From contig JALSNW010000049.1 of assembly GCA_026986785.1 (NCBI GenBank), positions 1 to 64,000 of the forward strand: DNA of 64,000 nt, in the 5' to 3' direction. A program made the translations under genes and the position numbers. Shown in pieces: positions 1 through 64,000 of the stretch; position 1 is the first letter of the stretch; every line of letters starts with the position of its first letter. The notes beneath the pieces were generated by a model. That model had not been told where the DNA came from. It saw only the letters and a list, made by a program, of their open reading frames with translations, and did no database searches. This DNA comes from Deltaproteobacteria bacterium (lineage in GTDB: Bacteria > Desulfobacterota > Dissulfuribacteria > Dissulfuribacterales > QOAL01).

Positions 1-1225
1 AGCCAAGCTCTATGGCTGTAAGAAGCGCGCGTGCTTTACTGTCTGTTCCAATGCGCCCTGCCATTTCTATGAAGGAATCAATGAGCCTTATCTCCTCTTT
101 GACCTGCCCCCTGTCTATGGCCTCTTTTGTCTCAATCGGCCCGGCTTCTTCCTCTTCAAGGTACTCCTCCTCCATCTCCTGCGAAGAGACGATGTCAAAG
201 AGGAGGCCTTCTTCCTTCTCTTCAAGGCCATTTCTTAACTTGATGAGCCTTTTTCTGATCTGTTCAAGTGTCTGGATGAGGGCATGTGGGCTTGATGAAA
301 GGAGCTTTCTCAAGACAAGTTTTATGAGGTGGCGCTGGCTTGGTGGTATGGCATAGGACTCTTCTCTATCCAAAAAGGATGAAATGGCCTCATAAAGCTC
401 CTGTTCCTGGTCTGTGGGTCTGAAGGGTACGGTTAAGGGCCTTCTCTGGGTGTATTTGATATATTCAAGGACATCTTTTCTAAGGGTCCTTTTTATAAAG
501 CTACTTATTCTCGACCTTAGGTCTGAAAGATCGCCTTGGCCTGATAAATATCTCTTTTTGAAGGCCTTTTCACCGCCAAAGATGTGGTCGTCAATGAGGA
601 TGGAAAGACCATAGAGCTCAAGGAGGGAGTTTTGGAGGGGAGTGGCTGTAAGAAGTATCTTCTGCCTTCCGTCAAGGGCCCTTTTTATGGCACGGCCAAT
701 CTTGTTGCTCTTTCTATAGACATTTCTCAACTTGTGGGCCTCGTCTATCACAACAAGGTCCCAGGGAATGCCTCTCAATCTGTCTTCGATACGCGCGGCA
801 AAGTGAATGGACATTATTATGACGTCTTCAGAAAGGAGGGGAAGATTTCGGCCCTCTTTTATTGAGCTGCGCCAGGACCGTGCGTCCAGGATGAAGGAGG
901 GAAGGTGAAATTTTTCAAGAAGCTCTGTTGCCCACTGCTTTCTAAGGGAAGCAGGGCAGATGACAAGTAGCCTCCTTTTTCTCTCTGCCCAGTACTGGCT
1001 CAACACCAATCCTGCCTCAATGGTCTTGCCAAGTCCTACCTCGTCGGCCAGGACAACCCCTTTTTCAAGGGGATTTTTTAGGGCAAAAAGCGCAGCCTCT
1101 ATCTGGTGGGGGTTGAGATCAACGGTTGCATCAAAAAGGGATTGGGTGATCCTCTCAACATTAGAGGTACCGCGACGAAGGGTCAAGGCATAGGCATAGT
1201 ATTTTGCATGAAACGGCGAGATCAT
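1..1225 (-). CDS. SNF2-family DEAD/DEAH helicase, N-terminal part (runs off left edge)
   Basis: The reverse strand is open from an ATG at 1225 to the window edge, giving 408 residues. Visible motifs are Walker A (DEVGLGKT, residues 61-68), a DEAH box (161-164, preceded by WDLVVI) and motif III-like TATPLQN (193-199). This order is typical of the SNF2/RapA-like bacterial helicases that use ATP to translocate on duplex DNA. The charged Glu-rich stretch near residue 350 lies between the two RecA-like lobes; lobe 2 is outside the window. The start is set by the upstream stop of the HicB-like gene 15 nt away and a modest AGAGGT ribosome site. Large SNF2 proteins of this kind often sit in restriction or other defence loci, and the neighbours here (HicB, RadC relic, tRNA) fit an accessory island. 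A defence role is inference, because the partner genes would lie left of base 1. Confidence 0.85.
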   Translation of the reverse strand, partial: MISPFHAKYYAYALTLRRGTSNVERITQSLFDATVDLNPHQIEAALFALKNPLEKGVVLADEVGLGKTIEAGLVLSQYWAERKRRLLVICPASLRKQWATELLEKFHLPSFILDARSWRSSIKEGRNLPLLSEDVIIMSIHFAARIEDRLRGIPWDLVVIDEAHKLRNVYRKSNKIGRAIKRALDGRQKILLTATPLQNSLLELYGLSILIDDHIFGGEKAFKKRYLSGQGDLSDLRSRISSFIKRTLRKDVLEYIKYTQRRPLTVPFRPTDQEQELYEAISSFLDREESYAIPPSQRHLIKLVLRKLLSSSPHALIQTLEQIRKRLIKLRNGLEEKEEGLLFDIVSSQEMEEEYLEEEEAGPIETKEAIDRGQVKEEIRLIDSFIEMAGRIGTDSKARALLTAIELG

Positions 1226-1240
1226 TAAAAGGACCTCTTA

Positions 1241-1420
1241 CTAATATCTTGGCAATATCAATTCTTCAGACGTCAAGGTCTCAAGATACAACTCAACGGC
1301 CTCTTTTATGTTTTCAAGGGTCTCTTCCAATGTCTCACCTTGACTATGACATCCCTTCAACTCAGGACAAAATGCGTAGCATCCATGTTGGTCCTTTTGA
1401 GTTATTATGTGTACTTTCAT
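1241..1420 (-). CDS. HicB-like antitoxin domain protein (orphan)
   Basis: This is a 59-residue protein. It has the HicB/UPF0150 pattern: a short beta strand (MKVHI), the family-typical FCPELKGCHSQGET turn, then an amphipathic helix with many Glu/Lys. HicB proteins neutralise HicA mRNA interferases and often repress their own operon. The ATG at 1420 was chosen because GGAG lies 6 nt upstream; an in-frame start at 1498 would add a 26-residue tail atypical of the family. No HicA-like ORF (about 60-80 residues with the catalytic His) is visible on either side, so it is either an orphan or a regulator of the helicase gene that starts 15 nt downstream. There is no C-terminal ribbon-helix-helix, so it is a minimal HicB. 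Confidence 0.7.
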   Translation of the reverse strand: MKVHIITQKDQHGCYAFCPELKGCHSQGETLEETLENIKEAVELYLETLTSEELILPRY

Positions 1421-1532
1421 CTTCATCTCCACTACCAATACACCTACAACGTAAGTGTAACATTTGTCCAGCCCTTGTTCCCTAATCCCTTGTGTCAATG
1501 GCCATGTGCAGCCTGATCCTCCCTTACCTGTT

Positions 1533-1733
1533 TCAACCTTTAGCTGGAACAGGTGCTACTTTCCCTAAACCTGAATTTTTTTGCAATTCGTCAACAAGCG
1601 CATCAAGTACCCTTTTAATATTTCCAAATTTGCTGATTGATTCCTTTGCTGGAATCTTTGCGTCTGAACATGGGATGGCCAGTGTGAGCAAATGTTCTAC
1701 AACTTCATAGGAAGAGAAGGCTTGGAGTTCATA
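1533..1733 (-). pseudogene. RadC N-terminal domain remnant
   Basis: Reading the reverse strand between the stop codons at 1734-1736 and 1533-1535 gives about 66 residues that match the N-terminal helix-hairpin region of RadC/UPF0758: SSYEVVEHLLTLAIP, then AKESISKFGNIKRVLDA, then DELQKNSGLGKV. In intact RadC this is followed by the JAB/MPN domain with HxH...D metal ligands, which is absent here. There is no start codon at the front. The piece is therefore a decayed fragment. RadC genes are frequent cargo of integrative elements and defence islands, which agrees with the tRNA boundary at 1911-1987. Confidence 0.6.
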
Positions 1734-1739
1734 TCAATA

Positions 1740-1760
1740 TTGCACTTGCACCAAGTGCAA
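1740..1760. repeat. 21-bp perfect inverted repeat
   Basis: TTGCACTTG, a CAC spacer, then CAAGTGCAA: two perfect 9-bp arms. It stands just upstream (on the minus strand) of the RadC remnant in a region with no intact gene. The symmetry suits an operator for a dimeric regulator or the end of a lost mobile element. There is no T-run, so it is not an obvious terminator. Confidence 0.45.
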
Positions 1761-1864
1761 GGTAAGAGGCCGTGTATCAGGTACAGGAAAGTTCTTGAAG
1801 ACAGTTAGCAGGACATTTGTAAATGACAATTGGAACAGGCTCAGCGTTTAGCGCTGGATTACTG

Positions 1865-1902
1865 CAAAAGAAAAAGGGTTATGGATTTCTGCCATAACCC
1901 TT
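1865..1902 (-). terminator. Rho-independent terminator of the tRNA-Arg gene
   Basis: Two perfect 11-bp arms (1874-1884 and 1892-1902) with a 7-nt loop. On the minus strand the hairpin is followed by a TTTTTCTTTT tract. It lies 9 nt beyond the tRNA 3' end. Confidence 0.85.
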
Positions 1903-1910
1903 GATTTTAC

Positions 1911-1987
<77 letters not shown>

Positions 1988-2006
1988 ATCTTGTTAAGGC
2001 GCTTAC

Positions 2007-2035
2007 TATATAATTGAGCTATCCTGATATTTCAA
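2007..2035 (-). promoter_or_regulatory. sigma-70 promoter of tRNA-Arg
   Basis: On the minus strand, TTGAAA (2035-2030), a 17-nt spacer and TATATA (2012-2007) lie about 20 nt before the mature 5' end of the tRNA at 1987. Close to consensus in both boxes and spacing. Confidence 0.75.
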
Positions 2036-2107
2036 GCGCTCTTTGTGTTTTCCTCGGGTATAATTTGTCTGGTGTTACATTTGGAAGGAAATAGAGGAGA
2101 TGGGTAC

Positions 2108-3031
2108 TTGACAAAAGATACACCTCACCAGGAAATATCCTTATCTGTGCCAATTTTTACTGGCAACTTAGACAGACAGAGGGCGTTCACGTGGTCTCTC
2201 GTCCTGTCGGCCATTGGCATCCAGCACAAGCTGAAACACCTTGATGATGGCTGGATGATATTGGTGCCTGAGGATAAATTGGATGAGGCCAGGCGTCAGA
2301 TAAGGCTCTTTGAACTTGAAAATCGTGACACAGACCTCGCCTCAAAACTTACTCAAAAAAAACCCATCAGATATCTAAGGCAAAGCCTTTGGACACTTCT
2401 TTTCATCTCAGCCCTCATGTCCGTGACCTTCAGGTATGAGATCCGTGACCTCGTACTAAGGATAGGATCGGCTGATTCTGGCAAGATAGTTGACGGCCAA
2501 TGGTGGAGGGCAGTGACAGCCCTATTCCTCCACGCGGATCCCTCGCACTTTTTGAGCAATATGGCCATTGGCGGCTTCATCGTCATTTGGCTGATAGAAG
2601 AACTCGGCCCTGGGATGGGCTGGTTTGTGATCCTTCTTTCTGGTTTTTTGGGAAATTTTCTTACTGCCCTCTTTCATGGCCATGACGGGCATCTCTCAAT
2701 AGGGGCTTCGACCTCCATATTTGGTGGACTTGGGGCATTGGTTGCAGTAAGGGCTGTTACCCATGGCAAAAAGGGACTCATGAAAGAGGCCCTGCGTGCT
2801 GTGGCCGCTGGCATCGCACTTCTTGCCATGCTTGGTTCAGGACAGGACCATGTGGATATTGGAGCACATTTTTTTGGATTTGTCTCAGGCCTTCTTGTAG
2901 GCGCAATTGCTGGCATTTCAAGGGAACACCTCTCAGAGAAAGGGTTAGGATATACGGATAAGATCCTGGCTGGACTTACAATCTTTTCAACAGTTGGGGC
3001 CTGGATAATGGCTATCCTGCAGGACAAATGA
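2108..3031 (+). CDS. rhomboid-family intramembrane serine protease
   Basis: This 307-residue polytopic membrane protein probably cleaves transmembrane substrates within the bilayer. The first ~85 residues are a soluble segment, then six or more hydrophobic helices follow. Rhomboid signatures are visible: QWWRAVTALFLHADPSHFLSN (WR and H...N motifs), the nucleophile motif GASTSIFGGLGA with Ser at about residue 201, and the catalytic His in DIGAHFFGF at about 254. The usual GASG is GAST here, so the oxyanion-hole Gly is replaced by Thr. I place the start at TTG 2108 because AGGAG lies 8 nt upstream. A GTG at 2045 is in frame but sits upstream of a TATAAT box (2059-2064) that probably belongs to this gene's promoter. 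The natural substrate cannot be read from the sequence. Confidence 0.88.
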   Translation: MTKDTPHQEISLSVPIFTGNLDRQRAFTWSLVLSAIGIQHKLKHLDDGWMILVPEDKLDEARRQIRLFELENRDTDLASKLTQKKPIRYLRQSLWTLLFISALMSVTFRYEIRDLVLRIGSADSGKIVDGQWWRAVTALFLHADPSHFLSNMAIGGFIVIWLIEELGPGMGWFVILLSGFLGNFLTALFHGHDGHLSIGASTSIFGGLGALVAVRAVTHGKKGLMKEALRAVAAGIALLAMLGSGQDHVDIGAHFFGFVSGLLVGAIAGISREHLSEKGLGYTDKILAGLTIFSTVGAWIMAILQDK

Positions 3032-3053
3032 GCAGCCCGGAAACAGCAGATGA

Positions 3054-4238
3054 CTAAAGAAAGATTACTGCCAACGCCCCTCCTCCCAATACCACCCACA
3101 AGATATCCACCTTGAGATAAAGGGCGACAAAGGCCGCAATACCAATGAGTACAGATGCAACCTTCCAGCTTATTGCAAGCAAAAAGCTTATAAAAACCGC
3201 CAAAAGGAGACCTACAAACGATGCCAGGACCCCTCTCATGCCCCTTCTGAACAAGGGCGAGTACCTAAAATTTTCAAACACTGGGGCAGTGAGCAGAAGG
3301 ATGAGGAAGGATGGGGTAAAAATGGCCCAGGTACATACAGCGGCCCCAAGGAAGCCTTTTAGGAGATAACCCACAAAGGCAGCCGTTATCACAATCGGCC
3401 CTGGGGTGACCTGACCAAGGGCGATACCATCCATGAGCACCTTTGCAGTGAGCAGATGTCTCTTGTCGACCACTTCGTGTAACATGAGTGGCAAGGAGGC
3501 ATAGCCACCACCATAGGCAAAAAAGTCGATCTTCATCATGAGGGCAGACAACTTGCCAAGAAAGGGATCCACGAGAAAGACAATAAGCATCAGCACTGCA
3601 ACCGCGGCCATTACTTTATAGGCAAACATCGAGGATTCAGACGACATGAGCGTTACAAAACCCTTCCGGTCTTGATTGCCAGCCGTGGCTTCCTGTGCTA
3701 CCCCGTCCTTTCGAGGATAGATGAAGATGCCGCACACGGCGCAGACCAGGATGACGGTCACAGGACTTCCCTTCATTACCAGATAGCCAGCTGCAGCAAC
3801 AACCAGCAAAACATCCTGCCATGAGCGTACCATCTTTCTACCGAAAGATATGGTGGCGTTTGCCACTATGGCTACCACGATAACCTTGAATCCCAGAAAA
3901 CACGATGCCACAGGTTTGATGTCGATAGCATGGGTATACACAACAGACAGAAGGGTCATGAAGACAAAGGCAGGCAGGGCAAAACCTGTATATGCTGCCA
4001 GGGAACCTATGCCACCTCCTGCCTTTAACCCAGCATATGCAGCAGCCTGCATGGCCGTGGCCCCTGGGATGGTCTGAACGAGGGCAACCCCGTGATCGAA
4101 GTCTTCCTTCCTGACCCAGTTATTCTTCCTGCAGGAAAGGTCCTTGATGTACTTTACCATCGCAGGGCCACCAAAGGCAGTACATCCCAGACGCAAAAAG
4201 GCCAGAAAGAGTTTCAGCGGTGATACATTTCCTGCCAT
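3054..4238 (-). CDS. chrA: chromate transporter family (ChrA-like), two-domain
   Basis: This 394-residue inner-membrane protein has two homologous CHR halves. The first opens with LGCTAFGGPAMVKYI and contains QTIPGATAMQAAAYAG; the second contains FFAYGGGYASLPLM and GQVTPGPIVITAAFVGY. These FGGP and PGP motifs are hallmarks of the family, which exports chromate or moves related oxyanions by proton coupling. About ten hydrophobic helices are visible. A hydrophilic Lys/Arg/Gln-rich linker (YPRKDG... to ...QDRKGF) joins the halves. The start overlaps the end of bioB by 25 nt, so translation is probably coupled and the gene is the last of the yhaO-yhaN-bioA-bioB-chrA run. Not every CHR protein carries chromate, so the substrate is by family only. 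Confidence 0.9.
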   Translation of the reverse strand: MAGNVSPLKLFLAFLRLGCTAFGGPAMVKYIKDLSCRKNNWVRKEDFDHGVALVQTIPGATAMQAAAYAGLKAGGGIGSLAAYTGFALPAFVFMTLLSVVYTHAIDIKPVASCFLGFKVIVVAIVANATISFGRKMVRSWQDVLLVVAAAGYLVMKGSPVTVILVCAVCGIFIYPRKDGVAQEATAGNQDRKGFVTLMSSESSMFAYKVMAAVAVLMLIVFLVDPFLGKLSALMMKIDFFAYGGGYASLPLMLHEVVDKRHLLTAKVLMDGIALGQVTPGPIVITAAFVGYLLKGFLGAAVCTWAIFTPSFLILLLTAPVFENFRYSPLFRRGMRGVLASFVGLLLAVFISFLLAISWKVASVLIGIAAFVALYLKVDILWVVLGGGALAVIFL

Positions 4239-5155
4239 AATCTTTTGATCTCCTCAGTAAGGGCAAGATCCATTTCTGGAGGCCTGCCACGGGTGGTGAG
4301 ATAACCTCCTATGAGCATGGCATCAGCCCCTGCCATGAAGGCCAAGGCCTGCATCTGCCCAAGGGCTGATTCCCTGCCACCTGCGATCCTCAAGGCACAA
4401 TAAGGAACCATTATCCTGAACATGGCAATAGTCCTGAGGATCTGGCCCAACGGCAATGGGGCAACATCCTGCAACCTCGTTCCCTTTATAGGCACAAGGA
4501 TGTTGATAGGGATGGAATCCACCCCAAGTTCAGCCAGGGCCTTGGCCATTGAGAACCTGTGGTGCTCATCTTCACCAAGGCCTATTATCCCCCCGGAACA
4601 GATCTCAAGACCACACTCCTTCACGGCACGAATGGTCTCCACCCTGTCGGCAAATCTATGGGTGGAACATATGGAGGGATAAAATTCCTCGGATGCCTCA
4701 AGATTGTGATGATACCTCGTTAGACCGGCATCCTTCAAGATTTTTATTTTACTTTTGCTCATAATTCCCAATGAGCAGCAAACCCTTATCCCAACCTTTT
4801 CCCTTATCTCGTAGACCCTTTCTGCCACCTCTTGAACGAGTCTCTCAGAAGGCCCTCGTCCACTGGTGACTATACTGAAACGGCTGGCACCAGTCTTTTT
4901 GGCCGTTTCCGCCTCTTTCAAGAGGATCTGTGGAGACTTTAGTGGATACACTGGGGCCTTGGCCCTGGCAAATCTCGACTGGGCACAAAAGGCACAGTCC
5001 TCGGTACATGCACCAGAGCGGGCATTGGATATGGTGCAAAGGCCCATTTTGAGTCCCCTGTGCTTGAGCTTTAAAAGCAAGGCCCTCTCCATGAGCTCAT
5101 ACAGAGAACGGCTTTTCAATATGTCCAAGGGGTTTTGTTCCATGACATCAACCAA
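4214..5155 (-). CDS. bioB: biotin synthase
   Basis: This 313-residue radical SAM enzyme inserts sulfur into dethiobiotin, the last step of biotin synthesis. The [4Fe-4S] motif C50-x3-C54-x2-C57 (ACTEDCAFCAQS) is typical of BioB. Further on, RYHHNLE, ICSGGIIGLGE and GGYLTTRG are family blocks. The Arg in LRIAGGRE corresponds to the [2Fe-2S]-binding region. Length is normal. It follows bioA by 11 nt, so the two are cotranscribed, while bioF, bioC and bioD are not in the window. The 3' end overlaps chrA. Confidence 0.97.
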   Translation of the reverse strand: MVDVMEQNPLDILKSRSLYELMERALLLKLKHRGLKMGLCTISNARSGACTEDCAFCAQSRFARAKAPVYPLKSPQILLKEAETAKKTGASRFSIVTSGRGPSERLVQEVAERVYEIREKVGIRVCCSLGIMSKSKIKILKDAGLTRYHHNLEASEEFYPSICSTHRFADRVETIRAVKECGLEICSGGIIGLGEDEHHRFSMAKALAELGVDSIPINILVPIKGTRLQDVAPLPLGQILRTIAMFRIMVPYCALRIAGGRESALGQMQALAFMAGADAMLIGGYLTTRGRPPEMDLALTEEIKRLWQEMYHR

Positions 5156-5166
5156 GGCGGCCGGGC

Positions 5167-6543
5167 TTAAAGGACCGAAGATATATCATGCAATGTTTCT
5201 GCGGTAAGATCTAGAATCTCATCTAATTGTTCAAGTGTTACTGCAAGGGGTAAAAATAGATAGATCACATCTGAAAGTGGCCTCAGGATGAGCCCTTTCT
5301 CCAGGCCTCTTAGATAGACCTGCCACCCTACCCTTTCCCCAGGGGCAAAGGCGCTCCTGGCCTCTTTGTCGCGCACAAGCTCGAAGGCTGCCACCATACC
5401 GATGCCGCGGACATCACCCACTATCGGTATATCCAGAAAATCCATCTTGCCTTCTTGAAGCCTGGACACCTTTGCTGGAAGGCCTTCCAATACCTTTTCG
5501 GCCTCAAATACATCAAGGGAACCCAGGGCAGCTGCACAGCATATGGGATTTGCCGTAAAGGTATGACCATGGAAAAAGGTCTTACCCTCATTGTAATCTG
5601 CATAAAAGGCCTCAAATATCTCCTTTGTGGTCACCGTAACGGCCAAAGGCAAGGTGCCCCCTGTGATCCCCTTTGAAAGGCAGATAAAATCCGGCACAAC
5701 ACCTGGGTGCTCCATGGCAAACATCTTTCCCGTGCGTCCAAAACCTGTTGCCACCTCATCGAATATGAGATGGAGCCCAAATCTCTCACAAAGGGCATGA
5801 ACACGCTGCAGGTATCCTTTGGGATAGGAAATCATCCCCCCAGCCCCCATGAGCATGGGTTCAAGGATCAAGGCAGCCACATTTTCCCCTTCCCTTTCCA
5901 AGAGTCGATGCAGGAACTCCGTGCACTCCAGGTTACAAGAAGACCCTTGACCAGGACTGTAATTCTCTTGATCGCAAGGGCAGCGATAGCAATAGGGTGC
6001 AGGGATGGTAAAGGATTCAAAGACAAGGGGATCAAAAGGACCTTCAAAGGCAGGCACACCACCAAGGCTCATGGTGCCTATGGTGTCACCGTGATATCCA
6101 CGTTCGAGGGCTATGAATTTTTCCCTCTTGACATCACCGATCTGCCTCCAATACTGAAGAGACATCTTGATGGCCACCTCACAGGCTGTAGAGCCATTGT
6201 CAGAGAAAAAAAATTTTTCAAGCCTTGGAGGCAGATATCTATAGAGCCGCTCGGCAAGTACAACCGGGCCCTCGTGAGTAGTGCCTGCAAAGTGTACCTG
6301 GTCGAGCCTTTCCAATTGCCTGGCTATACGGCTCATTATCACAGGATGATTATGGCCGTGCACATTGCACCACCAAGAGGAGATGGTGTCGTAGTAACGT
6401 CTTCCGTCAATGTCGTAAAGAAACACCCCCTCTGCCCGGTCCACGAAGAGGAGGTCCCTGGTTTCAAAATCTTTCATCTGGGTATAGGGATGCCAAATGA
6501 ATCTCTTGTCCAGTTTTCTGAGTCTATCTTTTGATGTGCCCAT
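5167..6543 (-). CDS. bioA: adenosylmethionine-8-amino-7-oxononanoate aminotransferase
   Basis: This 458-residue class III PLP aminotransferase makes 7,8-diaminopelargonate from KAPA using SAM as amino donor. Near the N-terminus, FIWHPYTQMKDF and SSWWCNVHGHNHP are BioA signatures. LIFDEVATGFGRTG holds the PLP-contacting Asp, and LSKGITGG holds the Schiff-base Lys. ATG 6543 was chosen: the protein then begins MGTSKDRLRKLDKRFIW, like other BioA proteins, with GGGGA about 11 nt upstream. A longer frame to 6630 adds a basic 29-residue tail without homology value. An insertion with a Cys-rich patch (YCYRCPCDQENY...SSCNLEC) occurs near the middle and may bind metal; this type is seen in some anaerobes. 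Confidence 0.96.
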   Translation of the reverse strand: MGTSKDRLRKLDKRFIWHPYTQMKDFETRDLLFVDRAEGVFLYDIDGRRYYDTISSWWCNVHGHNHPVIMSRIARQLERLDQVHFAGTTHEGPVVLAERLYRYLPPRLEKFFFSDNGSTACEVAIKMSLQYWRQIGDVKREKFIALERGYHGDTIGTMSLGGVPAFEGPFDPLVFESFTIPAPYCYRCPCDQENYSPGQGSSCNLECTEFLHRLLEREGENVAALILEPMLMGAGGMISYPKGYLQRVHALCERFGLHLIFDEVATGFGRTGKMFAMEHPGVVPDFICLSKGITGGTLPLAVTVTTKEIFEAFYADYNEGKTFFHGHTFTANPICCAAALGSLDVFEAEKVLEGLPAKVSRLQEGKMDFLDIPIVGDVRGIGMVAAFELVRDKEARSAFAPGERVGWQVYLRGLEKGLILRPLSDVIYLFLPLAVTLEQLDEILDLTAETLHDISSVL

Positions 6544-6664
6544 CGATATATTGTTCCCCTTTGTTGGAATATAGGCGCTGATTCTAATTTCGCGCATGGG
6601 AAAACGAAAGGTCTTTTTGAGAGGTCTCAAGCTCCTGAGATGGACATGGGGACCGAAGGCCAGT

Positions 6665-9600
6665 TCATAATAAATGGCTGGCCTGGATTGCGTCTTCCAT
6701 CTCTATCAGTTCAGCTTCAGGGATTTCCTCAGTCAAGATATGAGTAACATGGGGGTGGCAGGTGAAAAAAAGGACCTGACGCCCCCTTGAGAGTTGCCCG
6801 ATTGCACGGGCAGCCTGCCTCGTACGATCGGGGTCGAAATTGACGAGTATGTCATCCATCAAGACAGGGATATCCTCACTTCCAGTCGCACAGGCCGAGA
6901 TGAGACCAAATCGCAGACAGAGATAAAGCTGCTCGGCAGTACCAGTGGAGAGCATTTTGGGCTCTAAGCGCTCCCCCTGTCTGGTGACTGCCCATATATC
7001 ATCCGTCCCCGCACCAACCGCAATGTTGGCATAGCGTCCTGAGGTTATGGTGGAGAAGAACCGAGAGGCCTCCCTTATGACCTTTGGCTGATTCTCCTTC
7101 TCAAACCTTTGCCTGGCTTGCTCCAATATATGCAGTGCCATAGAAAGGACCGACCACCTCCTGGCAAGGTCTTTGACCTCTTGAACAAGGCATGAGCGCT
7201 TGGCAATAAGCTCCATGTGCTCATCAGAGGAGATCAGCTTTTCCAGGGATAGATTCATCTCTGCCTGTTGCTCCACAAGGGCCTGGATCTGTTCATCGAG
7301 ATCTCTTAAAGACGCCTTATATCGTTCAACCTCTCTTTCGAGCTCCTGTTGGCTCTTCTTGCCGAAAAAAGAGGCTATGCCCTGTAGATCCTTGGCCATT
7401 GAGACAGCCTTCAGCCTGGCCTCCAATTCTGTCTTCTCTGCCAAGACATGCTCCCTCTCCTTGAAGGTCTCCAAAAGACTCCACAACTCCTTTTTCGAAG
7501 TACACCCTGCATCTTTTAGGATGTTCTCTATCTTTTCATCGAGGCGGCGTATCTCTCCCCTCAACTTTGCCTCCTCCTTGAACAATTGGCCTTCGTTATG
7601 GGAAAGAAACCTGTACTCCCTGTCTTTTTCGAGCTCTTGTGTAAGCCTTTGGGAGAGAAAATCCATCATGAAGACAACATCCATGGAATCGGCACCGTCT
7701 GGACCGAGATCACTGAAGAGAAGGCTTACCCTTTCAGTAATTGCAGACATCTCTTTCAGGAGTTCTGCCAAATCTGCCTGCCTGGCCTCCCTCTTGGAAA
7801 ACATTCCTTTTGCCTTGTCCAAAAGCTGTATCTGTTCAACCACGTCAGATGGGCCGAGCCCATCCTGAAACCCCTTTTCCCTGAGCCACTCCTCCCATTC
7901 AGCAAGGACAGCTTGCCTCCTCTTTACCAGGTCCTTGAGTTTGTCCTTGATATCTTTGATCTCACCTTCAAGGCCTCTTAACTCTGCATCTTTCTGATCC
8001 TGCTGCTTGGTGAGGCGTTGGTTTTCCTCTATCAGGCCGGCCAAGTCGTGCAACCTGATGATTATTTTCTCTATCAAATCTATATTGATCTCATCTGGAC
8101 CGTCTCCATATTCTTCCATGAAGCCCTTGTCCAAGAACGAGGAGAACAGTTCTTTCTGTTCTCTCTTTTTGGCATCCAGCTCCTTTACGATGGCCTCGAT
8201 GTCATTAATCAGCTCCTGAAGCCTTAAGATTTTTCTGGCAATCAAGGAGATATCTTGATGAGATGTCTCCCTATCCAGGCGATATCTCTCCAAAAAGGCC
8301 TTCCAGTGTGAGTCTTGCTCTATTTCAGACTCCTTGAGAGCTGAAACCCTCTTCCTGGCCTTGACAATCTTTTCAGACAAGATAGCCTTGTCCCTTCTGA
8401 TGATCGATATCTGGGAAAGGAGCAGCTCCTTCTTTTCCATCAGACTCATGGCACCTTTGAGCTCCTCCAATATCCGAGAGAGATCATTTTGGACCTCTTC
8501 TGTATCCATACCGAGAAGTTTGGCAAGCTGTCCTCTGTCCTGGTTCACGAGGTCCAAAAAATCAACCAGCTTCTGTCTTCGGGCATCGAGTTCCTGGAAT
8601 TTTCCAGAAAGTCTTGCAATCTCCTCCTGAAGAAACCGCCTTCTGACAGCCCATCTCCTCTTGAGTATTGGCGCAGCCAAAAGACACGTCATGGATAGGA
8701 CAAGGCACATCCCCCATGCAGATACCGGCCATTTCAAATAGAGCAACAAGGCGGCAACCAACATCATGATCAAACCAGCAGAGACCAAAAGACCTGTTGT
8801 GTGAGCCCTCGAAGGCCCTTGTATCTCGGCCTTTTTTGCATCAGCCTGTCTGGAACATTCTCTCAGCTCTGTCTCAAGCCTTGAAAGCTCTGCCTCGATA
8901 CCCAATTCCTGGCCCTGTCGGCCAGCCAAGTTGCGAGCAATAGAATATGCCCGCACATACGATTTATGCTCTTTCAAGACGAGGCGTGGATCATTGTCCA
9001 TCTCTTCAATGGCCGCCTGCCTGGACCGGATCTGGTCGTTCATCTCCTCACGTCTTGCCAAAAGTGCCTCGAGTTGCTCGTTGGCTGCCTCGAGCTGCCG
9101 GGTTGTATCCATCATATCCCTATGAAGACCATTGGCCTCTTTGGTAAATTCCGTCACGTCCAGATCTCTCAAGAATTCCGCAGAGGCAGCCTGGCTCACC
9201 TCTTCAATTGCTGCTTCCAGAGCCTTTGACCTTTCAGCCAAGGCCTGCTCCAATCTTTCACTCTGTCTTGTCAGATGCCTTAATCTGTCTCCCTTGGCAG
9301 AAAGCCTTTTCAATGTCTCGGCATCCAACCCGCCAAGCCTGTCTCGAAGCTCTTGGGATCTCGCGCTCAGCCGATCCTGTTGGGTCTTGAGAGCCTTTTG
9401 ATCCTGGAGCCTTATCGACAGCCTTTGACCAAGCTGGACAGAGCCTTGTCTTATTTCATTAAACCTTTCCTTGAACCGCTCCAACTTTCTCATATCAAGG
9501 GCAGAAAAGGCTGCCTCTCTGATGCGATCGGCCGTCCAGGCAGGCCCAAGCCGTTGCATCATCAACCCTATTTCCCGGTCCAGATCCTCTATTTCGCCTT

Positions 9601-10633
9601 TCAATGTCTGGCTCAATTGCTGAAGCTTGAGGAACTTGTCTCTACCCAATAAAATGGTGGAAATGGCCTCTTTTTTTTCAAGGAGAGCATAATCCGGCCT
9701 TTTCGTCTCCAGCTTGGCCCGGACCTCTGTCAACCCTTCCCTAATATCCCTGAGCTCAGCTTTTGCGATCTGGAGTCTTTCTTCTGCCTCCTCCACCTGG
9801 GACGCCATGTGGAGGGAAAGCCCCTTTATCCTCTCATCCTTGTCAATGGAAGAGAGCCTGGCCTGGATGGAGGCAAGCTTCAACCAGTCCGGCCATGCCT
9901 TCACTGCTGCCTGGAGATTGTCCAGGGTACGTGCCTGGAGTTGCCTCTTCTGACGTAACCGATTCAAACGATCCCGGCTATTCTTCAAAGACCGGGTAAG
10001 CCTTTCATAGTCGTCTATCTCTTTTCTGGCCTTTTTCAACCTGGCATTGACATCCTTCAGCTCAAAGAGCAGTTTGTTGATGGCTTGTTTCCTGCCTGCG
10101 GGCCTGAAAAGCATGTCCCTTTCTTTTCGGAGTTCCTTCATGGTCTGGGGAACCGCCAAGAAAGAGGTACCATAGCCCGCTCCATATACAGCATCCCTTA
10201 TATCTTCACGTCTCAAGCTATCCAGACTCTGGAGTTCTTTTAGGCTAAAACTGTAGACATTTTGGAAAAGCTGCCTGGTAACACCACCAAATATGCCCTT
10301 GAGGACCATCTCGTCCAGCGAAGAGCCATCAGGCCCATAAAGCCTGAAAGAGGTCCTCCCAGAAGACCTTATCCTCTCTATGGTGATCTGTCCGTACCTC
10401 TTGGTGGAAAGGACGATACGGCCTCCATAACTACCTCCATGTATGGGCAGGAATTGGCGTTCTCCCCTTCTGGCATCGGGAAAACCAAAAAGCATGGTGT
10501 TCACAAAGGAAAGGAGTGTTGATTTCCCAGCCTCATTCCTGCCAGAGAATATCACCAACCCTCCAGGCAAAGGCCCAATCGAAAGGTGCCTAAACACACC
10601 AAAACCTTCTATTTGCAGCCTTCTTATCTCCAT
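6665..10633 (-). CDS. yhaN: YhaN-type SMC/Rad50-like ATPase with central membrane hairpin
   Basis: This 1322-residue SbcC/Rad50-like ABC ATPase is the presumed partner of the nuclease encoded just upstream. The Walker A motif is GRNEAGKST, near residue 35. Two long coiled-coil arms follow, with heptad-rich Glu/Lys/Arg/Leu sequence. The C-terminal lobe has a signature-like LSTGTAEQLYLCLRFG and the Walker B VLMDDILVNFD. Unlike classical SbcC, there are two hydrophobic segments in the middle (about residues 612-660, GLLVSAGLIMMLVAALLLYL and WGMCLVLSMTCLLAAPI). These would anchor the coiled coils to the membrane, as known for the YhaN branch of Bacillus. Start: the MEIRRLQIEGFG opening matches the family. 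It lies 16 nt after the yhaO stop. Confidence 0.92.
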   Translation of the reverse strand: MEIRRLQIEGFGVFRHLSIGPLPGGLVIFSGRNEAGKSTLLSFVNTMLFGFPDARRGERQFLPIHGGSYGGRIVLSTKRYGQITIERIRSSGRTSFRLYGPDGSSLDEMVLKGIFGGVTRQLFQNVYSFSLKELQSLDSLRREDIRDAVYGAGYGTSFLAVPQTMKELRKERDMLFRPAGRKQAINKLLFELKDVNARLKKARKEIDDYERLTRSLKNSRDRLNRLRQKRQLQARTLDNLQAAVKAWPDWLKLASIQARLSSIDKDERIKGLSLHMASQVEEAEERLQIAKAELRDIREGLTEVRAKLETKRPDYALLEKKEAISTILLGRDKFLKLQQLSQTLKGEIEDLDREIGLMMQRLGPAWTADRIREAAFSALDMRKLERFKERFNEIRQGSVQLGQRLSIRLQDQKALKTQQDRLSARSQELRDRLGGLDAETLKRLSAKGDRLRHLTRQSERLEQALAERSKALEAAIEEVSQAASAEFLRDLDVTEFTKEANGLHRDMMDTTRQLEAANEQLEALLARREEMNDQIRSRQAAIEEMDNDPRLVLKEHKSYVRAYSIARNLAGRQGQELGIEAELSRLETELRECSRQADAKKAEIQGPSRAHTTGLLVSAGLIMMLVAALLLYLKWPVSAWGMCLVLSMTCLLAAPILKRRWAVRRRFLQEEIARLSGKFQELDARRQKLVDFLDLVNQDRGQLAKLLGMDTEEVQNDLSRILEELKGAMSLMEKKELLLSQISIIRRDKAILSEKIVKARKRVSALKESEIEQDSHWKAFLERYRLDRETSHQDISLIARKILRLQELINDIEAIVKELDAKKREQKELFSSFLDKGFMEEYGDGPDEINIDLIEKIIIRLHDLAGLIEENQRLTKQQDQKDAELRGLEGEIKDIKDKLKDLVKRRQAVLAEWEEWLREKGFQDGLGPSDVVEQIQLLDKAKGMFSKREARQADLAELLKEMSAITERVSLLFSDLGPDGADSMDVVFMMDFLSQRLTQELEKDREYRFLSHNEGQLFKEEAKLRGEIRRLDEKIENILKDAGCTSKKELWSLLETFKEREHVLAEKTELEARLKAVSMAKDLQGIASFFGKKSQQELEREVERYKASLRDLDEQIQALVEQQAEMNLSLEKLISSDEHMELIAKRSCLVQEVKDLARRWSVLSMALHILEQARQRFEKENQPKVIREASRFFSTITSGRYANIAVGAGTDDIWAVTRQGERLEPKMLSTGTAEQLYLCLRFGLISACATGSEDIPVLMDDILVNFDPDRTRQAARAIGQLSRGRQVLFFTCHPHVTHILTEEIPEAELIEMEDAIQASHLL

Positions 10634-10649
10634 CAACCAAGACCGAGGA

Positions 10650-11912
10650 TCAATCCTCCAGACGGTCGAGAAGCAAAAATTCTGCTTCTTCCAGGACAGA
10701 CGATACATCCTCTATGGTGGCCTCTGGACAATTGCCCTTGAAGAGCCTGGAGTGAAAAAGGGATGAAAGACAACCCTTTGCCCCTTCCAAGGATTCCGGG
10801 CTGACCTTTATTGCCTCAGCCTCCTTGAGAACCATTCCGATGAGATCCGGGCTCTTTTTTCTTGCCTCTATATCAACAGGGCTGGTAGAAAGATTCCGGA
10901 TAGATTCAAGCCAGACAAGAGGCTCAAGACCTGAAAGTCCATCTCTTAGTTCATCTAGCATATCTGGAATTGTGTCCAGGCTGGAAAGGGATCTCGCCAG
11001 CTCACTACGGCCCTTGATCAAGACCCTCAACACAAGGCCTCTCTGGCCTACTCCTTGACGCAATGCCTGTATCTTCGTCCAAATATCGTCCATGAGTTGG
11101 GCCACAGAGGAAATGGCCGATACATCTATCTCTATCTCGTGCCATCTTGGATCATCCATGGGCGTAAATGTCACATCTGTAGACATATCCCCAGAGACAC
11201 GGACCAGAAACACCCCCTTTTCTCCTTGTTCCCTGAAGCTTCTGCCCTGCAATACCCCTGGATAGACGACCAGCGGCCCCTTGGACAGGATCTTTTTTGT
11301 ATGGACATGCCCCAGGGCCCAGTAGTCCACCTGGTGTCTTGATGGATCGGTAAGATCCGCCAGACTACAAGGGGCATAGGGATAATGACCTGTCTGTTGC
11401 CCTACAGTACAGTGTAGCATGGCTATCTTGAATAGATCTGAAGGACCAGGAGGCACCATGAGAGCAAAATTGTCTTCTACTGACCTGTCTCTGAAACTTA
11501 TGCCAAAGACAGCAGCCAGGCATAGACCTGCCCTTTCTGCAACCTGCCATCTTGGGTTTGAAGAAGGAAAGACGAAACAGTTATCTGGCAATTCGAGCGG
11601 CATTGCCCCATGGCCAAAGGGATCATGATTACCACAGACTATAAAGACCTTTATGCCTTCGGCCTGAAGCCTCTTCATTCCTGTCCTGAAATGTAAAAGG
11701 GCCTTTAGATTACGCTCCATACTGTCAAAGAGGTCCCCACATAGGAGGATAAAATCCACATCCCTTTCCAAGGCCAACTGGATCATGCGGTCAAATGCCC
11801 TGAACGTGGACCCAAGGAGGTAGTCCCACATCTCTGTCTCGATCCGACTTATGTTACTGAAAGGGGAGCCAATGTGCAGGTCTGCTGCATGTATGAAGGA
11901 AAATCCTGACAT
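10650..11912 (-). CDS. yhaO: YhaO-type metallophosphoesterase (SbcD/Mre11-like exonuclease)
   Basis: This 420-residue calcineurin-type phosphoesterase has all Mre11 metal motifs: AADLHIG (residues 9-15), LLCGDLFD, VCGNHDP, a single His in AMLHC and GHVHT. It therefore probably is a Mn-dependent DNA nuclease that processes double-strand breaks or hairpins together with the YhaN ATPase encoded downstream. The C-terminal 150 residues form the capping and partner-binding region, ending in a Leu/Glu-rich helix. It is the first gene of the leftward run. Its promoter should lie in the 197-nt intergenic space shared with the divergent yihY-like gene. Confidence 0.92.
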   Translation of the reverse strand: MSGFSFIHAADLHIGSPFSNISRIETEMWDYLLGSTFRAFDRMIQLALERDVDFILLCGDLFDSMERNLKALLHFRTGMKRLQAEGIKVFIVCGNHDPFGHGAMPLELPDNCFVFPSSNPRWQVAERAGLCLAAVFGISFRDRSVEDNFALMVPPGPSDLFKIAMLHCTVGQQTGHYPYAPCSLADLTDPSRHQVDYWALGHVHTKKILSKGPLVVYPGVLQGRSFREQGEKGVFLVRVSGDMSTDVTFTPMDDPRWHEIEIDVSAISSVAQLMDDIWTKIQALRQGVGQRGLVLRVLIKGRSELARSLSSLDTIPDMLDELRDGLSGLEPLVWLESIRNLSTSPVDIEARKKSPDLIGMVLKEAEAIKVSPESLEGAKGCLSSLFHSRLFKGNCPEATIEDVSSVLEEAEFLLLDRLED

Positions 11913-12109
11913 TTATGATATCCCAAAAAACCAAAAGGGCTTATTTTGATAAACTGGTTGCTATATTATCTCATGTGACAACTATTATCAAAAAACCAGG
12001 GGAAATAACATTGAAGCCGACAGGATTCGTGATTAAATGGATATGATCCAATCCTCCTACGGTGGGCTGATGAAAGGCATACCAAACATACAAGACAGAT
12101 GGGACAAAG

Positions 12110-13483
12110 ATGAAAGACCTGGCTCGATTCCATGACTGGATCTGGGAGGGCAATCTTTCCAAAGAGAAAAAAAATGCCTCTTGGTTCACAAAGGCTACAC
12201 TGCGGATCTTTTTCATAGTTGTAAAGGGCTTTGGCAAGCATGATTTCGACCTGAGGGCCAGTGCCCTGACCTACACCGTGATCCTATCTCTTGTGCCCGT
12301 CTTGGCAATGGGCACGGCACTGTTGAAGGGTCTTGGAGCCGACAACTATATGAAGGTTGCAGCGTACAAGATGCTTGCCCAATTGGAGGAGATAAGCGGC
12401 CAACACAACTGTGAGGTCAGTGGTAATTGTACACTTTCGGAGATGGGGGAGAAAGAGGCACAGGCTGCCTACAGCGGATCAACACGCCACCTAAAACTCG
12501 CCCTCGATAAGATCTTCGACTATGTGGACAAGACCAACTTCGCAACCCTTGGATGGCTTGGCATTATAGGCGCCCTTCTGACCATCGTCTCCCTGATGAC
12601 ACACATAGAGGCAGCCATGAACAACATCTGGGAGACCAAAAAGGCCAGAAAACTGGGCAGGAAGGTGATTGATTACATAGGACTCATCATACTTCTTCCC
12701 ATATCTATAAACTTTGCGTTCTGGGCAATAACAGCTGCCCAGAGTGAGACCTTGCTGGCCAAGATCACAGCTACTTTAAGGGTGCCCTGGCTTCTACCTC
12801 TCATGTTCAAATTTCTCCCTATCCTGCTTATAGTTGGGACATTTACCATACTCTACAGCTTCATGCCCAATACGAACGTGAAGTTTATACCAGCAGTGGC
12901 AGGAGGTGTGATAGGTGGGCTTGGCTGGATAATGGTACAGACACTCTATGTAAAGCTCCAGATAGGAGTGGCCAGATACAATGCCATATATGGATCCTTT
13001 GCCACCTTTCCCCTGTTCATATTCTGGCTATACATAGGGTGGCTGGTCTTCTTGATCGGTGCAGAGACCTCCTATGCAGTACAAAAATTCAAGAGATATG
13101 TTCCCTTTAAAGGACCTATCTCTCCCCTTACTAAGCTAGCCTTGGCTGTAGATATCCTGGAGATGGCCTATAATTACTTTGATTCAGGGCGCCATGTCAC
13201 AGCAGAAGATTTTTCAGATGAATTGGGATATCCATTGATGGAAGTTGTAAATGTCCTGAAAAAACTCCAGGGAAAAGGGCTTATTGTCCAAACAGAGGAT
13301 GGAGAACATTTTCTACCAGGCATCTCACCTGGGGGCCTGAGAAAATCCGAGATTTTCAGTGCAGTCTGTGGTGCCTTGAGCCGAAAGGAGACCTATGGAG
13401 AAAAGTTGGCAGATGCCCTGGCAAACGATGCATCCACCTTACTGGACAATTTGGATGATATAAAAGAAAAAGGGGATGCTTGA
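12110..13483 (+). CDS. YihY/BrkB-family inner-membrane protein with C-terminal winged helix
   Basis: This 457-residue protein has six or so transmembrane helices in the YihY (formerly mis-called RNase BN) pattern. It includes DLRASALTYTVILSLVPVLAMG near residue 45, ATLGWLGIIGALLTIVSLMTHIEAAMNNIW, FMPNTNVKFIPAVAGGVIGGLGW and YGSFATFPLFIFWLYIGWLVFLIGAE. After residue ~350 a soluble winged-helix-like domain begins (ILEMAYNYFDSGRHVTAEDFSDELGYP). Family function is not settled. The first periplasmic loop is longer than usual and contains two Cys (NCEVSGNC), which could form a disulfide. The gene is convergent with rpsU. Confidence 0.9.
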   Translation: MKDLARFHDWIWEGNLSKEKKNASWFTKATLRIFFIVVKGFGKHDFDLRASALTYTVILSLVPVLAMGTALLKGLGADNYMKVAAYKMLAQLEEISGQHNCEVSGNCTLSEMGEKEAQAAYSGSTRHLKLALDKIFDYVDKTNFATLGWLGIIGALLTIVSLMTHIEAAMNNIWETKKARKLGRKVIDYIGLIILLPISINFAFWAITAAQSETLLAKITATLRVPWLLPLMFKFLPILLIVGTFTILYSFMPNTNVKFIPAVAGGVIGGLGWIMVQTLYVKLQIGVARYNAIYGSFATFPLFIFWLYIGWLVFLIGAETSYAVQKFKRYVPFKGPISPLTKLALAVDILEMAYNYFDSGRHVTAEDFSDELGYPLMEVVNVLKKLQGKGLIVQTEDGEHFLPGISPGGLRKSEIFSAVCGALSRKETYGEKLADALANDASTLLDNLDDIKEKGDA

Positions 13484-13522
13484 ATGAAGACACCCCCTCA
13501 GCAAATTGTCTTGGATTTCTGT

Positions 13523-13720
13523 CTAATAGCGCCTGCGCCGTCTGCTTGCCTTGCGACGCCTTCTCTCAGCTTCTTGAGCCTTGCGCCTTCTTTTTACACT
13601 TGGTTTTTCGTAAAAACGGCGATTTTTCAGCTCTCGCTGAAGTCCATCAAGCTGCATCTTCTTTTTGAGCAGCTTGAGGGCCTTTTCAAGGTTGTCCTGA
13701 ACTTCAACCACTATGGCCAA
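13523..13720 (-). CDS. rpsU: 30S ribosomal protein bS21
   Basis: This 65-residue, very basic protein carries the bS21 core VVEVQDNLEKALKLLKKKM and RRFYEKPSVKRRRKAQEAERRRRKA, with an Arg-rich tail. It takes part in initiation on the small subunit. The start is the TTG at 13720: GGGGGG stands 6 nt upstream, and the next residues AIVVEV match the family. The longer frame to 13753 would run into the -10 box of its own promoter. In many bacteria rpsU leads the rpsU-dnaG-rpoD operon. Here it is divergent from rpoD and no dnaG lies in between. Confidence 0.95.
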   Translation of the reverse strand: MAIVVEVQDNLEKALKLLKKKMQLDGLQRELKNRRFYEKPSVKRRRKAQEAERRRRKASRRRRRY

Positions 13721-13752
13721 GGGTATCCCCCCTTTCTCATGAGACTCTGACA

Positions 13753-13782
13753 AGTATATATATCATGCAACTATGTTGTCAA
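13753..13782 (-). promoter_or_regulatory. sigma-70 promoter of rpsU
   Basis: On the minus strand, consensus TTGACA (13782-13777), an 18-nt spacer and TATACT (13758-13753) lie 33 nt before the TTG start. This rules out translation from the longer frame. Confidence 0.75.
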
Positions 13783-13911
13783 TTGCGAGACGGCAGAAAA
13801 ATCATAAAAAAAATCTTACCAGGACTTGGCAATCATTTAGTTCGTGTCTATCTTTCTGTTTTGAGAAAGAAAAAAATCTTACCACAAAAAAATTTCTTTT
13901 GAGTTTTGTCC

Positions 13912-13940
13912 TTGATTTTACCCAATTAATTTATTATAAT
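13912..13940 (+). promoter_or_regulatory. sigma-70 promoter of rpoD
   Basis: TTGATT (13912-13917), exactly 17 nt, and a perfect TATAAT (13935-13940) stand in an AT-rich intergenic stretch 64 nt before the rpoD ATG. Confidence 0.75.
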
Positions 13941-14004
13941 AACGTGTTTTGTTTGCAATTTTTATTTGCACTCTAAAATTGCACCATTGTAAGGATAGAT
14001 TGCC

Positions 14005-15390
14005 ATGGCAGTAAAGATAGCAAGGAAACATCCCCAGGGAGAATCTACTGAATACATGGATCAACTCCTTGAAGCTGGCCACAAGGGATCACTTTCCTAC
14101 GAAACCCTTAACCAGATCATCCCAGATGACATAAAAGATCCAGAAAAACTTGAAGAGATTTTTGACATGCTTTGTGAAAACAATATAGAAGTGGTGGGTG
14201 GCACCTTGAATGACGCCATTGCCCTCAAGAGTGAAGCCATCCCCCGTGATGCCAAAGAAACACCACTTCCCAATGTAGAGACCCAAAAGGTACCGGATGG
14301 GAAAAAACACGAAGTAGTCCTGGATGCTGGTGAATATACGGATTCAGAGGAAATCACCACGACCTATCTCAGGGAGATGGGGCGCTATGAACTACTGACT
14401 CCAGAGAAAGAAGAAGAACTCAGCAAAATAATACGTACTGGATTCAATAGCATCATCTCTTCCATAATGGAGATAGACTCCTCCCTGCCGGAGATAGAGG
14501 CATTGAGGGAGCAAATACGTATTTGGAAGAGGCGAGATCCAACCCTGAAGCCCAAGAAACAACACCTGAACTACCTGGCAGAAACCGTATACAGCATAGC
14601 GGAGCAACATGCCGATGACCAGGACATGGCAGAGTTAAAAAAATTCGTAAGGCTCCAGCAGATCAAGGTGGAACGGGCAAAGGACGAAATGATAAATGCC
14701 AACCTGAGGCTCGTGGTGAGCATTGCCAAGAGATACATGCATCAGGGCTTGTCCCTTGCCGATCTCATTCAGGAAGGCAATCTCGGTCTCATGAGGGCTG
14801 TATTCCGTTTCGACTATACCAAGGGCAACAAGTTTTCCACCTATGCCAGTTGGTGGATTAGACAGGCCATTACCAGGGCAATACTGGACAAGACCAGGAC
14901 TATACGCCTACCTGTACATTTCCTGGAGCTCAGGAGCCAATTCTTCAAGGCCTTCTATGCCATGCTCAAGGAACTCGGACGCGAACCAAGCCCTGCTGAG
15001 ATCTCGGAACGAACCGGCCTGCCCATGGAAAAAATCCTTTCCATCCTGGAGGCATCGAGGGAGCCTGTCTCTCTTGAGACCCCTGTAGGAGACGAAGACA
15101 GCACCCTTGGTGACTTCATAGAGAACAAGGATGCGGTATCTCCCTATGAGACAGTCAGGGAAAGAGAACTTACCGAGAGGATAAAGAGTATATTGGCCAC
15201 CCTTAGCCCCAGGGAAGAAAAGATCATAAGACTACGCTTTGGCATAGGCGAAGACAGCGAATACACCCTGGAAGAGATAGGAAGACGGTTCAATGTCTCA
15301 CGAGAGCGCATCCGCCAGATAGAGAAAAAGGCCTTAAACCGTCTGAGACACTCGAGTAGAAGGGAAAAACTCAAACACTTCCTCGATTGA
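14005..15390 (+). CDS. rpoD: RNA polymerase sigma factor RpoD (sigma-70 group 1)
   Basis: This 461-residue primary-type sigma factor has region 1.1 near residues 17-66 (LSYETLNQIIPDDIKDPEKLEEIFDML), region 1.2 at TTYLREMGRYELLTPEKE, and a short non-conserved insert. Regions 2.1-2.4 run from NLRLVVSIAKRYMHQGLSLADLIQEG to YASWWIRQAITRAILDKTRTIRLPVH. Region 3 and the region 4.2 helix-turn-helix (TLEEIGRRFNVSRERIRQIEKKALNRLR) follow near the C-terminus. Presence of region 1.1 argues for the housekeeping sigma. After RLPVH the sequence reads FLELRSQFFKAFYAML instead of the usual MIETINKL-type stretch, so region 3.0 is divergent. Its stop is followed by a strong terminator. Confidence 0.95.
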   Translation: MAVKIARKHPQGESTEYMDQLLEAGHKGSLSYETLNQIIPDDIKDPEKLEEIFDMLCENNIEVVGGTLNDAIALKSEAIPRDAKETPLPNVETQKVPDGKKHEVVLDAGEYTDSEEITTTYLREMGRYELLTPEKEEELSKIIRTGFNSIISSIMEIDSSLPEIEALREQIRIWKRRDPTLKPKKQHLNYLAETVYSIAEQHADDQDMAELKKFVRLQQIKVERAKDEMINANLRLVVSIAKRYMHQGLSLADLIQEGNLGLMRAVFRFDYTKGNKFSTYASWWIRQAITRAILDKTRTIRLPVHFLELRSQFFKAFYAMLKELGREPSPAEISERTGLPMEKILSILEASREPVSLETPVGDEDSTLGDFIENKDAVSPYETVRERELTERIKSILATLSPREEKIIRLRFGIGEDSEYTLEEIGRRFNVSRERIRQIEKKALNRLRHSSRREKLKHFLD

Positions 15391-15423
15391 GGAGCACAAG
15401 GGATCAATTCGAATCTTGGGTAC

Positions 15424-15448
15424 AAGGGCAGCATTTTGCTGCCCTTTT
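15424..15448 (+). terminator. Rho-independent terminator after rpoD
   Basis: AAGGGCAGC, an ATTTT loop, GCTGCCCTT and a short T-run: a perfect 9-bp stem. It reaches the stop codon of the convergent DUF1015 gene and may work in both directions. Confidence 0.85.
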
Positions 15449-16758
15449 CATTCCTCTATATTGAGCACCATACCCGTCAGGATCTTCGGGTAGAAATACG
15501 TGGACTTATGAGGCATGGACAGGCCTGCATCTGCCACATCCAACACCTGCTCTACTTGGGTAGGATGCATGAAAAAGAGCATCTGATCCGGCTTCAATGA
15601 CTGGATGGCCCCTTGAGAATCTGCCGTGAAGATGATATCTTTCCCGGCTTCGAGCCTATCTGGTTCTATTCCAAGGGCCTTTTTAAATACGAGCTCTTCG
15701 AGTACAACCACATCCAGATTGGCAAGCTCCTCGTATCTGACCGCCTCTAAAAGCAGATCCTTTGCCACCTGTCTTGGGCAAAGCATAAATGCCCTCTTAA
15801 TAGAACCAAAAAACAGGGTTATCCCGTTGGAGCAGGATTCTGAAAGGCTCTTTTTGAAGAAGCGGGCCTGCCATTCGCCTCTTGAATGGGTTGAGACCTC
15901 CAACTCCTCCAGGTGGAAAAGAGGGGAAAGCCTTTCTATCACGTTATCACAGCTCATTCCTTCAGGGATGGAGACGAGCCTGTGGGTAGGAAGGACTACC
16001 ATTCCAGGGTCCTTGACGTCCACCAGATAGACCATGGTATAGTTGTATGATGCCTCTGGATCAGGTCCATAAAGGCGATCCATCTCCTGCCTGTATCTTA
16101 TGGCAGTAGTATATCGATGGTGCCCATCTGCTATATAGAGGGGGCTATCGGCCAGGCATTGGCTTACCAGATCGAGCCTTTCCGGGTCTGAGACCCGATA
16201 AAGCCTGTGAATACAGCCTTTGTCGTCCTTGGCGGTGAAAAGCGCTTCTGGCTCTCCAGGTCCAAGGGCCTGGGCCAGTTTTCCCTGGTGGCGATAAAGC
16301 ATGAAAATCTGGCTGAATTGGGCCCTTGTTGCCATGCGAAGGCGCAACCTGTCTTCGGTCACCTTTTCAAACGTCCTTTCATGGGGCAAAATACTCCCCT
16401 TGGACCAATCATCTGTCCTTACCAGGCATATAAACCCCCTGCGTATAAAACCTTGGCCATCTATCTCAAATTCTATATCATAGGGATATATCGAAGGTTG
16501 GTCATGCCTTAGAAGTACCTTTTCTTCCTGCCACTTTTTCAACAAACTGGCAGCACACCGGTATTTGTCTCCTGTTTCCCCATTGCAATCGCCTATGGAT
16601 GGAAGCTCCAGACGGAATATGTTATGGGGATTTCCCCTGACATATCTATCCCTCTCCTCAGGGGACACCACATCATAAGGAGGAGCGAAAAGGGCCGAAA
16701 GATCCTCAAAAAGAGCTTTATTGTAACAGGTCCCCTGAAAAGGTATGATTTTTGCCAT
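15448..16758 (-). CDS. DUF1015 family protein
   Basis: This 436-residue soluble protein carries the DUF1015 hallmarks: FAPPYDVVSPEERDRY near residue 27, NIFRLELP, the conserved YIADGHHRYTTAIRYR near the middle, and VLPTHRL. The family is widespread in anaerobes and is sometimes annotated as SerB-like or HTH-type by homology transfer, but its biochemical role is not established. The ADGHHR motif suggests metal or phosphate binding. Start MAKIIPFQG is typical. It stands alone on the reverse strand, 174 nt from the preceding penicillin-binding protein gene. I assign no function. Confidence 0.88.
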   Translation of the reverse strand: MAKIIPFQGTCYNKALFEDLSALFAPPYDVVSPEERDRYVRGNPHNIFRLELPSIGDCNGETGDKYRCAASLLKKWQEEKVLLRHDQPSIYPYDIEFEIDGQGFIRRGFICLVRTDDWSKGSILPHERTFEKVTEDRLRLRMATRAQFSQIFMLYRHQGKLAQALGPGEPEALFTAKDDKGCIHRLYRVSDPERLDLVSQCLADSPLYIADGHHRYTTAIRYRQEMDRLYGPDPEASYNYTMVYLVDVKDPGMVVLPTHRLVSIPEGMSCDNVIERLSPLFHLEELEVSTHSRGEWQARFFKKSLSESCSNGITLFFGSIKRAFMLCPRQVAKDLLLEAVRYEELANLDVVVLEELVFKKALGIEPDRLEAGKDIIFTADSQGAIQSLKPDQMLFFMHPTQVEQVLDVADAGLSMPHKSTYFYPKILTGMVLNIEE

Positions 16759-16932
16759 TTAGATATAAATTCCCTTCAATACAACAGCATAGCCTCTCAA
16801 TTCAGAGATAAAAGGCAGGCTTGCCAAAATTATTTTCGGACTGTAGCTACTATGGCTGGCCCAAAACGTCAAGCCACGGCTTTCATAATTAATGGAAATC
16901 ATAAATAGAAGCGCTATGAACCATATTTAGAT

Positions 16933-18165
16933 TCATGGTTCCATCTGACTGAAATATTTTCGTATGACCAGTCTGGCAAAAGATGCAGCCCTTGTGCCCA
17001 GTATTGCCCTGTGGGCGACCACCACAGACAAGGCCAGCCTTTTCCCCCTGTCTTTTTGCCTGGCAATGCCGCAGAACCAGTCGTATCGAAGCTCGTGTGA
17101 CTCGTTGTCAATGGTCCCTGTCTTGCCACCGATTTCAAGATCCTTGAGCACCTTATCCCTGTTCAGGTGAGAGAAGGCCTTTTTGGCCGTGCCCTTCTCT
17201 ACGGTAGCCTTCATCATCTCGAATAGCAGATCTGCCGTCCTGGGATTCACTGGTCTGGTGAGAGGATAGATCCTACTCTGATAGATGATGTCATGCCCCC
17301 CACTCTCAATGGTATCTATAAAACTTGGAGCCATGATCACCCCCCTGTTGGCGATAGCAGCCACTATAAGGGCACCATGAATGGGCGTAATCCTGGTAGC
17401 CTTGTTGAAACCACTGGCCACCTCTGCCAGATTGAACTTGTCGTCAAGCAGGGTTATGGTGCTCGGTTTTACCGGTATCTCAAGGGGTATCTGCCTCTGC
17501 CACATAAATCTGTCAGCCATCTCCAGGATACCCTTTCTACCAAGATAGATAGAGCCAAGCTTTCCAAAAACTGGATTGATCGAATCCTTGAATGCATCTT
17601 TCAATGTCACAGTACATGTATACCTATTCCTCTTCTCCTCCAGTTGATATCTGTATAAGGTATGCTTGCCTCCATTGTAGTGAAATAGGGTCATTGGAGA
17701 CATACCGAGAAATTCAATGGCACCTGCTGCAGTGATGATCTTGAATATGCTGGCAGAGGGTATCAGGCGCTGGGTCCAGACCTTTTCTTCTGGCTTTCCC
17801 CTGTCAAAACCGGCCATTGCAAGTATCCTACCAGAGATCGGATCAAGACAGACTATGGCGGTCATCTGTCCAGTAGATCCCTTTACTATGGATTGGAGAT
17901 AGGCCTGGAGGTCTTGGTCAAGGGTTGTAGTGGCAGTAAGGAGCTTCCCATTACAAGTAATTTCAAAACGAGGGCTGGTAAGCTCCCAGGGCTTTTTTTC
18001 ACTGATAGATTGTCTCAATACGGAAAGAGGTATCCTGAAAGGTTTCTGGCTTGTCCAAAACTCTCCATTTCCAAGGCCTCCTCCAATGCATGGGAAGGAA
18101 AAGATGAACCACAGTACCCCAGAAAGAAGAGATATAAAAATCCATAGACGAGATCTAATAATCAT
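16933..18165 (-). CDS. penicillin-binding transpeptidase-domain protein
   Basis: This 410-residue exported protein has one N-terminal signal anchor (RLWIFISLLSGVLWFIFSF) and a single transpeptidase domain. The active-site motifs are S139-I-F-K (SxxK), SIN in FKDSINPVFG (SxN) and KTGT near residue 340. There is no glycosyltransferase domain and no PASTA repeats. It is short for class B PBPs because it lacks the long N-terminal dimerisation module. It probably crosslinks peptidoglycan in the periplasm or acts as an endopeptidase-like paralogue. Upstream lies a 441-nt non-coding stretch that holds one copy of the interspersed repeat. Confidence 0.9.
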   Translation of the reverse strand: MIIRSRLWIFISLLSGVLWFIFSFPCIGGGLGNGEFWTSQKPFRIPLSVLRQSISEKKPWELTSPRFEITCNGKLLTATTTLDQDLQAYLQSIVKGSTGQMTAIVCLDPISGRILAMAGFDRGKPEEKVWTQRLIPSASIFKIITAAGAIEFLGMSPMTLFHYNGGKHTLYRYQLEEKRNRYTCTVTLKDAFKDSINPVFGKLGSIYLGRKGILEMADRFMWQRQIPLEIPVKPSTITLLDDKFNLAEVASGFNKATRITPIHGALIVAAIANRGVIMAPSFIDTIESGGHDIIYQSRIYPLTRPVNPRTADLLFEMMKATVEKGTAKKAFSHLNRDKVLKDLEIGGKTGTIDNESHELRYDWFCGIARQKDRGKRLALSVVVAHRAILGTRAASFARLVIRKYFSQMEP

Positions 18166-18242
18166 GGCAAGCTCTCATACTATTTTTCAGCTATTATGTC
18201 CACCCGACATAGGGCCAGGCCACATCAAAACTAATGGTACAA

Positions 18243-18409
18243 ACCAGGATTATGCGCTTCAAACGTCCGCAGAAGACAATTTCTTTTGAATTCTTCCAGG
18301 GTTGATATACATCTGATCCCATTGTGTTCTTACCTAAAAATACCAAGGGACACCTAAGGTGCCATCTGCCTTAAACCTTTGACAGGCTTGTGAGCTGTAT
18401 AATCCAGGT
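18243..18409 (-). repeat. interspersed TIR element, copy A (MITE-like)
   Basis: 167 bp between CCAGGATTATGCGC and its imperfect inverse GCTGTATAATCCAGG. The element is flanked on both sides by TACAAA, a possible target duplication. Read on the minus strand it carries the shared internal blocks CAAGCCTGTCAAAGG and GGGATCAGATGTAT, then AAAGAAATTG. It fills most of the 441-nt gap between the PBP gene and the glycine-zipper gene; the rest of the gap shows no gene. Confidence 0.65.
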
Positions 18410-18606
18410 ACAAATATTGCTTTTAAAAAATTGCAAGTAATGCCAGAAGGGCTGGGTTAAGACTTGGACATATCACCAGCTTGGTGTTATTTTTATCATT
18501 GGCTCTCCAAGGGTATTGCCCAAAGCCATTGCGGGCTTGAAGCCACTGATATCGACAACAACCTGGTTCTGAACAAAACTTTTTAAGATCAACAGGAGGT
18601 CTATAG

Positions 18607-19005
18607 ATGAAAAAGAAACCCATCCTATTTTACGCCATGTTATCCGTGATACTTCTCTCAGGATGTGCCAGCCAGACCGGTTGGCAACCCACCGTGGACC
18701 CATACAACGATCCCAGGGCTGCGTACATAAATCAAGACCTTGTGGAATGCAAGATGCTCGCCGAGAGGGTATCTGGATATACACCTGGAGAGACGGCGAA
18801 AGGGGCCCTCATCGGGGGAGCGATTGGCGCTGCCGCAGGGGCTGCCATAGGTGCTGCAACAGGTGCCCCTGGAAAAGGTGCAGCAATTGGCGCTGCCGCA
18901 GGTGGAATAGGAGGTGGCACTTACAAGGGCATGGATGCCGAACAGAAATACAAAAATGCATATATCAGATGCATGAAACAAAGGGGTCATAACGTCTTGA
19001 ACTGA
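18607..19005 (+). CDS. glycine-zipper outer-membrane lipoprotein
   Basis: This 132-residue lipoprotein has a signal peptide ending in lipobox LSGC (Cys20). The middle (about residues 66-105) is a Gly/Ala zipper with repeated GGAIGAAAGAAIGAATG-type heptads, as in the Rick_17kDa/YMGG-like families that pack into or against membranes. The C-terminal part has two further Cys (ECK and RCMKQRG) that could form a disulfide. A strong AGGAGG stands 7 nt before the ATG and a perfect terminator follows, so it is monocistronic. The likely role is envelope structure or stress; nothing more specific is visible. Confidence 0.88.
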   Translation: MKKKPILFYAMLSVILLSGCASQTGWQPTVDPYNDPRAAYINQDLVECKMLAERVSGYTPGETAKGALIGGAIGAAAGAAIGAATGAPGKGAAIGAAAGGIGGGTYKGMDAEQKYKNAYIRCMKQRGHNVLN

Positions 19006-19028
19006 CCCATGGCGAGACCAATCTTCCC

Positions 19029-19050
19029 AGGGGCCATTGGGCCCCTTTTT
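19029..19050 (+). terminator. Rho-independent terminator after the glycine-zipper gene
   Basis: Perfect 7-bp stem AGGGGCC / GGCCCCT with an ATTG loop and a T5 tail, 24 nt after the stop codon. Confidence 0.85.
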
Positions 19051-19095
19051 AGTGCCGATTTCAACTGGATAGTACATTGATTTTTATTTTGCCTG

Positions 19096-19124
19096 TTTAA
19101 AATTCTACGAAAAGATGCTATAAT
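19096..19124 (+). promoter_or_regulatory. sigma-70 promoter of carD
   Basis: TTTAAA (19096-19101), 17 nt, perfect TATAAT (19119-19124). It sits directly after the terminator of the preceding gene and about 60 nt before the carD start. Confidence 0.65.
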
Positions 19125-19186
19125 CAGTAAATTTTTTGAGAAATAACCAAAAAATTCAGGACTCAGGAGGAAATAAATCTTAGGCC

Positions 19187-19726
19187 ATGTTTAAAGTAGG
19201 TGATCTGGCAGTTTATCCTGCCCACGGTGTTGGACTTATTGAGGCTATTGAAGAAAAAGAGATCGGAGGATCGACCCTCGTCTTCTATGTCATGAGGATA
19301 TTGGAAAATGACATGAAAATAATGATTCCAAAGAACAACACCGAGACCGTAGGCCTGCGATCCATAATATCCAAAAAGGATGTGGAGAGAGTCTATTCCA
19401 TCCTTGAGGAAAAGGATATCAAATTCACCCCTCAGACATGGAACCGTAGATACAGGGAATACATGGAGCGTATCAAGACTGGTTCTATCTTTGATCTTGC
19501 TGCCGTATTGAGGGATCTCTATATACTCCAAATGGACAAACCCCTTTCCTTTGGTGAAAGAAAGATGCTGGAGACTGCCAAGGCCCTCCTGGTAAAAGAA
19601 CTCTCCATAGCGAGAAATAGGGAAGAGGAGGATATCGAAAAGGGTATAGAGTCCATCTTCGGCGTAGAGGCTGTCCAGACCGAACCAGCCCCTGAGATGC
19701 TACTGGAGATGAAGACCGACATTTAA
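19187..19726 (+). CDS. CarD/CdnL-family transcription regulator
   Basis: This 179-residue protein begins FKVGDLAVYPAHGVGLIEAIE, the Tudor-like RNA-polymerase-binding module (RID) of CarD/CdnL proteins. It is followed by an all-helical C-terminal domain from about residue 75 (RRYREYMERIKTGSIFDLAAVLRDLY...LSFGERKMLETAKALL). Family members bind the beta subunit of RNA polymerase and stabilise open complexes at housekeeping promoters, with no sequence-specific operator. It has its own promoter; the rluD-type gene follows closely, so the two are probably cotranscribed. Downstream of the zinc-free RID there is an acidic tail rich in Glu. Confidence 0.93.
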   Translation: MFKVGDLAVYPAHGVGLIEAIEEKEIGGSTLVFYVMRILENDMKIMIPKNNTETVGLRSIISKKDVERVYSILEEKDIKFTPQTWNRRYREYMERIKTGSIFDLAAVLRDLYILQMDKPLSFGERKMLETAKALLVKELSIARNREEEDIEKGIESIFGVEAVQTEPAPEMLLEMKTDI

Positions 19727-19743
19727 GGGTTGGTATAGCAGAC

Positions 19744-20733
19744 CTGAAGTCCATCGAGTCTACCAACAATAGGAAGACCTCCTTAAAAAGGATAGAACTC
19801 CAGGTTGGAGAGGGAGCAGAGGGTCTGCGCCTTGATAGATACCTGGCACTAAATATCCCTGATCTATCGAGGAGTAGAATCAAGAACCTCATAGAACAAG
19901 GAAATGTAGAGGTCTCTGGTGCCAAACATATCAAACCTGGCAAGAGGTTATCCCTGGGGGACAAGGTCTCCATCCTGATCCCCCCTGCCCAACCCCTGGA
20001 CCTAATTCCTGAGCAGATCCCCTTAGACTTGGTATATGAAGATTCGCATTTGGCAGTAGTCAACAAGCCAGCTGGCATGGTGGTACATCCGGGGGCAGGA
20101 AATGACACAGGCACTCTGGTGCACGCCCTCCTGGCATCCTGTAAAGACCTTTCTGGTATTGCTGGGAAATTGCGTCCTGGTATCGTTCACAGGCTCGACA
20201 AGGATACGAGTGGACTCATGGTTGTGGCCAAGACCGACATGGCCCACCATTGCCTTGTGGACATGTTCAAAAAAAGGATCATTGAAAAACGCTATCTTGC
20301 AGTGGTGCAGGGGAGGTTCCAGGACTCCTTAACTATTATAGATCTACCAATTGGAAGAGATCCTCGAAAAAGGACCAACATGCATGTTGACCACAGACGT
20401 GGCCGTCCTGCTGTGACGAGCTTTCGCGTGGTTGAGCACCTGGGTCCATACCAGTTACTGGAGGCCTTGCTACATACTGGCAGAACCCATCAGATCAGGG
20501 TCCATTTGAGCCACATGGGGCATCCCATCCTTGGTGACAAGAAATATGGCGGTCCAACCCATCTCAGAGCCCCAAGCGGCAGGGAGATAGCAATCAAGAG
20601 ACAAATGCTCCATTCATATCTACTCCAATTCCACCATCCAGTAACAGGTGAAAGGATCTACCTCGAGGCACCGTTACCCGAGGACATGGAAGATATCCTC
20701 AGATTCCTTCGCTGCCACTACGACGACCAATAA
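19744..20733 (+). CDS. rluD: RluD-type 23S rRNA pseudouridine synthase, non-canonical start
   Basis: The protein has an N-terminal S4 domain (GLRLDRYLA, SRSRIKNLIEQGNVEVSG, GDKVSILIPP) and a catalytic domain with GIVHRLDKDTSGLMVVAK (catalytic Asp) and GRTHQIRVHLSHMGHPILGDKKYGG. It converts uridines of helix 69 in 23S rRNA, by family. No ATG, GTG or TTG precedes the S4 domain in this frame. The first standard start is TTG 20029, which would delete it. The frame is open back to the TGA near 19692. CTG 19744 gives 329 residues, the usual size; ATA 19735 with AAGGG 5 nt upstream is an alternative. A sequencing frameshift near the end of carD cannot be excluded. Confidence 0.88.
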   Translation: MKSIESTNNRKTSLKRIELQVGEGAEGLRLDRYLALNIPDLSRSRIKNLIEQGNVEVSGAKHIKPGKRLSLGDKVSILIPPAQPLDLIPEQIPLDLVYEDSHLAVVNKPAGMVVHPGAGNDTGTLVHALLASCKDLSGIAGKLRPGIVHRLDKDTSGLMVVAKTDMAHHCLVDMFKKRIIEKRYLAVVQGRFQDSLTIIDLPIGRDPRKRTNMHVDHRRGRPAVTSFRVVEHLGPYQLLEALLHTGRTHQIRVHLSHMGHPILGDKKYGGPTHLRAPSGREIAIKRQMLHSYLLQFHHPVTGERIYLEAPLPEDMEDILRFLRCHYDDQ

Positions 20734-20764
20734 GAAGGCATGCCTGAAGAGCGAAAATGCCTTG

Positions 20765-23239
20765 TCAGAGGCCCATCCATCCCTCAAGATATGTGGCTAT
20801 TTTTATCTCCCCTTCTCTGGATATCCTCACGTCAATGGTACCGTCGATATCTGTTCTGAAAACAGTAATACCGAGCCTCTCATACCTTTTTAGCACCTTT
20901 TTGGATGGGAGATGAAAGGAATTCTTATAGCCACATGAACAGATTGCTATGAGAGGATGAACCGCATGCAAAAACATCTTACTACTCGAAGATGTGCTCC
21001 CGTGATGGGGCATGACCATTATCTCTGATGATAGAAGGCCAGAGGTTGACTCCCTTCTCTCCCTCCACTTGTCGATATCTCCTGTAAGCAAGACATGCCT
21101 GCCATTAAAACCGATCCTCAATACTAAGCACCTTGCGTTCCTGGACATCTTTCCAGGACAAGACTGACACGGCAAGACATCTAAAGATAGATCCCTGTCA
21201 ATGGATAGAGTGAGCCTATGATCCCACATCCTTATGGGTATTGCCTTCTCCTTGGCAAGCCTCAAGACCTCCCAATAGGCATCGAGGCCTGGGTTAGTGC
21301 CTTGTCCAAGCCATAACTGGCCTACCTGAAACTGTCGCAAAAGGGCGGGTACCCCTCCTATATGGTCCCTTTCTGGATGGGAAACCGCCAGTATGTCGAT
21401 CCTTTTTATGCCGAGCCTCCTGAGATAAGGGGCAACCACAGATCCCCCCACATCAAAGCCATTCAGCCCCCCTGCATCAGCCACCATGGTCCTGCCATCA
21501 GGAAACTGTATCACCTGACAAAGGCCCTGTCCTACGTCCACCACATGAAAGAAGAGACTGTTTGGATTGGCCTCTTTATATATCTTATAGCCGGTTACCA
21601 TGAGAAAAGATGCTGCGATTACAATGGCCATATTCTTGAACGATCTCTTTGTCACCAGTGGCAAGACGAGAAACAAGGCCGTAAGAATGCATAGCTGGGC
21701 AATTGATGGAGGCAATATATGAGTATTTATCCCCTGGATCTGGGATGAGAGTTGAACCAATTTGACAAGACAGGACATGGCCCAATCGGCACACATCCAC
21801 ATGGGATTTGGCAAACCAGGAAGGAGCCAGGAAAACATGAGGCCAAGAAAAAGGGTGGGGAGAATGGCAAATTCCGTCAGAGGCACGGCTGCCATGTTGA
21901 ATGGGACGGCCAAGAAGGCAAATCTCTGGAAATAGAAGGCTACAAGGGGGCTGGCCAACACAAAGGCGGCACAACTTATGGCAATGAGTTCTTTGAACCA
22001 TCTCGATGGACGGCCCCCAGAAAATTTCAATAGGCCATAAAAATGGATCAGAAAAAACACTATGAAAAAGGAGAGCTGAAACGAGATGTCGAAGAGATAG
22101 AATGGGCTAAGCAACAGCAGGATAAGTGCGGCAAGCGCAAGGCAGTTCTTAAGGGCTGCAGGTCGATTGAGAAGCATGGAAAGACCAAAGACCAGAACCA
22201 TGAAAAAGGCCCTCAGGCTTGATGGAGAAAATCCTGCAATGGCCGTATAAACCAGGCATGCCCCTACTGCGCTCCAATATGAAATAATACGGACATTGAA
22301 ACGGAGCAAGATCCACTGACTAAATCCTAAAAAGAATCTCACCACTCCTGCTGCAAAAAGGGCTATGATGGCCATGTGCAAACCAGACACGGCAAGGATA
22401 TGGCCAAGCCCTGAGGCACCAAAGTCCTGTCTCAGATCATGTTGGAACCATGCCCTTTCTCCAGTAAGCACTGCCATTGCCACTGCCCGCGATCCCCCAT
22501 CCCGGAAAAAACACGAAATCTCCCTCATGATTGCGTGCCTCAATCTTTGCACAAATAGTTCCACGCCAAGGCCAGGAGACAAGCTGTCTTCTTTGGATCC
22601 CACTACAAACTTCAAGCCGCTGCTACACCAGCCCCTTACCATGATCTTTCTTATCAGCCACCAGTTCTCGAAATCAAAGGAGCCGGGGGTCTTGAAATTT
22701 CTCACCCTTCTGAGCCTGGCTGCAAATCTAACCACTGTACCTGGTTCGATCTCACGCCAATCCACTCCGCCAAAGGTAACGGCAAGAATTTCATCCACGG
22801 GATGGCTCCCAAAGGGAGTTTCTGTTGCATAAACAAGCATCTGGGTCTTACAGGCATTCTCCACTGGAACCGGGGCTGTCAATACAAGACCTGTAAATAC
22901 ATGCTCTCCCCCCTTGTCAGCCAGAGACAAGAGCACCCTTTGGTTCTGGGAGATTCGTTGATACGTCTCCCTCTCATGAAAGACCCCCAGGGAAAACCCA
23001 AGGATCAGTGATCCAATAAGACATGAGAGACGTAGGCCAGTGATACGAAATCCGTTGCCTTCCCTGGAGAGGAAAAAAGGGATGGAAAAAAAGAAGATAC
23101 AAAAGAGGATGAAAAGCCAGATCCAGATCAGATCGAGCCTATCAAGCCCATCGATTCCCTTGGAATAGATGATGCCTGCGGCAAAAGGCAATATCAGCAG
23201 GAGTAGAGGGGCAGGCTCGTGCCTTATTTGATCATTCAC
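20765..23239 (-). CDS. comEC: ComEC/Rec2 DNA internalisation protein
   Basis: This 824-residue protein has the three-part ComEC plan: N-terminal helices with the DUF4131/OB-like region, the competence domain (LGHILAVSGLHMAIIALFA, GFSPSSLRAFFM), and a C-terminal metallo-beta-lactamase-like domain from about residue 560. The last contains FHVVDVGQGLCQVIQF, VSHPERDHIGG and PHHGSTSSSS. In natural transformation it forms the channel that passes single-stranded DNA through the inner membrane. It lies 17 nt behind the DUF2141 gene and so is the third gene of the nrdJ run. Other competence genes are not in the window. Confidence 0.94.
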   Translation of the reverse strand: MNDQIRHEPAPLLLLILPFAAGIIYSKGIDGLDRLDLIWIWLFILFCIFFFSIPFFLSREGNGFRITGLRLSCLIGSLILGFSLGVFHERETYQRISQNQRVLLSLADKGGEHVFTGLVLTAPVPVENACKTQMLVYATETPFGSHPVDEILAVTFGGVDWREIEPGTVVRFAARLRRVRNFKTPGSFDFENWWLIRKIMVRGWCSSGLKFVVGSKEDSLSPGLGVELFVQRLRHAIMREISCFFRDGGSRAVAMAVLTGERAWFQHDLRQDFGASGLGHILAVSGLHMAIIALFAAGVVRFFLGFSQWILLRFNVRIISYWSAVGACLVYTAIAGFSPSSLRAFFMVLVFGLSMLLNRPAALKNCLALAALILLLLSPFYLFDISFQLSFFIVFFLIHFYGLLKFSGGRPSRWFKELIAISCAAFVLASPLVAFYFQRFAFLAVPFNMAAVPLTEFAILPTLFLGLMFSWLLPGLPNPMWMCADWAMSCLVKLVQLSSQIQGINTHILPPSIAQLCILTALFLVLPLVTKRSFKNMAIVIAASFLMVTGYKIYKEANPNSLFFHVVDVGQGLCQVIQFPDGRTMVADAGGLNGFDVGGSVVAPYLRRLGIKRIDILAVSHPERDHIGGVPALLRQFQVGQLWLGQGTNPGLDAYWEVLRLAKEKAIPIRMWDHRLTLSIDRDLSLDVLPCQSCPGKMSRNARCLVLRIGFNGRHVLLTGDIDKWRERRESTSGLLSSEIMVMPHHGSTSSSSKMFLHAVHPLIAICSCGYKNSFHLPSKKVLKRYERLGITVFRTDIDGTIDVRISREGEIKIATYLEGWMGL

Positions 23240-23256
23240 ATGGACTACTAACCATT

Positions 23257-23787
23257 CTACCTTGCCTGGATCCTGACGAATGTGACCTTGCCTGCCTCTA
23301 CGGTGAATCTCACCGCGTCGAAGTCTGGAGGCCCCAGGCCTGGCAAGACATTGTTGGAAAAACCGTATTGCTCCCTGGGAAGCCCCAAGAACCTGTCGAA
23401 TTTGTTGTTTTTGTTGGTATCATGGTACATCATTATCGCATATTGGCCAGGGTACAAGTCAGCAAACTCCACCGTTGCATTTGAACTATCGATTTCCACT
23501 GCGGCAGACCTTATAGGATCCGTCCTCTTGTCATAACTCTCCTTGGAATCGTACAGGGCAACACGCAATATTCCCTTTGGTGGATCAAGGCCTATAACCT
23601 TAACTATAACAGCACATAGACCAAAGCCGTGTTTTGTCATGGCCTTGTCCCCCCAGGGACTTAGAGCCCCGGGGCCAAATTCCCCTCCGCCCCCTACACT
23701 TGGAGCAACTGACAGAGCGGACATGAGCAGCAGAAACAATATAAGGGCTAAGACAGCCCTGGATAATCGCCCGATACGACAAAACAT
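23257..23787 (-). CDS. DUF2141-family exported protein
   Basis: This 176-residue protein has a signal peptide (VLALILFLLLMSALSVAPS) and a beta-sandwich of the DUF2141 type. The blocks are KGILRVALYDSKESY, FADLYPGQYAIMMYHDTNKNNKFD and GLPREQYGFSNN. The DTNKNNKFD loop looks like a calcium-binding or dockerin-like loop. The family is periplasmic or secreted and has no assigned enzyme activity. It sits 25 nt behind nrdJ and 17 nt before comEC on the same strand. Confidence 0.85.
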   Translation of the reverse strand: MFCRIGRLSRAVLALILFLLLMSALSVAPSVGGGGEFGPGALSPWGDKAMTKHGFGLCAVIVKVIGLDPPKGILRVALYDSKESYDKRTDPIRSAAVEIDSSNATVEFADLYPGQYAIMMYHDTNKNNKFDRFLGLPREQYGFSNNVLPGLGPPDFDAVRFTVEAGKVTFVRIQAR

Positions 23788-23812
23788 ATATTACAAAATG
23801 GCCTGTTCCAAC

Positions 23813-26038
23813 TCAGCTACACTTGGAAAATCCACATGACCTACAGAGCAGGCAGCCTTCTTCCATCTCCAGGACAGCTCCACAGTCAGGGCAGGCCATG
23901 GCGGATTGTTCTTTTACCTTTATCTCGACATTTGCCACAGAGGCCAGTACCTTGGCCATTGCATCTGGACAGGACAGGATCTGTTTCCCATCCACCCAGC
24001 TTGGTGAAGGACACCTGATGCCAGAAAGCTGTCTTATTATAGCCTTTGGGCTCACGCCTGAACGCAGGGCCAGAGAGATGAGCCTGCTTTCTGCCTCGAT
24101 CTGGCAGGCCGCGCATCCGCCAGCCTTGCCCATCTGGGCAAATACCTCGCAAAAATCATGCTCGTCCCAATTGACCGTCACATATAGATTGCCACAACCC
24201 GTTCTCACCTTCTCCGTGACCCCATGAGTCCTAAGCGGCCGCGGTCTGGGGGCTATCTTTCCATTTGGTGCACAAACACATTCGGGCTCAGAAGATGCAA
24301 CAGTCTTTTTCTTTTTGAGGTTTAAAACCTGTACAGGCCTACTGCCGTAACGATATATGGTTATCCCCTTAAGGCCCTTTTCCCATGCCAGCATATATGC
24401 CTGCCTGACATCCTCTTCGGTAGCCTCTTCTGGAAAGTTGATGGTCTTTGAAACTGCATTGTCAGTGGACTCTTGAAAAGCGGCCTGAATAGCTATGTGC
24501 TCTGCTGGGCTAACATCCATGGATGTTATGAATATCTTCTTTAGGTCCTGGGGGACCTCTTCTATGTCTTGGACAGAACCAGATTCTGCTATCTTCTCCA
24601 TGAGTTCCTGACTGTAAAGCCCCCTTTCCTTCATTGCCTCTACAAACAAGGGATGGGCCTCTACGAGTTCGCTTCCATCCAGTACCTTGCGGATGTAACT
24701 CACAGCAAAAAGGGGCTCTATGCCACTTGAAGCACCTGCTATAATACTAATTGTCCCCGTTGGGGCAATGGTAGTGGTGGTGGCATTTCTCATGAATGGC
24801 GTTTCAGCACTGTCGTAAATGCTACCCGTGTAGGCCGGAAAGTTGCCTCGCTCCTTGGCCAGTGCAGCAGAGGCCTTTTTGGATTCATCTTCAATGAAGG
24901 TCATTATTCGCCGGGCAAGATCCACAGCTTCATCTGAGTTGTAGGGGATGCCTATAGAGATGAGCAGATCGGCAAAACCCATGACGCCAAGGCCGATCTT
25001 CCTTGTCTTCCTGGTCATCTGCCTGATCTCTTCCAAGGGAAACTTATTGGCATCTATTACGTTGTCCAGGAAGTGGACCCCTTCCCATATTATCTCCTTG
25101 AGTCCTGAAAAATCGATCTTTTTATCCCTGGTGATAAACTTACCCAGGTTGATGGAACCAAGGTTACACGATTCATAAGGAAGAAGGGGCTGTTCTCCAC
25201 AGGGATTGGTGCTCTCTATCTCACCAAGCTCTGGGGTAGGGTTGTAGCGGTTGATACGATCAAGGAAGATAATCCCTGGCTCTCCACTTGCCCAGGCAGA
25301 ACGTATTATCTCTGAAAGTACCTCTGATGCCGGCAGCCTTCTGACCTCCTTTCCGGTTCTCGGATTTATGAGTGCATAGCTCTCACCATGTCCAGCCGCC
25401 TCCATGAACCTCTCGGTCAAGGCCACGGATATGTTGAAATTGTTCAGCCTGTCTGTCTTGGTCTTGGCAGTAATGAATTTTTCGATGTCAGGATGATCTA
25501 CCCTGAGGATACCCATATTGGCTCCCCTCCTGGTACCACCCTGTTTGATAGTCTCTGTTGCCACGTCAAAAATGGTCATAAAGGATATGGGCCCACTTGC
25601 CACGCCGTGAGTGGTTTTCACGATATCGCCCTCAGGACGAATCCTGGAAAAGGAAAAGCCTGTCCCTCCCCCGCTCTTGTGTATCATGGCCGTATGTTTG
25701 ACTGCCTCGAATATGCTCTCTATGGAGTCGTCGATCGGGAGGACAAAACAGGCAGAAAGCTGACCAAGAACCCTGCCAGCATTCATTAGTGTTGGGCTAT
25801 TGGGCATGAACCTTAGCTCGATCATCATCTTGTAGAACCGATCTGAGACCGCCTTTATATCTGCATCTTTGTCATAAAGCCTGTCTGATGCTGCAACAAC
25901 ATCTGCCACACGCCTGAACATGTCTTCAGGGGTCTCGATCACCTTACCTTGCTCGTCCTTCCTGAGATATCTCCTTGCAAGCACCACCAAGGCGTTGTTA
26001 CTAAGGGGTAAATTTGTGCGAGGAAGTTCCTGTTCCAT
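23813..26038 (-). CDS. nrdJ: vitamin B12-dependent ribonucleoside-diphosphate reductase (class II)
   Basis: This 741-residue enzyme makes deoxyribonucleotides using adenosylcobalamin, so it works with or without oxygen. Visible motifs are QLSACFVLPIDDS (active-site Cys), GGGTGFSFSRIRP, TRRGANMGIL, the NPCGEQPLLPYESCNLGS catalytic loop and PTGTISIIAGASSGIEP. The C-terminal 150 residues contain the extra domain of NrdJ with Cys pairs (GCAACQIEAES) and a zinc-ribbon-like tail CPDCG...CLLCRSCG that may relay electrons. It is the first gene of the nrdJ-DUF2141-comEC run. No class I or III reductase is in the window. Confidence 0.96.
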   Translation of the reverse strand: MEQELPRTNLPLSNNALVVLARRYLRKDEQGKVIETPEDMFRRVADVVAASDRLYDKDADIKAVSDRFYKMMIELRFMPNSPTLMNAGRVLGQLSACFVLPIDDSIESIFEAVKHTAMIHKSGGGTGFSFSRIRPEGDIVKTTHGVASGPISFMTIFDVATETIKQGGTRRGANMGILRVDHPDIEKFITAKTKTDRLNNFNISVALTERFMEAAGHGESYALINPRTGKEVRRLPASEVLSEIIRSAWASGEPGIIFLDRINRYNPTPELGEIESTNPCGEQPLLPYESCNLGSINLGKFITRDKKIDFSGLKEIIWEGVHFLDNVIDANKFPLEEIRQMTRKTRKIGLGVMGFADLLISIGIPYNSDEAVDLARRIMTFIEDESKKASAALAKERGNFPAYTGSIYDSAETPFMRNATTTTIAPTGTISIIAGASSGIEPLFAVSYIRKVLDGSELVEAHPLFVEAMKERGLYSQELMEKIAESGSVQDIEEVPQDLKKIFITSMDVSPAEHIAIQAAFQESTDNAVSKTINFPEEATEEDVRQAYMLAWEKGLKGITIYRYGSRPVQVLNLKKKKTVASSEPECVCAPNGKIAPRPRPLRTHGVTEKVRTGCGNLYVTVNWDEHDFCEVFAQMGKAGGCAACQIEAESRLISLALRSGVSPKAIIRQLSGIRCPSPSWVDGKQILSCPDAMAKVLASVANVEIKVKEQSAMACPDCGAVLEMEEGCLLCRSCGFSKCS

Positions 26039-26128
26039 ACGCTATTCTGCTGCCTCCCAAAAAGATTAATTGAAAAAACGACGACGATATTCTACAAGAT
26101 ATAGTTATTTGCTATTTGGATAATCATA

Positions 26129-26157
26129 TATTTAGTGAATCCATCGACTTTTGTCAA
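26129..26157 (-). promoter_or_regulatory. candidate promoter of nrdJ
   Basis: On the minus strand, TTGACA (26157-26152), 17 nt and a weak -10 TAAATA (26134-26129) stand about 90 nt before the nrdJ ATG. No cobalamin riboswitch is seen in this leader. Confidence 0.45.
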
Positions 26158-26271
26158 CACGATTGGGGCAAGGGCCTCGGCTGAATCCCAAGACTGCTGA
26201 CCAAGCCCAACCCAGCCCTTGAGATCCATGAAACAAGGGCCATGGCAGGCGTGCTGTGGAGAATTTATAAA

Positions 26272-26338
26272 CCCGGATTATGCACTGCATACCCTCCGCC
26301 GCGCATCTTCGACAAACTTAAGAGCTGCATAATCCGGG
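26272..26338 (-). repeat. interspersed TIR element, copy B (internally deleted)
   Basis: 67 bp with perfect 13-bp terminal inverted repeats CCCGGATTATGCA / TGCATAATCCGGG, flanked by ATAAA on both sides. On the minus strand it keeps the CAGCTCTTAAGTTTGTCGAAG block of the family but lacks the central GGGATCA block. It lies in the 373-nt gap between divergent nrdJ and cysS; the rest of the gap holds their promoters and no gene. Confidence 0.7.
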
Positions 26339-26411
26339 ATAAAAGCACTTTAAAAAATTATCTCTGGAATTTATGATAGGCATTTCAGAGGCAAAAATAT
26401 ATGGAGGCATC

Positions 26412-27884
26412 GTGGCTCTAACCATCTTTAATACCATGACAAGGAAAAAGGAACCATTCGAACCCCTGAGGCCTGGGAAGGTAGGTATATACGTATGCGG
26501 CATCACGGCCTATGATCGATGCCACATAGGACATGCACGATCTGCAGTGGTATTTGACGTCGTGGTCCGTTACCTGCGTCAAAAGGGCCTTGATGTTACT
26601 TTCGTGAGAAATTTTACTGACATAGACGACAAGATAATAAACAGGGCCCAGGAAGAAGGCATAGACCCAGGTGAGCTTGCAGAAAGGGAAATCGACCATT
26701 TCTATCAAGATATGGATTCTCTTCTCGTTCTAAGGGCCGACATCGAGCCAAGGGCTACACGGCATATCCCTGAGATCATTGCCTTGATCTCCACCCTTAT
26801 AGAAAAAGGGTTTGCCTATGAGGCAGCAGGTGATGTCTATTTTGCCGTTCGCCGTTTTCCATCCTATGGTGCCTTGTCCAAGAGAAACCTGGAAGAATTG
26901 CGTTCAGGAGCCAGGATAAAACCTGGTGAAAAAAAGAGGGATCCTTTGGACTTTGCCCTTTGGAAGGCTGCAAAACCAGGAGAACCAAAGTGGGATAGCC
27001 CATGGGGACCAGGCCGTCCTGGCTGGCACATAGAGTGCTCAGCAATGAGCATGAAATACCTTGGTACCACGATAGATATCCATGGCGGTGGCCTGGACCT
27101 GGCCTTTCCCCATCATGAAAACGAACGGGCCCAATCCGAAGCAGCCACAGGGAAGACATTTGTCAGATTCTGGATGCACAATGGCTTTGTCACCATCAAG
27201 GGAGAAAAAATGTCGAAATCCCTTGGCAATTTCATAACCATCAAAGACATCTTAACCCACTTCCATCCAGAAGCACTGAGACTGTTTCTGCTATCAAAGC
27301 ACTACCGAAGCCCCCTCGACTATTCCCCAGAGGCTCTGAAGGAATCAACGGCTGCCCTTGACAGATGTTACAAGGCGCTTTTTGAGGCCCAAACAGTAGT
27401 GAATTTGCCAATAAAGAAGAAACGCCCCTTACCTCCTGAAGTGGAAAAGGATCTTTCCATGATCTCTGCCCTTGACAAGCAGGTGGAAGAGGCAATGGAC
27501 GATGATTTCAATACTGCCCTTGCCCTCGGCAATATCTTCGAGGCTGTCAGAGGACTCAACCGAATACTTCAACATGCCTCGAAGAGACCATCTGCCCTTT
27601 ACAAGCAAGGTATTGAAGAGGCATGCAGCCAGATCAAAAAGGCCACAAGTATACTGGGCATCCTGACAGAAGAGCCTCAAGATTACATAGACATGAGAAA
27701 CAAACAGGCCCTTGCTGCATCAGGACTGACAAAAGAAGAATTGGACCGCCTAATAGAAAAAAGGAACCAGGCCAGAAAGAAAAAGGATTGGCAGCTGGCA
27801 GACAACATCAGAGAAGAGCTTTTCGAAAAGGGAATAACCCTCAAAGACACCCCTCAGGGGACCATATGGTCTGCTGATCTGTGA
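26412..27884 (+). CDS. cysS: cysteinyl-tRNA synthetase
   Basis: This 490-residue class I synthetase charges tRNA-Cys. The zinc ligand Cys in YVCGITAYD, the HIGH motif (residues 38-41, CHIGHARS), the second zinc site around WHIECSAMS and HGGGLDLAFPHHENE, and KMSKS (266-270) are all present. The GTG at 26412 has GGAGG 4 nt upstream and gives MALTIFNTMTRKKE, the usual opening. The longer ATG frame from 26373 has no good ribosome site. It is convergent with the RlmD-like gene 14 nt away. Confidence 0.96.
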   Translation: MALTIFNTMTRKKEPFEPLRPGKVGIYVCGITAYDRCHIGHARSAVVFDVVVRYLRQKGLDVTFVRNFTDIDDKIINRAQEEGIDPGELAEREIDHFYQDMDSLLVLRADIEPRATRHIPEIIALISTLIEKGFAYEAAGDVYFAVRRFPSYGALSKRNLEELRSGARIKPGEKKRDPLDFALWKAAKPGEPKWDSPWGPGRPGWHIECSAMSMKYLGTTIDIHGGGLDLAFPHHENERAQSEAATGKTFVRFWMHNGFVTIKGEKMSKSLGNFITIKDILTHFHPEALRLFLLSKHYRSPLDYSPEALKESTAALDRCYKALFEAQTVVNLPIKKKRPLPPEVEKDLSMISALDKQVEEAMDDDFNTALALGNIFEAVRGLNRILQHASKRPSALYKQGIEEACSQIKKATSILGILTEEPQDYIDMRNKQALAASGLTKEELDRLIEKRNQARKKKDWQLADNIREELFEKGITLKDTPQGTIWSADL

Positions 27885-27898
27885 CAACTGGCCCTTGG

Positions 27899-29218
27899 CT
27901 ATTGTTTCCTTGTGAGCTTGGTAACACTTTCTATGTGAAAGGTATGGGGAAACATATCAATAGGGCTGCTTTCTACAAGCTCGAAACCTCCCTCACCCAG
28001 TATTTTTACGTCCCTGGCCAGGGTCATTGGATCGCATGAGACATATATAAGTGCCCTCACGTCACTTTTGGCCAGGAGCTGGCAAAGTCTCTTTGCCCCT
28101 TGCCTTGGGGGATCGAGGACTACAGTATCAAAATCCATTTTAGGCCCAAGGCCTGCGAGGTATTTCGTTGCATCCGCATTAACAAGACGAAGTCGTGATG
28201 GATCGAGCATGTTCCTGGCCCTATTTATCTTGGCTGCCTCAAAGGCCAACGTGTCGACCTCAACAGCAGTTACTCTGAACCCCATAAGGGCAAGGGGGAT
28301 TGAAAAATTACCGCAGCCACTGTAAAGCTCGAGTATGTCTCTGCTTCCAGCCTGTTGACACGATTCCACCACCTTTTCCACCAGGTCTACATTTGTCTCT
28401 ACATTTGCCTGAAAAAAAGAGCCAGGCCAAGAAAAAAGCCCTTCTTTCACCCTGGGCCCATTGTAAAAAATGAGTCTTTTAAATGGATGGAAAGAGAGCT
28501 CCATCGTCTTGCCATTGGTTGCAACCAGGCAAATACCCCTATCCGTACATGCCCCTTCAAGTAGATCGACCCTAGCGTTGTGGCTGACAGACTTGGATAT
28601 TATGACGCCTCTGGCATTGTCGTCTATACCTGATTCCAGGATCAATCCCTTCATGTCCCAGAAGGTACGAGATATAGGGCCTGCAAGACCATGCAATACC
28701 TTTAAGAGATGGTTAAGGCATGGCCTTAACATAGGACAGGTGGAGATTCGAACCAACTCATGACTACCGGCGAAGAAAAAACCAAAAAAGGCATTGTCAT
28801 GACCATCTTCTCCACATAGTCCCAACCTGGCCCTGGCCCTCCAGCCTATCTGGGACTTAGAAGCAATGATGGGGGAAATAGATGAGCCCGATACGCCGAC
28901 CTGGTGGACCAATATTGAACGAAAGATGTCTTCCTTTGTAATAAGCTGGTCCTTATATGCCATGTGTTGGTAGTGACAACCGCCACACATGCCAAAATAC
29001 CTGCAAATAGGCGAGGTCCTGAGTCCTGAGGGCTTGATCACCTTCACCAGGGAGGCCTCGCACCACCGGGCCTTGTCCCTTACGGGAATGCATTCCACCA
29101 GTTCTCCAGGCAAGGTGAAGGGCACGAAGACCACCTTTCCATTAAGGTAACCAAGGCCCTTGCCACCATAAACTAGACGCTCTATATAGAGTTCGAATCT
29201 TTGTGGGGACCTGATCAG
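27899..29218 (-). CDS. rlmD: RlmD/RumA-type rRNA (uracil-C5)-methyltransferase with probable CTG start
   Basis: This SAM-dependent methyltransferase has an N-terminal TRAM domain, a [4Fe-4S] Cys cluster (ICRYFGMCGGCHYQ), the SAM site ILELYSGCGNFSIPLA, and the catalytic block DTVVLDPPRQGAK plus YVSCDPMTLARDV (nucleophilic Cys). The family makes m5U at 23S rRNA 1939 (RlmD) or related sites. The TRAM strand FELYIERLVYGGKGLGYLNGK lies upstream of the first standard start (GTG 29134). In that frame there is no ATG/GTG/TTG, only CTG at 29218, overlapping the upstream TGA as CTGA with GGAGG 7 nt before it. I therefore take CTG as the start (439 residues). TrmA- or RlmC-like specificity is possible. 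Confidence 0.87.
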   Translation of the reverse strand: MIRSPQRFELYIERLVYGGKGLGYLNGKVVFVPFTLPGELVECIPVRDKARWCEASLVKVIKPSGLRTSPICRYFGMCGGCHYQHMAYKDQLITKEDIFRSILVHQVGVSGSSISPIIASKSQIGWRARARLGLCGEDGHDNAFFGFFFAGSHELVRISTCPMLRPCLNHLLKVLHGLAGPISRTFWDMKGLILESGIDDNARGVIISKSVSHNARVDLLEGACTDRGICLVATNGKTMELSFHPFKRLIFYNGPRVKEGLFSWPGSFFQANVETNVDLVEKVVESCQQAGSRDILELYSGCGNFSIPLALMGFRVTAVEVDTLAFEAAKINRARNMLDPSRLRLVNADATKYLAGLGPKMDFDTVVLDPPRQGAKRLCQLLAKSDVRALIYVSCDPMTLARDVKILGEGGFELVESSPIDMFPHTFHIESVTKLTRKQ

Positions 29219-29547
29219 GCAATCTCCTCCAAGGCCTTTTGAAATTCTTCATCCTCTGCTGCCCGAAGAAGTTCCTGCTCCTCTATCTCCACAATATCCT
29301 GATCCGTACCATCTGCCACGAGATCAGATACGTCGATCTGGGATATATCAGAAGAAGAGGTCTTGGATACTTCAGGCTCACTTACTATATCTACCTCAGG
29401 GGCCTCCATCTTGACAAACCAGTTGACATCCCCATTGTCTGGAATGAGCTGTCCAAGCCTCTCCCTTTCTTGCAATAGAGAGGTGCCACACTTACCGCAG
29501 GTCTCCAGCCAATCAAAACTTATAATACCACATTTTTGACATCTCAT
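29215..29547 (-). CDS. small zinc-ribbon protein of unknown function
   Basis: This 110-residue protein opens with a zinc ribbon (MRCQKCG...CGKCGTSL: C3, C6, C17, C20). It continues as a low-complexity acidic segment with many Asp/Glu/Ser and ends in a helix (EEQELLRAAEDEEFQKALEEI). It overlaps the start of the rlmD-type gene (CTGA), so the two are translationally linked. I do not recognise a named family. Such short ribbon-plus-acidic-tail proteins are common in Desulfobacterota. Confidence 0.75.
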   Translation of the reverse strand: MRCQKCGIISFDWLETCGKCGTSLLQERERLGQLIPDNGDVNWFVKMEAPEVDIVSEPEVSKTSSSDISQIDVSDLVADGTDQDIVEIEEQELLRAAEDEEFQKALEEIA

Positions 29548-29749
29548 GATTTACTCCATCAGCTAAATTGAAAAGATTCATACAATAGTTTATTGTCAAT
29601 AAAAAATTTTCCTTTGTTCTCCGACCACCGGATTTAGAGATGAACACATCCAACATGTGCACTAAGGGCTCATAACCAGTGGTTAATTGTCTTAACCGGT
29701 CTCGTCCGGTTCCAAATTAATTGTTATAGAGGTTTTTGGGGTATTCTCC

Positions 29750-30094
29750 ATGAAAAATGCTTTTAAATCTAATCTTTTACTCTTCCTTATCGGACTTTTC
29801 CTCTTGAATCTTTGCGGTTGTGCCTCAAAAGAACCACATCTGGCAATAGACGCCTCTATCATAAGCAAGGGCCAGACCAAACTCGAGGTCAAAAAATTGG
29901 TAGGGGAACCAGAATACATAACCCATAACCAAAAAGGTGAAGAAGAATGGTATTACTACAATGACATTACACCATTCTGGCGAAAGATATGGGTGATAGG
30001 AAGACTTTTCGGCAAAAAAAGGATAGAGGCCATACAGGTGAGCTTCTACCACGATCATGTCTCCAAGGTAATCTATTATGTCACAGAAAAATGA
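29750..30094 (+). CDS. SmpA/BamE-like small lipoprotein
   Basis: This 114-residue lipoprotein has lipobox LCGC (Cys24) and a short domain of the SmpA/OmlA fold: [20 protein letters not shown], then EEWYYYND, then the closing strands [15 protein letters not shown]. In BamE this fold helps the outer-membrane assembly machine. Here the protein is not next to other bam genes, so the role is open. A small GC-rich hairpin (AACCGG/CCGGTT, 29695-29712) stands upstream. It starts a four-gene run in which each gene overlaps the next by 13-17 nt. Confidence 0.82.
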
Positions 30095-30734
30095 TCATTT
30101 CCGCATAGCAAGGGAAAGAATGGTCGATTCCCAGATAGCAGCACGGGGTATCCATGACCAAAGGCTTTTGCAGGCCATGAGAAAGGTCCCGAGACACCTT
30201 TTCGTGGATGAGGCCCTATGGGATCAGGCCTATAGTGATTTCCCCTTGCCCATTGGGCAGGGCCAGACAATATCACAGCCTTATATAGTAGCGCGCATGA
30301 CAGAGGAGCTTGGCCTCAAAGGTACGGAAAAGGTTCTCGAGATCGGTACTGGTTCAGGCTATCAGACCGCCATCCTGGCTGAATTGGCAAACCGGGTATA
30401 CAGCGTAGAACGCATACCAGCCCTGTTGCCCAGGGCCAAGAAGATCCTGGACAAGCTCGGTTATCACAATGTATTGATCAAACTCGACGATGGGACATGG
30501 GGATGGAAGGAACATGCACCCTATGATGCCATCATAGTCACTGCAGGCACCCCTGTCATACCAGAACCCCTCCTGGATCAATTAAAAGATCCAGGAGTAA
30601 TGGTAGTCCCTGTAGGAGATGAATACTCCCAAACCCTTACAAAGATCACCAAGAAAGATGGAAAGATAGAGACGAGATACCTGGAAGGGGTACGATTCGT
30701 AAAACTCATCGGAGATCATGGATGGCGAGCATGA
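30078..30734 (+). CDS. pcm: protein-L-isoaspartate O-methyltransferase
   Basis: This 218-residue enzyme repairs isoaspartyl residues in damaged proteins by methylation from SAM. Family blocks: [48 protein letters not shown], the SAM motif [17 protein letters not shown], and [21 protein letters not shown]. Length is normal. The start lies inside the 3' end of the lipoprotein gene (17-nt overlap) and its own end overlaps the yqaA-like gene by 13 nt. Confidence 0.95.
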
Positions 30735-31342
30735 CAGAGGCAGTTACATTTTTGCCATCCCTGTTGAGGCGCGGTTATGACTGGATCCTTTCGTGGGCTG
30801 GCAGAAAAAATGCAGGCTATTTCCTGTTCTTCCTGGCCCTTGCAGAGGCCTCCTTTTTTCCTATTCCACCAGATGTCCTACTGATAGCCCTTGGACTTGC
30901 CGTACCGAAGAAATCCATCCGTTGGGCCTCAATATGCCTGGCAGGATCAGTAATCGGAGGGGTCATTGGTTATGGCTTGGGCTATTACTTCATGGCAATG
31001 ATAGGTGATAGGATCCTTGAGTTCTATCACCTAATGGACAAATATTCCCAGGTCCAGGCCCTCTATCAACAATACGACGCCTGGGCAGTGGCTGTAGGCG
31101 GATTCACCCCTCTGCCCTATAAGCTCTTTACCATCACAGCTGGTGCATTCAGGATCAATTTCCTTACATTTGTCGTTGCATCGGTTGTTTCAAGGGGTTT
31201 GAGGTTTTTTCTCGTTGCAGCCACCATCTATTTCTTTGGCCCAAAGGTCCGTTATTTTCTTGAACGCTATTTCAATCTGTTCACCATTATATTTGCCGTA
31301 TTGCTCATTGGGGGGTATTTCCTTATAAAATGGATTTTTTAG
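30722..31342 (+). CDS. YqaA/DedA-family membrane protein (VTT domain)
   Basis: This 206-residue inner-membrane protein has four to five hydrophobic helices and the VTT/DedA pattern: [16 protein letters not shown] near residue 45, [16 protein letters not shown], then the re-entrant [18 protein letters not shown] and a basic VVSRGLRFF. DedA-type proteins act in proton-motive-force maintenance and lipid flipping; the YqaA subgroup is poorly studied. A second in-frame ATG at 30731 is an equally good start. It overlaps pcm upstream and the LOG-type gene downstream by 13 nt each. Confidence 0.88.
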
Positions 31343-31791
31343 GACGTAGAATAGGTATAATTGGTGCCGGCCTTTGTGACCAGGACACCTATGAAATCGC
31401 CAGGGCCACAGGGGCCCTCGTGGCTTCAAGGGGTGGGTTGATATATTGTGGAGGTCTAGGCGGTGTGATGGAGGCGGCCTGCAGAGGGGCTACCGAGGCT
31501 GGTGGCAATACTGTAGGCATATTACCAGGATTCAAGGCATCAGAGGCCAATAGATTCGTCACCATCCCTGTTGTCACAGGACTGAGCCATGCAAGAAATG
31601 TGGTGTTAGTACGTTCTTGTGAGGCATTGATTGCCATATCCGGTTCCCATGGGACCCTATCCGAGATCGCATTGGCATTAAAGATGTGGAAACCAGTCAT
31701 AGGACTAAATACCTGGCCTGGTATCCAGAATGTCCATTATGTAAAAACAGCCGAAGAGGCGGTTGAAAAGGCCTTCAGCCTATTGCCCTAA
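31330..31791 (+). CDS. TIGR00725/LOG-like Rossmann protein
   Basis: This 153-residue protein has the lysine-decarboxylase-like (LOG/MoCo-carrier) fold: RIGIIGAGLCDQDTYEIARATGALVASRG, the GGLGGVMEAACRGA loop, and AISGSHGTLSEIALALKMWKPVIGLNTW. In LOG enzymes the PGGxGTxxE motif hydrolyses nucleotide 5'-monophosphates. Here it reads SGSHGTLSE, as in TIGR00725 proteins, whose activity is not settled. It is the last gene of the lipoprotein-pcm-yqaA run. Confidence 0.85.
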   Translation: MDFLGRRIGIIGAGLCDQDTYEIARATGALVASRGGLIYCGGLGGVMEAACRGATEAGGNTVGILPGFKASEANRFVTIPVVTGLSHARNVVLVRSCEALIAISGSHGTLSEIALALKMWKPVIGLNTWPGIQNVHYVKTAEEAVEKAFSLLP

Positions 31792-31865
31792 CTACTTGCC
31801 TTTTTCATCCAGGAGACAGGTACAATCCTTACGAATCTGGGGCGACATTGATTCTGATACTGGGT

Positions 31866-33866
31866 TCAGACATCAGCCCAGTAGAACCTGAGTATATTCT
31901 CCCTTGGCTTTGCCTCTTTTACCCGCACTTCTATCTCCTGATCAGGCCTTATCTCCATGCCAGGCAGCACAGGTAGGTCGAAGGTAGTCAGTGTATCCTG
32001 AAGGACAGCCGTCAATCTCCGCTGCCCCACTTCTATCACCCAGGCCCGGAGGGTCTCCGCCTTTCTGGTTGCAAAATATTTTATGAGCCAGTAGCGAACC
32101 GTACCTTGATTCACCTGGGATGCTGTGGCCAGTCCCTGTTTCAACACAGGCAGCATCGACATTATGTCTTCCTTTGTATGAAGGGGTTTCCCCCTTAGTA
32201 GAAAGGAGGATATCTGCTGCTGGATGATTAGATCAAGGGCCCTTCTCAAAGGAGATGTGACTGTGGTGTAAAAGGGTAGCCCCAGACCTGAATGAGGCTC
32301 GGGCTCAGTACCGAGATATCCCCGGCTTATCAGCCTTCTCTGCCTGATGTTGGGCAATAGGGCTGTCTCTGTACCACTTATGATATGGTCCCTTGGCGGG
32401 GGCTGACTACGAAAGAGACCTGGAATGGCATTGTCGATCAAAAAGCCTGCTGCCACTTGATTGGCCAATATCATGGATTCTGCCACGAGAAACCTTGCAG
32501 GCCCAGGTGTGACAAGATTCACAAAAACATGCCCCTCCAAATCCACGGAGACGTTTAGCTCTGGTATGGGTAGAGGCAGTGCCCCCCTTGAGATCCTGTA
32601 ATTTAGCCTTGCCTTGCAGATCTGATAGAGTTCATACCATCTCTCTCTGAGGTCGATAGCCGCATCCACGTCCTGATAGCTGAGCCTCTCTTTCACCTTG
32701 ATAACACTTGGAATGATCTGGGTGGCCTGTATCTGGCCGCTGTTGTCAACCGTGATCAGGAAGGATATGGCCCTTCTGAGCCCTCCTTTGTGGAGGCTCC
32801 AGACACCGTGCGAAAGCACCTCTGGAAGCATTGGTATCTGACGTTCTGGCAGATAGATGGTGGTCGCCCTTGATAGCGCATCTTTGAAAAGGGCTGTGCC
32901 CGGCTCCACCTGGAGGCCTATGTCAGTTATATGTATACCTATTTCATAGCCTGTGGGAATCTTTTCGAAACTGATGGCATCGTCAAGATCTCTGCTCTCC
33001 ACACTGTCTATGGTAAAGACTTCGAGGTCTGAAAGATCTTCTCGTCCTTCTCCAAAGATATTTTCATCTGTTATTTCTGCCAGTCTTTCCGCCTGCTCAA
33101 TGACCTCTGGAGAAAATTGTGTCTCCACCTCGTTCTTGAGGATCTCAAGGTTCTCATCTTCATCCCATACACCAGCCTTCACCAAGGCATCGAAAAATGA
33201 GACCTTTCCTGCTATCCCTACCTGTCTGAAAAGTACATTGACCTCCTGGTAAAAGCGTGACTCGTCTCCTTTCAGGCATACGTCCTTGATGGCATTGATC
33301 CAGTAGGCCTTGTCCTGTTCGACAATATCACCTCTGTCTGGATTGCCCTCTAACAGGGCCTCCAACCACCTGCCTCCTGCAATGAGCTTCTTGAGCCTTT
33401 CAGCCTCCCTGGCCCTTTGCTCAAGAAGCCTTTCAACCACCAGCCTCGGCATTACATGGATAAGGCCTTCCCTGAATTTGAAATACGTATGATCGTCTAT
33501 GACAGCTCGAATGACTGCTGCCTCTTGATCAGGGGTTGGTTCTCCAGGAAAGGCCAAACCCGTAAGTTCTCTTGGAGACCATATCTCCTGCTCGTCCAAT
33601 GTGAGTTCCCACAGTTCAGGGATGTCTATCTGGGATTCCAGTTTCTGCCTCCTTGTGCTTATCTCCTTCAACTCCCTGAGGGCGGACTGCCTATCTGTGG
33701 GAATCTTCTGGTCAGATATATGGATAAAGCGATTTTGAGAGATGTTGACTTCTTTCCCCTTCTCGGTGAGACAGTGATAACGGTTATTCTTTTTGGCCAG
33801 TACACATGCTGTAAGAAAGCGCTGATTCTCTAAAAACTCTACTACCTGGCCAGATGAAAGCTCCAT
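31866..33866 (-). CDS. RNase II/RNase R-family 3'-5' exoribonuclease
   Basis: This 666-residue protein has a divergent N-terminus and an RNB catalytic domain from about residue 270: DLEVFTIDSVESRDLDDAISF (the four catalytic Asp), YEIGIHITDIGLQVEPGT, ERQIPMLPEVLSHGVWSLHKGG, and RAISFLITVDNSGQI. Near the C-terminus, YTTVTSPLRRALDLIIQQQI is the conserved RNA-binding strand, followed by a weak S1-like segment. It degrades RNA from the 3' end. It is shorter than RNase R and lacks the basic tail, so it fits the RNase II-like branch. It lies 18 nt behind the lipoprotein gene at 33885. Confidence 0.9.
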   Translation of the reverse strand: MELSSGQVVEFLENQRFLTACVLAKKNNRYHCLTEKGKEVNISQNRFIHISDQKIPTDRQSALRELKEISTRRQKLESQIDIPELWELTLDEQEIWSPRELTGLAFPGEPTPDQEAAVIRAVIDDHTYFKFREGLIHVMPRLVVERLLEQRAREAERLKKLIAGGRWLEALLEGNPDRGDIVEQDKAYWINAIKDVCLKGDESRFYQEVNVLFRQVGIAGKVSFFDALVKAGVWDEDENLEILKNEVETQFSPEVIEQAERLAEITDENIFGEGREDLSDLEVFTIDSVESRDLDDAISFEKIPTGYEIGIHITDIGLQVEPGTALFKDALSRATTIYLPERQIPMLPEVLSHGVWSLHKGGLRRAISFLITVDNSGQIQATQIIPSVIKVKERLSYQDVDAAIDLRERWYELYQICKARLNYRISRGALPLPIPELNVSVDLEGHVFVNLVTPGPARFLVAESMILANQVAAGFLIDNAIPGLFRSQPPPRDHIISGTETALLPNIRQRRLISRGYLGTEPEPHSGLGLPFYTTVTSPLRRALDLIIQQQISSFLLRGKPLHTKEDIMSMLPVLKQGLATASQVNQGTVRYWLIKYFATRKAETLRAWVIEVGQRRLTAVLQDTLTTFDLPVLPGMEIRPDQEIEVRVKEAKPRENILRFYWADV

Positions 33867-33884
33867 ACAGACAAACTACTCTCT

Positions 33885-34565
33885 TCAGGAAAGCATCTGT
33901 TCCAGTTCTTTTACTGCCTGTTCCAGGCCATAGGCTGCCAGTTCCTCAGCCGTAACCCACCTCATGCCCTGTTCCTTGTAAAAACGCCAGTTTAGAAGAT
34001 TTGAGGTCAAGGCTTCCTGGGTCTGATCAAAACTATACCGCCATAGGACAGCACCGTCTGCCACCCTGACTAAGATGAGGGAAAAGGCCACGGAGGCAGG
34101 TGTCTTCACAGCATAAGGACTTCCTATTCTCTCCCTGAACCTATACAGCTTTCCATATAGTATGGCATCTGCATCGAGATCCTTTCCAAACGACCTGAGA
34201 ATCCTGAGCTCCGATGACTTGACGTTTTTCTGCAATATGGAATTCAGCAATCCCAGGCATTGCCCCTGGGTCACCTTCTTGAAACGAGGATCCTTCAAGA
34301 CGAGTGAATACAATATCTTGGAGACCCTCTCGGCTGCCTCTGGTGTAACATAGTAACTGGTAACCGTTGACTTGCCACTGATATTACATGTGGGCCTTTC
34401 AGAGGCAGGTTTCGAGCTGGCCCTGTCCATGGGTAGCACTGCAATCTTGTTGAGCTTGGGCAACTTGGTGAGCTGCCTCTTCCCCACATTCATCCAGCAT
34501 CCAGCACATAAAAAAAACGCCAACATCAATAAAGGAAGTAATTTGGCTCTCTTTGGCTCTTTCAT
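33885..34565 (-). CDS. lipoprotein with CsgG/TolB-N-like fold
   Basis: This 226-residue putative lipoprotein has signal peptide LLPLLMLAFFLCAGC (Cys23, slightly unusual lipobox). After a basic linker the body reads NKIAVLPMDRASS, AERVSKILYSLVLKDPRFKKVTQGQ, DLDADAILYGKLYRFRERIG and SLILVRVADGAVLWRYSFDQTQEA. This is the alternating strand/helix order of the CsgG/GNA1162/TolB-N group of periplasmic lipoproteins. Function is unknown. The same type of fold is suspected in the last gene of the FlgO cluster at 49969-50586. It precedes the RNase gene on the same strand. Confidence 0.8.
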   Translation of the reverse strand: MKEPKRAKLLPLLMLAFFLCAGCWMNVGKRQLTKLPKLNKIAVLPMDRASSKPASERPTCNISGKSTVTSYYVTPEAAERVSKILYSLVLKDPRFKKVTQGQCLGLLNSILQKNVKSSELRILRSFGKDLDADAILYGKLYRFRERIGSPYAVKTPASVAFSLILVRVADGAVLWRYSFDQTQEALTSNLLNWRFYKEQGMRWVTAEELAAYGLEQAVKELEQMLS

Positions 34566-34689
34566 TCACACCTCATAGATTTGGTATCACAACCTTAAAG
34601 AGACCTCTTCAGGTCGCACCTAAAAGGGCAAGAGGCATCTTTCCCAGTTCAAACACAAAGAATAAGGCATGCCAACAAGCTGATGCGAC

Positions 34690-35274
34690 TCAAAGCTTTC
34701 CCTTGCTCGAGGGAACCCCTTTGACACGCTTGTCAACAATGGATGCCTGGTCCATTACCCGCCCCAACGCCTTGAAAACAGCCTCGGAAATATGATGGCT
34801 ATTCTTCCCGTACTCTACCTTAACATGAAGAGTTATGCCACTGTTTACGACCAAGGCCCTCAGAAACTCCTCCACAAGCTCTGTGTCAAAGGCACCAACC
34901 TTTTCAGTTGGAAACCGGACATCAAATACGAAAAAGGGCCTGTTACATATGTCTATGGCTACTACGGCAAGGGCCTCTTCCATGGGTAGTATCTGGAATC
35001 CGTAACGCCTTATGCCCTTGAGTTCCCCCATAGCCCTCGAAAATGCCATGCCAAGACATATACCTACGTCCTCGACTGTGTGATGATAGTCGACATGGAC
35101 GTCTCCTGTGGCATCAATGCTGAGGTCGAAAAGCCCGTGAACCGCCCATAGGGTAAGCATATGGTCAAGAAAGCCTATTCCAGTGGAAATATTCGTCTTT
35201 CCAGTGCCATCAATCACCAAGCTGATATCGATTTCTGTCTCTTTGGTCTTTCTGGTAAATCTACATGCCCTCAT
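34690..35274 (-). CDS. hisB: imidazoleglycerol-phosphate dehydratase
   Basis: This 194-residue enzyme is the sixth step of histidine synthesis. Family motifs with Mn ligands are all present: GIGFLDHMLTLWAVHG, GDVHVDYHHTVEDVGICLGMAF, EALAVVAIDICNRPF and HVKVEYGKNSHHISEAVFKALGRV. It is a stand-alone dehydratase without the phosphatase domain found in enteric HisB. No other his gene is in the window, so histidine genes are scattered in this genome. Length is typical. Confidence 0.97.
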   Translation of the reverse strand: MRACRFTRKTKETEIDISLVIDGTGKTNISTGIGFLDHMLTLWAVHGLFDLSIDATGDVHVDYHHTVEDVGICLGMAFSRAMGELKGIRRYGFQILPMEEALAVVAIDICNRPFFVFDVRFPTEKVGAFDTELVEEFLRALVVNSGITLHVKVEYGKNSHHISEAVFKALGRVMDQASIVDKRVKGVPSSKGKL

Positions 35275-35330
35275 AAAATTATCCTTGAATAGAAGATTAA
35301 GGTTAAGCCATCAACAGGCCGATTCATTAA

Positions 35331-35759
35331 TTGAATGGCGATGTCTGCATTAAGAGATTACCAGCGAAAGCGGGGCGCAACAATATCTTGGCAAGAAGAA
35401 AAAAGAGACCACTCCCTGATATAAAAGGCCTGTTGAAATCCCTCAAAGACGATTTCAACATCCAGTTATTCCGTCTTCAGGATATTCCACTTGCTGTGGC
35501 TTGGGCCGAAAGAGGCAACATAGCCATACACGAAAACTACCATTCCAGGCGCAAAAGATCCTACCATGTCATCTGTGGTGAAAGGGAAAATCTGGAACGG
35601 TTCTGCCAGAAGATTGGGGTCTCTCCCGATTACATAACCGCCTCTGAATTCTTCCGGTTCTGGCATCTGACATGGTTCCCAGAAACGGCGAATTCGCCCC
35701 TGGGGCCCAAGTCATCCAACAAGACTCAGGGCCTGACGTATATCCACCCCTCCCGCTGA
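35331..35759 (+). CDS. hypothetical protein
   Basis: This 142-codon frame starts with TTG at 35331 (first fifth basic and poorly composed). Alternatives inside the frame, such as TTG 35388, would give about 123 residues. The centre, LKDDFNIQLFRLQDIPLAVAWAERGNIAIHENYHSRRKRSYHVICGERENLERFCQKIG, looks like real protein with hydrophobic/charged alternation. I do not recognise the family. The end overlaps the 3' end of the convergent DsrE-family gene by 34 nt, so the last ten residues may be non-functional. Coding status is uncertain. Confidence 0.45.
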   Translation: MNGDVCIKRLPAKAGRNNILARRKKRPLPDIKGLLKSLKDDFNIQLFRLQDIPLAVAWAERGNIAIHENYHSRRKRSYHVICGERENLERFCQKIGVSPDYITASEFFRFWHLTWFPETANSPLGPKSSNKTQGLTYIHPSR

Positions 35760-36076
35760 AAATCAACAAGGGCCCTAATGGCAGCGGGTACAGTGTCGAA
35801 AAATTCCGGCAGTCTGGAGACCGGTATGTCAAAGGCTGCCAGAGAATTTTCACACAGGAACACGACACCACCATCAAGCACCAATTGCTTGAGATTGTCA
35901 AAAAGGGGGCGGTCGCATTTTACACACCTGGTCACAGAATCACCGTTGGCTACTATCCTGACCCTGAGATCCTCATCCCTACCTGCTGTCTTGAGGAAAT
36001 TGAGGCCATTTTTCACTGCGATGTCCCATCTTTCCTTTTGTGCCACGTGTATTAGGAGTTTTAGCTCTTTTCCCAT
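35726..36076 (-). CDS. DsrE-family sulfur-relay-like protein
   Basis: This 116-residue protein has the DsrE/YchN fold order: KELKLLIHVAQKERWDIAVKNGLNFLK, VRIVANGDSVTRCVK, FDNLKQLVLDGGVVFLCENSLAAFDI, and the ending LPEFFDTVPAAIRALVDFQREGWIYVRP. DsrE-like proteins carry persulfide sulfur or act as small multimeric accessory proteins; the Cys in FLCENSL is at the usual active position. ATG 36076 was chosen (AAGGACT just before). A longer TTG frame from 36097 overlaps ilvD. It follows ilvD on the same strand by 13 nt. Confidence 0.85.
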   Translation of the reverse strand: MGKELKLLIHVAQKERWDIAVKNGLNFLKTAGRDEDLRVRIVANGDSVTRCVKCDRPLFDNLKQLVLDGGVVFLCENSLAAFDIPVSRLPEFFDTVPAAIRALVDFQREGWIYVRP

Positions 36077-36089
36077 AGTCCTTACCTTC

Positions 36090-37754
36090 TCATTCAACTA
36101 TAGCACCCTTGGCTCCGCTCGAGACCATCCTTGCATAACGGGCCATATATCCCTCCTTTATCCTTGGCTCTGGCGGCTGCCACTGGGCCCTTCTCTTTTC
36201 GAGCTCCTCTTGGCTTAACTTGAGATCCAACCGCTTTGCCGGGATGTCTATGGAGATCGTATCCCCCTCTTGCACCAAGGCTATGGTGCCTCCTTCTGCT
36301 GCCTCTGGAGATATATGGCCTATGGCAGCTCCCTTGGTCCCTCCACTGAAACGTCCATCGGTGAGAAGAGCGACCTGCTTGTCAAGTCCCATACCAACGA
36401 TAGCAGAGGTGGGAGACAGCATCTCAGGCATACCAGGCCCACCCTTGGGCCCCTCGTAGCGGATGACCACCACGTCTCCAGGATTGATCTTTCCATGTAA
36501 TATAGCACTGTATGCCTCGTCTTCCGAGTCGAACACCCTGGCGGGCCCTTCGTGCCTAAGCATTTCAGGGGCGACTGCCGACTGCTTCACCACAGAACCC
36601 TCCTCTGCAAGATTCCCATACAATATGGCTATGCCCCCTTCCTGGTGATATGGATCATCCACGGATCGAATGATCTGGGGATCAACCACCTTTGCCTCGG
36701 AAAAATTCTCAGCTGCACTCTTTGTAGTGACTGTGATACAACCACCCTCTATTATGCCCAGTTTGTCGAGTTCCTTCAAAATGGCTTGGATACCACCAGC
36801 ATAATCAAGGTCTTGGAGGCTATGGGTACCTGCCGGTATTAAGCTGCACAGATGGGGCGTCTTCTTGCTCATGTCGTTGAACACCTCGAGGGGCAGATCC
36901 ACCTTGGCCTCGTGAGCGATGGCAGGTACGTGTAACACCGTATTGGTGGAACATCCAAGTGCCATGTCAACTGCAATGGCATTTCTAAAGGCCTCTTCCG
37001 TTGCTATATCCCTTGGTCTGATCCCCTTCTCCACCAATTTCATTATCTGCATACCAGTGGTCTTGGCAAGCCTCATCCTCTTGGCGGTCACGGCTGGTAT
37101 GGTGCCATTTCCAGGCAAGGAAAGCCCCAGGGCCTCGGACAGGCAGTTCATGGAATTGGCAGTGAACATCCCAGCACATGAGCCACAGGTAGGGCATGCC
37201 TCGTCCTCGAGGCTGCAAAGATCCTCCTGGCTCATCCGTCCAGACCTTACCTCTCCTATGCCCTCAAAAACAGAGATCAAATTAACCTTTCTGCCCCTCC
37301 AGGTTCCTGTGAGCATGGGACCTCCTGTGACCACGATGGCAGGAATGTTCATTCTGAGAATAGCCATTATCATGCCTGGGGTTATCTTGTCGCAACTCGG
37401 TACCACCACAAGACCATCAAAGGGATGGGCCTGTGCCATCACCTCTACGGAATCTGCGATGAGCTCACGACTTGCAAGGGAGTAACGCATGCCCAGATGG
37501 TTCATGGCAATACCATCACAGACCCCGATACCCCCGAATTCCATGGGCGTCCCCCCGGCCATCCTGATCCCTGCCTTTACTGCATCTACTATCTGTCTAA
37601 GATGTATATGGCCAGGGATGAGCTCGTTAAAAGAATTTGCAACCCCAATGAGAGGCCTTGATATCTCTTCATCTGTATAGCCCATGGCCTTTAGAAGCGA
37701 ACGATGTGGTGCTCGCTCCACCCCTTTTTTCATCTTGTCACTTCTCATTGACAA
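36090..37754 (-). CDS. ilvD: dihydroxy-acid dehydratase
   Basis: This 554-residue Fe-S enzyme makes the 2-oxo acids for valine, leucine and isoleucine. Motifs: [49 protein letters not shown], the cluster Cys in [19 protein letters not shown], and [21 protein letters not shown]. Length is standard. It lies between a SAM methyltransferase gene (67 nt upstream) and the DsrE-family gene, all on the same strand. No T-box or leader peptide is evident. Confidence 0.97.
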
Positions 37755-37821
37755 TGCTCCTTTCAGGTATATTGGAAAGATCTTTCGCCCTGACGTCGAG
37801 TGCCTGGGCAGACAGGCTGGG

Positions 37822-38418
37822 TCAAGAACCCACTTTTCGCCACACGGGCAACTGCTTGGAGAGCTTCACAAAACGTCTGTCTTGGTCTATCTCCTTACTC
37901 CTTTTGTAATTTGCTATGAGTATAGCACCCTTTTTCATATGCTCTTCAACAAATATCTCAAATTCGCGCTCACCCTCGGTGAGGGGACAAAAGTAATAGA
38001 TCACGTCAAACTGGTCATAGCTGGCAAAACTCCTGATGTCTGCCTCAATCAGCTGTTCCGGCTCGAAAAGGCTACGTGCCACCTTCAAAGAGGCCTCATC
38101 CTTCTCGAGGCCAAAAACCTGAAAATCAAACTGCTCTGCAAAAAGCATCACGTTGCCAAAGCCACAGCCTATGTCAACGAACTTTATCTCTTCCCCCTTA
38201 TATTGCCCTGAGGAATCAATATAATCCCTGACAAAGGTGAGTTGCTCCAGCACCTGCCTGGTATCCATGGCCACGAATGGATATTCAACATCTGTCTGGT
38301 TAAGGGTCGTTTTCTGTATTTCCCTGGAAAACAGCCCAATAAACCTGTTGATGACGCCCAAGAGCACATCTCTTTCGGTGAGATCCTCTGATTGTTGCAA
38401 TGTCTCTTCCCTGATCAT
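37822..38418 (-). CDS. class I SAM-dependent methyltransferase, substrate unknown
   Basis: This 198-residue protein has a helical N-terminus with a [10 protein letters not shown]-like helix, then SAM motif I ([16 protein letters not shown]), motif II acidic residue in [10 protein letters not shown], and [13 protein letters not shown] near the active site. The organisation resembles small Desulfobacterota methyltransferases next to metabolic genes. The substrate is not readable from the sequence. It probably heads the methyltransferase-ilvD-dsrE run. Confidence 0.82.
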
Positions 38419-38593
38419 TCCGCTGTCCCCTTGATATCTATCACCTTAAGTCCCTATCCATTCTTGGACAATTCACAGAGAGATCCCGATGGAGGAGGGA
38501 TTTTGCCAAAAACAGATATTTTATCTCAGCAGATATGAAAAAGCGATGAAAAATCCTGACACCAGGATCGAAAAGGACAGGCGAGACTTTATC

Positions 38594-38766
38594 GCGGATC
38601 ATGCAGCTCGCAAGCTTGTCAAGTCCCTTTTGACTTCAAATGCCTGGAGAGCTATCACGGACTGCACTGTACCTTTTGGGTGAAGACACAACGGGATCAA
38701 AGACATGCCAACTACTCAATGAGTCAAAGAAATTGTTTTTTCAAGCACTTGAAGTCCATAATATGG
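38594..38766 (+). repeat. interspersed TIR element, copy C (full length)
   Basis: About 173 bp from CGCGGATCATGCAGC to TCCATAATATGGG, flanked on both sides by TTTAT. It carries all family blocks in order: CAAGCTTGTCAAG, then GGTGAAGACACAACGGGATCA, then GTCAAAGAAATTG. It lies in the 499-nt gap between the methyltransferase and cfa genes; the rest of the gap holds the cfa promoter and no gene. Confidence 0.65.
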
Positions 38767-38808
38767 GTTTATAAATCTATACAAGACAGGGAACATCACG
38801 GATGAATC

Positions 38809-38837
38809 TTGACACGAAATATATGTATGCTTATTAA
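38809..38837 (+). promoter_or_regulatory. sigma-70 promoter of cfa
   Basis: Consensus TTGACA (38809-38814), 17 nt, TATTAA (38832-38837). An AT-rich hairpin AAAAATCT/AGATTTTT (38837-38857) follows at once in the presumed 5' leader. Confidence 0.6.
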
Positions 38838-38917
38838 AAAATCTAAGAGAGATTTTTCAGGACTCAATTAAGAGAATAATATCATACAAAAAAAATACAA
38901 CACGAAAAGTTTGTTCT

Positions 38918-40117
38918 ATGAATTCCCAGAAGGCAAGACAAATCCTATCGAATCTCTTTTCAGAAGATTCCCCTGTCCCTTGCAAAATAACCCTTTGGGA
39001 CAACCAGGAGATCCATTTTGGTAAGGGAGAGCTCAGGTTCAATCTAAAGATCAAGGACCCCCAGACCTTCGAAGCCATCCTCACCCAACCCTCCATGGCC
39101 TTTGGAGAGGGATATGTAAATGGTGACATCGAGATAGAAGGTAGCCTTCCAGAGATTCTCGAATGGATCTATCAGAACAGGGCAGAGGAGAAACTACATC
39201 CAGTACAAAAGGCCCGTATCTGCTGGCTTCACCTGAAACGAAAGGCAGGCCTTGGAGACTCAAAAAGGGACGTACAATACCATTACGACAGGGGAAATGC
39301 ATTCTACAGGCTATGGCTCGACAGGGGCATGAATTACTCTTGTGCCTTTTTCACCACAGAGGATCAGGATCTGGACACTGCACAGGAAAACAAGATCCAA
39401 AGGAGCCTCAAAAAACTCCGGTTGGCTCCAGGCCAAAGACTCCTGGACATAGGCTGCGGTTGGGGCAGCGTAATCATCGAGGCTGCAAAGACATATGGTG
39501 TGAGGGCTATAGGCCTTACCCTGTCGAAACAGCAATATGAATTAGGCACAAAACGGATCATGGATGCTGGTCTGTCTGATCTGGTCGAGATAAGGCTTCA
39601 GGACTATAGAGAGGTCTCTTCCAAGGAACACGGCAGTTTTGACAGGGTAATCTCTATTGGTATGTTTGAACATGTAGGCAGGGAAAATATCTCCACATTT
39701 TTCAAAAAGGCCTCATCCCTCTTGCGGGACAAGGGTATTATGCTCCTTCACACCATTGGGCGTACCAGATTTGAGGAGATGGACCCTTGGCTGACAAAAT
39801 ATATTTTCCCAGGCACCTACCTGCCATGTCTCGGAGAGATAATGGAAGAGGCACAAAGATATGGCTTTGATTTTGTAGACCTCGAAAACCTGAGACGCCA
39901 TTATGACAAGACCCTTGGACATTGGGCCAAGAGATTTGAAGATCACCTGGGAGAGATCAGAAAACATGCTGATGAGAAATTTATAAGGATGTGGAGATTT
40001 TACCTCTACAGCAGCCAGATGGCATTCAGATATAATCCCCTTCATGTATTCCAGCTCCTCTACTCCCTTGGAAGGAGAGACGACTGGCCTCTTGTACGGG
40101 AGGAGTTATATACATAG
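38918..40117 (+). CDS. cfa: cyclopropane-fatty-acyl-phospholipid synthase family
   Basis: This 399-residue methyltransferase acts on unsaturated acyl chains of membrane phospholipids. The N-terminal lipid-binding part is followed by the catalytic half: VQYHYDRGNAFYRLWLDRGMNYSCAFF, the SAM motif LLDIGCGWGSVIIEAAKTYGVRAIGLTLSKQQ, RVISIGMFEHVGRENISTFF, and YIFPGTYLPCLGEI. The Tyr/Glu/His residues binding the active-site bicarbonate lie in these blocks. Length matches Cfa. It has its own promoter and is convergent with the symporter gene. Confidence 0.94.
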   Translation: MNSQKARQILSNLFSEDSPVPCKITLWDNQEIHFGKGELRFNLKIKDPQTFEAILTQPSMAFGEGYVNGDIEIEGSLPEILEWIYQNRAEEKLHPVQKARICWLHLKRKAGLGDSKRDVQYHYDRGNAFYRLWLDRGMNYSCAFFTTEDQDLDTAQENKIQRSLKKLRLAPGQRLLDIGCGWGSVIIEAAKTYGVRAIGLTLSKQQYELGTKRIMDAGLSDLVEIRLQDYREVSSKEHGSFDRVISIGMFEHVGRENISTFFKKASSLLRDKGIMLLHTIGRTRFEEMDPWLTKYIFPGTYLPCLGEIMEEAQRYGFDFVDLENLRRHYDKTLGHWAKRFEDHLGEIRKHADEKFIRMWRFYLYSSQMAFRYNPLHVFQLLYSLGRRDDWPLVREELYT

Positions 40118-40171
40118 CAATAGAGATGGGGGGCAGATATCGAGGTAGGTATCCAACCAGGATAAAAAAAA

Positions 40172-41638
40172 CTACTTGTCTGAGACATGTCCAAATATTG
40201 CCAGGACTTCCTGATCTGGGGGCTGATCCAAGAGGCTTGTCAATGTTATGGCAAGACAGGAGGCGAGAAAACCTGGAAGCAGCTCGTATAAATCGAATAT
40301 ACCACCACTTAGCTCCTTCCAAATTATTACTGTAATGCCACCTGAAAGGATACCACATAGGGCCCCAGCAGCAGTCATCCTCTTCCAGAACAGGGAAAAG
40401 ATGAGAACAGGGCCAAAGGCTGCGCCAAAACCTGCCCATGCATAGGCCACAAGGTCCAGGACAAGACTCTTGGGATCCCTTGCAAACCAAGCTGCAATAA
40501 GGGAAACCACGACCACGGTCAAACGCCCTACCCATACAAGTTCCCTCTGGCCTGCTTGCGGCCTCAAAATTCCCCTGTAGAAGTCCTCTGTCAAAGCTGA
40601 AGCAGAAACCAAAAGCTGGGAATCGGCAGTACTCATTATGGCTGCAAGCACACCTGCCAGACAAATACCAGCTATCACCGGGTGCATCAGGTGCCGCACC
40701 AGATAGATGAAGACCTTTTCAGGGTCTTGAAGCTGGCCATTAAAATAGAACAGACCTGAAAGGCCGACGAGAATAGCAGCAGCCAGGGCGACCCCAGCCC
40801 AAGTTGTGCCCAAAAATCTTGCCTTTTTTATATTTTGAGGGGAGTCTATGGCCATGAAACGGGCAAGTATATGGGGTTGTCCGAAATATCCAAGCCCCCA
40901 GGCACCCAAAGACATGATCGAGATCAGGGAGATCCCAACCCCTTCAGATGATGAGAAGGGATTCAATATAGCCTTCCAATTCACAAGGATTGCATGGTGT
41001 GCAGGCCCTGAACCTGAAAATTCCAGCCAGGAGAGAAAGGGCACTGTCACCAAGGCCATAAGCATCAGCAGGGCCTGAAAGGCATCTGTCCATGATACTG
41101 CCAGAAAACCGCCTATAAAGGTATATGAAAGGACGGAAAGGCCTCCTACGATCACCGCCCATGAATAAGGTATACCAAAGACTGCATTGAACAACTTTCC
41201 ACCTGCAACCAACCCTGAACTGGTGTATATCGTAAAGAAAAAAAGGATAAGGCAGGCAGACACTGCCCTCAATACATGGGAGCGGTTACCAAAACGCCTT
41301 TCCAGATATTCTGGAAGTGTCATGGAATCGTGAGCTGCATAGGTAAAGACCCTTAACCTTGGGGCCACAATGGTCCAGTTGAGCCAAGTACCCAAGAGCA
41401 GGCCTCCAGCAAGCCAAAGGGCCGAAAGGCCCTGGGAAAAAACCAGACCGGGAAGCCCCATCAGTAGCCAGCCACTCATGTCCGATGCCCCGGCACTAAG
41501 GGCAGCCACTATACTGCCAAGGCCCCTGCCCCCTAATATGTAATCGGAGATGTCTCTGGTCCTCAGATATGCCGCAATGCCTATGATGAGAACTACCAAA
41601 AAGTAAATGATAAATGTTACGGCAATGGTCAGGTCCAT
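40172..41638 (-). CDS. sodium:solute symporter (PutP-like)
   Basis: This 488-residue SSS-family transporter has about 12-13 helices. It shows GGRGLGSIVAALSAGASDMSGWLLMGLPG near the N-terminus (Na+ site region), LPEYLERRFGN, and the family signature ending GLGYFGQPHILARFMA. The closest subgroup by eye is PutP (Na+/proline). PutP-like carriers also take up betaines, so the solute is not certain. It starts 12 nt after the pterin-binding methyltransferase gene and so is under the same cobalamin riboswitch. Confidence 0.92.
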   Translation of the reverse strand: MDLTIAVTFIIYFLVVLIIGIAAYLRTRDISDYILGGRGLGSIVAALSAGASDMSGWLLMGLPGLVFSQGLSALWLAGGLLLGTWLNWTIVAPRLRVFTYAAHDSMTLPEYLERRFGNRSHVLRAVSACLILFFFTIYTSSGLVAGGKLFNAVFGIPYSWAVIVGGLSVLSYTFIGGFLAVSWTDAFQALLMLMALVTVPFLSWLEFSGSGPAHHAILVNWKAILNPFSSSEGVGISLISIMSLGAWGLGYFGQPHILARFMAIDSPQNIKKARFLGTTWAGVALAAAILVGLSGLFYFNGQLQDPEKVFIYLVRHLMHPVIAGICLAGVLAAIMSTADSQLLVSASALTEDFYRGILRPQAGQRELVWVGRLTVVVVSLIAAWFARDPKSLVLDLVAYAWAGFGAAFGPVLIFSLFWKRMTAAGALCGILSGGITVIIWKELSGGIFDLYELLPGFLASCLAITLTSLLDQPPDQEVLAIFGHVSDK

Positions 41639-41650
41639 AGTCGAACAGGA

Positions 41651-42487
41651 TTAATCCCTACCTGCCCCCAAGATGTCTGGCAAATTTGTCAGTGTGTCCA
41701 ATGCCAAAAAAGAGGCTTTCCTCCCTTCCCTCTTCTCTTCCGTTTTTGCCACTTCCATCAATTCCTTGTTATCTGTAGACATTATCACATGATCCAGGCC
41801 GGCGACCTTGAGCATCTCAAGGACCTGGAGTTGCAGTCTGTCACAGATCATGCCTGGAAGACCACAGATTATATTCGAAAGGCCAACCATGGTCTTTACC
41901 CTCCTCTCCCGCAGATTGCCAATCAGGTAGATCGCCTCCATGAATAGGCTTATATCTGGAAAGATTACAGCTGGCCCATCTGAAAAACAGCCTATCCTGG
42001 GCCTTAGAACCGGGTCCAAAACCAGCCGACTCGTAGGGAAAGAACGTCTCTCAGCAAGCTCAAGGACCTCCTCGGCAACCATGCAGATCTCATCCAGACT
42101 GGCGGGCAGATAACCCTTTCTGGTCAAAAGGACCACCAGGGAAGCGTCGAGACATCGAGCAGCAGAAAACATGCTCTCAAGACGGCCATTGTCTGCAATC
42201 ACACAGTTGATAAAACTTCCTGGCCCTGCCTTTTTGAGAGCAGATGCCAGCCCATCGGGGCAGGGAGGCAGGAAGAGGGGACAGTTGGACACAGCCCTGA
42301 CCTGATCAACGATCCAAGGCAAGACATCACCACAGCGGCCCCAGCTTCCCAGATTTATATCAAGGCCATCTGCCCCGTTTTCCAGCTGTCTCTCAACACA
42401 TTCGCGTATGACCTGCCCAGAACCATCCCGTACTGCCTCGTAGATCTTTACATTTAGAATGTTGAGCCCTTGACCTGTAACAAACAT
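41651..42487 (-). CDS. pterin-binding (AcsE/MtrH/MetH-type) methyltransferase
   Basis: This 278-residue TIM barrel is of the DHPS/MeTr superfamily: GADGLDINLGSWG (pterin-site Asp-x-Asn), FINCVIADNGRLESMF, RLVLDPVLRPRIGC and TMVGLSNIICGLP. AcsE, MtrH and the second domain of MetH move methyl groups between tetrahydrofolate and a corrinoid protein. Size fits stand-alone AcsE. GGAGG lies 8 nt before the ATG. A cobalamin riboswitch and terminator precede it and a PutP-like symporter follows 12 nt downstream. No corrinoid-protein gene or MttB-like partner is seen in the window. Which methyl donor or acceptor it uses is unknown. Confidence 0.88.
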   Translation of the reverse strand: MFVTGQGLNILNVKIYEAVRDGSGQVIRECVERQLENGADGLDINLGSWGRCGDVLPWIVDQVRAVSNCPLFLPPCPDGLASALKKAGPGSFINCVIADNGRLESMFSAARCLDASLVVLLTRKGYLPASLDEICMVAEEVLELAERRSFPTSRLVLDPVLRPRIGCFSDGPAVIFPDISLFMEAIYLIGNLRERRVKTMVGLSNIICGLPGMICDRLQLQVLEMLKVAGLDHVIMSTDNKELMEVAKTEEKREGRKASFLALDTLTNLPDILGAGRD

Positions 42488-42571
42488 TGATTAATCCTCC
42501 ATTTTATAATCCAGATCCAAAAAAGATTGCAGGCACAGTACGGGGAAAACAAAGGCACCAAAGGACAGATG

Positions 42572-42609
42572 AAAAGATCCCATGCCACCTTAAGCCTCGA
42601 GGCAGCATG
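42572..42609 (-). terminator. riboswitch expression-platform terminator
   Basis: On the minus strand CATGCTGCC pairs with GGTGGCATG (9 bp with two G-U pairs), then GGATCTTTTC. It sits between the cobalamin aptamer and the methyltransferase start, as expected for control by premature termination. Confidence 0.6.
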
Positions 42610-42812
42610 CCTTCCGTCCCCAGGCCGGTCTCCCGGCTTGCAGATCATCCCCGTACAGAGCCGCCTTCCCACAGATAGGTCTGCAGTGGCTGCTACATAG
42701 GCCGCCCATCCTTGAACGACGTCATGCAGCATGGCCCTTGGGTCCCTGCTCACGGTTGCGGGCCAGCGCCGGATTCTCACCGGTCTTCCCGTGCACCTGA
42801 GTCCCATGACTA
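42610..42812 (-). promoter_or_regulatory. cobalamin (AdoCbl) riboswitch
   Basis: The minus strand reads through every conserved block of the cobalamin aptamer in order: AGGTGC, CGGGAAG, CCGGTGAGAATCCGG, GCTGGCCCGCAACCGTGA, then AGCAGCCACTG, TGTGGGAAGGC, and the closing AAGCCGGGAGACCGGCCTG. The blocks CCCGCAACNGTGA, GCCACTG and GGGAAGG are diagnostic. It stands about 120 nt before the methyltransferase start. In most known cases such elements turn genes off when cobalamin is plentiful. With the terminator it fills most of the 469-nt gap before the MscS-type gene; the remaining ~140 nt (42813-42956) has no gene. Confidence 0.95.
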
Positions 42813-42956
42813 AAATATTTTTGTTTGTTAACTACAGAATGTGAAGCTGTCAAGAAAAACCCAGAGAAGTGGACGAAAAGCCATTTCATATACCTTACAG
42901 CCTTGGGGAACTTCCGTATATGCACTATCTTGGGATCAACATTGGCAGTTCTTGGT

Positions 42957-44225
42957 TCACTCAAGACCATTGGATGAACATCCAAGGCCCAAGGCCTTGA
43001 AATCATGGCCGGATGGCCGCTGATAAACCCTCAGGTCGAATTCTGACACACATGCCAGCACATGGTCGAAGATGTCGGCCTGGATGGATTCATAGACAGC
43101 CCAATTGGTGTCGGCTGCAAATACGTATATTTCAATAGGTAGGCCTTCAGGTGTTGGGGCAAGCTGACGTACGAGGAAGGTCATGTCCTTTCTAATTCTT
43201 GGGTTGTTCCTCAAATATTCGATCAGATAGGCGCGAAACGTGCCGAGGTTTGTCATTCGCCTGCCATTCACCACCACGCTGTCATCTATTCCAAGGGCTT
43301 CATTGTAGCGTCTCAATTCTTCCTCTTTTGCTTCAATATATTTTTTTAATAATTGGATTTTTCGATATTTTTCTATCATTGCCCTATCACAGAAACGGAC
43401 GCTCAACTGGTCTATGAAAATGGCCCTTTTGATCCTTCTACCACCAGAGAGTTTCATCCCCCTCCAGTTTTTGAAAGACTCTTCCATGAAGCGCTTGGTT
43501 GGGATAGTGGTAAAGGTCTTGTCCCAGTTCTGGACCTTTACGGTATAGAGGGCGATTTCTACAACGTCGCCATCAGCATTGAACTTGGGCATCTCTATCC
43601 AGTCTCCCACCCGCAATAGGTCATTGGATACTATCTGAATACTGGCCACAAAGGAGAGTATGGTATCCTTGAAGATCAAAATTACCAGGGCCGTCAAGGC
43701 ACCGAGCCCACTGAGAAGCCCCCAGGGAGATTCGTCCAGAAGCCGACAGACTCCGATTATTCCAGCAGATAGATATAAAAACAGCTTTACCAACTGCACA
43801 TAGCCCTTTATGGGCCATCTGCGTGCCACCTGATTCCTGGAATAGACCTCGAGGCCTGCTGAGAGAAGGCGGTCCACTACAAGGACTATGGCAAGCAAGG
43901 CCAAGGGATAGGCAGGTCTCAAAAGGATGGGTGGGAATCCAGGGATGAGATGGCCTGCATAGTTGAAGACAATTACAGGGGCCAAGAAGGCAAAGGGCAC
44001 GAATACCTTCTTTTCAATGAGTACATCATCCCACTTGTTCTTTGTCTTTCTAAGGGCTGCATGTATGAATTTGATGGCAAGGTATCTGGTAACAAGATAG
44101 CTGAGGGCAGAGACAAAAAGTAACAAAAAGGAGATCACAAGCCAGTAGACCACAGGGTTGCCATTCAGGTGCATACGTATGAATCTTTCAAGGCCTATAC
44201 TCAAATGGGTAAGATTTTCTTTCAT
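42957..44225 (-). CDS. MscS-family mechanosensitive channel (YbdG-like)
   Basis: This 422-residue inner-membrane channel has about five hydrophobic helices, a pore-lining TM helix (GLLSGLGALTALVILIFKDTILSFVASIQI) with the Gly/Ala packing of MscS, and the beta domain RVGDWIEMPKFNADGDVVEIALYTVKVQNWDKTFTTIPTKRF. A cytoplasmic vestibule domain with a long charged helical insertion (KYIEAKEEELRRYNEAL) follows, typical of the larger YbdG/MscM branch. It protects cells against hypo-osmotic shock. Its ATG overlaps the coaE stop (ATGA). Confidence 0.93.
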   Translation of the reverse strand: MKENLTHLSIGLERFIRMHLNGNPVVYWLVISFLLLFVSALSYLVTRYLAIKFIHAALRKTKNKWDDVLIEKKVFVPFAFLAPVIVFNYAGHLIPGFPPILLRPAYPLALLAIVLVVDRLLSAGLEVYSRNQVARRWPIKGYVQLVKLFLYLSAGIIGVCRLLDESPWGLLSGLGALTALVILIFKDTILSFVASIQIVSNDLLRVGDWIEMPKFNADGDVVEIALYTVKVQNWDKTFTTIPTKRFMEESFKNWRGMKLSGGRRIKRAIFIDQLSVRFCDRAMIEKYRKIQLLKKYIEAKEEELRRYNEALGIDDSVVVNGRRMTNLGTFRAYLIEYLRNNPRIRKDMTFLVRQLAPTPEGLPIEIYVFAADTNWAVYESIQADIFDHVLACVSEFDLRVYQRPSGHDFKALGLGCSSNGLE

Positions 44226-44815
44226 GCAAAAGATCCCTTTCTTGTCTGAATCAGACTATTCCAAAGGCCTTGGACCTGTCTTCTCGTCTCTTCCAAGGAA
44301 CCAGAATTGTCGATCACGAGATCTGAAAGCCTTGCCTTAGCCTCCAAGGGCATCTGCACAGACAGCCTCTGCCATGCCTCTTCTTCTGTAAATCCCCGCT
44401 TTTTCAGCCGTTCCACCGCTTTTTGGGGATCACAAGAGACCAGGATTACCATATCAAAATTGGCCTGGCCACCAGACTCGAACAGGAGAGGGACCTCCAC
44501 CACCACGATCTCATTCGGCTTATCATGATGAAAGCTCGACACATATTGGTACACAAGGGGGTGGAGGATCTCTTCCAATTTTTTCCTGGCTATTGGAGAA
44601 GAAAATACCCTTTTGGCAAGTCTTTTCCTGTCTACTTCATCGCCACTGAATACCTCTGGCCCAAAAGCGGCCCTAATCTCAGCCTTTATCTCTGGCTTTT
44701 TCAAAAGTTCATGCACTATCCCATCGGCACTCAAGGTGAATGCGCCCATTTCCTCGAACATCTCGAGGACTGTTGATTTCCCAGATCCAAAGCCGCCTGT
44801 CAAGCCGATCAACAC
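44222..44815 (-). CDS. coaE: dephospho-CoA kinase
   Basis: This 197-residue P-loop kinase phosphorylates dephospho-CoA in the last step of coenzyme A synthesis. The Walker A motif GGFGSGKST starts at residue 7. Further blocks are LSADGIVHELL, the LHPLVYQYVSS acceptor region, VVEVPLLFESG, and RLSVQMPLEAKARLSDLVIDNSGSLEETRRQV. Length is normal. It overlaps the MscS-type gene by 4 nt. Confidence 0.96.
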   Translation of the reverse strand: MLIGLTGGFGSGKSTVLEMFEEMGAFTLSADGIVHELLKKPEIKAEIRAAFGPEVFSGDEVDRKRLAKRVFSSPIARKKLEEILHPLVYQYVSSFHHDKPNEIVVVEVPLLFESGGQANFDMVILVSCDPQKAVERLKKRGFTEEEAWQRLSVQMPLEAKARLSDLVIDNSGSLEETRRQVQGLWNSLIQTRKGSFA

Positions 44816-44944
44816 GGAATTATCATCCTTTCGTTCATACTTCCATTTCCATCAATCATGCCTATCTTTTTAATATCAAGGTAAAGACATGAAACCTTAT
44901 CGATCCAAGATTTTTTGAGAGAAAGGCCTTGTGGTAATCAGGTC

Positions 44945-45637
44945 ATGGCAGCAAAGATATACCAGATAGCAGACCTTAGGAATAGACGTTTTGTATTTGC
45001 AGATAGGGACCAGGCCGGCTCTATCCTGGCAGGTATGCTCAGGCCCTTTTATGAAAATAGCCATGACACGATTGTACTTGGTATCCCTTCTGGCGGTGTA
45101 CCAATTGCAATAGAGATTGCGTCACGACTAAACCTGCCCTTGGATCTGTTGATAATAAGAAAGATACCAGTGCCAGGAAACCCTGAAGCTGGGATAGGGG
45201 CATTGACCCTTTCGGGACATATGTTCCTGAACGAGGAGCTTATCTATCATCTTGGAATAACTCCCCAGCAGATAGAGGGCCAGATCCAACGGGTGAAGCA
45301 GGAATTGAACAGGAGAAACGAACTCTTCAGAAAAGGCCGTCCTGAGCCTGACCTAAAGGGAAAGATCGTTATCATAGCAGACGATGGCCTTGCCTCTGGA
45401 TTTACCACCTTGGCCGCTGTCAGGACATGCAGAGACAAAGGCGCCACAAAGATAGTTGTAGCAGCGCCCACTGGTTCTGGCACTGCAATAGCCAGGCTAT
45501 CTAATGAGGTGGATGAGATCTTCTGCCCAAACATACGAACTGGGCACTATTTCGCTGTGGCAGAGGCATACAGAAATTGGTATGACCTGGATAGAGAAGA
45601 GGTATTAAAACGGCTAAAGGAAGCACGTCTCCTATAG
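44945..45637 (+). CDS. phosphoribosyltransferase-domain protein
   Basis: This 230-residue type I PRTase-like protein opens with FADRDQAGSILAGML. It has the core LGIPSGGVPIAIEIASRLNLPLDLLIIRKIPVPGNPEAGIGAL and the PRPP loop IVIIADDGLASGFTTLAAVRTC. The PRPP motif reads ADDGLASG rather than DD..TG, as in the group of uncharacterised PRTases found near stress and envelope genes. The family may act as a phosphatase or hydrolase, so I give no substrate. ATG 44945 was chosen over an in-frame TTG at 44915. The 250 nt after it (to trmFO) holds a small hairpin (ACAGGC/GCCTGT, 45663-45679) and no gene. Confidence 0.85.
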   Translation: MAAKIYQIADLRNRRFVFADRDQAGSILAGMLRPFYENSHDTIVLGIPSGGVPIAIEIASRLNLPLDLLIIRKIPVPGNPEAGIGALTLSGHMFLNEELIYHLGITPQQIEGQIQRVKQELNRRNELFRKGRPEPDLKGKIVIIADDGLASGFTTLAAVRTCRDKGATKIVVAAPTGSGTAIARLSNEVDEIFCPNIRTGHYFAVAEAYRNWYDLDREEVLKRLKEARLL

Positions 45638-45887
45638 CAAATAGATCGTGGGAGACTATGCTACAGGCTCATGGCCTGTCTTGGATAGAGACATAAGGCC
45701 TGTTTCGAGAATCGCCCTTTTGGCCAATCACTGTATCGCATTCAAGGAATAATCATCGAAATATCAAGAACATGTATCAAGTTGTTTTATCATGAGCCCT
45801 GTTCTTGAACGAAATTTCTCATCTTTAGAGGCCACCATAACAGTATTTACTGTTCATATCAAATCTCTGGCAGTAATATAACATACC

Positions 45888-47210
45888 ATGACTGCAGATA
45901 AGAAACTCACAATCATAGGGGCAGGACTTGCAGGATGTGAGGCAGCGTGGCAGGCCGCCAGGCGTGGGATAGCAGTACGGCTTTTTGAGATGAAACCCAG
46001 GAAATTCTCCCCTGCCCACAAACTCGATTCCCTGGCAGAGCTCGTCTGCAGTAACAGTCTTCGCTCCTCATCGCTGGATTCGGCAATAGGGCTTTTAAAG
46101 GAGGAACTGCGACTTGGCTCATCCCTAATCATGGAGGCTGCAGACGCCACGAGAATACCCGCAGGCAAGGCCCATGCAGTGGATAGAAAACGGTTTTCTG
46201 AATATGTGACCTCAAGGATAACCCACCACCCTCAAATAGAGGTGGAGCGGCGTGAGATCGCCTCCATACCAAGGGATGAGCTGGTCATAGTGGCAACAGG
46301 GCCGCTGACATCGGAGGCCTTGTCCCATAGCCTCAGGTCCCTTGTGGGAGGAGAATTTCTCTCTTTTTACGATGCAATTGCACCAATTGTCTCAAAGGAT
46401 TCCATAGACATGGAGGTGGTGTTCAGACAGTCAAGATACGGCCCTCCTGGGGAAGGGGACTATCTCAATTGTCCCATGGACAAGGATCTCTATGACAAAT
46501 TCGTGCAAGAACTGTTACAGGGAGAAAAGGTGGCCCTTCACAGCTTTGAGTCCCCCAGATACTTCGAGGGATGTCTGCCAGTTGAGATAATGGCGGAAAG
46601 GGGGCCTGAGACCTTACGATTTGGCCCAATGAAACCAGTGGGGCTGATAGATCCTAAAACGGGCAGGCAGCCCTGGGCAGTGGTACAGCTCAGACCAGAA
46701 GATGCAGAAGGAACCCTTTACAACATGGTAGGTTTTCAGACCAAGCTCAAATGGCAGGAACAAAAACGTATCTTCAAGATGATTCCAGGTCTTGGAGATG
46801 CAGAATTCGTCAGGCTTGGAAGTATTCACAGAAATACGTTTGTCTGCGCACCAAAGGTCCTGCACCCAGACCTCAGCTTACACCAAGGGCCTAACTGCAT
46901 TCTTGCTGGCCAGATCAGCGGTGTTGAAGGATATATAGAATCAACCTCCATGGGATTCCTTGCAGGCGTGCATGCAGCCAGAAGGCTCAAAGGCCAACCC
47001 CCTCTCATCCCTCCTCCAGAAACAGCCCATGGCGCCCTGATCACCCATCTGACCAAGGCGAGGCCAGAGACATTCCAGCCCATGAATGTAAATTTTGGCC
47101 TTTTCCCCAGGCTTGGCAAGAGACTACCAAAGAGAAAAAGGGGGCGGGCCTATGCTGAAAGGGCCCTAAAGGCCTGGCAAGAATACCTGCAAAGTATCAA
47201 CCCACATTAG
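45888..47210 (+). CDS. trmFO: methylenetetrahydrofolate-tRNA-(uracil-5)-methyltransferase TrmFO
   Basis: This 440-residue FAD enzyme makes ribothymidine at tRNA position 54 with methylenetetrahydrofolate and a flavin. The dinucleotide-binding motif TIIGAGLAGCEAAWQAARRG is followed by FSPAHKLDSLAELVCSNSLRS (with the catalytic Cys). Further blocks are EVVFRQSRYGPPGEGDYLNCPMD, ETLRFGPMKPVGLIDPKTGRQPWAVVQLRPE and GQISGVEGYIESTSMGFLAGVHAA. Length is typical. Folate-based TrmFO fits an organism with strong one-carbon metabolism. Confidence 0.97.
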   Translation: MTADKKLTIIGAGLAGCEAAWQAARRGIAVRLFEMKPRKFSPAHKLDSLAELVCSNSLRSSSLDSAIGLLKEELRLGSSLIMEAADATRIPAGKAHAVDRKRFSEYVTSRITHHPQIEVERREIASIPRDELVIVATGPLTSEALSHSLRSLVGGEFLSFYDAIAPIVSKDSIDMEVVFRQSRYGPPGEGDYLNCPMDKDLYDKFVQELLQGEKVALHSFESPRYFEGCLPVEIMAERGPETLRFGPMKPVGLIDPKTGRQPWAVVQLRPEDAEGTLYNMVGFQTKLKWQEQKRIFKMIPGLGDAEFVRLGSIHRNTFVCAPKVLHPDLSLHQGPNCILAGQISGVEGYIESTSMGFLAGVHAARRLKGQPPLIPPPETAHGALITHLTKARPETFQPMNVNFGLFPRLGKRLPKRKRGRAYAERALKAWQEYLQSINPH

Positions 47211-47397
47211 CCAAGCCTGGGATCCTGCCCAGGGGGAAATTCTTTCATGCCAACCAGAAGATATTTCCTCTTTGCCTCAGAAGTAGCCGTCATTGCCCAT
47301 GCCCTTCGGCAAAAAAGGCCCTAAGAGACACAAATCTCCTCTTTTCCGGTTTTGGCAATCTTATTGCTATAGCCTAAGGCAAGGAGGACTGAAATAT

Positions 47398-47781
47398 ATG
47401 TTCACACCCAAGAAAAAGATGATCCTATCCGTGCTTTTCGCATTTTTCATCTGTTCGAGCAGTGGCCTGGCCTTGGCGCAGGAAGGGGTGCTCCATAGGC
47501 TGTTGCGATCTGTTATTGCAATACCAGAGGCAGTATTACATTCCCTCCATGGGCCTCAAGAAGGGGAAAACAGTGGAAACAAAGCACCAATAATACACTA
47601 TCCCTATCCCGTCCAGGCAAATTATGGCCAGACTTACGGCTATGCCGTACCCCCGGATGTGCTGATCCACAATAGTCCAGGCTATGTAACATACAATGTG
47701 ATAGAAAAACGCAGTGATTGCCAACAACCAGAACAGGCTGACACACATGTCTTTAGTCCAATACCATTTGACAATAGATGA
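47398..47781 (+). CDS. small exported protein, first gene of the FlgO-paralogue operon
   Basis: This 127-residue protein has a clear signal peptide (KKKMILSVLFAFFICSSSGLALA, cleavage before QEG). The mature part is about 100 residues and rich in Pro/Tyr/Gln: SVIAIPEAVLHSLHGPQ, then HYPYPVQANYGQTYGYAVPPDV. I do not recognise the family. The start at ATG 47398 follows a strong AAGGAGG by 10 nt; a longer frame from 47293 is less likely. Its stop overlaps the next gene. As first gene of a run of exported proteins it is probably a periplasmic or secreted partner. Confidence 0.75.
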   Translation: MFTPKKKMILSVLFAFFICSSSGLALAQEGVLHRLLRSVIAIPEAVLHSLHGPQEGENSGNKAPIIHYPYPVQANYGQTYGYAVPPDVLIHNSPGYVTYNVIEKRSDCQQPEQADTHVFSPIPFDNR

Positions 47782-48466
47782 TAGGGCCAAGGGAATAAAA
47801 GCTCGGGCATTGCCCTGTATATGGCTCGGCTTTATCATCCTCTTATTGGCATTTGCTCAGCCTGTATGGGCGGGATCAGCCCCTGAATTCAATACTGTGG
47901 ACCAAATCACCTTGAACCTGGCCAACCAGCTCGTCACGCTCCCCCACTCGAGGCACATAGCAGGCCACATACTCGTTGTAAATTTTGTAGATCTCAGCCA
48001 ATTGGGTTGCACCTCCAGCTTTGGCCAACTAATGGCAGAGAGACTGAGAAATCTATTGGCCCAAAAAGGATGGCAGGTCTTGGAGACCAGACGGGGAGAC
48101 AAGGTAAAGATCGAAGAGGACGCAGGCCCCTACATCCTCTCCGACCAGGTAAAGGACCTGGCAAAAAAGATACATTGTACCTCAGTACTCTTGGGTACCT
48201 ATCTATATCACCAGGGGACAATAACAGTAAATGCAAAACTTGTGGCAGTCCCAGACAACAGCATACTTTCTGCTGCCACAGCGGAAGACATCTGCACCCC
48301 GTACATATTTGCACTCCTGAGGCCAATTGGTTTTGGGTGCAGATCCCCACAGGCCGTTATAAGGATAAAACCTTTTTCGAAAAGACGTATATCCCAAGAT
48401 GAACCAGCCACTTCCTATGTAGGGGAAAATTATTTCAAGGAGGACAATATAAATGAAAATCCGTAA
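47747..48466 (+). CDS. FlgO-domain exported protein 1
   Basis: The protein is 239 residues from ATG 47747, with a basic n-region (AKGIKAR) and signal core (WLGFIILLLAFAQPVWA, cleavage before GSA); there is no lipobox. The mature part has a FlgO-type domain: LVVNFVDLSQLGCTSSFGQLMAERLRNLLAQKGWQVLETRRGD, then ILSDQVKDLAKKIHCTSVLLGTYLYHQGTITVNAKLV. FlgO in Vibrio is an outer-membrane protein of the flagellar basal region, but members occur without flagella. The last 50 residues are basic and lack the domain. It overlaps the gene before (35 nt) and after (14 nt). A start at TTG 47810 would remove the basic n-region. Confidence 0.82.
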   Translation: MSLVQYHLTIDDRAKGIKARALPCIWLGFIILLLAFAQPVWAGSAPEFNTVDQITLNLANQLVTLPHSRHIAGHILVVNFVDLSQLGCTSSFGQLMAERLRNLLAQKGWQVLETRRGDKVKIEEDAGPYILSDQVKDLAKKIHCTSVLLGTYLYHQGTITVNAKLVAVPDNSILSAATAEDICTPYIFALLRPIGFGCRSPQAVIRIKPFSKRRISQDEPATSYVGENYFKEDNINENP

Positions 48467-49298
48467 GATTACCATCAGGCTGACATGTGCTGCTGCCCTC
48501 AGCTCTGCATTATGTCTCTTAGGGGCATGCTCCAAGACACCCCCTCCCCAACCTCCTGTGGTAATAAATCTAAACAATCCTGCCTCATTGACACGCCCTG
48601 AAGGGCCTACTCCATCACAGCCTTGCCAAAAATCGGTCCAACAACCGCTCCCCCAACCCTCGAGCACACCTCCCGCTGTCCAGCCCTGTCCCAACAACAT
48701 CCAGGCCGCAAAACTTCACGATGCACCCCAGACAAGACCTTGTCTGGAGGTGGAAAACATGGATGAGGCCTCTTTTTTCAATATGCAGATCCACGAAATG
48801 GCCTTGCAGCTCATGAGAAACTTTCGTACAGAACCTGGACCAGATGGCCCCATAGCGGTAGCCACTTTTGTGGATCTCAACAACCTCTATCGCACTAGCC
48901 CTTTTGGACGATATCTGGCAGAACAGCTCATGGGCGAACTCCAAAGGGCTGGTTTCAATATCGTTGAAATAAGAAAGACCGAATCCATCATGATAAAACC
49001 CAAGTTTGGTGAATATGGGCTTTCACGGGACGTGCAAGAGATCGCCCAGGAATCGTCTGCCAGCTATATCCTTGCAGGCACCTATGTCACCAGGGGCCGC
49101 TATATCATGGTGAATGCCAGACTCATATCGAACCAGAACAATCTGATAGCGTCCTCTGGTCTCAAGATCCTCAGAAGGGACCCCTTTCTCGACAAGATGC
49201 TCTGGCCCGCAACAACACCGGCTTCTGGCCATGCTGTCAGGATCCCTGTCAAAGAACTTGGGCAGATGTCAGACATAAAAATTCTGTCAGAATCTTGA
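48453..49298 (+). CDS. FlgO-domain lipoprotein 2
   Basis: This 281-residue lipoprotein has lipobox LGAC (Cys26). It is followed by a Pro-rich, Gln/Ser-rich linker (KTPPPQPPVV to SSTPPAVQP, residues 28-80) that would bridge the periplasm or peptidoglycan. The FlgO domain starts near residue 105: VATFVDLNNLYRTSPFGRYLAEQLMGELQRAGFNIVEIRKTESIM, GEYGLSRDVQEIAQESSASYILAGTYVTRGRYIMVNARLIS. AGGAGG stands 8 nt before the ATG. Its sequence agrees with the other two paralogues in the order FvDl..l..sSpFGr.lAE.l..eL and aGTY, with low overall identity. No catalytic residues are seen. Confidence 0.85.
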   Translation: MKIRKITIRLTCAAALSSALCLLGACSKTPPPQPPVVINLNNPASLTRPEGPTPSQPCQKSVQQPLPQPSSTPPAVQPCPNNIQAAKLHDAPQTRPCLEVENMDEASFFNMQIHEMALQLMRNFRTEPGPDGPIAVATFVDLNNLYRTSPFGRYLAEQLMGELQRAGFNIVEIRKTESIMIKPKFGEYGLSRDVQEIAQESSASYILAGTYVTRGRYIMVNARLISNQNNLIASSGLKILRRDPFLDKMLWPATTPASGHAVRIPVKELGQMSDIKILSES

Positions 49299-49310
49299 CG
49301 GAGAAGCAAT

Positions 49311-49988
49311 ATGCCAAGGACCTTGCGACAAAAAGTTATTTTTTACAGCCTATTTCTGGCCATTGGTACCACCTTTCTGTCAGCATGCGCTGGACCTGGA
49401 GCCAGTATCTCGCAGTCTCCTGCCAGGAGCAATAGGGCCATAGCGTGTACGGGCCGGGTTTCTGTAGCATACTCTGCCAATATCATGCCCACCATCTTTC
49501 AGGTCGCCCAGGGTCTGGCCATGCAAATTAGGCAAAATCTAAGGGGTGAAACTCTACAGGCCTGGCCATGCATCGTCACGAGCTTTGCAGACATAGACCA
49601 CCTGGAGTCTTCTTCGCGGTTTGGAAGGCTACTTGCCGAGGCGGTAAGCTCTGAGCTTTTCAGACAAGGTGCCATTATTCGAGATGTCCGATCTGCCAAG
49701 GCGCTCTTTGTCAAACCTGGAAGCGGAGAGATGATCTTGAGCCGCTATGCCAAAAATCTGGCCAAAGACATGAATGCCAGGGCTGTGATCGCTGGCACCT
49801 ATGGAACGGGTGCCACTTCGGTGGTCGTTAACATAAGGATGATCGACCTCGACACCAGAGCCGTCATCTCGGTCGCCATGACAGAACTTGCCCGCACCCC
49901 TGCTGTTGAAGCCCTTCTTTGGACAGACAATGGAAAGGATACAAAAAAGACCCCGGAGCCGACTACTTATGATGTCCAGACCTTTTAA
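49311..49988 (+). CDS. FlgO-domain lipoprotein 3
   Basis: This 225-residue lipoprotein has lipobox LSAC (Cys26). The FlgO domain follows an Ala/Ser-rich linker without Pro. It includes VTSFADIDHLESSSRFGRLLAEAVSSELFRQGAIIRDVRSAKALFVKPGSGEMIL, SRYAKNLAKDMNARAVIAGTYGTGATSVVVNIRMIDLDTRAVISV. GGAG is 6-7 nt before the ATG. It overlaps the next gene by 20 nt, with both genes likely coupled. Role unknown; probably outer-membrane anchored by its acyl chain. Confidence 0.85.
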   Translation: MPRTLRQKVIFYSLFLAIGTTFLSACAGPGASISQSPARSNRAIACTGRVSVAYSANIMPTIFQVAQGLAMQIRQNLRGETLQAWPCIVTSFADIDHLESSSRFGRLLAEAVSSELFRQGAIIRDVRSAKALFVKPGSGEMILSRYAKNLAKDMNARAVIAGTYGTGATSVVVNIRMIDLDTRAVISVAMTELARTPAVEALLWTDNGKDTKKTPEPTTYDVQTF

Positions 49989-50586
49989 GAGCGTCTTAGC
50001 CTTCGTTCTATTGAACTCTGCCAGCCTCCTCCTTTTGGGATGCAGTAGCGCATTCTTTTCCACTGACATAAACAACAGACAGGTAAAAATGCCTGTTCCA
50101 AAACTGAATGTGGTGGTAATGCCAAGGCAACACGTGAATCTGGATGAGTCCAAGGCCCTGATGATCCCAGTATTCATGGCAGGTGCACAGGAACAGCACT
50201 GGGGCCAGTCGGTCACCAATCTCATAAGATCCATCCTACTGCAAGAGGGCCTTTTTCACACCCTGGAACTGTTTCCTACCAACAATCCTGGAGACCAAGA
50301 GATCTCAAAAGAGGCCAAAGACAGGGGATTTGATTACCTGGTAGAGGTCTCCATGCCTCCAGTGATAGAACCTGCTGGGGATTCTCAGGGTTGGGTGGCC
50401 ATCCATATCAAGATCATAGATGTGAACAAGGGCTATTCCCTCTGGAGGATCTATGGTGAGACGCAGCTCATTCCCCAACCCACCTTTCATTGCCTCATGG
50501 GTGAGCGGGCCTTTGTACCAGCACCCTCCGTGGGTCAGGGAATCGTTTCTATAACACGACGGATCGCCATGGTCATGAGGCAGTAA
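49969..50586 (+). CDS. lipoprotein with CsgG/TolB-N-like fold, last gene of the operon
   Basis: This 205-residue lipoprotein has lipobox LLGC (Cys25). It does not have the FlgO consensus. Its order of strands and helices (KLNVVVMPRQHVNLDESKALMIPVF, SVTNLIRSILLQEGLFHTLELFP, DRGFDYLVEVSMPPVI, VAIHIKIIDVNKGYSLWRIYGETQLI) resembles GNA1162/CsgG-like proteins. ATG 49969 was chosen (GGAG about 10 nt upstream) over 49888. A wide gap of 178 nt follows, so it is the end of the five-gene run. It may help secretion or anchor the FlgO-like proteins; this is inference from context. Confidence 0.78.
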   Translation: MMSRPFKSVLAFVLLNSASLLLLGCSSAFFSTDINNRQVKMPVPKLNVVVMPRQHVNLDESKALMIPVFMAGAQEQHWGQSVTNLIRSILLQEGLFHTLELFPTNNPGDQEISKEAKDRGFDYLVEVSMPPVIEPAGDSQGWVAIHIKIIDVNKGYSLWRIYGETQLIPQPTFHCLMGERAFVPAPSVGQGIVSITRRIAMVMRQ

Positions 50587-50764
50587 ACTGTATTTAGCCA
50601 CCCTATCCGGCATCCAAGCCAAGGGCCAACTGTTTACGATCTTGAAAAATATCTTTAAAGTTACCATCTTAGATCTTGGCGATATGGAAATATCGACCTG
50701 TATTGCCCCAATCACCAAAGCCTCGCCTCTTGAGCATTAGGTACTGTGTGAAGGAGGTGTATTT

Positions 50765-51337
50765 ATGGATGTAGTTGATAGATTCGATGACTTTTTCATA
50801 GACGAGATAGAGGCTGCCCAGAAAAGGCTTCAAATAAATCTTAGCCCCCAATCGAAACTCTATCTCCTCCACTTACTCAAACATCTTTCAGAAAGCAGTG
50901 ATTTCTTCTACTCAGAGGTGGTCCAAGACAAGCCTTTAGGGATTGTACTTATGGAGGCACTTCACAAGAATCTCTTTGAAAGGAGTAGGGATCTCAAGGC
51001 AGTTGGAGACCTGTCTCTCATATTTTCAGGCCTTTATCCTGATCACCTCACACGAAGGACAGTGGATATAGACTATTTCATAGACACTGGCAGGAGATCT
51101 TACAGCTTGCTATCCCAAATGTATGGACCTTATAGAAGCAAACAGGGACTCCACAACCTCTACTCAATGCTTGTGGCAGAATTCGTCAGCCTAATCGAGA
51201 TCCTGACAGAAATCTCAGGTGAACTCCACTTCATGGACGAGACAAATATTGTCAGGGCGTTTGCAAGGTGGCGGAGCACCAGGGTTCGAAGATACAGACA
51301 GATCCTTAAAAGGCACAATATAATACCCTTAAAATGA
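50765..51337 (+). CDS. conserved-looking hypothetical helical protein
   Basis: This 190-residue cytosolic protein is mostly helical: FDDFFIDEIEAAQKRLQINLSPQSKLYLLHLLKHLSES, VLMEALHKNLFERSRDLKAVGDLSLIFSGLYPDHL, RRSYSLLSQMYGPYRSKQGLHNLYSMLVAEFVSLIEILTEI, and a basic tail WRSTRVRRYRQILKRHN. It has a strong AAGGAGGT 7 nt before the ATG. I do not recognise a family. No transmembrane helix or Cys motif. It is convergent with the aminotransferase 4 nt away. Confidence 0.8.
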   Translation: MDVVDRFDDFFIDEIEAAQKRLQINLSPQSKLYLLHLLKHLSESSDFFYSEVVQDKPLGIVLMEALHKNLFERSRDLKAVGDLSLIFSGLYPDHLTRRTVDIDYFIDTGRRSYSLLSQMYGPYRSKQGLHNLYSMLVAEFVSLIEILTEISGELHFMDETNIVRAFARWRSTRVRRYRQILKRHNIIPLK

Positions 51338-51341
51338 AGGA

Positions 51342-52538
51342 TCAGAAATTCTCTCTCATAAAATCTTCAAGCCTGTCATAGGCCTCGTTAAGCACCGATT
51401 CGTCCGGTAGAAAGACCAGCCTGAAATGAGGGGTTTCTGGTAGGCGTCCAAAGCCGCTTCCATGTACGACCACCACACCAGTATCTCGTATCAATTTCTT
51501 TACGAACTCCTGATCGTCCACAGCCCTTTCTATCCTGGGGAATGCATAAAAGGCCCCTTCTGGTTCCTGGCAAGAGAGTCCAGGGATGGAGTTGAGCCTG
51601 TCCACCGTCAGGTCCCTGCGGCTTCTCAATTTTTGTCTTGTCTCTGTCAGGTGGGCCTGATTGCCGTTCAGCGCCACCGGGATGGCAAATTGCTTGGGAT
51701 GGCTTGCACACAATCTGGCACGTGCAAGCTTTCTCATGGCCTCGGTATAGTCTTCTACGAGTTCAGGGGCACCACTCACTATGGACCAACCTATACGAAA
51801 CCCGGGGGCAAGATAGCTCTTGGACAGACCATTGAAGGTGATCATGGGTGTCTCTTTATCCAAGGCGGCTATGCTGATATGCTGCTTGCCATTGAGAATG
51901 AGTTTTTCGTATATCTCATCGCTCATGATGAGTAGATTATACTTCCTTGCAAGATCTACCACCTGCTGCAAGGTATCTCTGCTATAGACAGCCCCTGTGG
52001 GATTGTTGGGATTAATCAATACGATAGCCCTGGTCCTGTCATCTATCTGGGACTCCATGTGATCTATATCAGGCTGCCAGCCGTTTTCTTCATCGAGGAG
52101 ATAGGGTCTTGCCTCACCGATCAACCTGCTGAGAAGGGCGTTGTACAGTGGATAACCTGGAGAAGGTACCAGTACGTTTTCCCCCTTGTTCACCAGGGCG
52201 GAAAGGGCGAAATCAATGGCCTCACTGGCCCCGGTGGTCACCAGTATCTCATATGGTTCAATGCCTTTGGCACGGGCCTCGTTCTTTATGGCCTCCACTG
52301 CCTGGGGGACCCCCTCGGATGCACTGTAATTGGTATGATTATGGAGCATTGCCTCATATGTGGCATCCATGAGGTGTCTTGGGGTATGGAAACCATATAG
52401 GACTGGGTCACCGATATTGAGATATATCAGGTCCCCACCTCTTTCCTTACGTCTGTTTGCCTCCTGAAGGATATCTCGTATGGCATATTCAATATGCTCT
52501 GTTCTGCGAGACGGGGAAATCTTTTTAAGTTCGCTCAT
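51342..52538 (-). CDS. class I PLP aminotransferase (AlaA/AspC-like)
   Basis: This 398-residue enzyme is probably an alanine- or aspartate-type transaminase. Blocks: IYLNIGDPVLYGFHTPRHLMDA, NYSASEGVPQAVEAI, VTTGASEAIDFALSALVNKGENVLVPSPGYPLY, INPNNPTGAVYS, SDEIYEKLIL and FNGLSKSYLAPGFRIGW (Schiff-base Lys), plus the substrate-carboxylate Arg in HFRLVFLPD. The opening KISPSRRTEHIEYAIRDILQEA resembles AlaA-like enzymes. The exact substrate pair cannot be told. It is divergent from the endonuclease Q gene. Confidence 0.92.
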   Translation of the reverse strand: MSELKKISPSRRTEHIEYAIRDILQEANRRKERGGDLIYLNIGDPVLYGFHTPRHLMDATYEAMLHNHTNYSASEGVPQAVEAIKNEARAKGIEPYEILVTTGASEAIDFALSALVNKGENVLVPSPGYPLYNALLSRLIGEARPYLLDEENGWQPDIDHMESQIDDRTRAIVLINPNNPTGAVYSRDTLQQVVDLARKYNLLIMSDEIYEKLILNGKQHISIAALDKETPMITFNGLSKSYLAPGFRIGWSIVSGAPELVEDYTEAMRKLARARLCASHPKQFAIPVALNGNQAHLTETRQKLRSRRDLTVDRLNSIPGLSCQEPEGAFYAFPRIERAVDDQEFVKKLIRDTGVVVVHGSGFGRLPETPHFRLVFLPDESVLNEAYDRLEDFMRENF

Positions 52539-52857
52539 TTAGATCACTTCCTCTAAAGCTGGTTTCTAACACGTTATGTTTTCACCCAATCCTGAAAGAT
52601 GTCAACTGATTTTTTCACCTTTCTTGGTCTTGATGAAAACCTGCCCCAATGGGGTGTAAGCGAAAAAAAGCCTGTCCAAAATCAGTTAGTTGTGATATCG
52701 CCCACATTCCATTCATAGGGACTATACAGCAAAATTCAGACCATGCCCAAATCGACCATGCATGTTTCCTGCAACAGGATTATTATGACGTGAGATCCAG
52801 CTCAAAATATCCAAAGAAGAGGATTCCAAGCCTTATGTTTATAGAGGTCATAACAAA
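52539..52857 (-). other. 319-nt intergenic region between divergent genes
   Basis: This gap should hold the promoters for the aminotransferase (leftward) and endonuclease Q (rightward). I see only a small CCCCA/TGGGG hairpin near 52652 and an AGAGG ribosome site at the right end. No repeat copy, RNA gene or convincing ORF was found. Confidence 0.5.
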
Positions 52858-54189
52858 ATGAGAAAAAGAAGATGGCCACCCTGGGAAAGGGCGTATTTCC
52901 TGGCAGATTTCCATATACACTCCAAATACAGCAGGGCCACCAGCAAGGCCATGGAGCCAGAAGGTATAAACGAGGTGGCAAAACTCAAGGGCATAAGTGT
53001 GGTTGGCACTGGTGATTTCACCCATCCAGGCTACCTACGAGAGTTGAAGGAAAAATTAATTCCAGAGGGTACAGGCCTTTATGTATGCAAGAATGACCCA
53101 GACGGAACAAAATTCATCCTTACGGCAGAAGTTTCCAATATCTTCACACAAAATGGCAAAAACAGGAGGATACATACCCTACTTTTTGCCCCTGATCTGG
53201 AAACAGTGGAGGATATCCAGCAGAGGCTCAAGAAGATAGGAAACATTAGCTCTGATGGCAGACCCATCTTTGGCTTCCCTGTAAAAGAACTTGTAAGGTT
53301 AGTTATGGACTCGAACCCTGGATGTCTTGTGGTGCCGGCCCATATATGGACACCGTGGTTTTCCCTTTTCGGTGCCAAGTCTGGCTTTGATTCCCTTGAA
53401 GAGTGCTTTGAGGAACAATCCATACACATCCACGCCCTTGAAACAGGACTATCATCTGATCCACAGATGAATTGGCGCTTGTCAGTACTCGATTCCTATA
53501 CCCTCATCTCCAATTCAGATGCCCACTCTCCCTGGAAATTGGGTAGGGAGGCCAATCTATTCTCCTGTGATCTCACCTATGATGAGATAGTACAGGCCAT
53601 AAAGAGGCCATCTGAGGGGTTCATGGGCACCATAGAATTCTTCCCAGAAGAGGGGAAATACCACTATGATGGACACAGAAACTGCAATATTTGCCTCTCT
53701 CCCCAAGAGACAAAGAAGCTTGGAGGTATATGCCCTTCGTGTAAACGCCCACTCACAGTTGGAGTTTGCCACAGGGTCGACGATCTGGCAGACCGACCAA
53801 TGGGTTTTGTTCCAGAAACTGGCCTCCCATCCATTCACCTGGTTCCACTCGAGGAGATAATTGCCGAATCCTTTGGAGTAAAATCCATTACTGCCCGGGT
53901 TCGTAAAGAATACATTAGGGCTGTCGAGATGGCTGGAACAGAGTTTGATACCCTGATCTGGAAAGAAAAGGAGGAACTTGGGGCAATATTGCCTGAAAAG
54001 ATAGTGGAGGCCATCCTTGCCATCAGGCAGGAAAAGGTGAAGGTTATCCCAGGCTTTGATGGAAGATATGGAATAATAAAGACTTGTTGTCCACAGGAAG
54101 ATCGCCCAGGGCAAGAAAGCTTACAGATGGAAAAGAAACAAACAGAGGAAAGAGCTGGAAAAAAACTGGTACAGAAAAACCTATTTTAA
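52858..54189 (+). CDS. endonuclease Q-family PHP-domain DNA repair nuclease
   Basis: This 443-residue protein has a PHP domain: FLADFHIHSKYSRAT near residue 14 (metal His-x-His), VVGTGDFTHPGYLREL, FILTAEVSNIF, VVPAHIWTPWFSLFGAKSG, HIHALETGLSSDP and ISNSDAHSPWKLGREAN. A zinc finger (CNICLSPQETKKLGGICPSCKRPL) and a C-terminal domain follow. EndoQ cuts 5' to hypoxanthine, uracil, xanthine and AP sites in DNA. The last five residues, QKNLF (439-443), fit the bacterial beta-clamp-binding pentamer QxxLF. In archaea EndoQ binds PCNA, so a clamp contact here is plausible. Length and the order of motifs are typical. Confidence 0.88.
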   Translation: MRKRRWPPWERAYFLADFHIHSKYSRATSKAMEPEGINEVAKLKGISVVGTGDFTHPGYLRELKEKLIPEGTGLYVCKNDPDGTKFILTAEVSNIFTQNGKNRRIHTLLFAPDLETVEDIQQRLKKIGNISSDGRPIFGFPVKELVRLVMDSNPGCLVVPAHIWTPWFSLFGAKSGFDSLEECFEEQSIHIHALETGLSSDPQMNWRLSVLDSYTLISNSDAHSPWKLGREANLFSCDLTYDEIVQAIKRPSEGFMGTIEFFPEEGKYHYDGHRNCNICLSPQETKKLGGICPSCKRPLTVGVCHRVDDLADRPMGFVPETGLPSIHLVPLEEIIAESFGVKSITARVRKEYIRAVEMAGTEFDTLIWKEKEELGAILPEKIVEAILAIRQEKVKVIPGFDGRYGIIKTCCPQEDRPGQESLQMEKKQTEERAGKKLVQKNLF

Positions 54190-54244
54190 AAACACCCCTG
54201 GTGGAAGAAGATGTTTATTTCGATGGGGTTGTCTTGCGAGGCTG

Positions 54245-56827
54245 TCAGACCTTCAATATCCTCAAAAGATCGAGATCTGCCCCATGGATATTGAAGATAT
54301 GCCCAACCACCAAGGCAGGATTCAGGTAAGGAGGGCGCTCCTGGTTGAGATCGAGCCTCAAAAATATGTTTTCCATGGTCGATACCTCTGAAATTGCCCT
54401 TTTGGCCCATGTCACATGCCTACTATCCTCTATCTGCTCTGTCTTTAGACACAACAGGCAAGAGACCCTATCCTTGAGATCAACTGTGATTTTTTTGTCC
54501 TTTTTCTTTACATCTACGAAGAACCTTGGAGCATCTTCGAAAGAGGTGATTATCTCCTGTCCCTGGTGGATTGCCAAGCCACGAAGGAGTATCAGATGAC
54601 CCTGCAAGGAAGCTGGAACGATCTTGTATTTTTCCCTACTTATCTCACAAGAACAAATCCTTATGCCCAGGGGAAGCTCTTTATTGAGCCTATCCATCAC
54701 ATCCTCGGACGGAAGCCTGTATCCCAAGGTGAGAACAGCCTCCTCCCTGAGACTTTCCATGCCCAAAGAAACAGGCTGGGAAAAGGAGACCTTGGGCATT
54801 GGATGAAAGCCCTGAGAATATAAAACAGGTAGATCCGCCCTTCGAATGGCCCTCAGAAACATGCGAACCATGTCCAGGTGGCCGAGAAAGCGGGCATCGA
54901 AGAGTTTAGAAAAGGAGATATGGCAAAAAAAAGGCCTCGGAGCTCTCCCCTGCCCAGCTTTTCCCTTGGATTTTTCATCCCTGAGTTCAGAGGCTTCAGC
55001 AAGGATGGGCTTGATCCTTTCAAAATCGCAAACCCCACACCCCTGGCACTCATTTTTCCTGCAGTCAGGCGTGTACTCGCGCCTGAAGGCCCTCTTTCTC
55101 TCAAGTCTGATAAAGGCCTTTTTTACCCCTGGATCTATATGATCCCACGGCAGGGATGCATCCAGGGATATCTCCTTGAGATAGTCTTCCATGTCCAAAT
55201 TCAATTCCCTGGCCGCTTGGAAATAAAGCTCCGCCCTGAGATTGTCTGTCCATGCATCAAGCCTGGCCCCCAACTGCCAGGCCCTGTGTATGACATAAGA
55301 CAGTCTCCTGTCCCCTCTTGAAAAAACCCCTTCCAAGAAACTCTGCACAGGATCGTGCCATTTTACCAGAAACCTTTTCCCCCTGAGATTCGATCTGATG
55401 ACATTGAGCCTGCGCCTGGATTCTTCTATAGAAAGCTGGGCCTCCCACTGAAAAGGGGTTTGAGGTTTTGGGACAAATGTGCCAACACTCACTGTTACTC
55501 TTGCAACCTTCCTCCCTCCCCTGCTGCCATTGGAGATGGCAGCCAATACCTTTCTGGCCAATGCAGTTATGGCCAATACATCATCTTCAGTCTCTGTGGG
55601 AAGACCGATCATAAAATAGAGTTTGACACTGTTCCAGCCCTTCGCACTTATCTGTTCGCATGTTTGAAGGAGATCCTCCTCCGTGATTCCCTTGTTTATG
55701 ACCTGTCTCAGCCTTTCGCTGCCTGCCTCTGGAGCAAGGGTGAAACCAGTCTTTCTAACCCTCTTGATCTGCTCCATTATGTCTGGTGTAAGGGTACCCA
55801 CCCTCAAGGACGGAAGGGAAACAGAGACGTGTCTCTCTACATATCTATCCATGAGAAGGGTTATAAGAGGACCTATGGCTGAGTAATCACCTGTACTCAG
55901 GGAAAGAAGGGATATCTCCTCCCAACCCGTTGCCTTCAAAGACTCTTCAACGAGAGACAAAATCTCATCTGGTTTTCTCTCCCGTACAGGCCTGTAGATG
56001 GTACTTGCCTGGCAATAGCGGCAACCCCTGGTACAACCCCTTGCTATCTCAATGCCCAACCTGTCGTGTACAACCTGAACATTGGGTAAAAGAGGCCTTG
56101 TTGGCTGATAAGTTGGTTTGAGCTCCGGGATGATCCTCCTTTTCACCCTCTCTACCTTGCCCTGAATCGGCGCAATACCTGAAAATCGACCTTTGTCATC
56201 ATAATATGGCCTATAAAAAGACGGTACATAGACACCTGGTATGAGAGAAAGGGCATTCAAAAGGCCATGATACGACATCGTGCCTTTTTTATGTGCCCTC
56301 ACGAGCTCTAGTATCTCGACGACTACCTCCTCTCCATCTCCAATGACTATTGCATCGAAGAGATCTGCCACAGGTTCTGGATTGAGACAGCAGCTGCCGC
56401 CTCCTATCACCAGGGGATAAGGATCGAGGCCTCGATCCTTTTGCCATACCGGGATTCCAGATAGATCCAGGATGGTGAATATGTTTGAATAACACAGTTC
56501 GTAAGGCAATGTGATGAGAAGGCAGTCAAAGACAGACAGGGGCAGCCTTGTCTCCAGGCCAAAAAGGGGCATCCCATCTACCCGAAGCATCTCCTCCAAG
56601 TCAGTATCAGGGCAATATGCCCTATCGGCAAGGGCCCATGATTTCTTGTTGATGATATCATAGAGGATCTGTAATCCCATATGGGACATGCCTATCTCAT
56701 AGAGATCTGGAAATAGACAGGCTGCCGTAACCTCCACGTCATCCCATGGTTTCTGATACGAATTCTTTTCCTGTCCGATATAACGGCCAGGCTTTCTGCA
56801 ACGGCTTAGTATCTCTTGGATTTTCAT
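54245..56827 (-). CDS. TIGR03960-type B12-binding/radical SAM protein fused to DUF2344
   Basis: This 860-residue protein has, in order, a B12-binding-like Rossmann domain (ACLFPDLYEIGMSHMGLQILYDIINKKSW...), a radical SAM domain with [4Fe-4S] motif CTRGCRYCQAS (near residue 264), and a second Cys cluster CRKNECQGCGVC. A C-terminal DUF2344 domain follows (FSKLFDARFLGHLDMVRMFLRAIRRADLPVLYSQGFHPMPKVSFSQPVSLGMES). The family is common in anaerobes and has no proven reaction. ATG 56827 was chosen because MKIQEILSRCRKPGRYIGQE is the usual opening; the 36-residue extension to 56935 looks non-coding. It stands alone, convergent with endonuclease Q. Confidence 0.9.
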   Translation of the reverse strand: MKIQEILSRCRKPGRYIGQEKNSYQKPWDDVEVTAACLFPDLYEIGMSHMGLQILYDIINKKSWALADRAYCPDTDLEEMLRVDGMPLFGLETRLPLSVFDCLLITLPYELCYSNIFTILDLSGIPVWQKDRGLDPYPLVIGGGSCCLNPEPVADLFDAIVIGDGEEVVVEILELVRAHKKGTMSYHGLLNALSLIPGVYVPSFYRPYYDDKGRFSGIAPIQGKVERVKRRIIPELKPTYQPTRPLLPNVQVVHDRLGIEIARGCTRGCRYCQASTIYRPVRERKPDEILSLVEESLKATGWEEISLLSLSTGDYSAIGPLITLLMDRYVERHVSVSLPSLRVGTLTPDIMEQIKRVRKTGFTLAPEAGSERLRQVINKGITEEDLLQTCEQISAKGWNSVKLYFMIGLPTETEDDVLAITALARKVLAAISNGSRGGRKVARVTVSVGTFVPKPQTPFQWEAQLSIEESRRRLNVIRSNLRGKRFLVKWHDPVQSFLEGVFSRGDRRLSYVIHRAWQLGARLDAWTDNLRAELYFQAARELNLDMEDYLKEISLDASLPWDHIDPGVKKAFIRLERKRAFRREYTPDCRKNECQGCGVCDFERIKPILAEASELRDEKSKGKAGQGRAPRPFFCHISFSKLFDARFLGHLDMVRMFLRAIRRADLPVLYSQGFHPMPKVSFSQPVSLGMESLREEAVLTLGYRLPSEDVMDRLNKELPLGIRICSCEISREKYKIVPASLQGHLILLRGLAIHQGQEIITSFEDAPRFFVDVKKKDKKITVDLKDRVSCLLCLKTEQIEDSRHVTWAKRAISEVSTMENIFLRLDLNQERPPYLNPALVVGHIFNIHGADLDLLRILKV

Positions 56828-57005
56828 GGCGAGGCAGAGTAAACTGAACAGAGGGTTAAGACAAGGGTTTAGATCTGGAGGGATAGACAATTCTTTTGAA
56901 TGACTACATGGGGTAGCATGTACCTGAGATCCCATTTTATTTCACCTAAGAGGTGAAGTCCAATTCGTGATAAGTCATCGGACATTTGAAGCACATAATC
57001 CGGGT

Positions 57006-57587
57006 TCATAGACGCAACATCTGTCCAAGCTCTTGCCAATTTCTTATGCGGATGAAAGGGACAGACCCCTGGTTCCAGGGATGGTCATAGACTATTGCCT
57101 TTATACCATGATTCCATATGGTCTGGCAGGTTTCGAGATGGTCTTCTACAAAGAATTCTATCTCCAATTCCTTTAACACCTCCACCTTGATCTCGTGTTT
57201 GCCAGTTGCAATCACCTGAATCCTCTTGGCAGGAACAGTGGCAAGAACCGTCTCCAGCCACTCCTTGATAGGCCCCTTTGTAGGACGAGCCGTTATGAAT
57301 CTCAATGGACTATAGGAGGCCATGACTGTCAGGACCTCAACGGCTCCATCCATGGGCGTCAAATCTATGCCAAAGGGATCAGTCAATATCCTGTCTATTA
57401 TCGCCTTTATGATCTGCTCATCCAGATTGAGACAATCTTCGAGCCAATAGCTGGTAATATGTTCCTTTTTGATTGTACTGATGCCAAATTCATCCCGGGC
57501 TATCCTCAAAAAGGCAGACATTGTGTCTGCCACCACCCCGTCAATATCAAATGCAATCTGATCCGGCTTGATCTTTACCATAGACAT
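57006..57587 (-). CDS. HAD-superfamily phosphatase (NT5C-type 5'-nucleotidase-like)
   Basis: This 193-residue HAD protein has motif I FDIDGVVADT (nucleophile Asp14), motif II FITARPT (Ser/Thr position), and late acidic residues in FFVEDHLETC, followed by KAIVYDHPWNQ. This arrangement matches the NT5C group of small nucleotidases. The substrate is unknown. Just past its stop is a single end of the interspersed repeat (TTTGAAGCACATAATCCGGG, near 56985-57004). Confidence 0.85.
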   Translation of the reverse strand: MSMVKIKPDQIAFDIDGVVADTMSAFLRIARDEFGISTIKKEHITSYWLEDCLNLDEQIIKAIIDRILTDPFGIDLTPMDGAVEVLTVMASYSPLRFITARPTKGPIKEWLETVLATVPAKRIQVIATGKHEIKVEVLKELEIEFFVEDHLETCQTIWNHGIKAIVYDHPWNQGSVPFIRIRNWQELGQMLRL

Positions 57588-57701
57588 GATTTGAGTTAGC
57601 TTTACACTCTGCCCTCAGTTCACAAGACCAAAAATAATGTTGCTGTTTTGGATGGGGCAGTGGTAACCTCCTTTGATACAAAAACGCTGCAGGAGCCAAT
57701 G

Positions 57702-58130
57702 ATGTACAAACGGATGCTGGTACTGAGATTTCCATCTGATATCACAGACAAGCCTATAATCTACTATCTGAGCCAGGAATATAACCTGTGTTTCAATATA
57801 CTCAAGGCCACAATCCTTCCTGGAGAGGAAGGTATAATGGTTCTCGAGCTTTCTGGCCACCAAAAAAATGTGAAGGCAGGACTGAAATATCTCAGGTCCA
57901 AGGGAGTCAAGGTAAAATCTGTAGCCCAAGAAATCCGCAGAAATGACGAAATCTGTTTCATGTGTGGTGCCTGTACTGGAATCTGCCCAACCAATGCACT
58001 CTACATTGATTCTGACACCAGGCAGGTCATCTTCAATCCAGAAGATTGCAAGGGCTGTGAGCTATGTGTGGCAGTATGCCCTGTGAGGGCCATGGAGATT
58101 CGATTTTCCAAGGAAAAGGTGCTGATCTGA
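57702..58130 (+). CDS. NIL-domain 2[4Fe-4S] ferredoxin
   Basis: This 142-residue protein has a NIL (ligand-binding) domain (residues 1-78: MLVLRFPSDITDKPIIYYLSQEYNLCFNILKATI, LKYLRSKGVKVKSV) and a bacterial ferredoxin domain. The two cluster motifs are C85-x2-C88-x2-C91-x3-CP and C116-x2-C119-x2-C122-x3-CP. ATG 57702 was chosen (AGGAG 6 nt upstream). Similar proteins are found with sulfur-relay and thiolation genes in anaerobes. The mnmA-type gene starts inside its stop codon (CTGA), so the two are coupled, and it may donate electrons or sulfur to MnmA. That link is inference. Confidence 0.87.
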   Translation: MYKRMLVLRFPSDITDKPIIYYLSQEYNLCFNILKATILPGEEGIMVLELSGHQKNVKAGLKYLRSKGVKVKSVAQEIRRNDEICFMCGACTGICPTNALYIDSDTRQVIFNPEDCKGCELCVAVCPVRAMEIRFSKEKVLI

Positions 58131-59188
58131 CAAACCAGGCAGAAAAGGTCTTAGTAGCCCTGAGCGGTGGTGTGGACAGTGCTGTGGCTGCGTTTCTCCT
58201 CCACAGGCAAGGCTACCGTGTCCATTGCATGTTCATCAAGATGACAGGCACCAGGCAGGAAGAGGCTGCCCTATCGTCTGCCAGGAAGATTTCAGAGTCT
58301 TTTGGCCTGCCCTTCTATGTTGTCGACAGACAGGATGCCTTCAAACGCACGGTTATTGAATATTTCACTGAGACATATCAACAAGGGCTCACCCCGAACC
58401 CATGCGTAGTCTGTAATCCTGAGATAAAATTTGGTGCCATGGCAGAGACAGCCAATAGGCTCGGCATCAGATTCCTTGCTTCTGGTCATTATGCAAGGAT
58501 AAAAAAGAACAAGACAGGGCATGTCTTCCTCCTCAAGGCCTTGGATGAAAAAAAAGACCAGAGCTACTTTCTGCATCGGCTCAAACCAAAACAGCTCCGC
58601 ACGATAATAATGCCCCTTGGAACTATCACGAGAAAAGAGGTAGAAAAGATTGCAGAAGAGATAGGCATCGCCAGCCTAATACAGAAAGAGAGCCAAGATG
58701 TATGTTTTCTCCGTGGCGATTACAGAGAATTCATAAGGCATGGCATTGATAAGGCTGTTTCAAGACCTGGTTTCATCAAGACTACCAATGGGACCATAAA
58801 GGGCCGTCACAAAGGGCTCTTCGATTTCACTATCGGCCAAAGAAGAGGGCTGGCCATACCGGATGCGACTCCTTATTATGTAATAAGACTTGATGTTGAG
58901 ACGAATACCTTGGTCATAGGGAAAGAGGATGAGCTCTTCACAACCAGTTGCAGGATAACCCAGATCAACTGGCTGTTCCGACCGTCAAAAAAGATGTTAA
59001 AAAAAAATGTCTACGTGAAGCTTCGCTCAAGACACAGGGCATCAAGGGCCATAGTGTCCCTCGACAGTACTGACAGTAGTAGGGGGACCATTGATTTCCT
59101 TGAACCCCAAAGGGCTGTAACGCCAGGGCAGTTTGCCGTCTTTTATAGCGGCCCATTGGTTATTGGAGGAGGAACTGTTTGCAAGTAG
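58127..59188 (+). CDS. mnmA: tRNA-specific 2-thiouridylase MnmA
   Basis: This enzyme activates tRNA U34 with ATP and inserts sulfur (s2U). PP-loop SGGVDS, the FGLPFYVVD segment, YQQGLTPNPCVVCNPEIKFG, ASGHYARI, DQSYFLHRL, and the second Cys block KESQDVCFLRGDYREF are all present. Where E. coli MnmA has Asp-x-x-Cys (NPDVxCN), this protein has Cys-x-x-Cys (NPCVVCN), so with the third Cys it forms a CxxC+C set able to hold a [4Fe-4S] cluster. CTG 58127 gives 353 residues, the usual size, and overlaps the ferredoxin stop. ATG 58064 in the same frame is the conventional alternative (374 residues). Confidence 0.9.
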   Translation: MTNQAEKVLVALSGGVDSAVAAFLLHRQGYRVHCMFIKMTGTRQEEAALSSARKISESFGLPFYVVDRQDAFKRTVIEYFTETYQQGLTPNPCVVCNPEIKFGAMAETANRLGIRFLASGHYARIKKNKTGHVFLLKALDEKKDQSYFLHRLKPKQLRTIIMPLGTITRKEVEKIAEEIGIASLIQKESQDVCFLRGDYREFIRHGIDKAVSRPGFIKTTNGTIKGRHKGLFDFTIGQRRGLAIPDATPYYVIRLDVETNTLVIGKEDELFTTSCRITQINWLFRPSKKMLKKNVYVKLRSRHRASRAIVSLDSTDSSRGTIDFLEPQRAVTPGQFAVFYSGPLVIGGGTVCK

Positions 59189-60477
59189 CTGTCTACACCC
59201 TTGGTTGCAAGGTAAATCAGTTTGAATCCTGGGCGATTGAACAGGCATTCCAACGCCTCGGCTGTTCCATTGTGCCTTGGAAGGAAACGGCAGACCTATA
59301 TCTGGTGAATACCTGTGCTGTTACAAGCAAGGCCGCCTATCAATCCAGACAGATAATCAGAAGGCTCAAGCGTCAAAATCCTGAAGCACGCATCATAGCC
59401 ACTGGGTGTCATGTCCAGACCGATGCCTCTATTGTCTTGGAATCGGTTGGGCCAGGTGTCTGTCTGGCGGGCAATGAACAAAAGCCGCACATCCCGGAAT
59501 TGGCCGTGCAACACCAAGGCTGTACTGGCATATATGTATCGGATATATCAAAGGTCAAAACAATATCGGCCCTATTTTTGGACAGGCCTCCCAGGCAGAG
59601 AACAAGGGCCTATTTGAGGATTCAGGATGGATGCAATGCCTTTTGTTCATATTGTATCGTACCATATGCCCGTGGACCCAGCAGGAGTCTCGCTCCAGAA
59701 CTCATATTTGAACAGATGGATGTGTTCGAGAGCGCTGCCATTAAAGAGGTTGTGGTCACTGGCATACATGTAGGCCATTATGGCAGGGACCTGAAAAATA
59801 ATAGGGATCTTTTTTCCATCATCAAAGAACTGTGCTCCAGGTATCCCAATATCTACTTCAGGCTTAGCTCCATCGAACCCACTGAGATATCACCAGAGTT
59901 CATCCAATGGGCCGCCTCCACGAAAAATTTCTGCCAACATTTTCATATCTCCCTTCAAAGCGGCTCGGACAGGGTATTGGCCGCCATGAACAGGGCCTAT
60001 ACAGGGGCACTATTCCAGGAACTTGTAACCTTCATCAAAGAATACATCCCTGGCTGTTGTATTGGCACAGATGTAATGACTGGTTTCCCCACCGAGAAGG
60101 AATCGGACTTTGAAAAAACGGCCACCCTATTGAAACTATCTCCTGTTTCATATGTCCACGCCTTTCCCTATTCGCCACGACCAGGGACCGTAGCCGCTGC
60201 CATGGATAGGTCTTGTCCTGCCAGAGAGGCCAAAAAACGGGCAGCTATCATTAGGCAGATTGGTCACCAAAAAAGGCAGGCCTTCTTTGAATCTTTCTTG
60301 GGAAAAAGGCTGGAAGTGCTCATTGAGGGCAGGGATAAGTCTACAGGACTCTTTACAGGCCATGCACCAAATTATATCCCAGTACTGGTACAATCGAGCC
60401 AAGACCTTAAAAACAAACGGGTATTGGTGGAGATTTGCGAGACAAAAAATGGACAAGTAATAGGAAAACTATCTTGA
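59179..60477 (+). CDS. mtaB: tRNA t6A37 methylthiotransferase MtaB
   Basis: This 432-residue radical SAM enzyme converts t6A37 to ms2t6A in tRNA. The N-terminal MTTase domain carries three Cys (TLGCKVNQFE, NTCAV, IIATGCHVQ). The radical SAM motif is CNAFCSYCIVPYARG, and the C-terminal TRAM domain ends ...VLVEICETKNGQVIGKL. TTG at 59179 starts inside the 3' end of mnmA (10-nt overlap). This couples three tRNA sulfur-chemistry genes: ferredoxin, mnmA and mtaB. All three depend on iron-sulfur clusters by known family chemistry. Confidence 0.94.
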   Translation: MQVAVYTLGCKVNQFESWAIEQAFQRLGCSIVPWKETADLYLVNTCAVTSKAAYQSRQIIRRLKRQNPEARIIATGCHVQTDASIVLESVGPGVCLAGNEQKPHIPELAVQHQGCTGIYVSDISKVKTISALFLDRPPRQRTRAYLRIQDGCNAFCSYCIVPYARGPSRSLAPELIFEQMDVFESAAIKEVVVTGIHVGHYGRDLKNNRDLFSIIKELCSRYPNIYFRLSSIEPTEISPEFIQWAASTKNFCQHFHISLQSGSDRVLAAMNRAYTGALFQELVTFIKEYIPGCCIGTDVMTGFPTEKESDFEKTATLLKLSPVSYVHAFPYSPRPGTVAAAMDRSCPAREAKKRAAIIRQIGHQKRQAFFESFLGKRLEVLIEGRDKSTGLFTGHAPNYIPVLVQSSQDLKNKRVLVEICETKNGQVIGKLS

Positions 60478-60485
60478 AAACTACA

Positions 60486-60872
60486 TTATTTCAACAAGTT
60501 ATTAACAGTTTCCCGCAAGATCGTTATGGAATATGGTTTTGGTACCGCTGCATCGAAACCATACTTCCGGGCATTTGAGATTATGTCTTCGGCAGAATAA
60601 CCACTTGAGACCACGGCCTTTATCTCTGGATCAATCTTCCTGATTTCCTGGAGGGTTGCAGCTCCATCCAGTTCACCTGGAAGAGTCATATCGAGTATGA
60701 CGAGATCAAAAGGTCTTCCCTTTGCCTTGGCCTTTTTAAAGACCTCAATGGCCTCTTGTCCATCAAGTACGGTCTCTACTTCAAATTCGAGTATCTGGAA
60801 GATATCCCGTACAAGTTCTAATATAAGCTCTTCATCATCCAGGACAAGAACTCTTTTGTTTTTTAACGCCAT
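60486..60872 (-). CDS. single-domain response regulator (CheY-like receiver)
   Basis: This 128-residue receiver domain has the acidic pair D12/D13 (VLVLDDEE), phospho-acceptor D61 in LVILDMTLP, Ser90 in VSSGYSAEDI and Lys112 in VPKPYS. There is no output domain. The phosphotransfer partner is not nearby. Such receivers with a PGxxDG loop are often fused to or used by hybrid kinases. It is convergent with mtaB. Confidence 0.9.
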   Translation of the reverse strand: MALKNKRVLVLDDEELILELVRDIFQILEFEVETVLDGQEAIEVFKKAKAKGRPFDLVILDMTLPGELDGAATLQEIRKIDPEIKAVVSSGYSAEDIISNARKYGFDAAVPKPYSITILRETVNNLLK

Positions 60873-61130
60873 AACCCTTTATGAAATCTTTTTCTAAAAC
60901 AATAAATTAATAAACACCGTGGAGATACATGCTTGGCAGATTCTTATGCATACACCCGTGAGAAAAAAAACACCTTTTTAATATAAGTATTATCAGCAGT
61001 TATACAAGGCAAAATGTATCCTTTTTAACTATTTTTAAGAAAGAGCGGTCTGGACATGAGCTGCATCAAACCCTACTCCCCCTGTTTCGCCTTCATCACG
61101 AATTATGCACTTTCCATGAGAAGGCTTGTC

Positions 61131-61840
61131 AAGATGTCCGACTTGGCGGACCACCTTTTTCTCCACAAGAACCTCGTTATGTTTTCCTCGATCCAAGGTT
61201 CATATATTTCTCCAGTTATCCAAAGACGATATAGCAATACCAACAGTTTCCTGGCGACTGCTACCGCTGCCCGGCGTTTAGCAATTTTTCCACCACGCTC
61301 CGAAAGTCGTAGCCCAAATCGCTTTAATTAAATCGCAGTCAGGGCCGAACGGTCCAACACCACAAACCTGGCGAAGACTCTCTGTCTCCGGATACCTCTC
61401 CTTGCTGACCTGTTCTATCTGCCAATCATATTGATTGATCTTTTTTGTCAAACTCTTAATCTGTTCAATGATCGGCAACAACACCTCCGCCAACAAATCG
61501 TGGATAGGATAGAGTAGCTCAGGATCAAAACGGGCTATACGCGCCAACATCTCGGCATCCCAAAAATCTGACTTGTTCGTACTTTCCCAAATGACACGCA
61601 ATTTGCAAGGATTTCCTGTCAAAACACTAAGACCAAGCACTGCCAGCATGGGGCTAATCCAGGGAGAATGAGTACCTGCTTCAATTGCTACCGTAGCGCC
61701 CTTGTACCTTGCGAAAAACTTCTAAAGGGCTCTATATGTATTGGCCAGTTGGCATGTCATATTCACTTACCCTTCAGGATCCAATACACATACCTGATAT
61801 TTTTGTTACCAGGATCCATTCCAATTGTTACATTATTCAT
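61131..61840 (-). pseudogene. decayed IS110-family transposase
   Basis: The reverse strand preserves pieces in different frames: MNNVTIGMDPGNKN (61840 inward), then ATVAIEAGTHSPW, then the readable middle (61649-61278) with KLRVIWESTNKSDFWDAEMLARIARFDPELLYPI and the RQVCGVGP region. The C-terminal piece is GKIAKRRAAVAVARKLLVLLYRLWITGEIYEPW. The order and wording match IS110 transposases (DEDD-type N-terminal domain, C-terminal Tnp20-like domain). At least two frameshifts and a loss of about 150 residues make it inactive. It is embedded in repeat copy D. Confidence 0.8.
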
Positions 61841-61920
61841 GGCTGGTTCTCCCTTCCTTGCAGCATTATTACTGCGTTTTTTTAATTTTGAGCATAATAA
61901 TAGCTCGTAGAGAACCAGCC
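61841..61920 (-). other. long imperfect hairpin immediately upstream of the IS110 transposase start
   Basis: Perfect 11-bp inverted repeat GGCTGGTTCTC / GAGAACCAGCC encloses 58 nt. Inside, AGC-ATTATTA pairs with TAATAATAGCT (one bulge). On the minus strand it ends directly before the ATG of the relic. IS110-group elements carry their guide-type non-coding RNA in the end that precedes the transposase gene, so this may be its remnant or the transcript leader. Confidence 0.4.
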
Positions 61921-62163
61921 TTCTCATCCTGCTTTAAATAACATAGGACTTATCACAGAGTCGGCCTGCACTTTGGAGTGAAGACACCATGGGATCAGAT
62001 GTATGGTAACTAAGCTACCATTCAAAGAATTGCTCTTTTTCAGGCAGTTTGACGTAGGATGAAGGGACTGGCGCGCCATTATCATACTCAGGATAAAAAA
62101 CACGGTCGTGATGCTACAGGATGTGAAGAGTCAACCATGAATTTGGAAGGGATCTTGGCGATG

Positions 62164-62191
62164 TTGTCAACAAACTTGCCATGGCTATAAT
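62164..62191 (+). promoter_or_regulatory. sigma-70 promoter of the pyruvate kinase C-domain gene
   Basis: TTGTCA (62164-62169), 16 nt, perfect TATAAT (62186-62191). It overlaps the first ATG (62181) of the frame and so argues for a later start. Confidence 0.6.
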
Positions 62192-62216
62192 TTTGGTTAA
62201 AGTGATAACAAAATAC

Positions 62217-62792
62217 ATGAGCATGGAAACTGACACAATGACAAGCTTTCCAAAAGCTGGACGAATCAACACAGCCGCATGCCTTGAACTGGCTGTCACT
62301 GAACTCCAAAAGGCAAACATCTCTACCATGGTGGTGGCATCTACTTATGGAGATACAGGACTCAAGGCTGCGGAGCTACTTTCAGGCAAGGGTGTAAATC
62401 TTGTGGTCGTAACCCACAACTATGGATTCAAAGAGCCAGCCCATATAGAGATGACTCAAGAGACCAGACAACGCCTGGAGAAAATGGGTGCCAAGGTCTT
62501 TACAGGTACCATGCCCTTTAGAAACATTGGCACGGCTATAAGGCAAGGACTTGGGTATTCTCAGCAAGATCTGATCGCCAATACACTCAGGATCCTTGGC
62601 CAAGGCATCAAGGTCTGTGTAGAAATAGCAATGATGGCTGCAGATGCTGGCCATGTCGGCACAGAAGACATAGTTACGGTTGCTGGCACAGGACGAGGGG
62701 CTGATACTGCAGCCATCATCAAGCCCGCCCCTTCCAACGCCCTTTTTGACCTAAAGATAAGGAAGATCATTGCCAAGCCGTGGGATTGGTAA
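62217..62792 (+). CDS. stand-alone pyruvate kinase alpha/beta (C-terminal) domain protein
   Basis: This ~191-residue protein matches the C-terminal regulatory domain of pyruvate kinase: AACLELAVTELQKANISTMVVASTYGDTGLKAAELL, VNLVVVTHNYGFKEPAHIEMTQETRQRLEKMGAKVFTGT, then GLGYSQQDLIANTLRILGQGIKVCVEIAMMAADAGHV and the ending AIIKPAPSN. It lacks the TIM barrel. Such proteins occur in anaerobes and may bind sugar-phosphate effectors or act as a kinase-like partner. Start: ATG 62217 (also 62223 and 62238 possible), because the promoter -10 box overlaps the first ATG. No good ribosome site exists. Confidence 0.82.
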   Translation: MSMETDTMTSFPKAGRINTAACLELAVTELQKANISTMVVASTYGDTGLKAAELLSGKGVNLVVVTHNYGFKEPAHIEMTQETRQRLEKMGAKVFTGTMPFRNIGTAIRQGLGYSQQDLIANTLRILGQGIKVCVEIAMMAADAGHVGTEDIVTVAGTGRGADTAAIIKPAPSNALFDLKIRKIIAKPWDW

Positions 62793-62814
62793 TAGCAATT
62801 TTTAATGGGATCGT

Positions 62815-63276
62815 ATGGGCAAAACCCCTAACAAAATAATCTGTCAAAATCGTAAGGCCAGACACGAATACCACATAGAAGACACCTACGAAGCTGGCAT
62901 GGTACTTCTTGGGCCCGAAGTGAAGTCCATAAGAGAAGGCCGAATAAACCTCAAAGACGGCTATGTGGAGATAAAAGACAACGAGGCCTGGCTCCAAAAC
63001 GTGCACATATCACCATATAGTTTTGCCACAAACACAAGTAGACTCGATCCATTGAGACCAAGAAAGCTGCTCCTCCACAAACGTCAGATAAAAAAATTGA
63101 CTGGAAAGATAAAAGAAAGGGGCTATACCCTCATCCCTTTGAAGGTCTATTTCTCGAATGGAAAGGCAAAGGTAGAGATAGCCCTAGCAAAGGGTAAGAA
63201 GATATATGACAAACGGGAGGCCCTTAAGCGAAAGACAATGGACAGGGAATTTGAGAAGAGGTTCAAGATAAGATGA
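62815..63276 (+). CDS. smpB: SsrA-binding protein SmpB
   Basis: This 153-residue protein carries tmRNA to stalled ribosomes. Blocks: [106 protein letters not shown] and the basic tail [10 protein letters not shown]. Length is standard. tmRNA itself is not next to it in the window. Its stop is inside the terminator of the neighbouring porin. Confidence 0.97.
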
Positions 63277-63299
63277 AAAAAGGGGGCCTGTGCCCCCTT
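63276..63299 (-). terminator. Rho-independent terminator of the porin gene
   Basis: Stem AAGGGGGC / GCCCCCTT (8 bp). On the minus strand the T6 tail follows, and it ends at the smpB stop codon. Confidence 0.85.
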
Positions 63300-63329
63300 G
63301 GATATCTCTTGATAGATCGGTCCTTTCGA

Positions 63330-64000
63330 TTAAAAATCCAACTGACTTCTTATCCCCCATATATAGATGTCGTCACGCTGGGAATCGCCACCAGCATTCC
63401 CTATCCATTGGAAATCAGCACTCAATGCAAAATACTGGTTCATCATAAGTCTGTAATAGGCCTCTACATAATTTTCATTGCTGGTATGGTCGTTTTCATC
63501 TTCATAGTCGTCTGTCAGCAAGGTCTGCCCATAACCAACAGCAAAGGCATCACCTCCGCGGTTCCAAAGGCCTCCATCCAGTTCAAAACCAACTGACCAG
63601 GTACGGTCGAATGGAATCATCTCCCATGTTTTTTCATCTTTGTTCCAGACTGCTCTGTCATCTGTCAAAGTCTGGCTGTAACGGGCAAAACCCTTTACTC
63701 CTTCTATGAGCTCTTGATCAAAAGACAGCCCCCAGCCCGTAAGGGAATTATCCGCAAGCTTGTCTGCCTCTTCATGTCCGATTCCACTTACCCTGGAAAG
63801 GTCTTTGTTCTTGAGATATCCCCTCTCGTCTACCCAACCATAGAACCTGTAGTTGCCATTCCTGCCAAGGAGATTTGGCATGACATTCATCTGACCTACG
63901 ATCATCCCATCATCAAACACATTGTGCCATACAGTATCCTCGCCATGGGCAGATACGCTTGCACCAATGACCTTGAACTCGAGAAGGTCTACAGGACGCG
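63330..64000 (-). CDS. OprB-like carbohydrate-selective porin, C-terminal part (runs off right edge)
   Basis: The reverse strand is open from the edge at 64000 to the stop at 63330, so at least 223 residues are visible. Amphipathic alternation and aromatic girdles typify an outer-membrane barrel: YRFYGWVDERGYL, GWGLSFDQELIEGVKGFARYSQ, WSVGFELDGGLW, GDAFAVGYGQTLL, ENYVEAYYRLMMNQYFALSADFQWIGNAGGD, and the final strand IYIWGIRSQLDF ending in Phe, as needed for BAM-dependent insertion. It resembles OprB porins. Substrate is unknown. The N-terminus with the signal peptide and S-layer-like region is outside the window. Confidence 0.85.
   Translation of the reverse strand, partial: RPVDLLEFKVIGASVSAHGEDTVWHNVFDDGMIVGQMNVMPNLLGRNGNYRFYGWVDERGYLKNKDLSRVSGIGHEEADKLADNSLTGWGLSFDQELIEGVKGFARYSQTLTDDRAVWNKDEKTWEMIPFDRTWSVGFELDGGLWNRGGDAFAVGYGQTLLTDDYEDENDHTSNENYVEAYYRLMMNQYFALSADFQWIGNAGGDSQRDDIYIWGIRSQLDF

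Follow-up and report, generated by a model that had tools for sequence, protein, structure and literature searches.

A FlgO-type operon that probably encodes an accessory outer-membrane ring of the flagellar motor

Five consecutive plus-strand genes (g1 to g5, positions 47398 to 50586) in the 64,000-nucleotide stretch of DNA analyzed here, referred to below as the window, very probably specify an outer-membrane ring or disc that serves as an accessory to the flagellar motor. This part is most likely a FlgO-based flagellar outer-membrane accessory, that is, one of a known kind rather than an unknown system. We tie the operon to the flagellum because a large flagellar regulon is present in the genome, FlgO tracks flagella across genomes, a sigma54 site precedes the operon, and in one relative (G022) the cluster is linked to flgH-flgL; the same evidence speaks against the suggestion of an earlier note, which, seeing no flagellar genes nearby, had put the operon forward as a candidate for an undescribed system, possibly one for adhesion. 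Flagellated members of the window's phylum commonly have FlgO, in many cases as an ancient pair and in some with a third copy, and it is joined there to a PelC-like lipoprotein that has no family in Pfam or NCBIfam. New in this gene set are the multiplicity of FlgO paralogues and the PelC-like lipoprotein partner, together with FlgP and FlgT going undetected in weakly controlled searches.

Gene content and layout of the operon

All five genes carry N-terminal signal sequences (read by eye) and are tightly packed, with overlaps between g1 and g2, g2 and g3, and g4 and g5 and a gap of 12 nt between g3 and g4 (Table 1), in agreement with the earlier description of closely spaced genes for exported proteins. 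The lipobox Cys is invariant in g5 and invariant or nearly so in the orthologue alignments of g3 and g4. Judged by their sequences, g3 and g4 are predicted outer-membrane lipoproteins whose lipobox Cys is kept in orthologues, and g2 is without a lipobox. No match to g1 was found in Pfam or NCBIfam profile searches, the latter of which returned no matches for the operon proteins generally; g1 is marked by the motifs GVLHxLxRxVxAIPxAVLxS, PxYVTY, and SPIPF.

Table 1. Features of the operon and its surroundings in the window
Feature	Position	Strand	Description
sigma54-type -24/-12 promoter TGGCAATCTTATTGCT	47353-47368	+	29 nt before g1; score 14.1
Shine-Dalgarno-like AAGGAGGA	about 47381-47388	+	between sigma54 site and g1
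g1	47398-47781	+	small exported protein, 127 aa, signal peptidase I type, no known family
g2	47747-48466	+	third FlgO paralogue, 239 aa, periplasmic, signal peptidase I type, no lipobox; FlgO domain residues 58-179
g3	48453-49298	+	FlgO lipoprotein, 281 aa, lipobox (LLGAC) Cys26; FlgO domain residues 115-241
Pro-rich tether of g3	48531-48761		residues about 27-103
g4	49311-49988	+	second core FlgO lipoprotein, 225 aa, lipobox (FLSAC) Cys26; FlgO domain residues 68-196
g5	49969-50586 (likely start 49969/49972)	+	PelC-like lipoprotein, about 205 aa, lipobox (LLGC), no Pfam family
Downstream ORF	50765-51337		190 aa, no Pfam match

Nine neighbouring genes of the window were scanned, including those for a dephospho-CoA kinase, a mechanosensitive channel, a phosphoribosyltransferase, a GIDA-family (TrmFO-type) protein, an aminotransferase, and a radical SAM protein, and neither flagellar genes nor pel or curli genes were found among them. 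Among the loci compared, the ORF just downstream of the operon was found only in the same-genus genome G001.

FlgO domains of g2, g3, and g4

The proposal that three of the proteins are of the FlgO type was confirmed, with g2, g3, and g4 matching the Pfam FlgO family PF17680 over nearly its full length at 95, 125, and 108 bits (E of 3e-27, 2e-36, and 3e-31), respectively, against a cut-off of 22.6. Pairwise identity among the three is 30 to 36% over 105 to 136 aa, and they therefore have more in common than the two quoted motifs, beyond which the earlier note had seen little else shared; the Pro-rich tether that it ascribed to one paralogue is that of g3. Sequence matches to FlgO proteins in the PDB were obtained for g3 (E 4e-15) and g2 (E 7e-7), and the PDB FlgO proteins related to g2, g3, and g4 (9yfg/9yds) are present as 58 chains per entry.

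FlgO-like and PelC-like folds are also known from non-flagellar proteins, namely, LpoB, TolB, and CsgG. It is very improbable that the FlgO paralogues are LpoB-like regulators, i.e., lipoproteins that span the peptidoglycan to switch on a synthase, possibly so that the wall opens for the flagellum. The C-terminal domain of LpoB is indeed the best fold match of the predicted g3 model, and the succession of lipobox, Pro-rich tether, and globular domain in g3 is the layout of LpoB, but that model reached no more than moderate confidence (pLDDT 67), the sequence family is FlgO, no LpoB family profile matched g2, g3, or g4, and the linkage is to flagella and not to PBP genes.

Predicted fold and occurrence of g5

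The AlphaFold2 model of g5 (19 sequences) was confident, with a pLDDT of 86.6 and a pTM of 0.74. A Foldseek search with this model ranked the PelC dodecamer best (E 2e-10, probability 1.00, TM 0.80 by target length), followed by the LPHT ring entry 8z5n, CsgG, and FlgT, in line with the view that the last gene has a different, CsgG-like fold. PelC, the top solved match, is a dodecameric outer-membrane lipoprotein ring, and identity to g5 in the best PelC matches was 9 to 16%. The predicted fold of g5 is thus of the PelC/CsgG/FlgT type, and by sequence g5 is not a FlgO protein. The Pfam CsgG family gave no match for g5, and a phmmer search of g5 against the PDB returned repeat-like matches only, which were dismissed as meaningless. 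Considering the FlgO domains, the conserved lipoboxes, and the PelC-like fold of g5, a multi-component outer-membrane ring, as the earlier note had proposed, is still the best inference for the products.

In four flagellated genomes (G004, G008, G023, and G026), g5 occurs without detectable FlgO. At the loci of two of them (L125 and L126, from G004 and G008), g5 sits between an apparent GIDA-family gene and an aminotransferase gene, the same flanks as those of the operon in the window; the pattern looks as if g1 to g4 had been lost and g5 retained in flagellated genomes. In addition, distant g5-like genes in other families adjoin a flagellin gene (L140) or lie near fliD (L141). Because g5 is kept without FlgO in flagellated genomes and its distant relatives lie by flagellin and fliD genes, it looks to be the set's most fundamental component.

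Conservation of the gene set and FlgO phylogeny

Conservation as a unit, raised by the earlier note for all five genes, was found for g3-g4-g5, which keep their order and strand in all the related genomes compared whose contigs reach that far, and did not extend to g1 and g2, which are additions mainly in the window's own family. The conserved core is thus FlgO-FlgO-g5, and this triad also occurs outside the order, in families f71 and f83 of the same phylum. The alignment of g3 was conserved in 20 rows. Eight genomes, all of the window's family, have g2, and 12 other genomes (13 in all) have g1 homologues in the corresponding position, the distant ones being weak. In the FlgO tree, g4 clusters with the second FlgO from families f50, f52, f71, and f83 (support 97/82), and the FlgO pair is therefore old. 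The g2 proteins form a clade of their own (support 100/99), the exact root of which is unsure in this tree with several long-branched rows.

Other FlgO arrangements were observed as well. Four of four Nitrospirae/Nitrospinota loci (L080, L081, L083, and L084) have three tandem FlgO genes followed by a gene for a small exported protein, forming another triple-FlgO operon outside the window's phylum. Five genomes (G229, G251, G272, G292, and G181) have four FlgO genes each, as two separate pairs, and one FlgI. Moreover, in other families the FlgO pair is immediately preceded by small ORFs for exported proteins or lipoproteins (L077:55-336, L129:10885-11160, and L131:9748-10086), which occupy the position of g1 without clear sequence similarity to it.

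Flagellar genes in the genome and co-occurrence with FlgO

The absence of flagellar genes reported earlier held for the nine neighbours scanned and not for the genome, whose other contigs carry flagellar genes. FlhA and flagellin were found there by search, and FliL, FliM, FliR, FliF, FlgE, flagellin (fliC), and FliD were confirmed with Pfam; the ORFs neighbouring these genes, judged by eye, comprise most of the remaining flagellar set. A non-flagellar role, first suggested by the missing FlgI, was reversed by the finds of FlhA and flagellin.

In the draft genome of the window, the search did not find FlgI, the flgF-flgL block that contains it was not seen, and only two Flg_bbr_C proteins were found (C51, flgE; C23, flgC). 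The same-genus genome G001 has the flgF-flgL block split over two contigs, with the break falling within flgI, and the absence from the draft is therefore likely, although not proven, to be an assembly gap; were the loss real, the operon may have another role in this genome. Of all the explanations weighed, the least probable is that the operon is a remnant in a lineage whose flagella no longer work. The missing FlgI and the mere two Flg_bbr_C proteins would fit such a decay, but all five genes of the operon are intact, as are the other flagellar genes seen, and the broken copy in G001 indicates a block that assembles badly. Another same-genus genome, the non-flagellated G002 (98% complete), is without FlgI, FlhA, flagellin, FlgO, and g5.

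Across 395 genomes of the phylum, FlgI was present in 61 of the 63 with a strong FlgO match versus 173 of the 332 others (Fisher p 3e-13, with genomes counted as independent despite their kinship), and the window's own genome is one of the two strong-FlgO genomes without FlgI. A strong match was defined by an E of at most 1e-14, which left out two matches with E of 2e-14 and 4e-14; long ORFs with weak PF17680 matches (E above 1e-14) were excluded as probably encoding other TolB/CsgG-like proteins. Within the order, 24 of the 25 genomes that carry the FlgO cluster have FlhA versus 10 of 16 others (p 0.009), the sole exception among the former being a genome that is 55% complete. Many flagellated genomes are without FlgO, and FlgO is therefore not essential.

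Promoter and linkage to flagellar genes

Control by sigma54 is well established for flagellar genes in other bacteria. Upstream sites were scored against a fixed consensus, and those scoring at least 13 within 250 nt were counted, the 99th percentile of random windows being 13.1. Sites of this type precede 10 of the 19 operon copies with upstream sequence, including that of the window, versus 3 of 245 other genes at the same loci (p 6e-11, with near relatives counted apart), and one of these three genes begins the flgF/G operon of G022. No site above the threshold was found in the other 9 of the 19 copies. In the window's own genome, a sigma54 site also lies before fliL. A scan for sigma70-type promoters was uninformative, with 8 found versus 5.4 expected.

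Physical linkage was observed in G022, where FlgO-FlgO-g5 starts 2.7 kb downstream of flgL and 1.9 kb downstream of fliW and runs in the direction of flgG-flgA-flgH-flgI-flgJ-flgK-flgL, with flgA assigned by position only. These observations bear on the possibility of a non-flagellar outer-membrane ring that would serve adhesion or export, in which the FlgO paralogues and g5 would make a CsgG- or PelC-like pore for secretion or surface fibres. We consider this very improbable: the closest folds to g5 are PelC and CsgG and the scanned neighbours of the operon are not flagellar, but those flanking genes are also without pel or curli, FlgO tracks FlgI, the sigma54 promoter class is shared with flagellar operons, the G022 cluster adjoins flgH-L, and the g5 model spans the PelC-like domain.

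Proposed role as a flagellar accessory

For the preferred flagellar ring or disc, we infer the localisation, assembly, ring order, and mechanical role of the products as follows. The sigma54 RNA polymerase would turn the operon on along with other flagellar genes, and the Lol pathway would deliver the g3, g4, and g5 lipoproteins to the inner leaflet of the outer membrane. There, g5 may form a PelC/CsgG-like collar around the L-ring, with the two or three FlgO paralogues forming further rings around this collar and the domain of g3 reaching across the peptidoglycan by means of its Pro-rich tether, while g1 and g2 would be soluble periplasmic parts added in the window's family. The resulting structure would ease the passage of the flagellum through the outer membrane, support the rotating bushing, and distribute the load. 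The same functions have been proposed for the Vibrio H-ring and the FlgO/FlgP disc.

A more specific model is possible, albeit doubtful, in which the Thermodesulfobacteriota-type flagellar disc is heteromeric, an inner g5 collar replacing FlgP/FlgT and each surrounding ring being built from a different FlgO paralogue. Duplication would then set the number or radius of the rings, and g5 alone, as in the flagellated genomes without FlgO, would be the minimal collar. The gene set lists the candidate components of a motor structure amenable to imaging, and it allows the number of paralogues to be tested against the number of rings.

Comparison with known systems

The PelC dodecamer of Pel polysaccharide export and CsgG resemble g5 in fold, in lipoprotein nature, and in having ring-forming relatives, whereas g5 has a flagellar linkage and is without pel or curli partners nearby. 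Literature on FlgO in the window's phylum was not found in a search that left most subscription papers outside its reach, and a survey from 2018 that described FlgO discs in Vibrio and Arcobacter detected no accessory proteins of this type among the delta-proteobacteria (PMC5758724).

The Vibrio H-ring or FlgO-FlgP disc (FlgO, FlgP, and FlgT) is alike in its flagella-linked FlgO-domain outer-membrane lipoproteins, and a disc at the L-ring is the product expected here; the present operon differs in having two or three FlgO paralogues and a PelC-like lipoprotein. For FlgP, PF02169 (LPP20), a mere proxy that was positive in no control genome, had no match in the window's own genome and exceeded the cut-off in 1 of 41 genomes; for FlgT, PF16539 (FlgT_M), a model without a positive control, had no match in the 41 genomes, including the window's own. 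FapH of Helicobacter pylori is a lipoprotein that forms a flagellar ring at the outer membrane, and its gene adjoins the disc gene flgP (PMC11756786). By this description g5 may be likened to FapH, both being lipoproteins encoded beside a disc gene, flgP in the case of FapH and flgO in that of g5.

The discs of Vibrio fischeri and Arcobacter consist of concentric rings, and the basal disc of Arcobacter butzleri is suspected to contain FlgO but no FlgP, a single FlgO homologue having been described there alongside PflA/PflB (PMC5758724). The likeness to the present operon lies in FlgO with no FlgP detected, and several FlgO copies could serve concentric rings; the difference is that Arcobacter butzleri has a single FlgO homologue plus PflA/PflB, whereas two or three FlgO proteins are encoded here.
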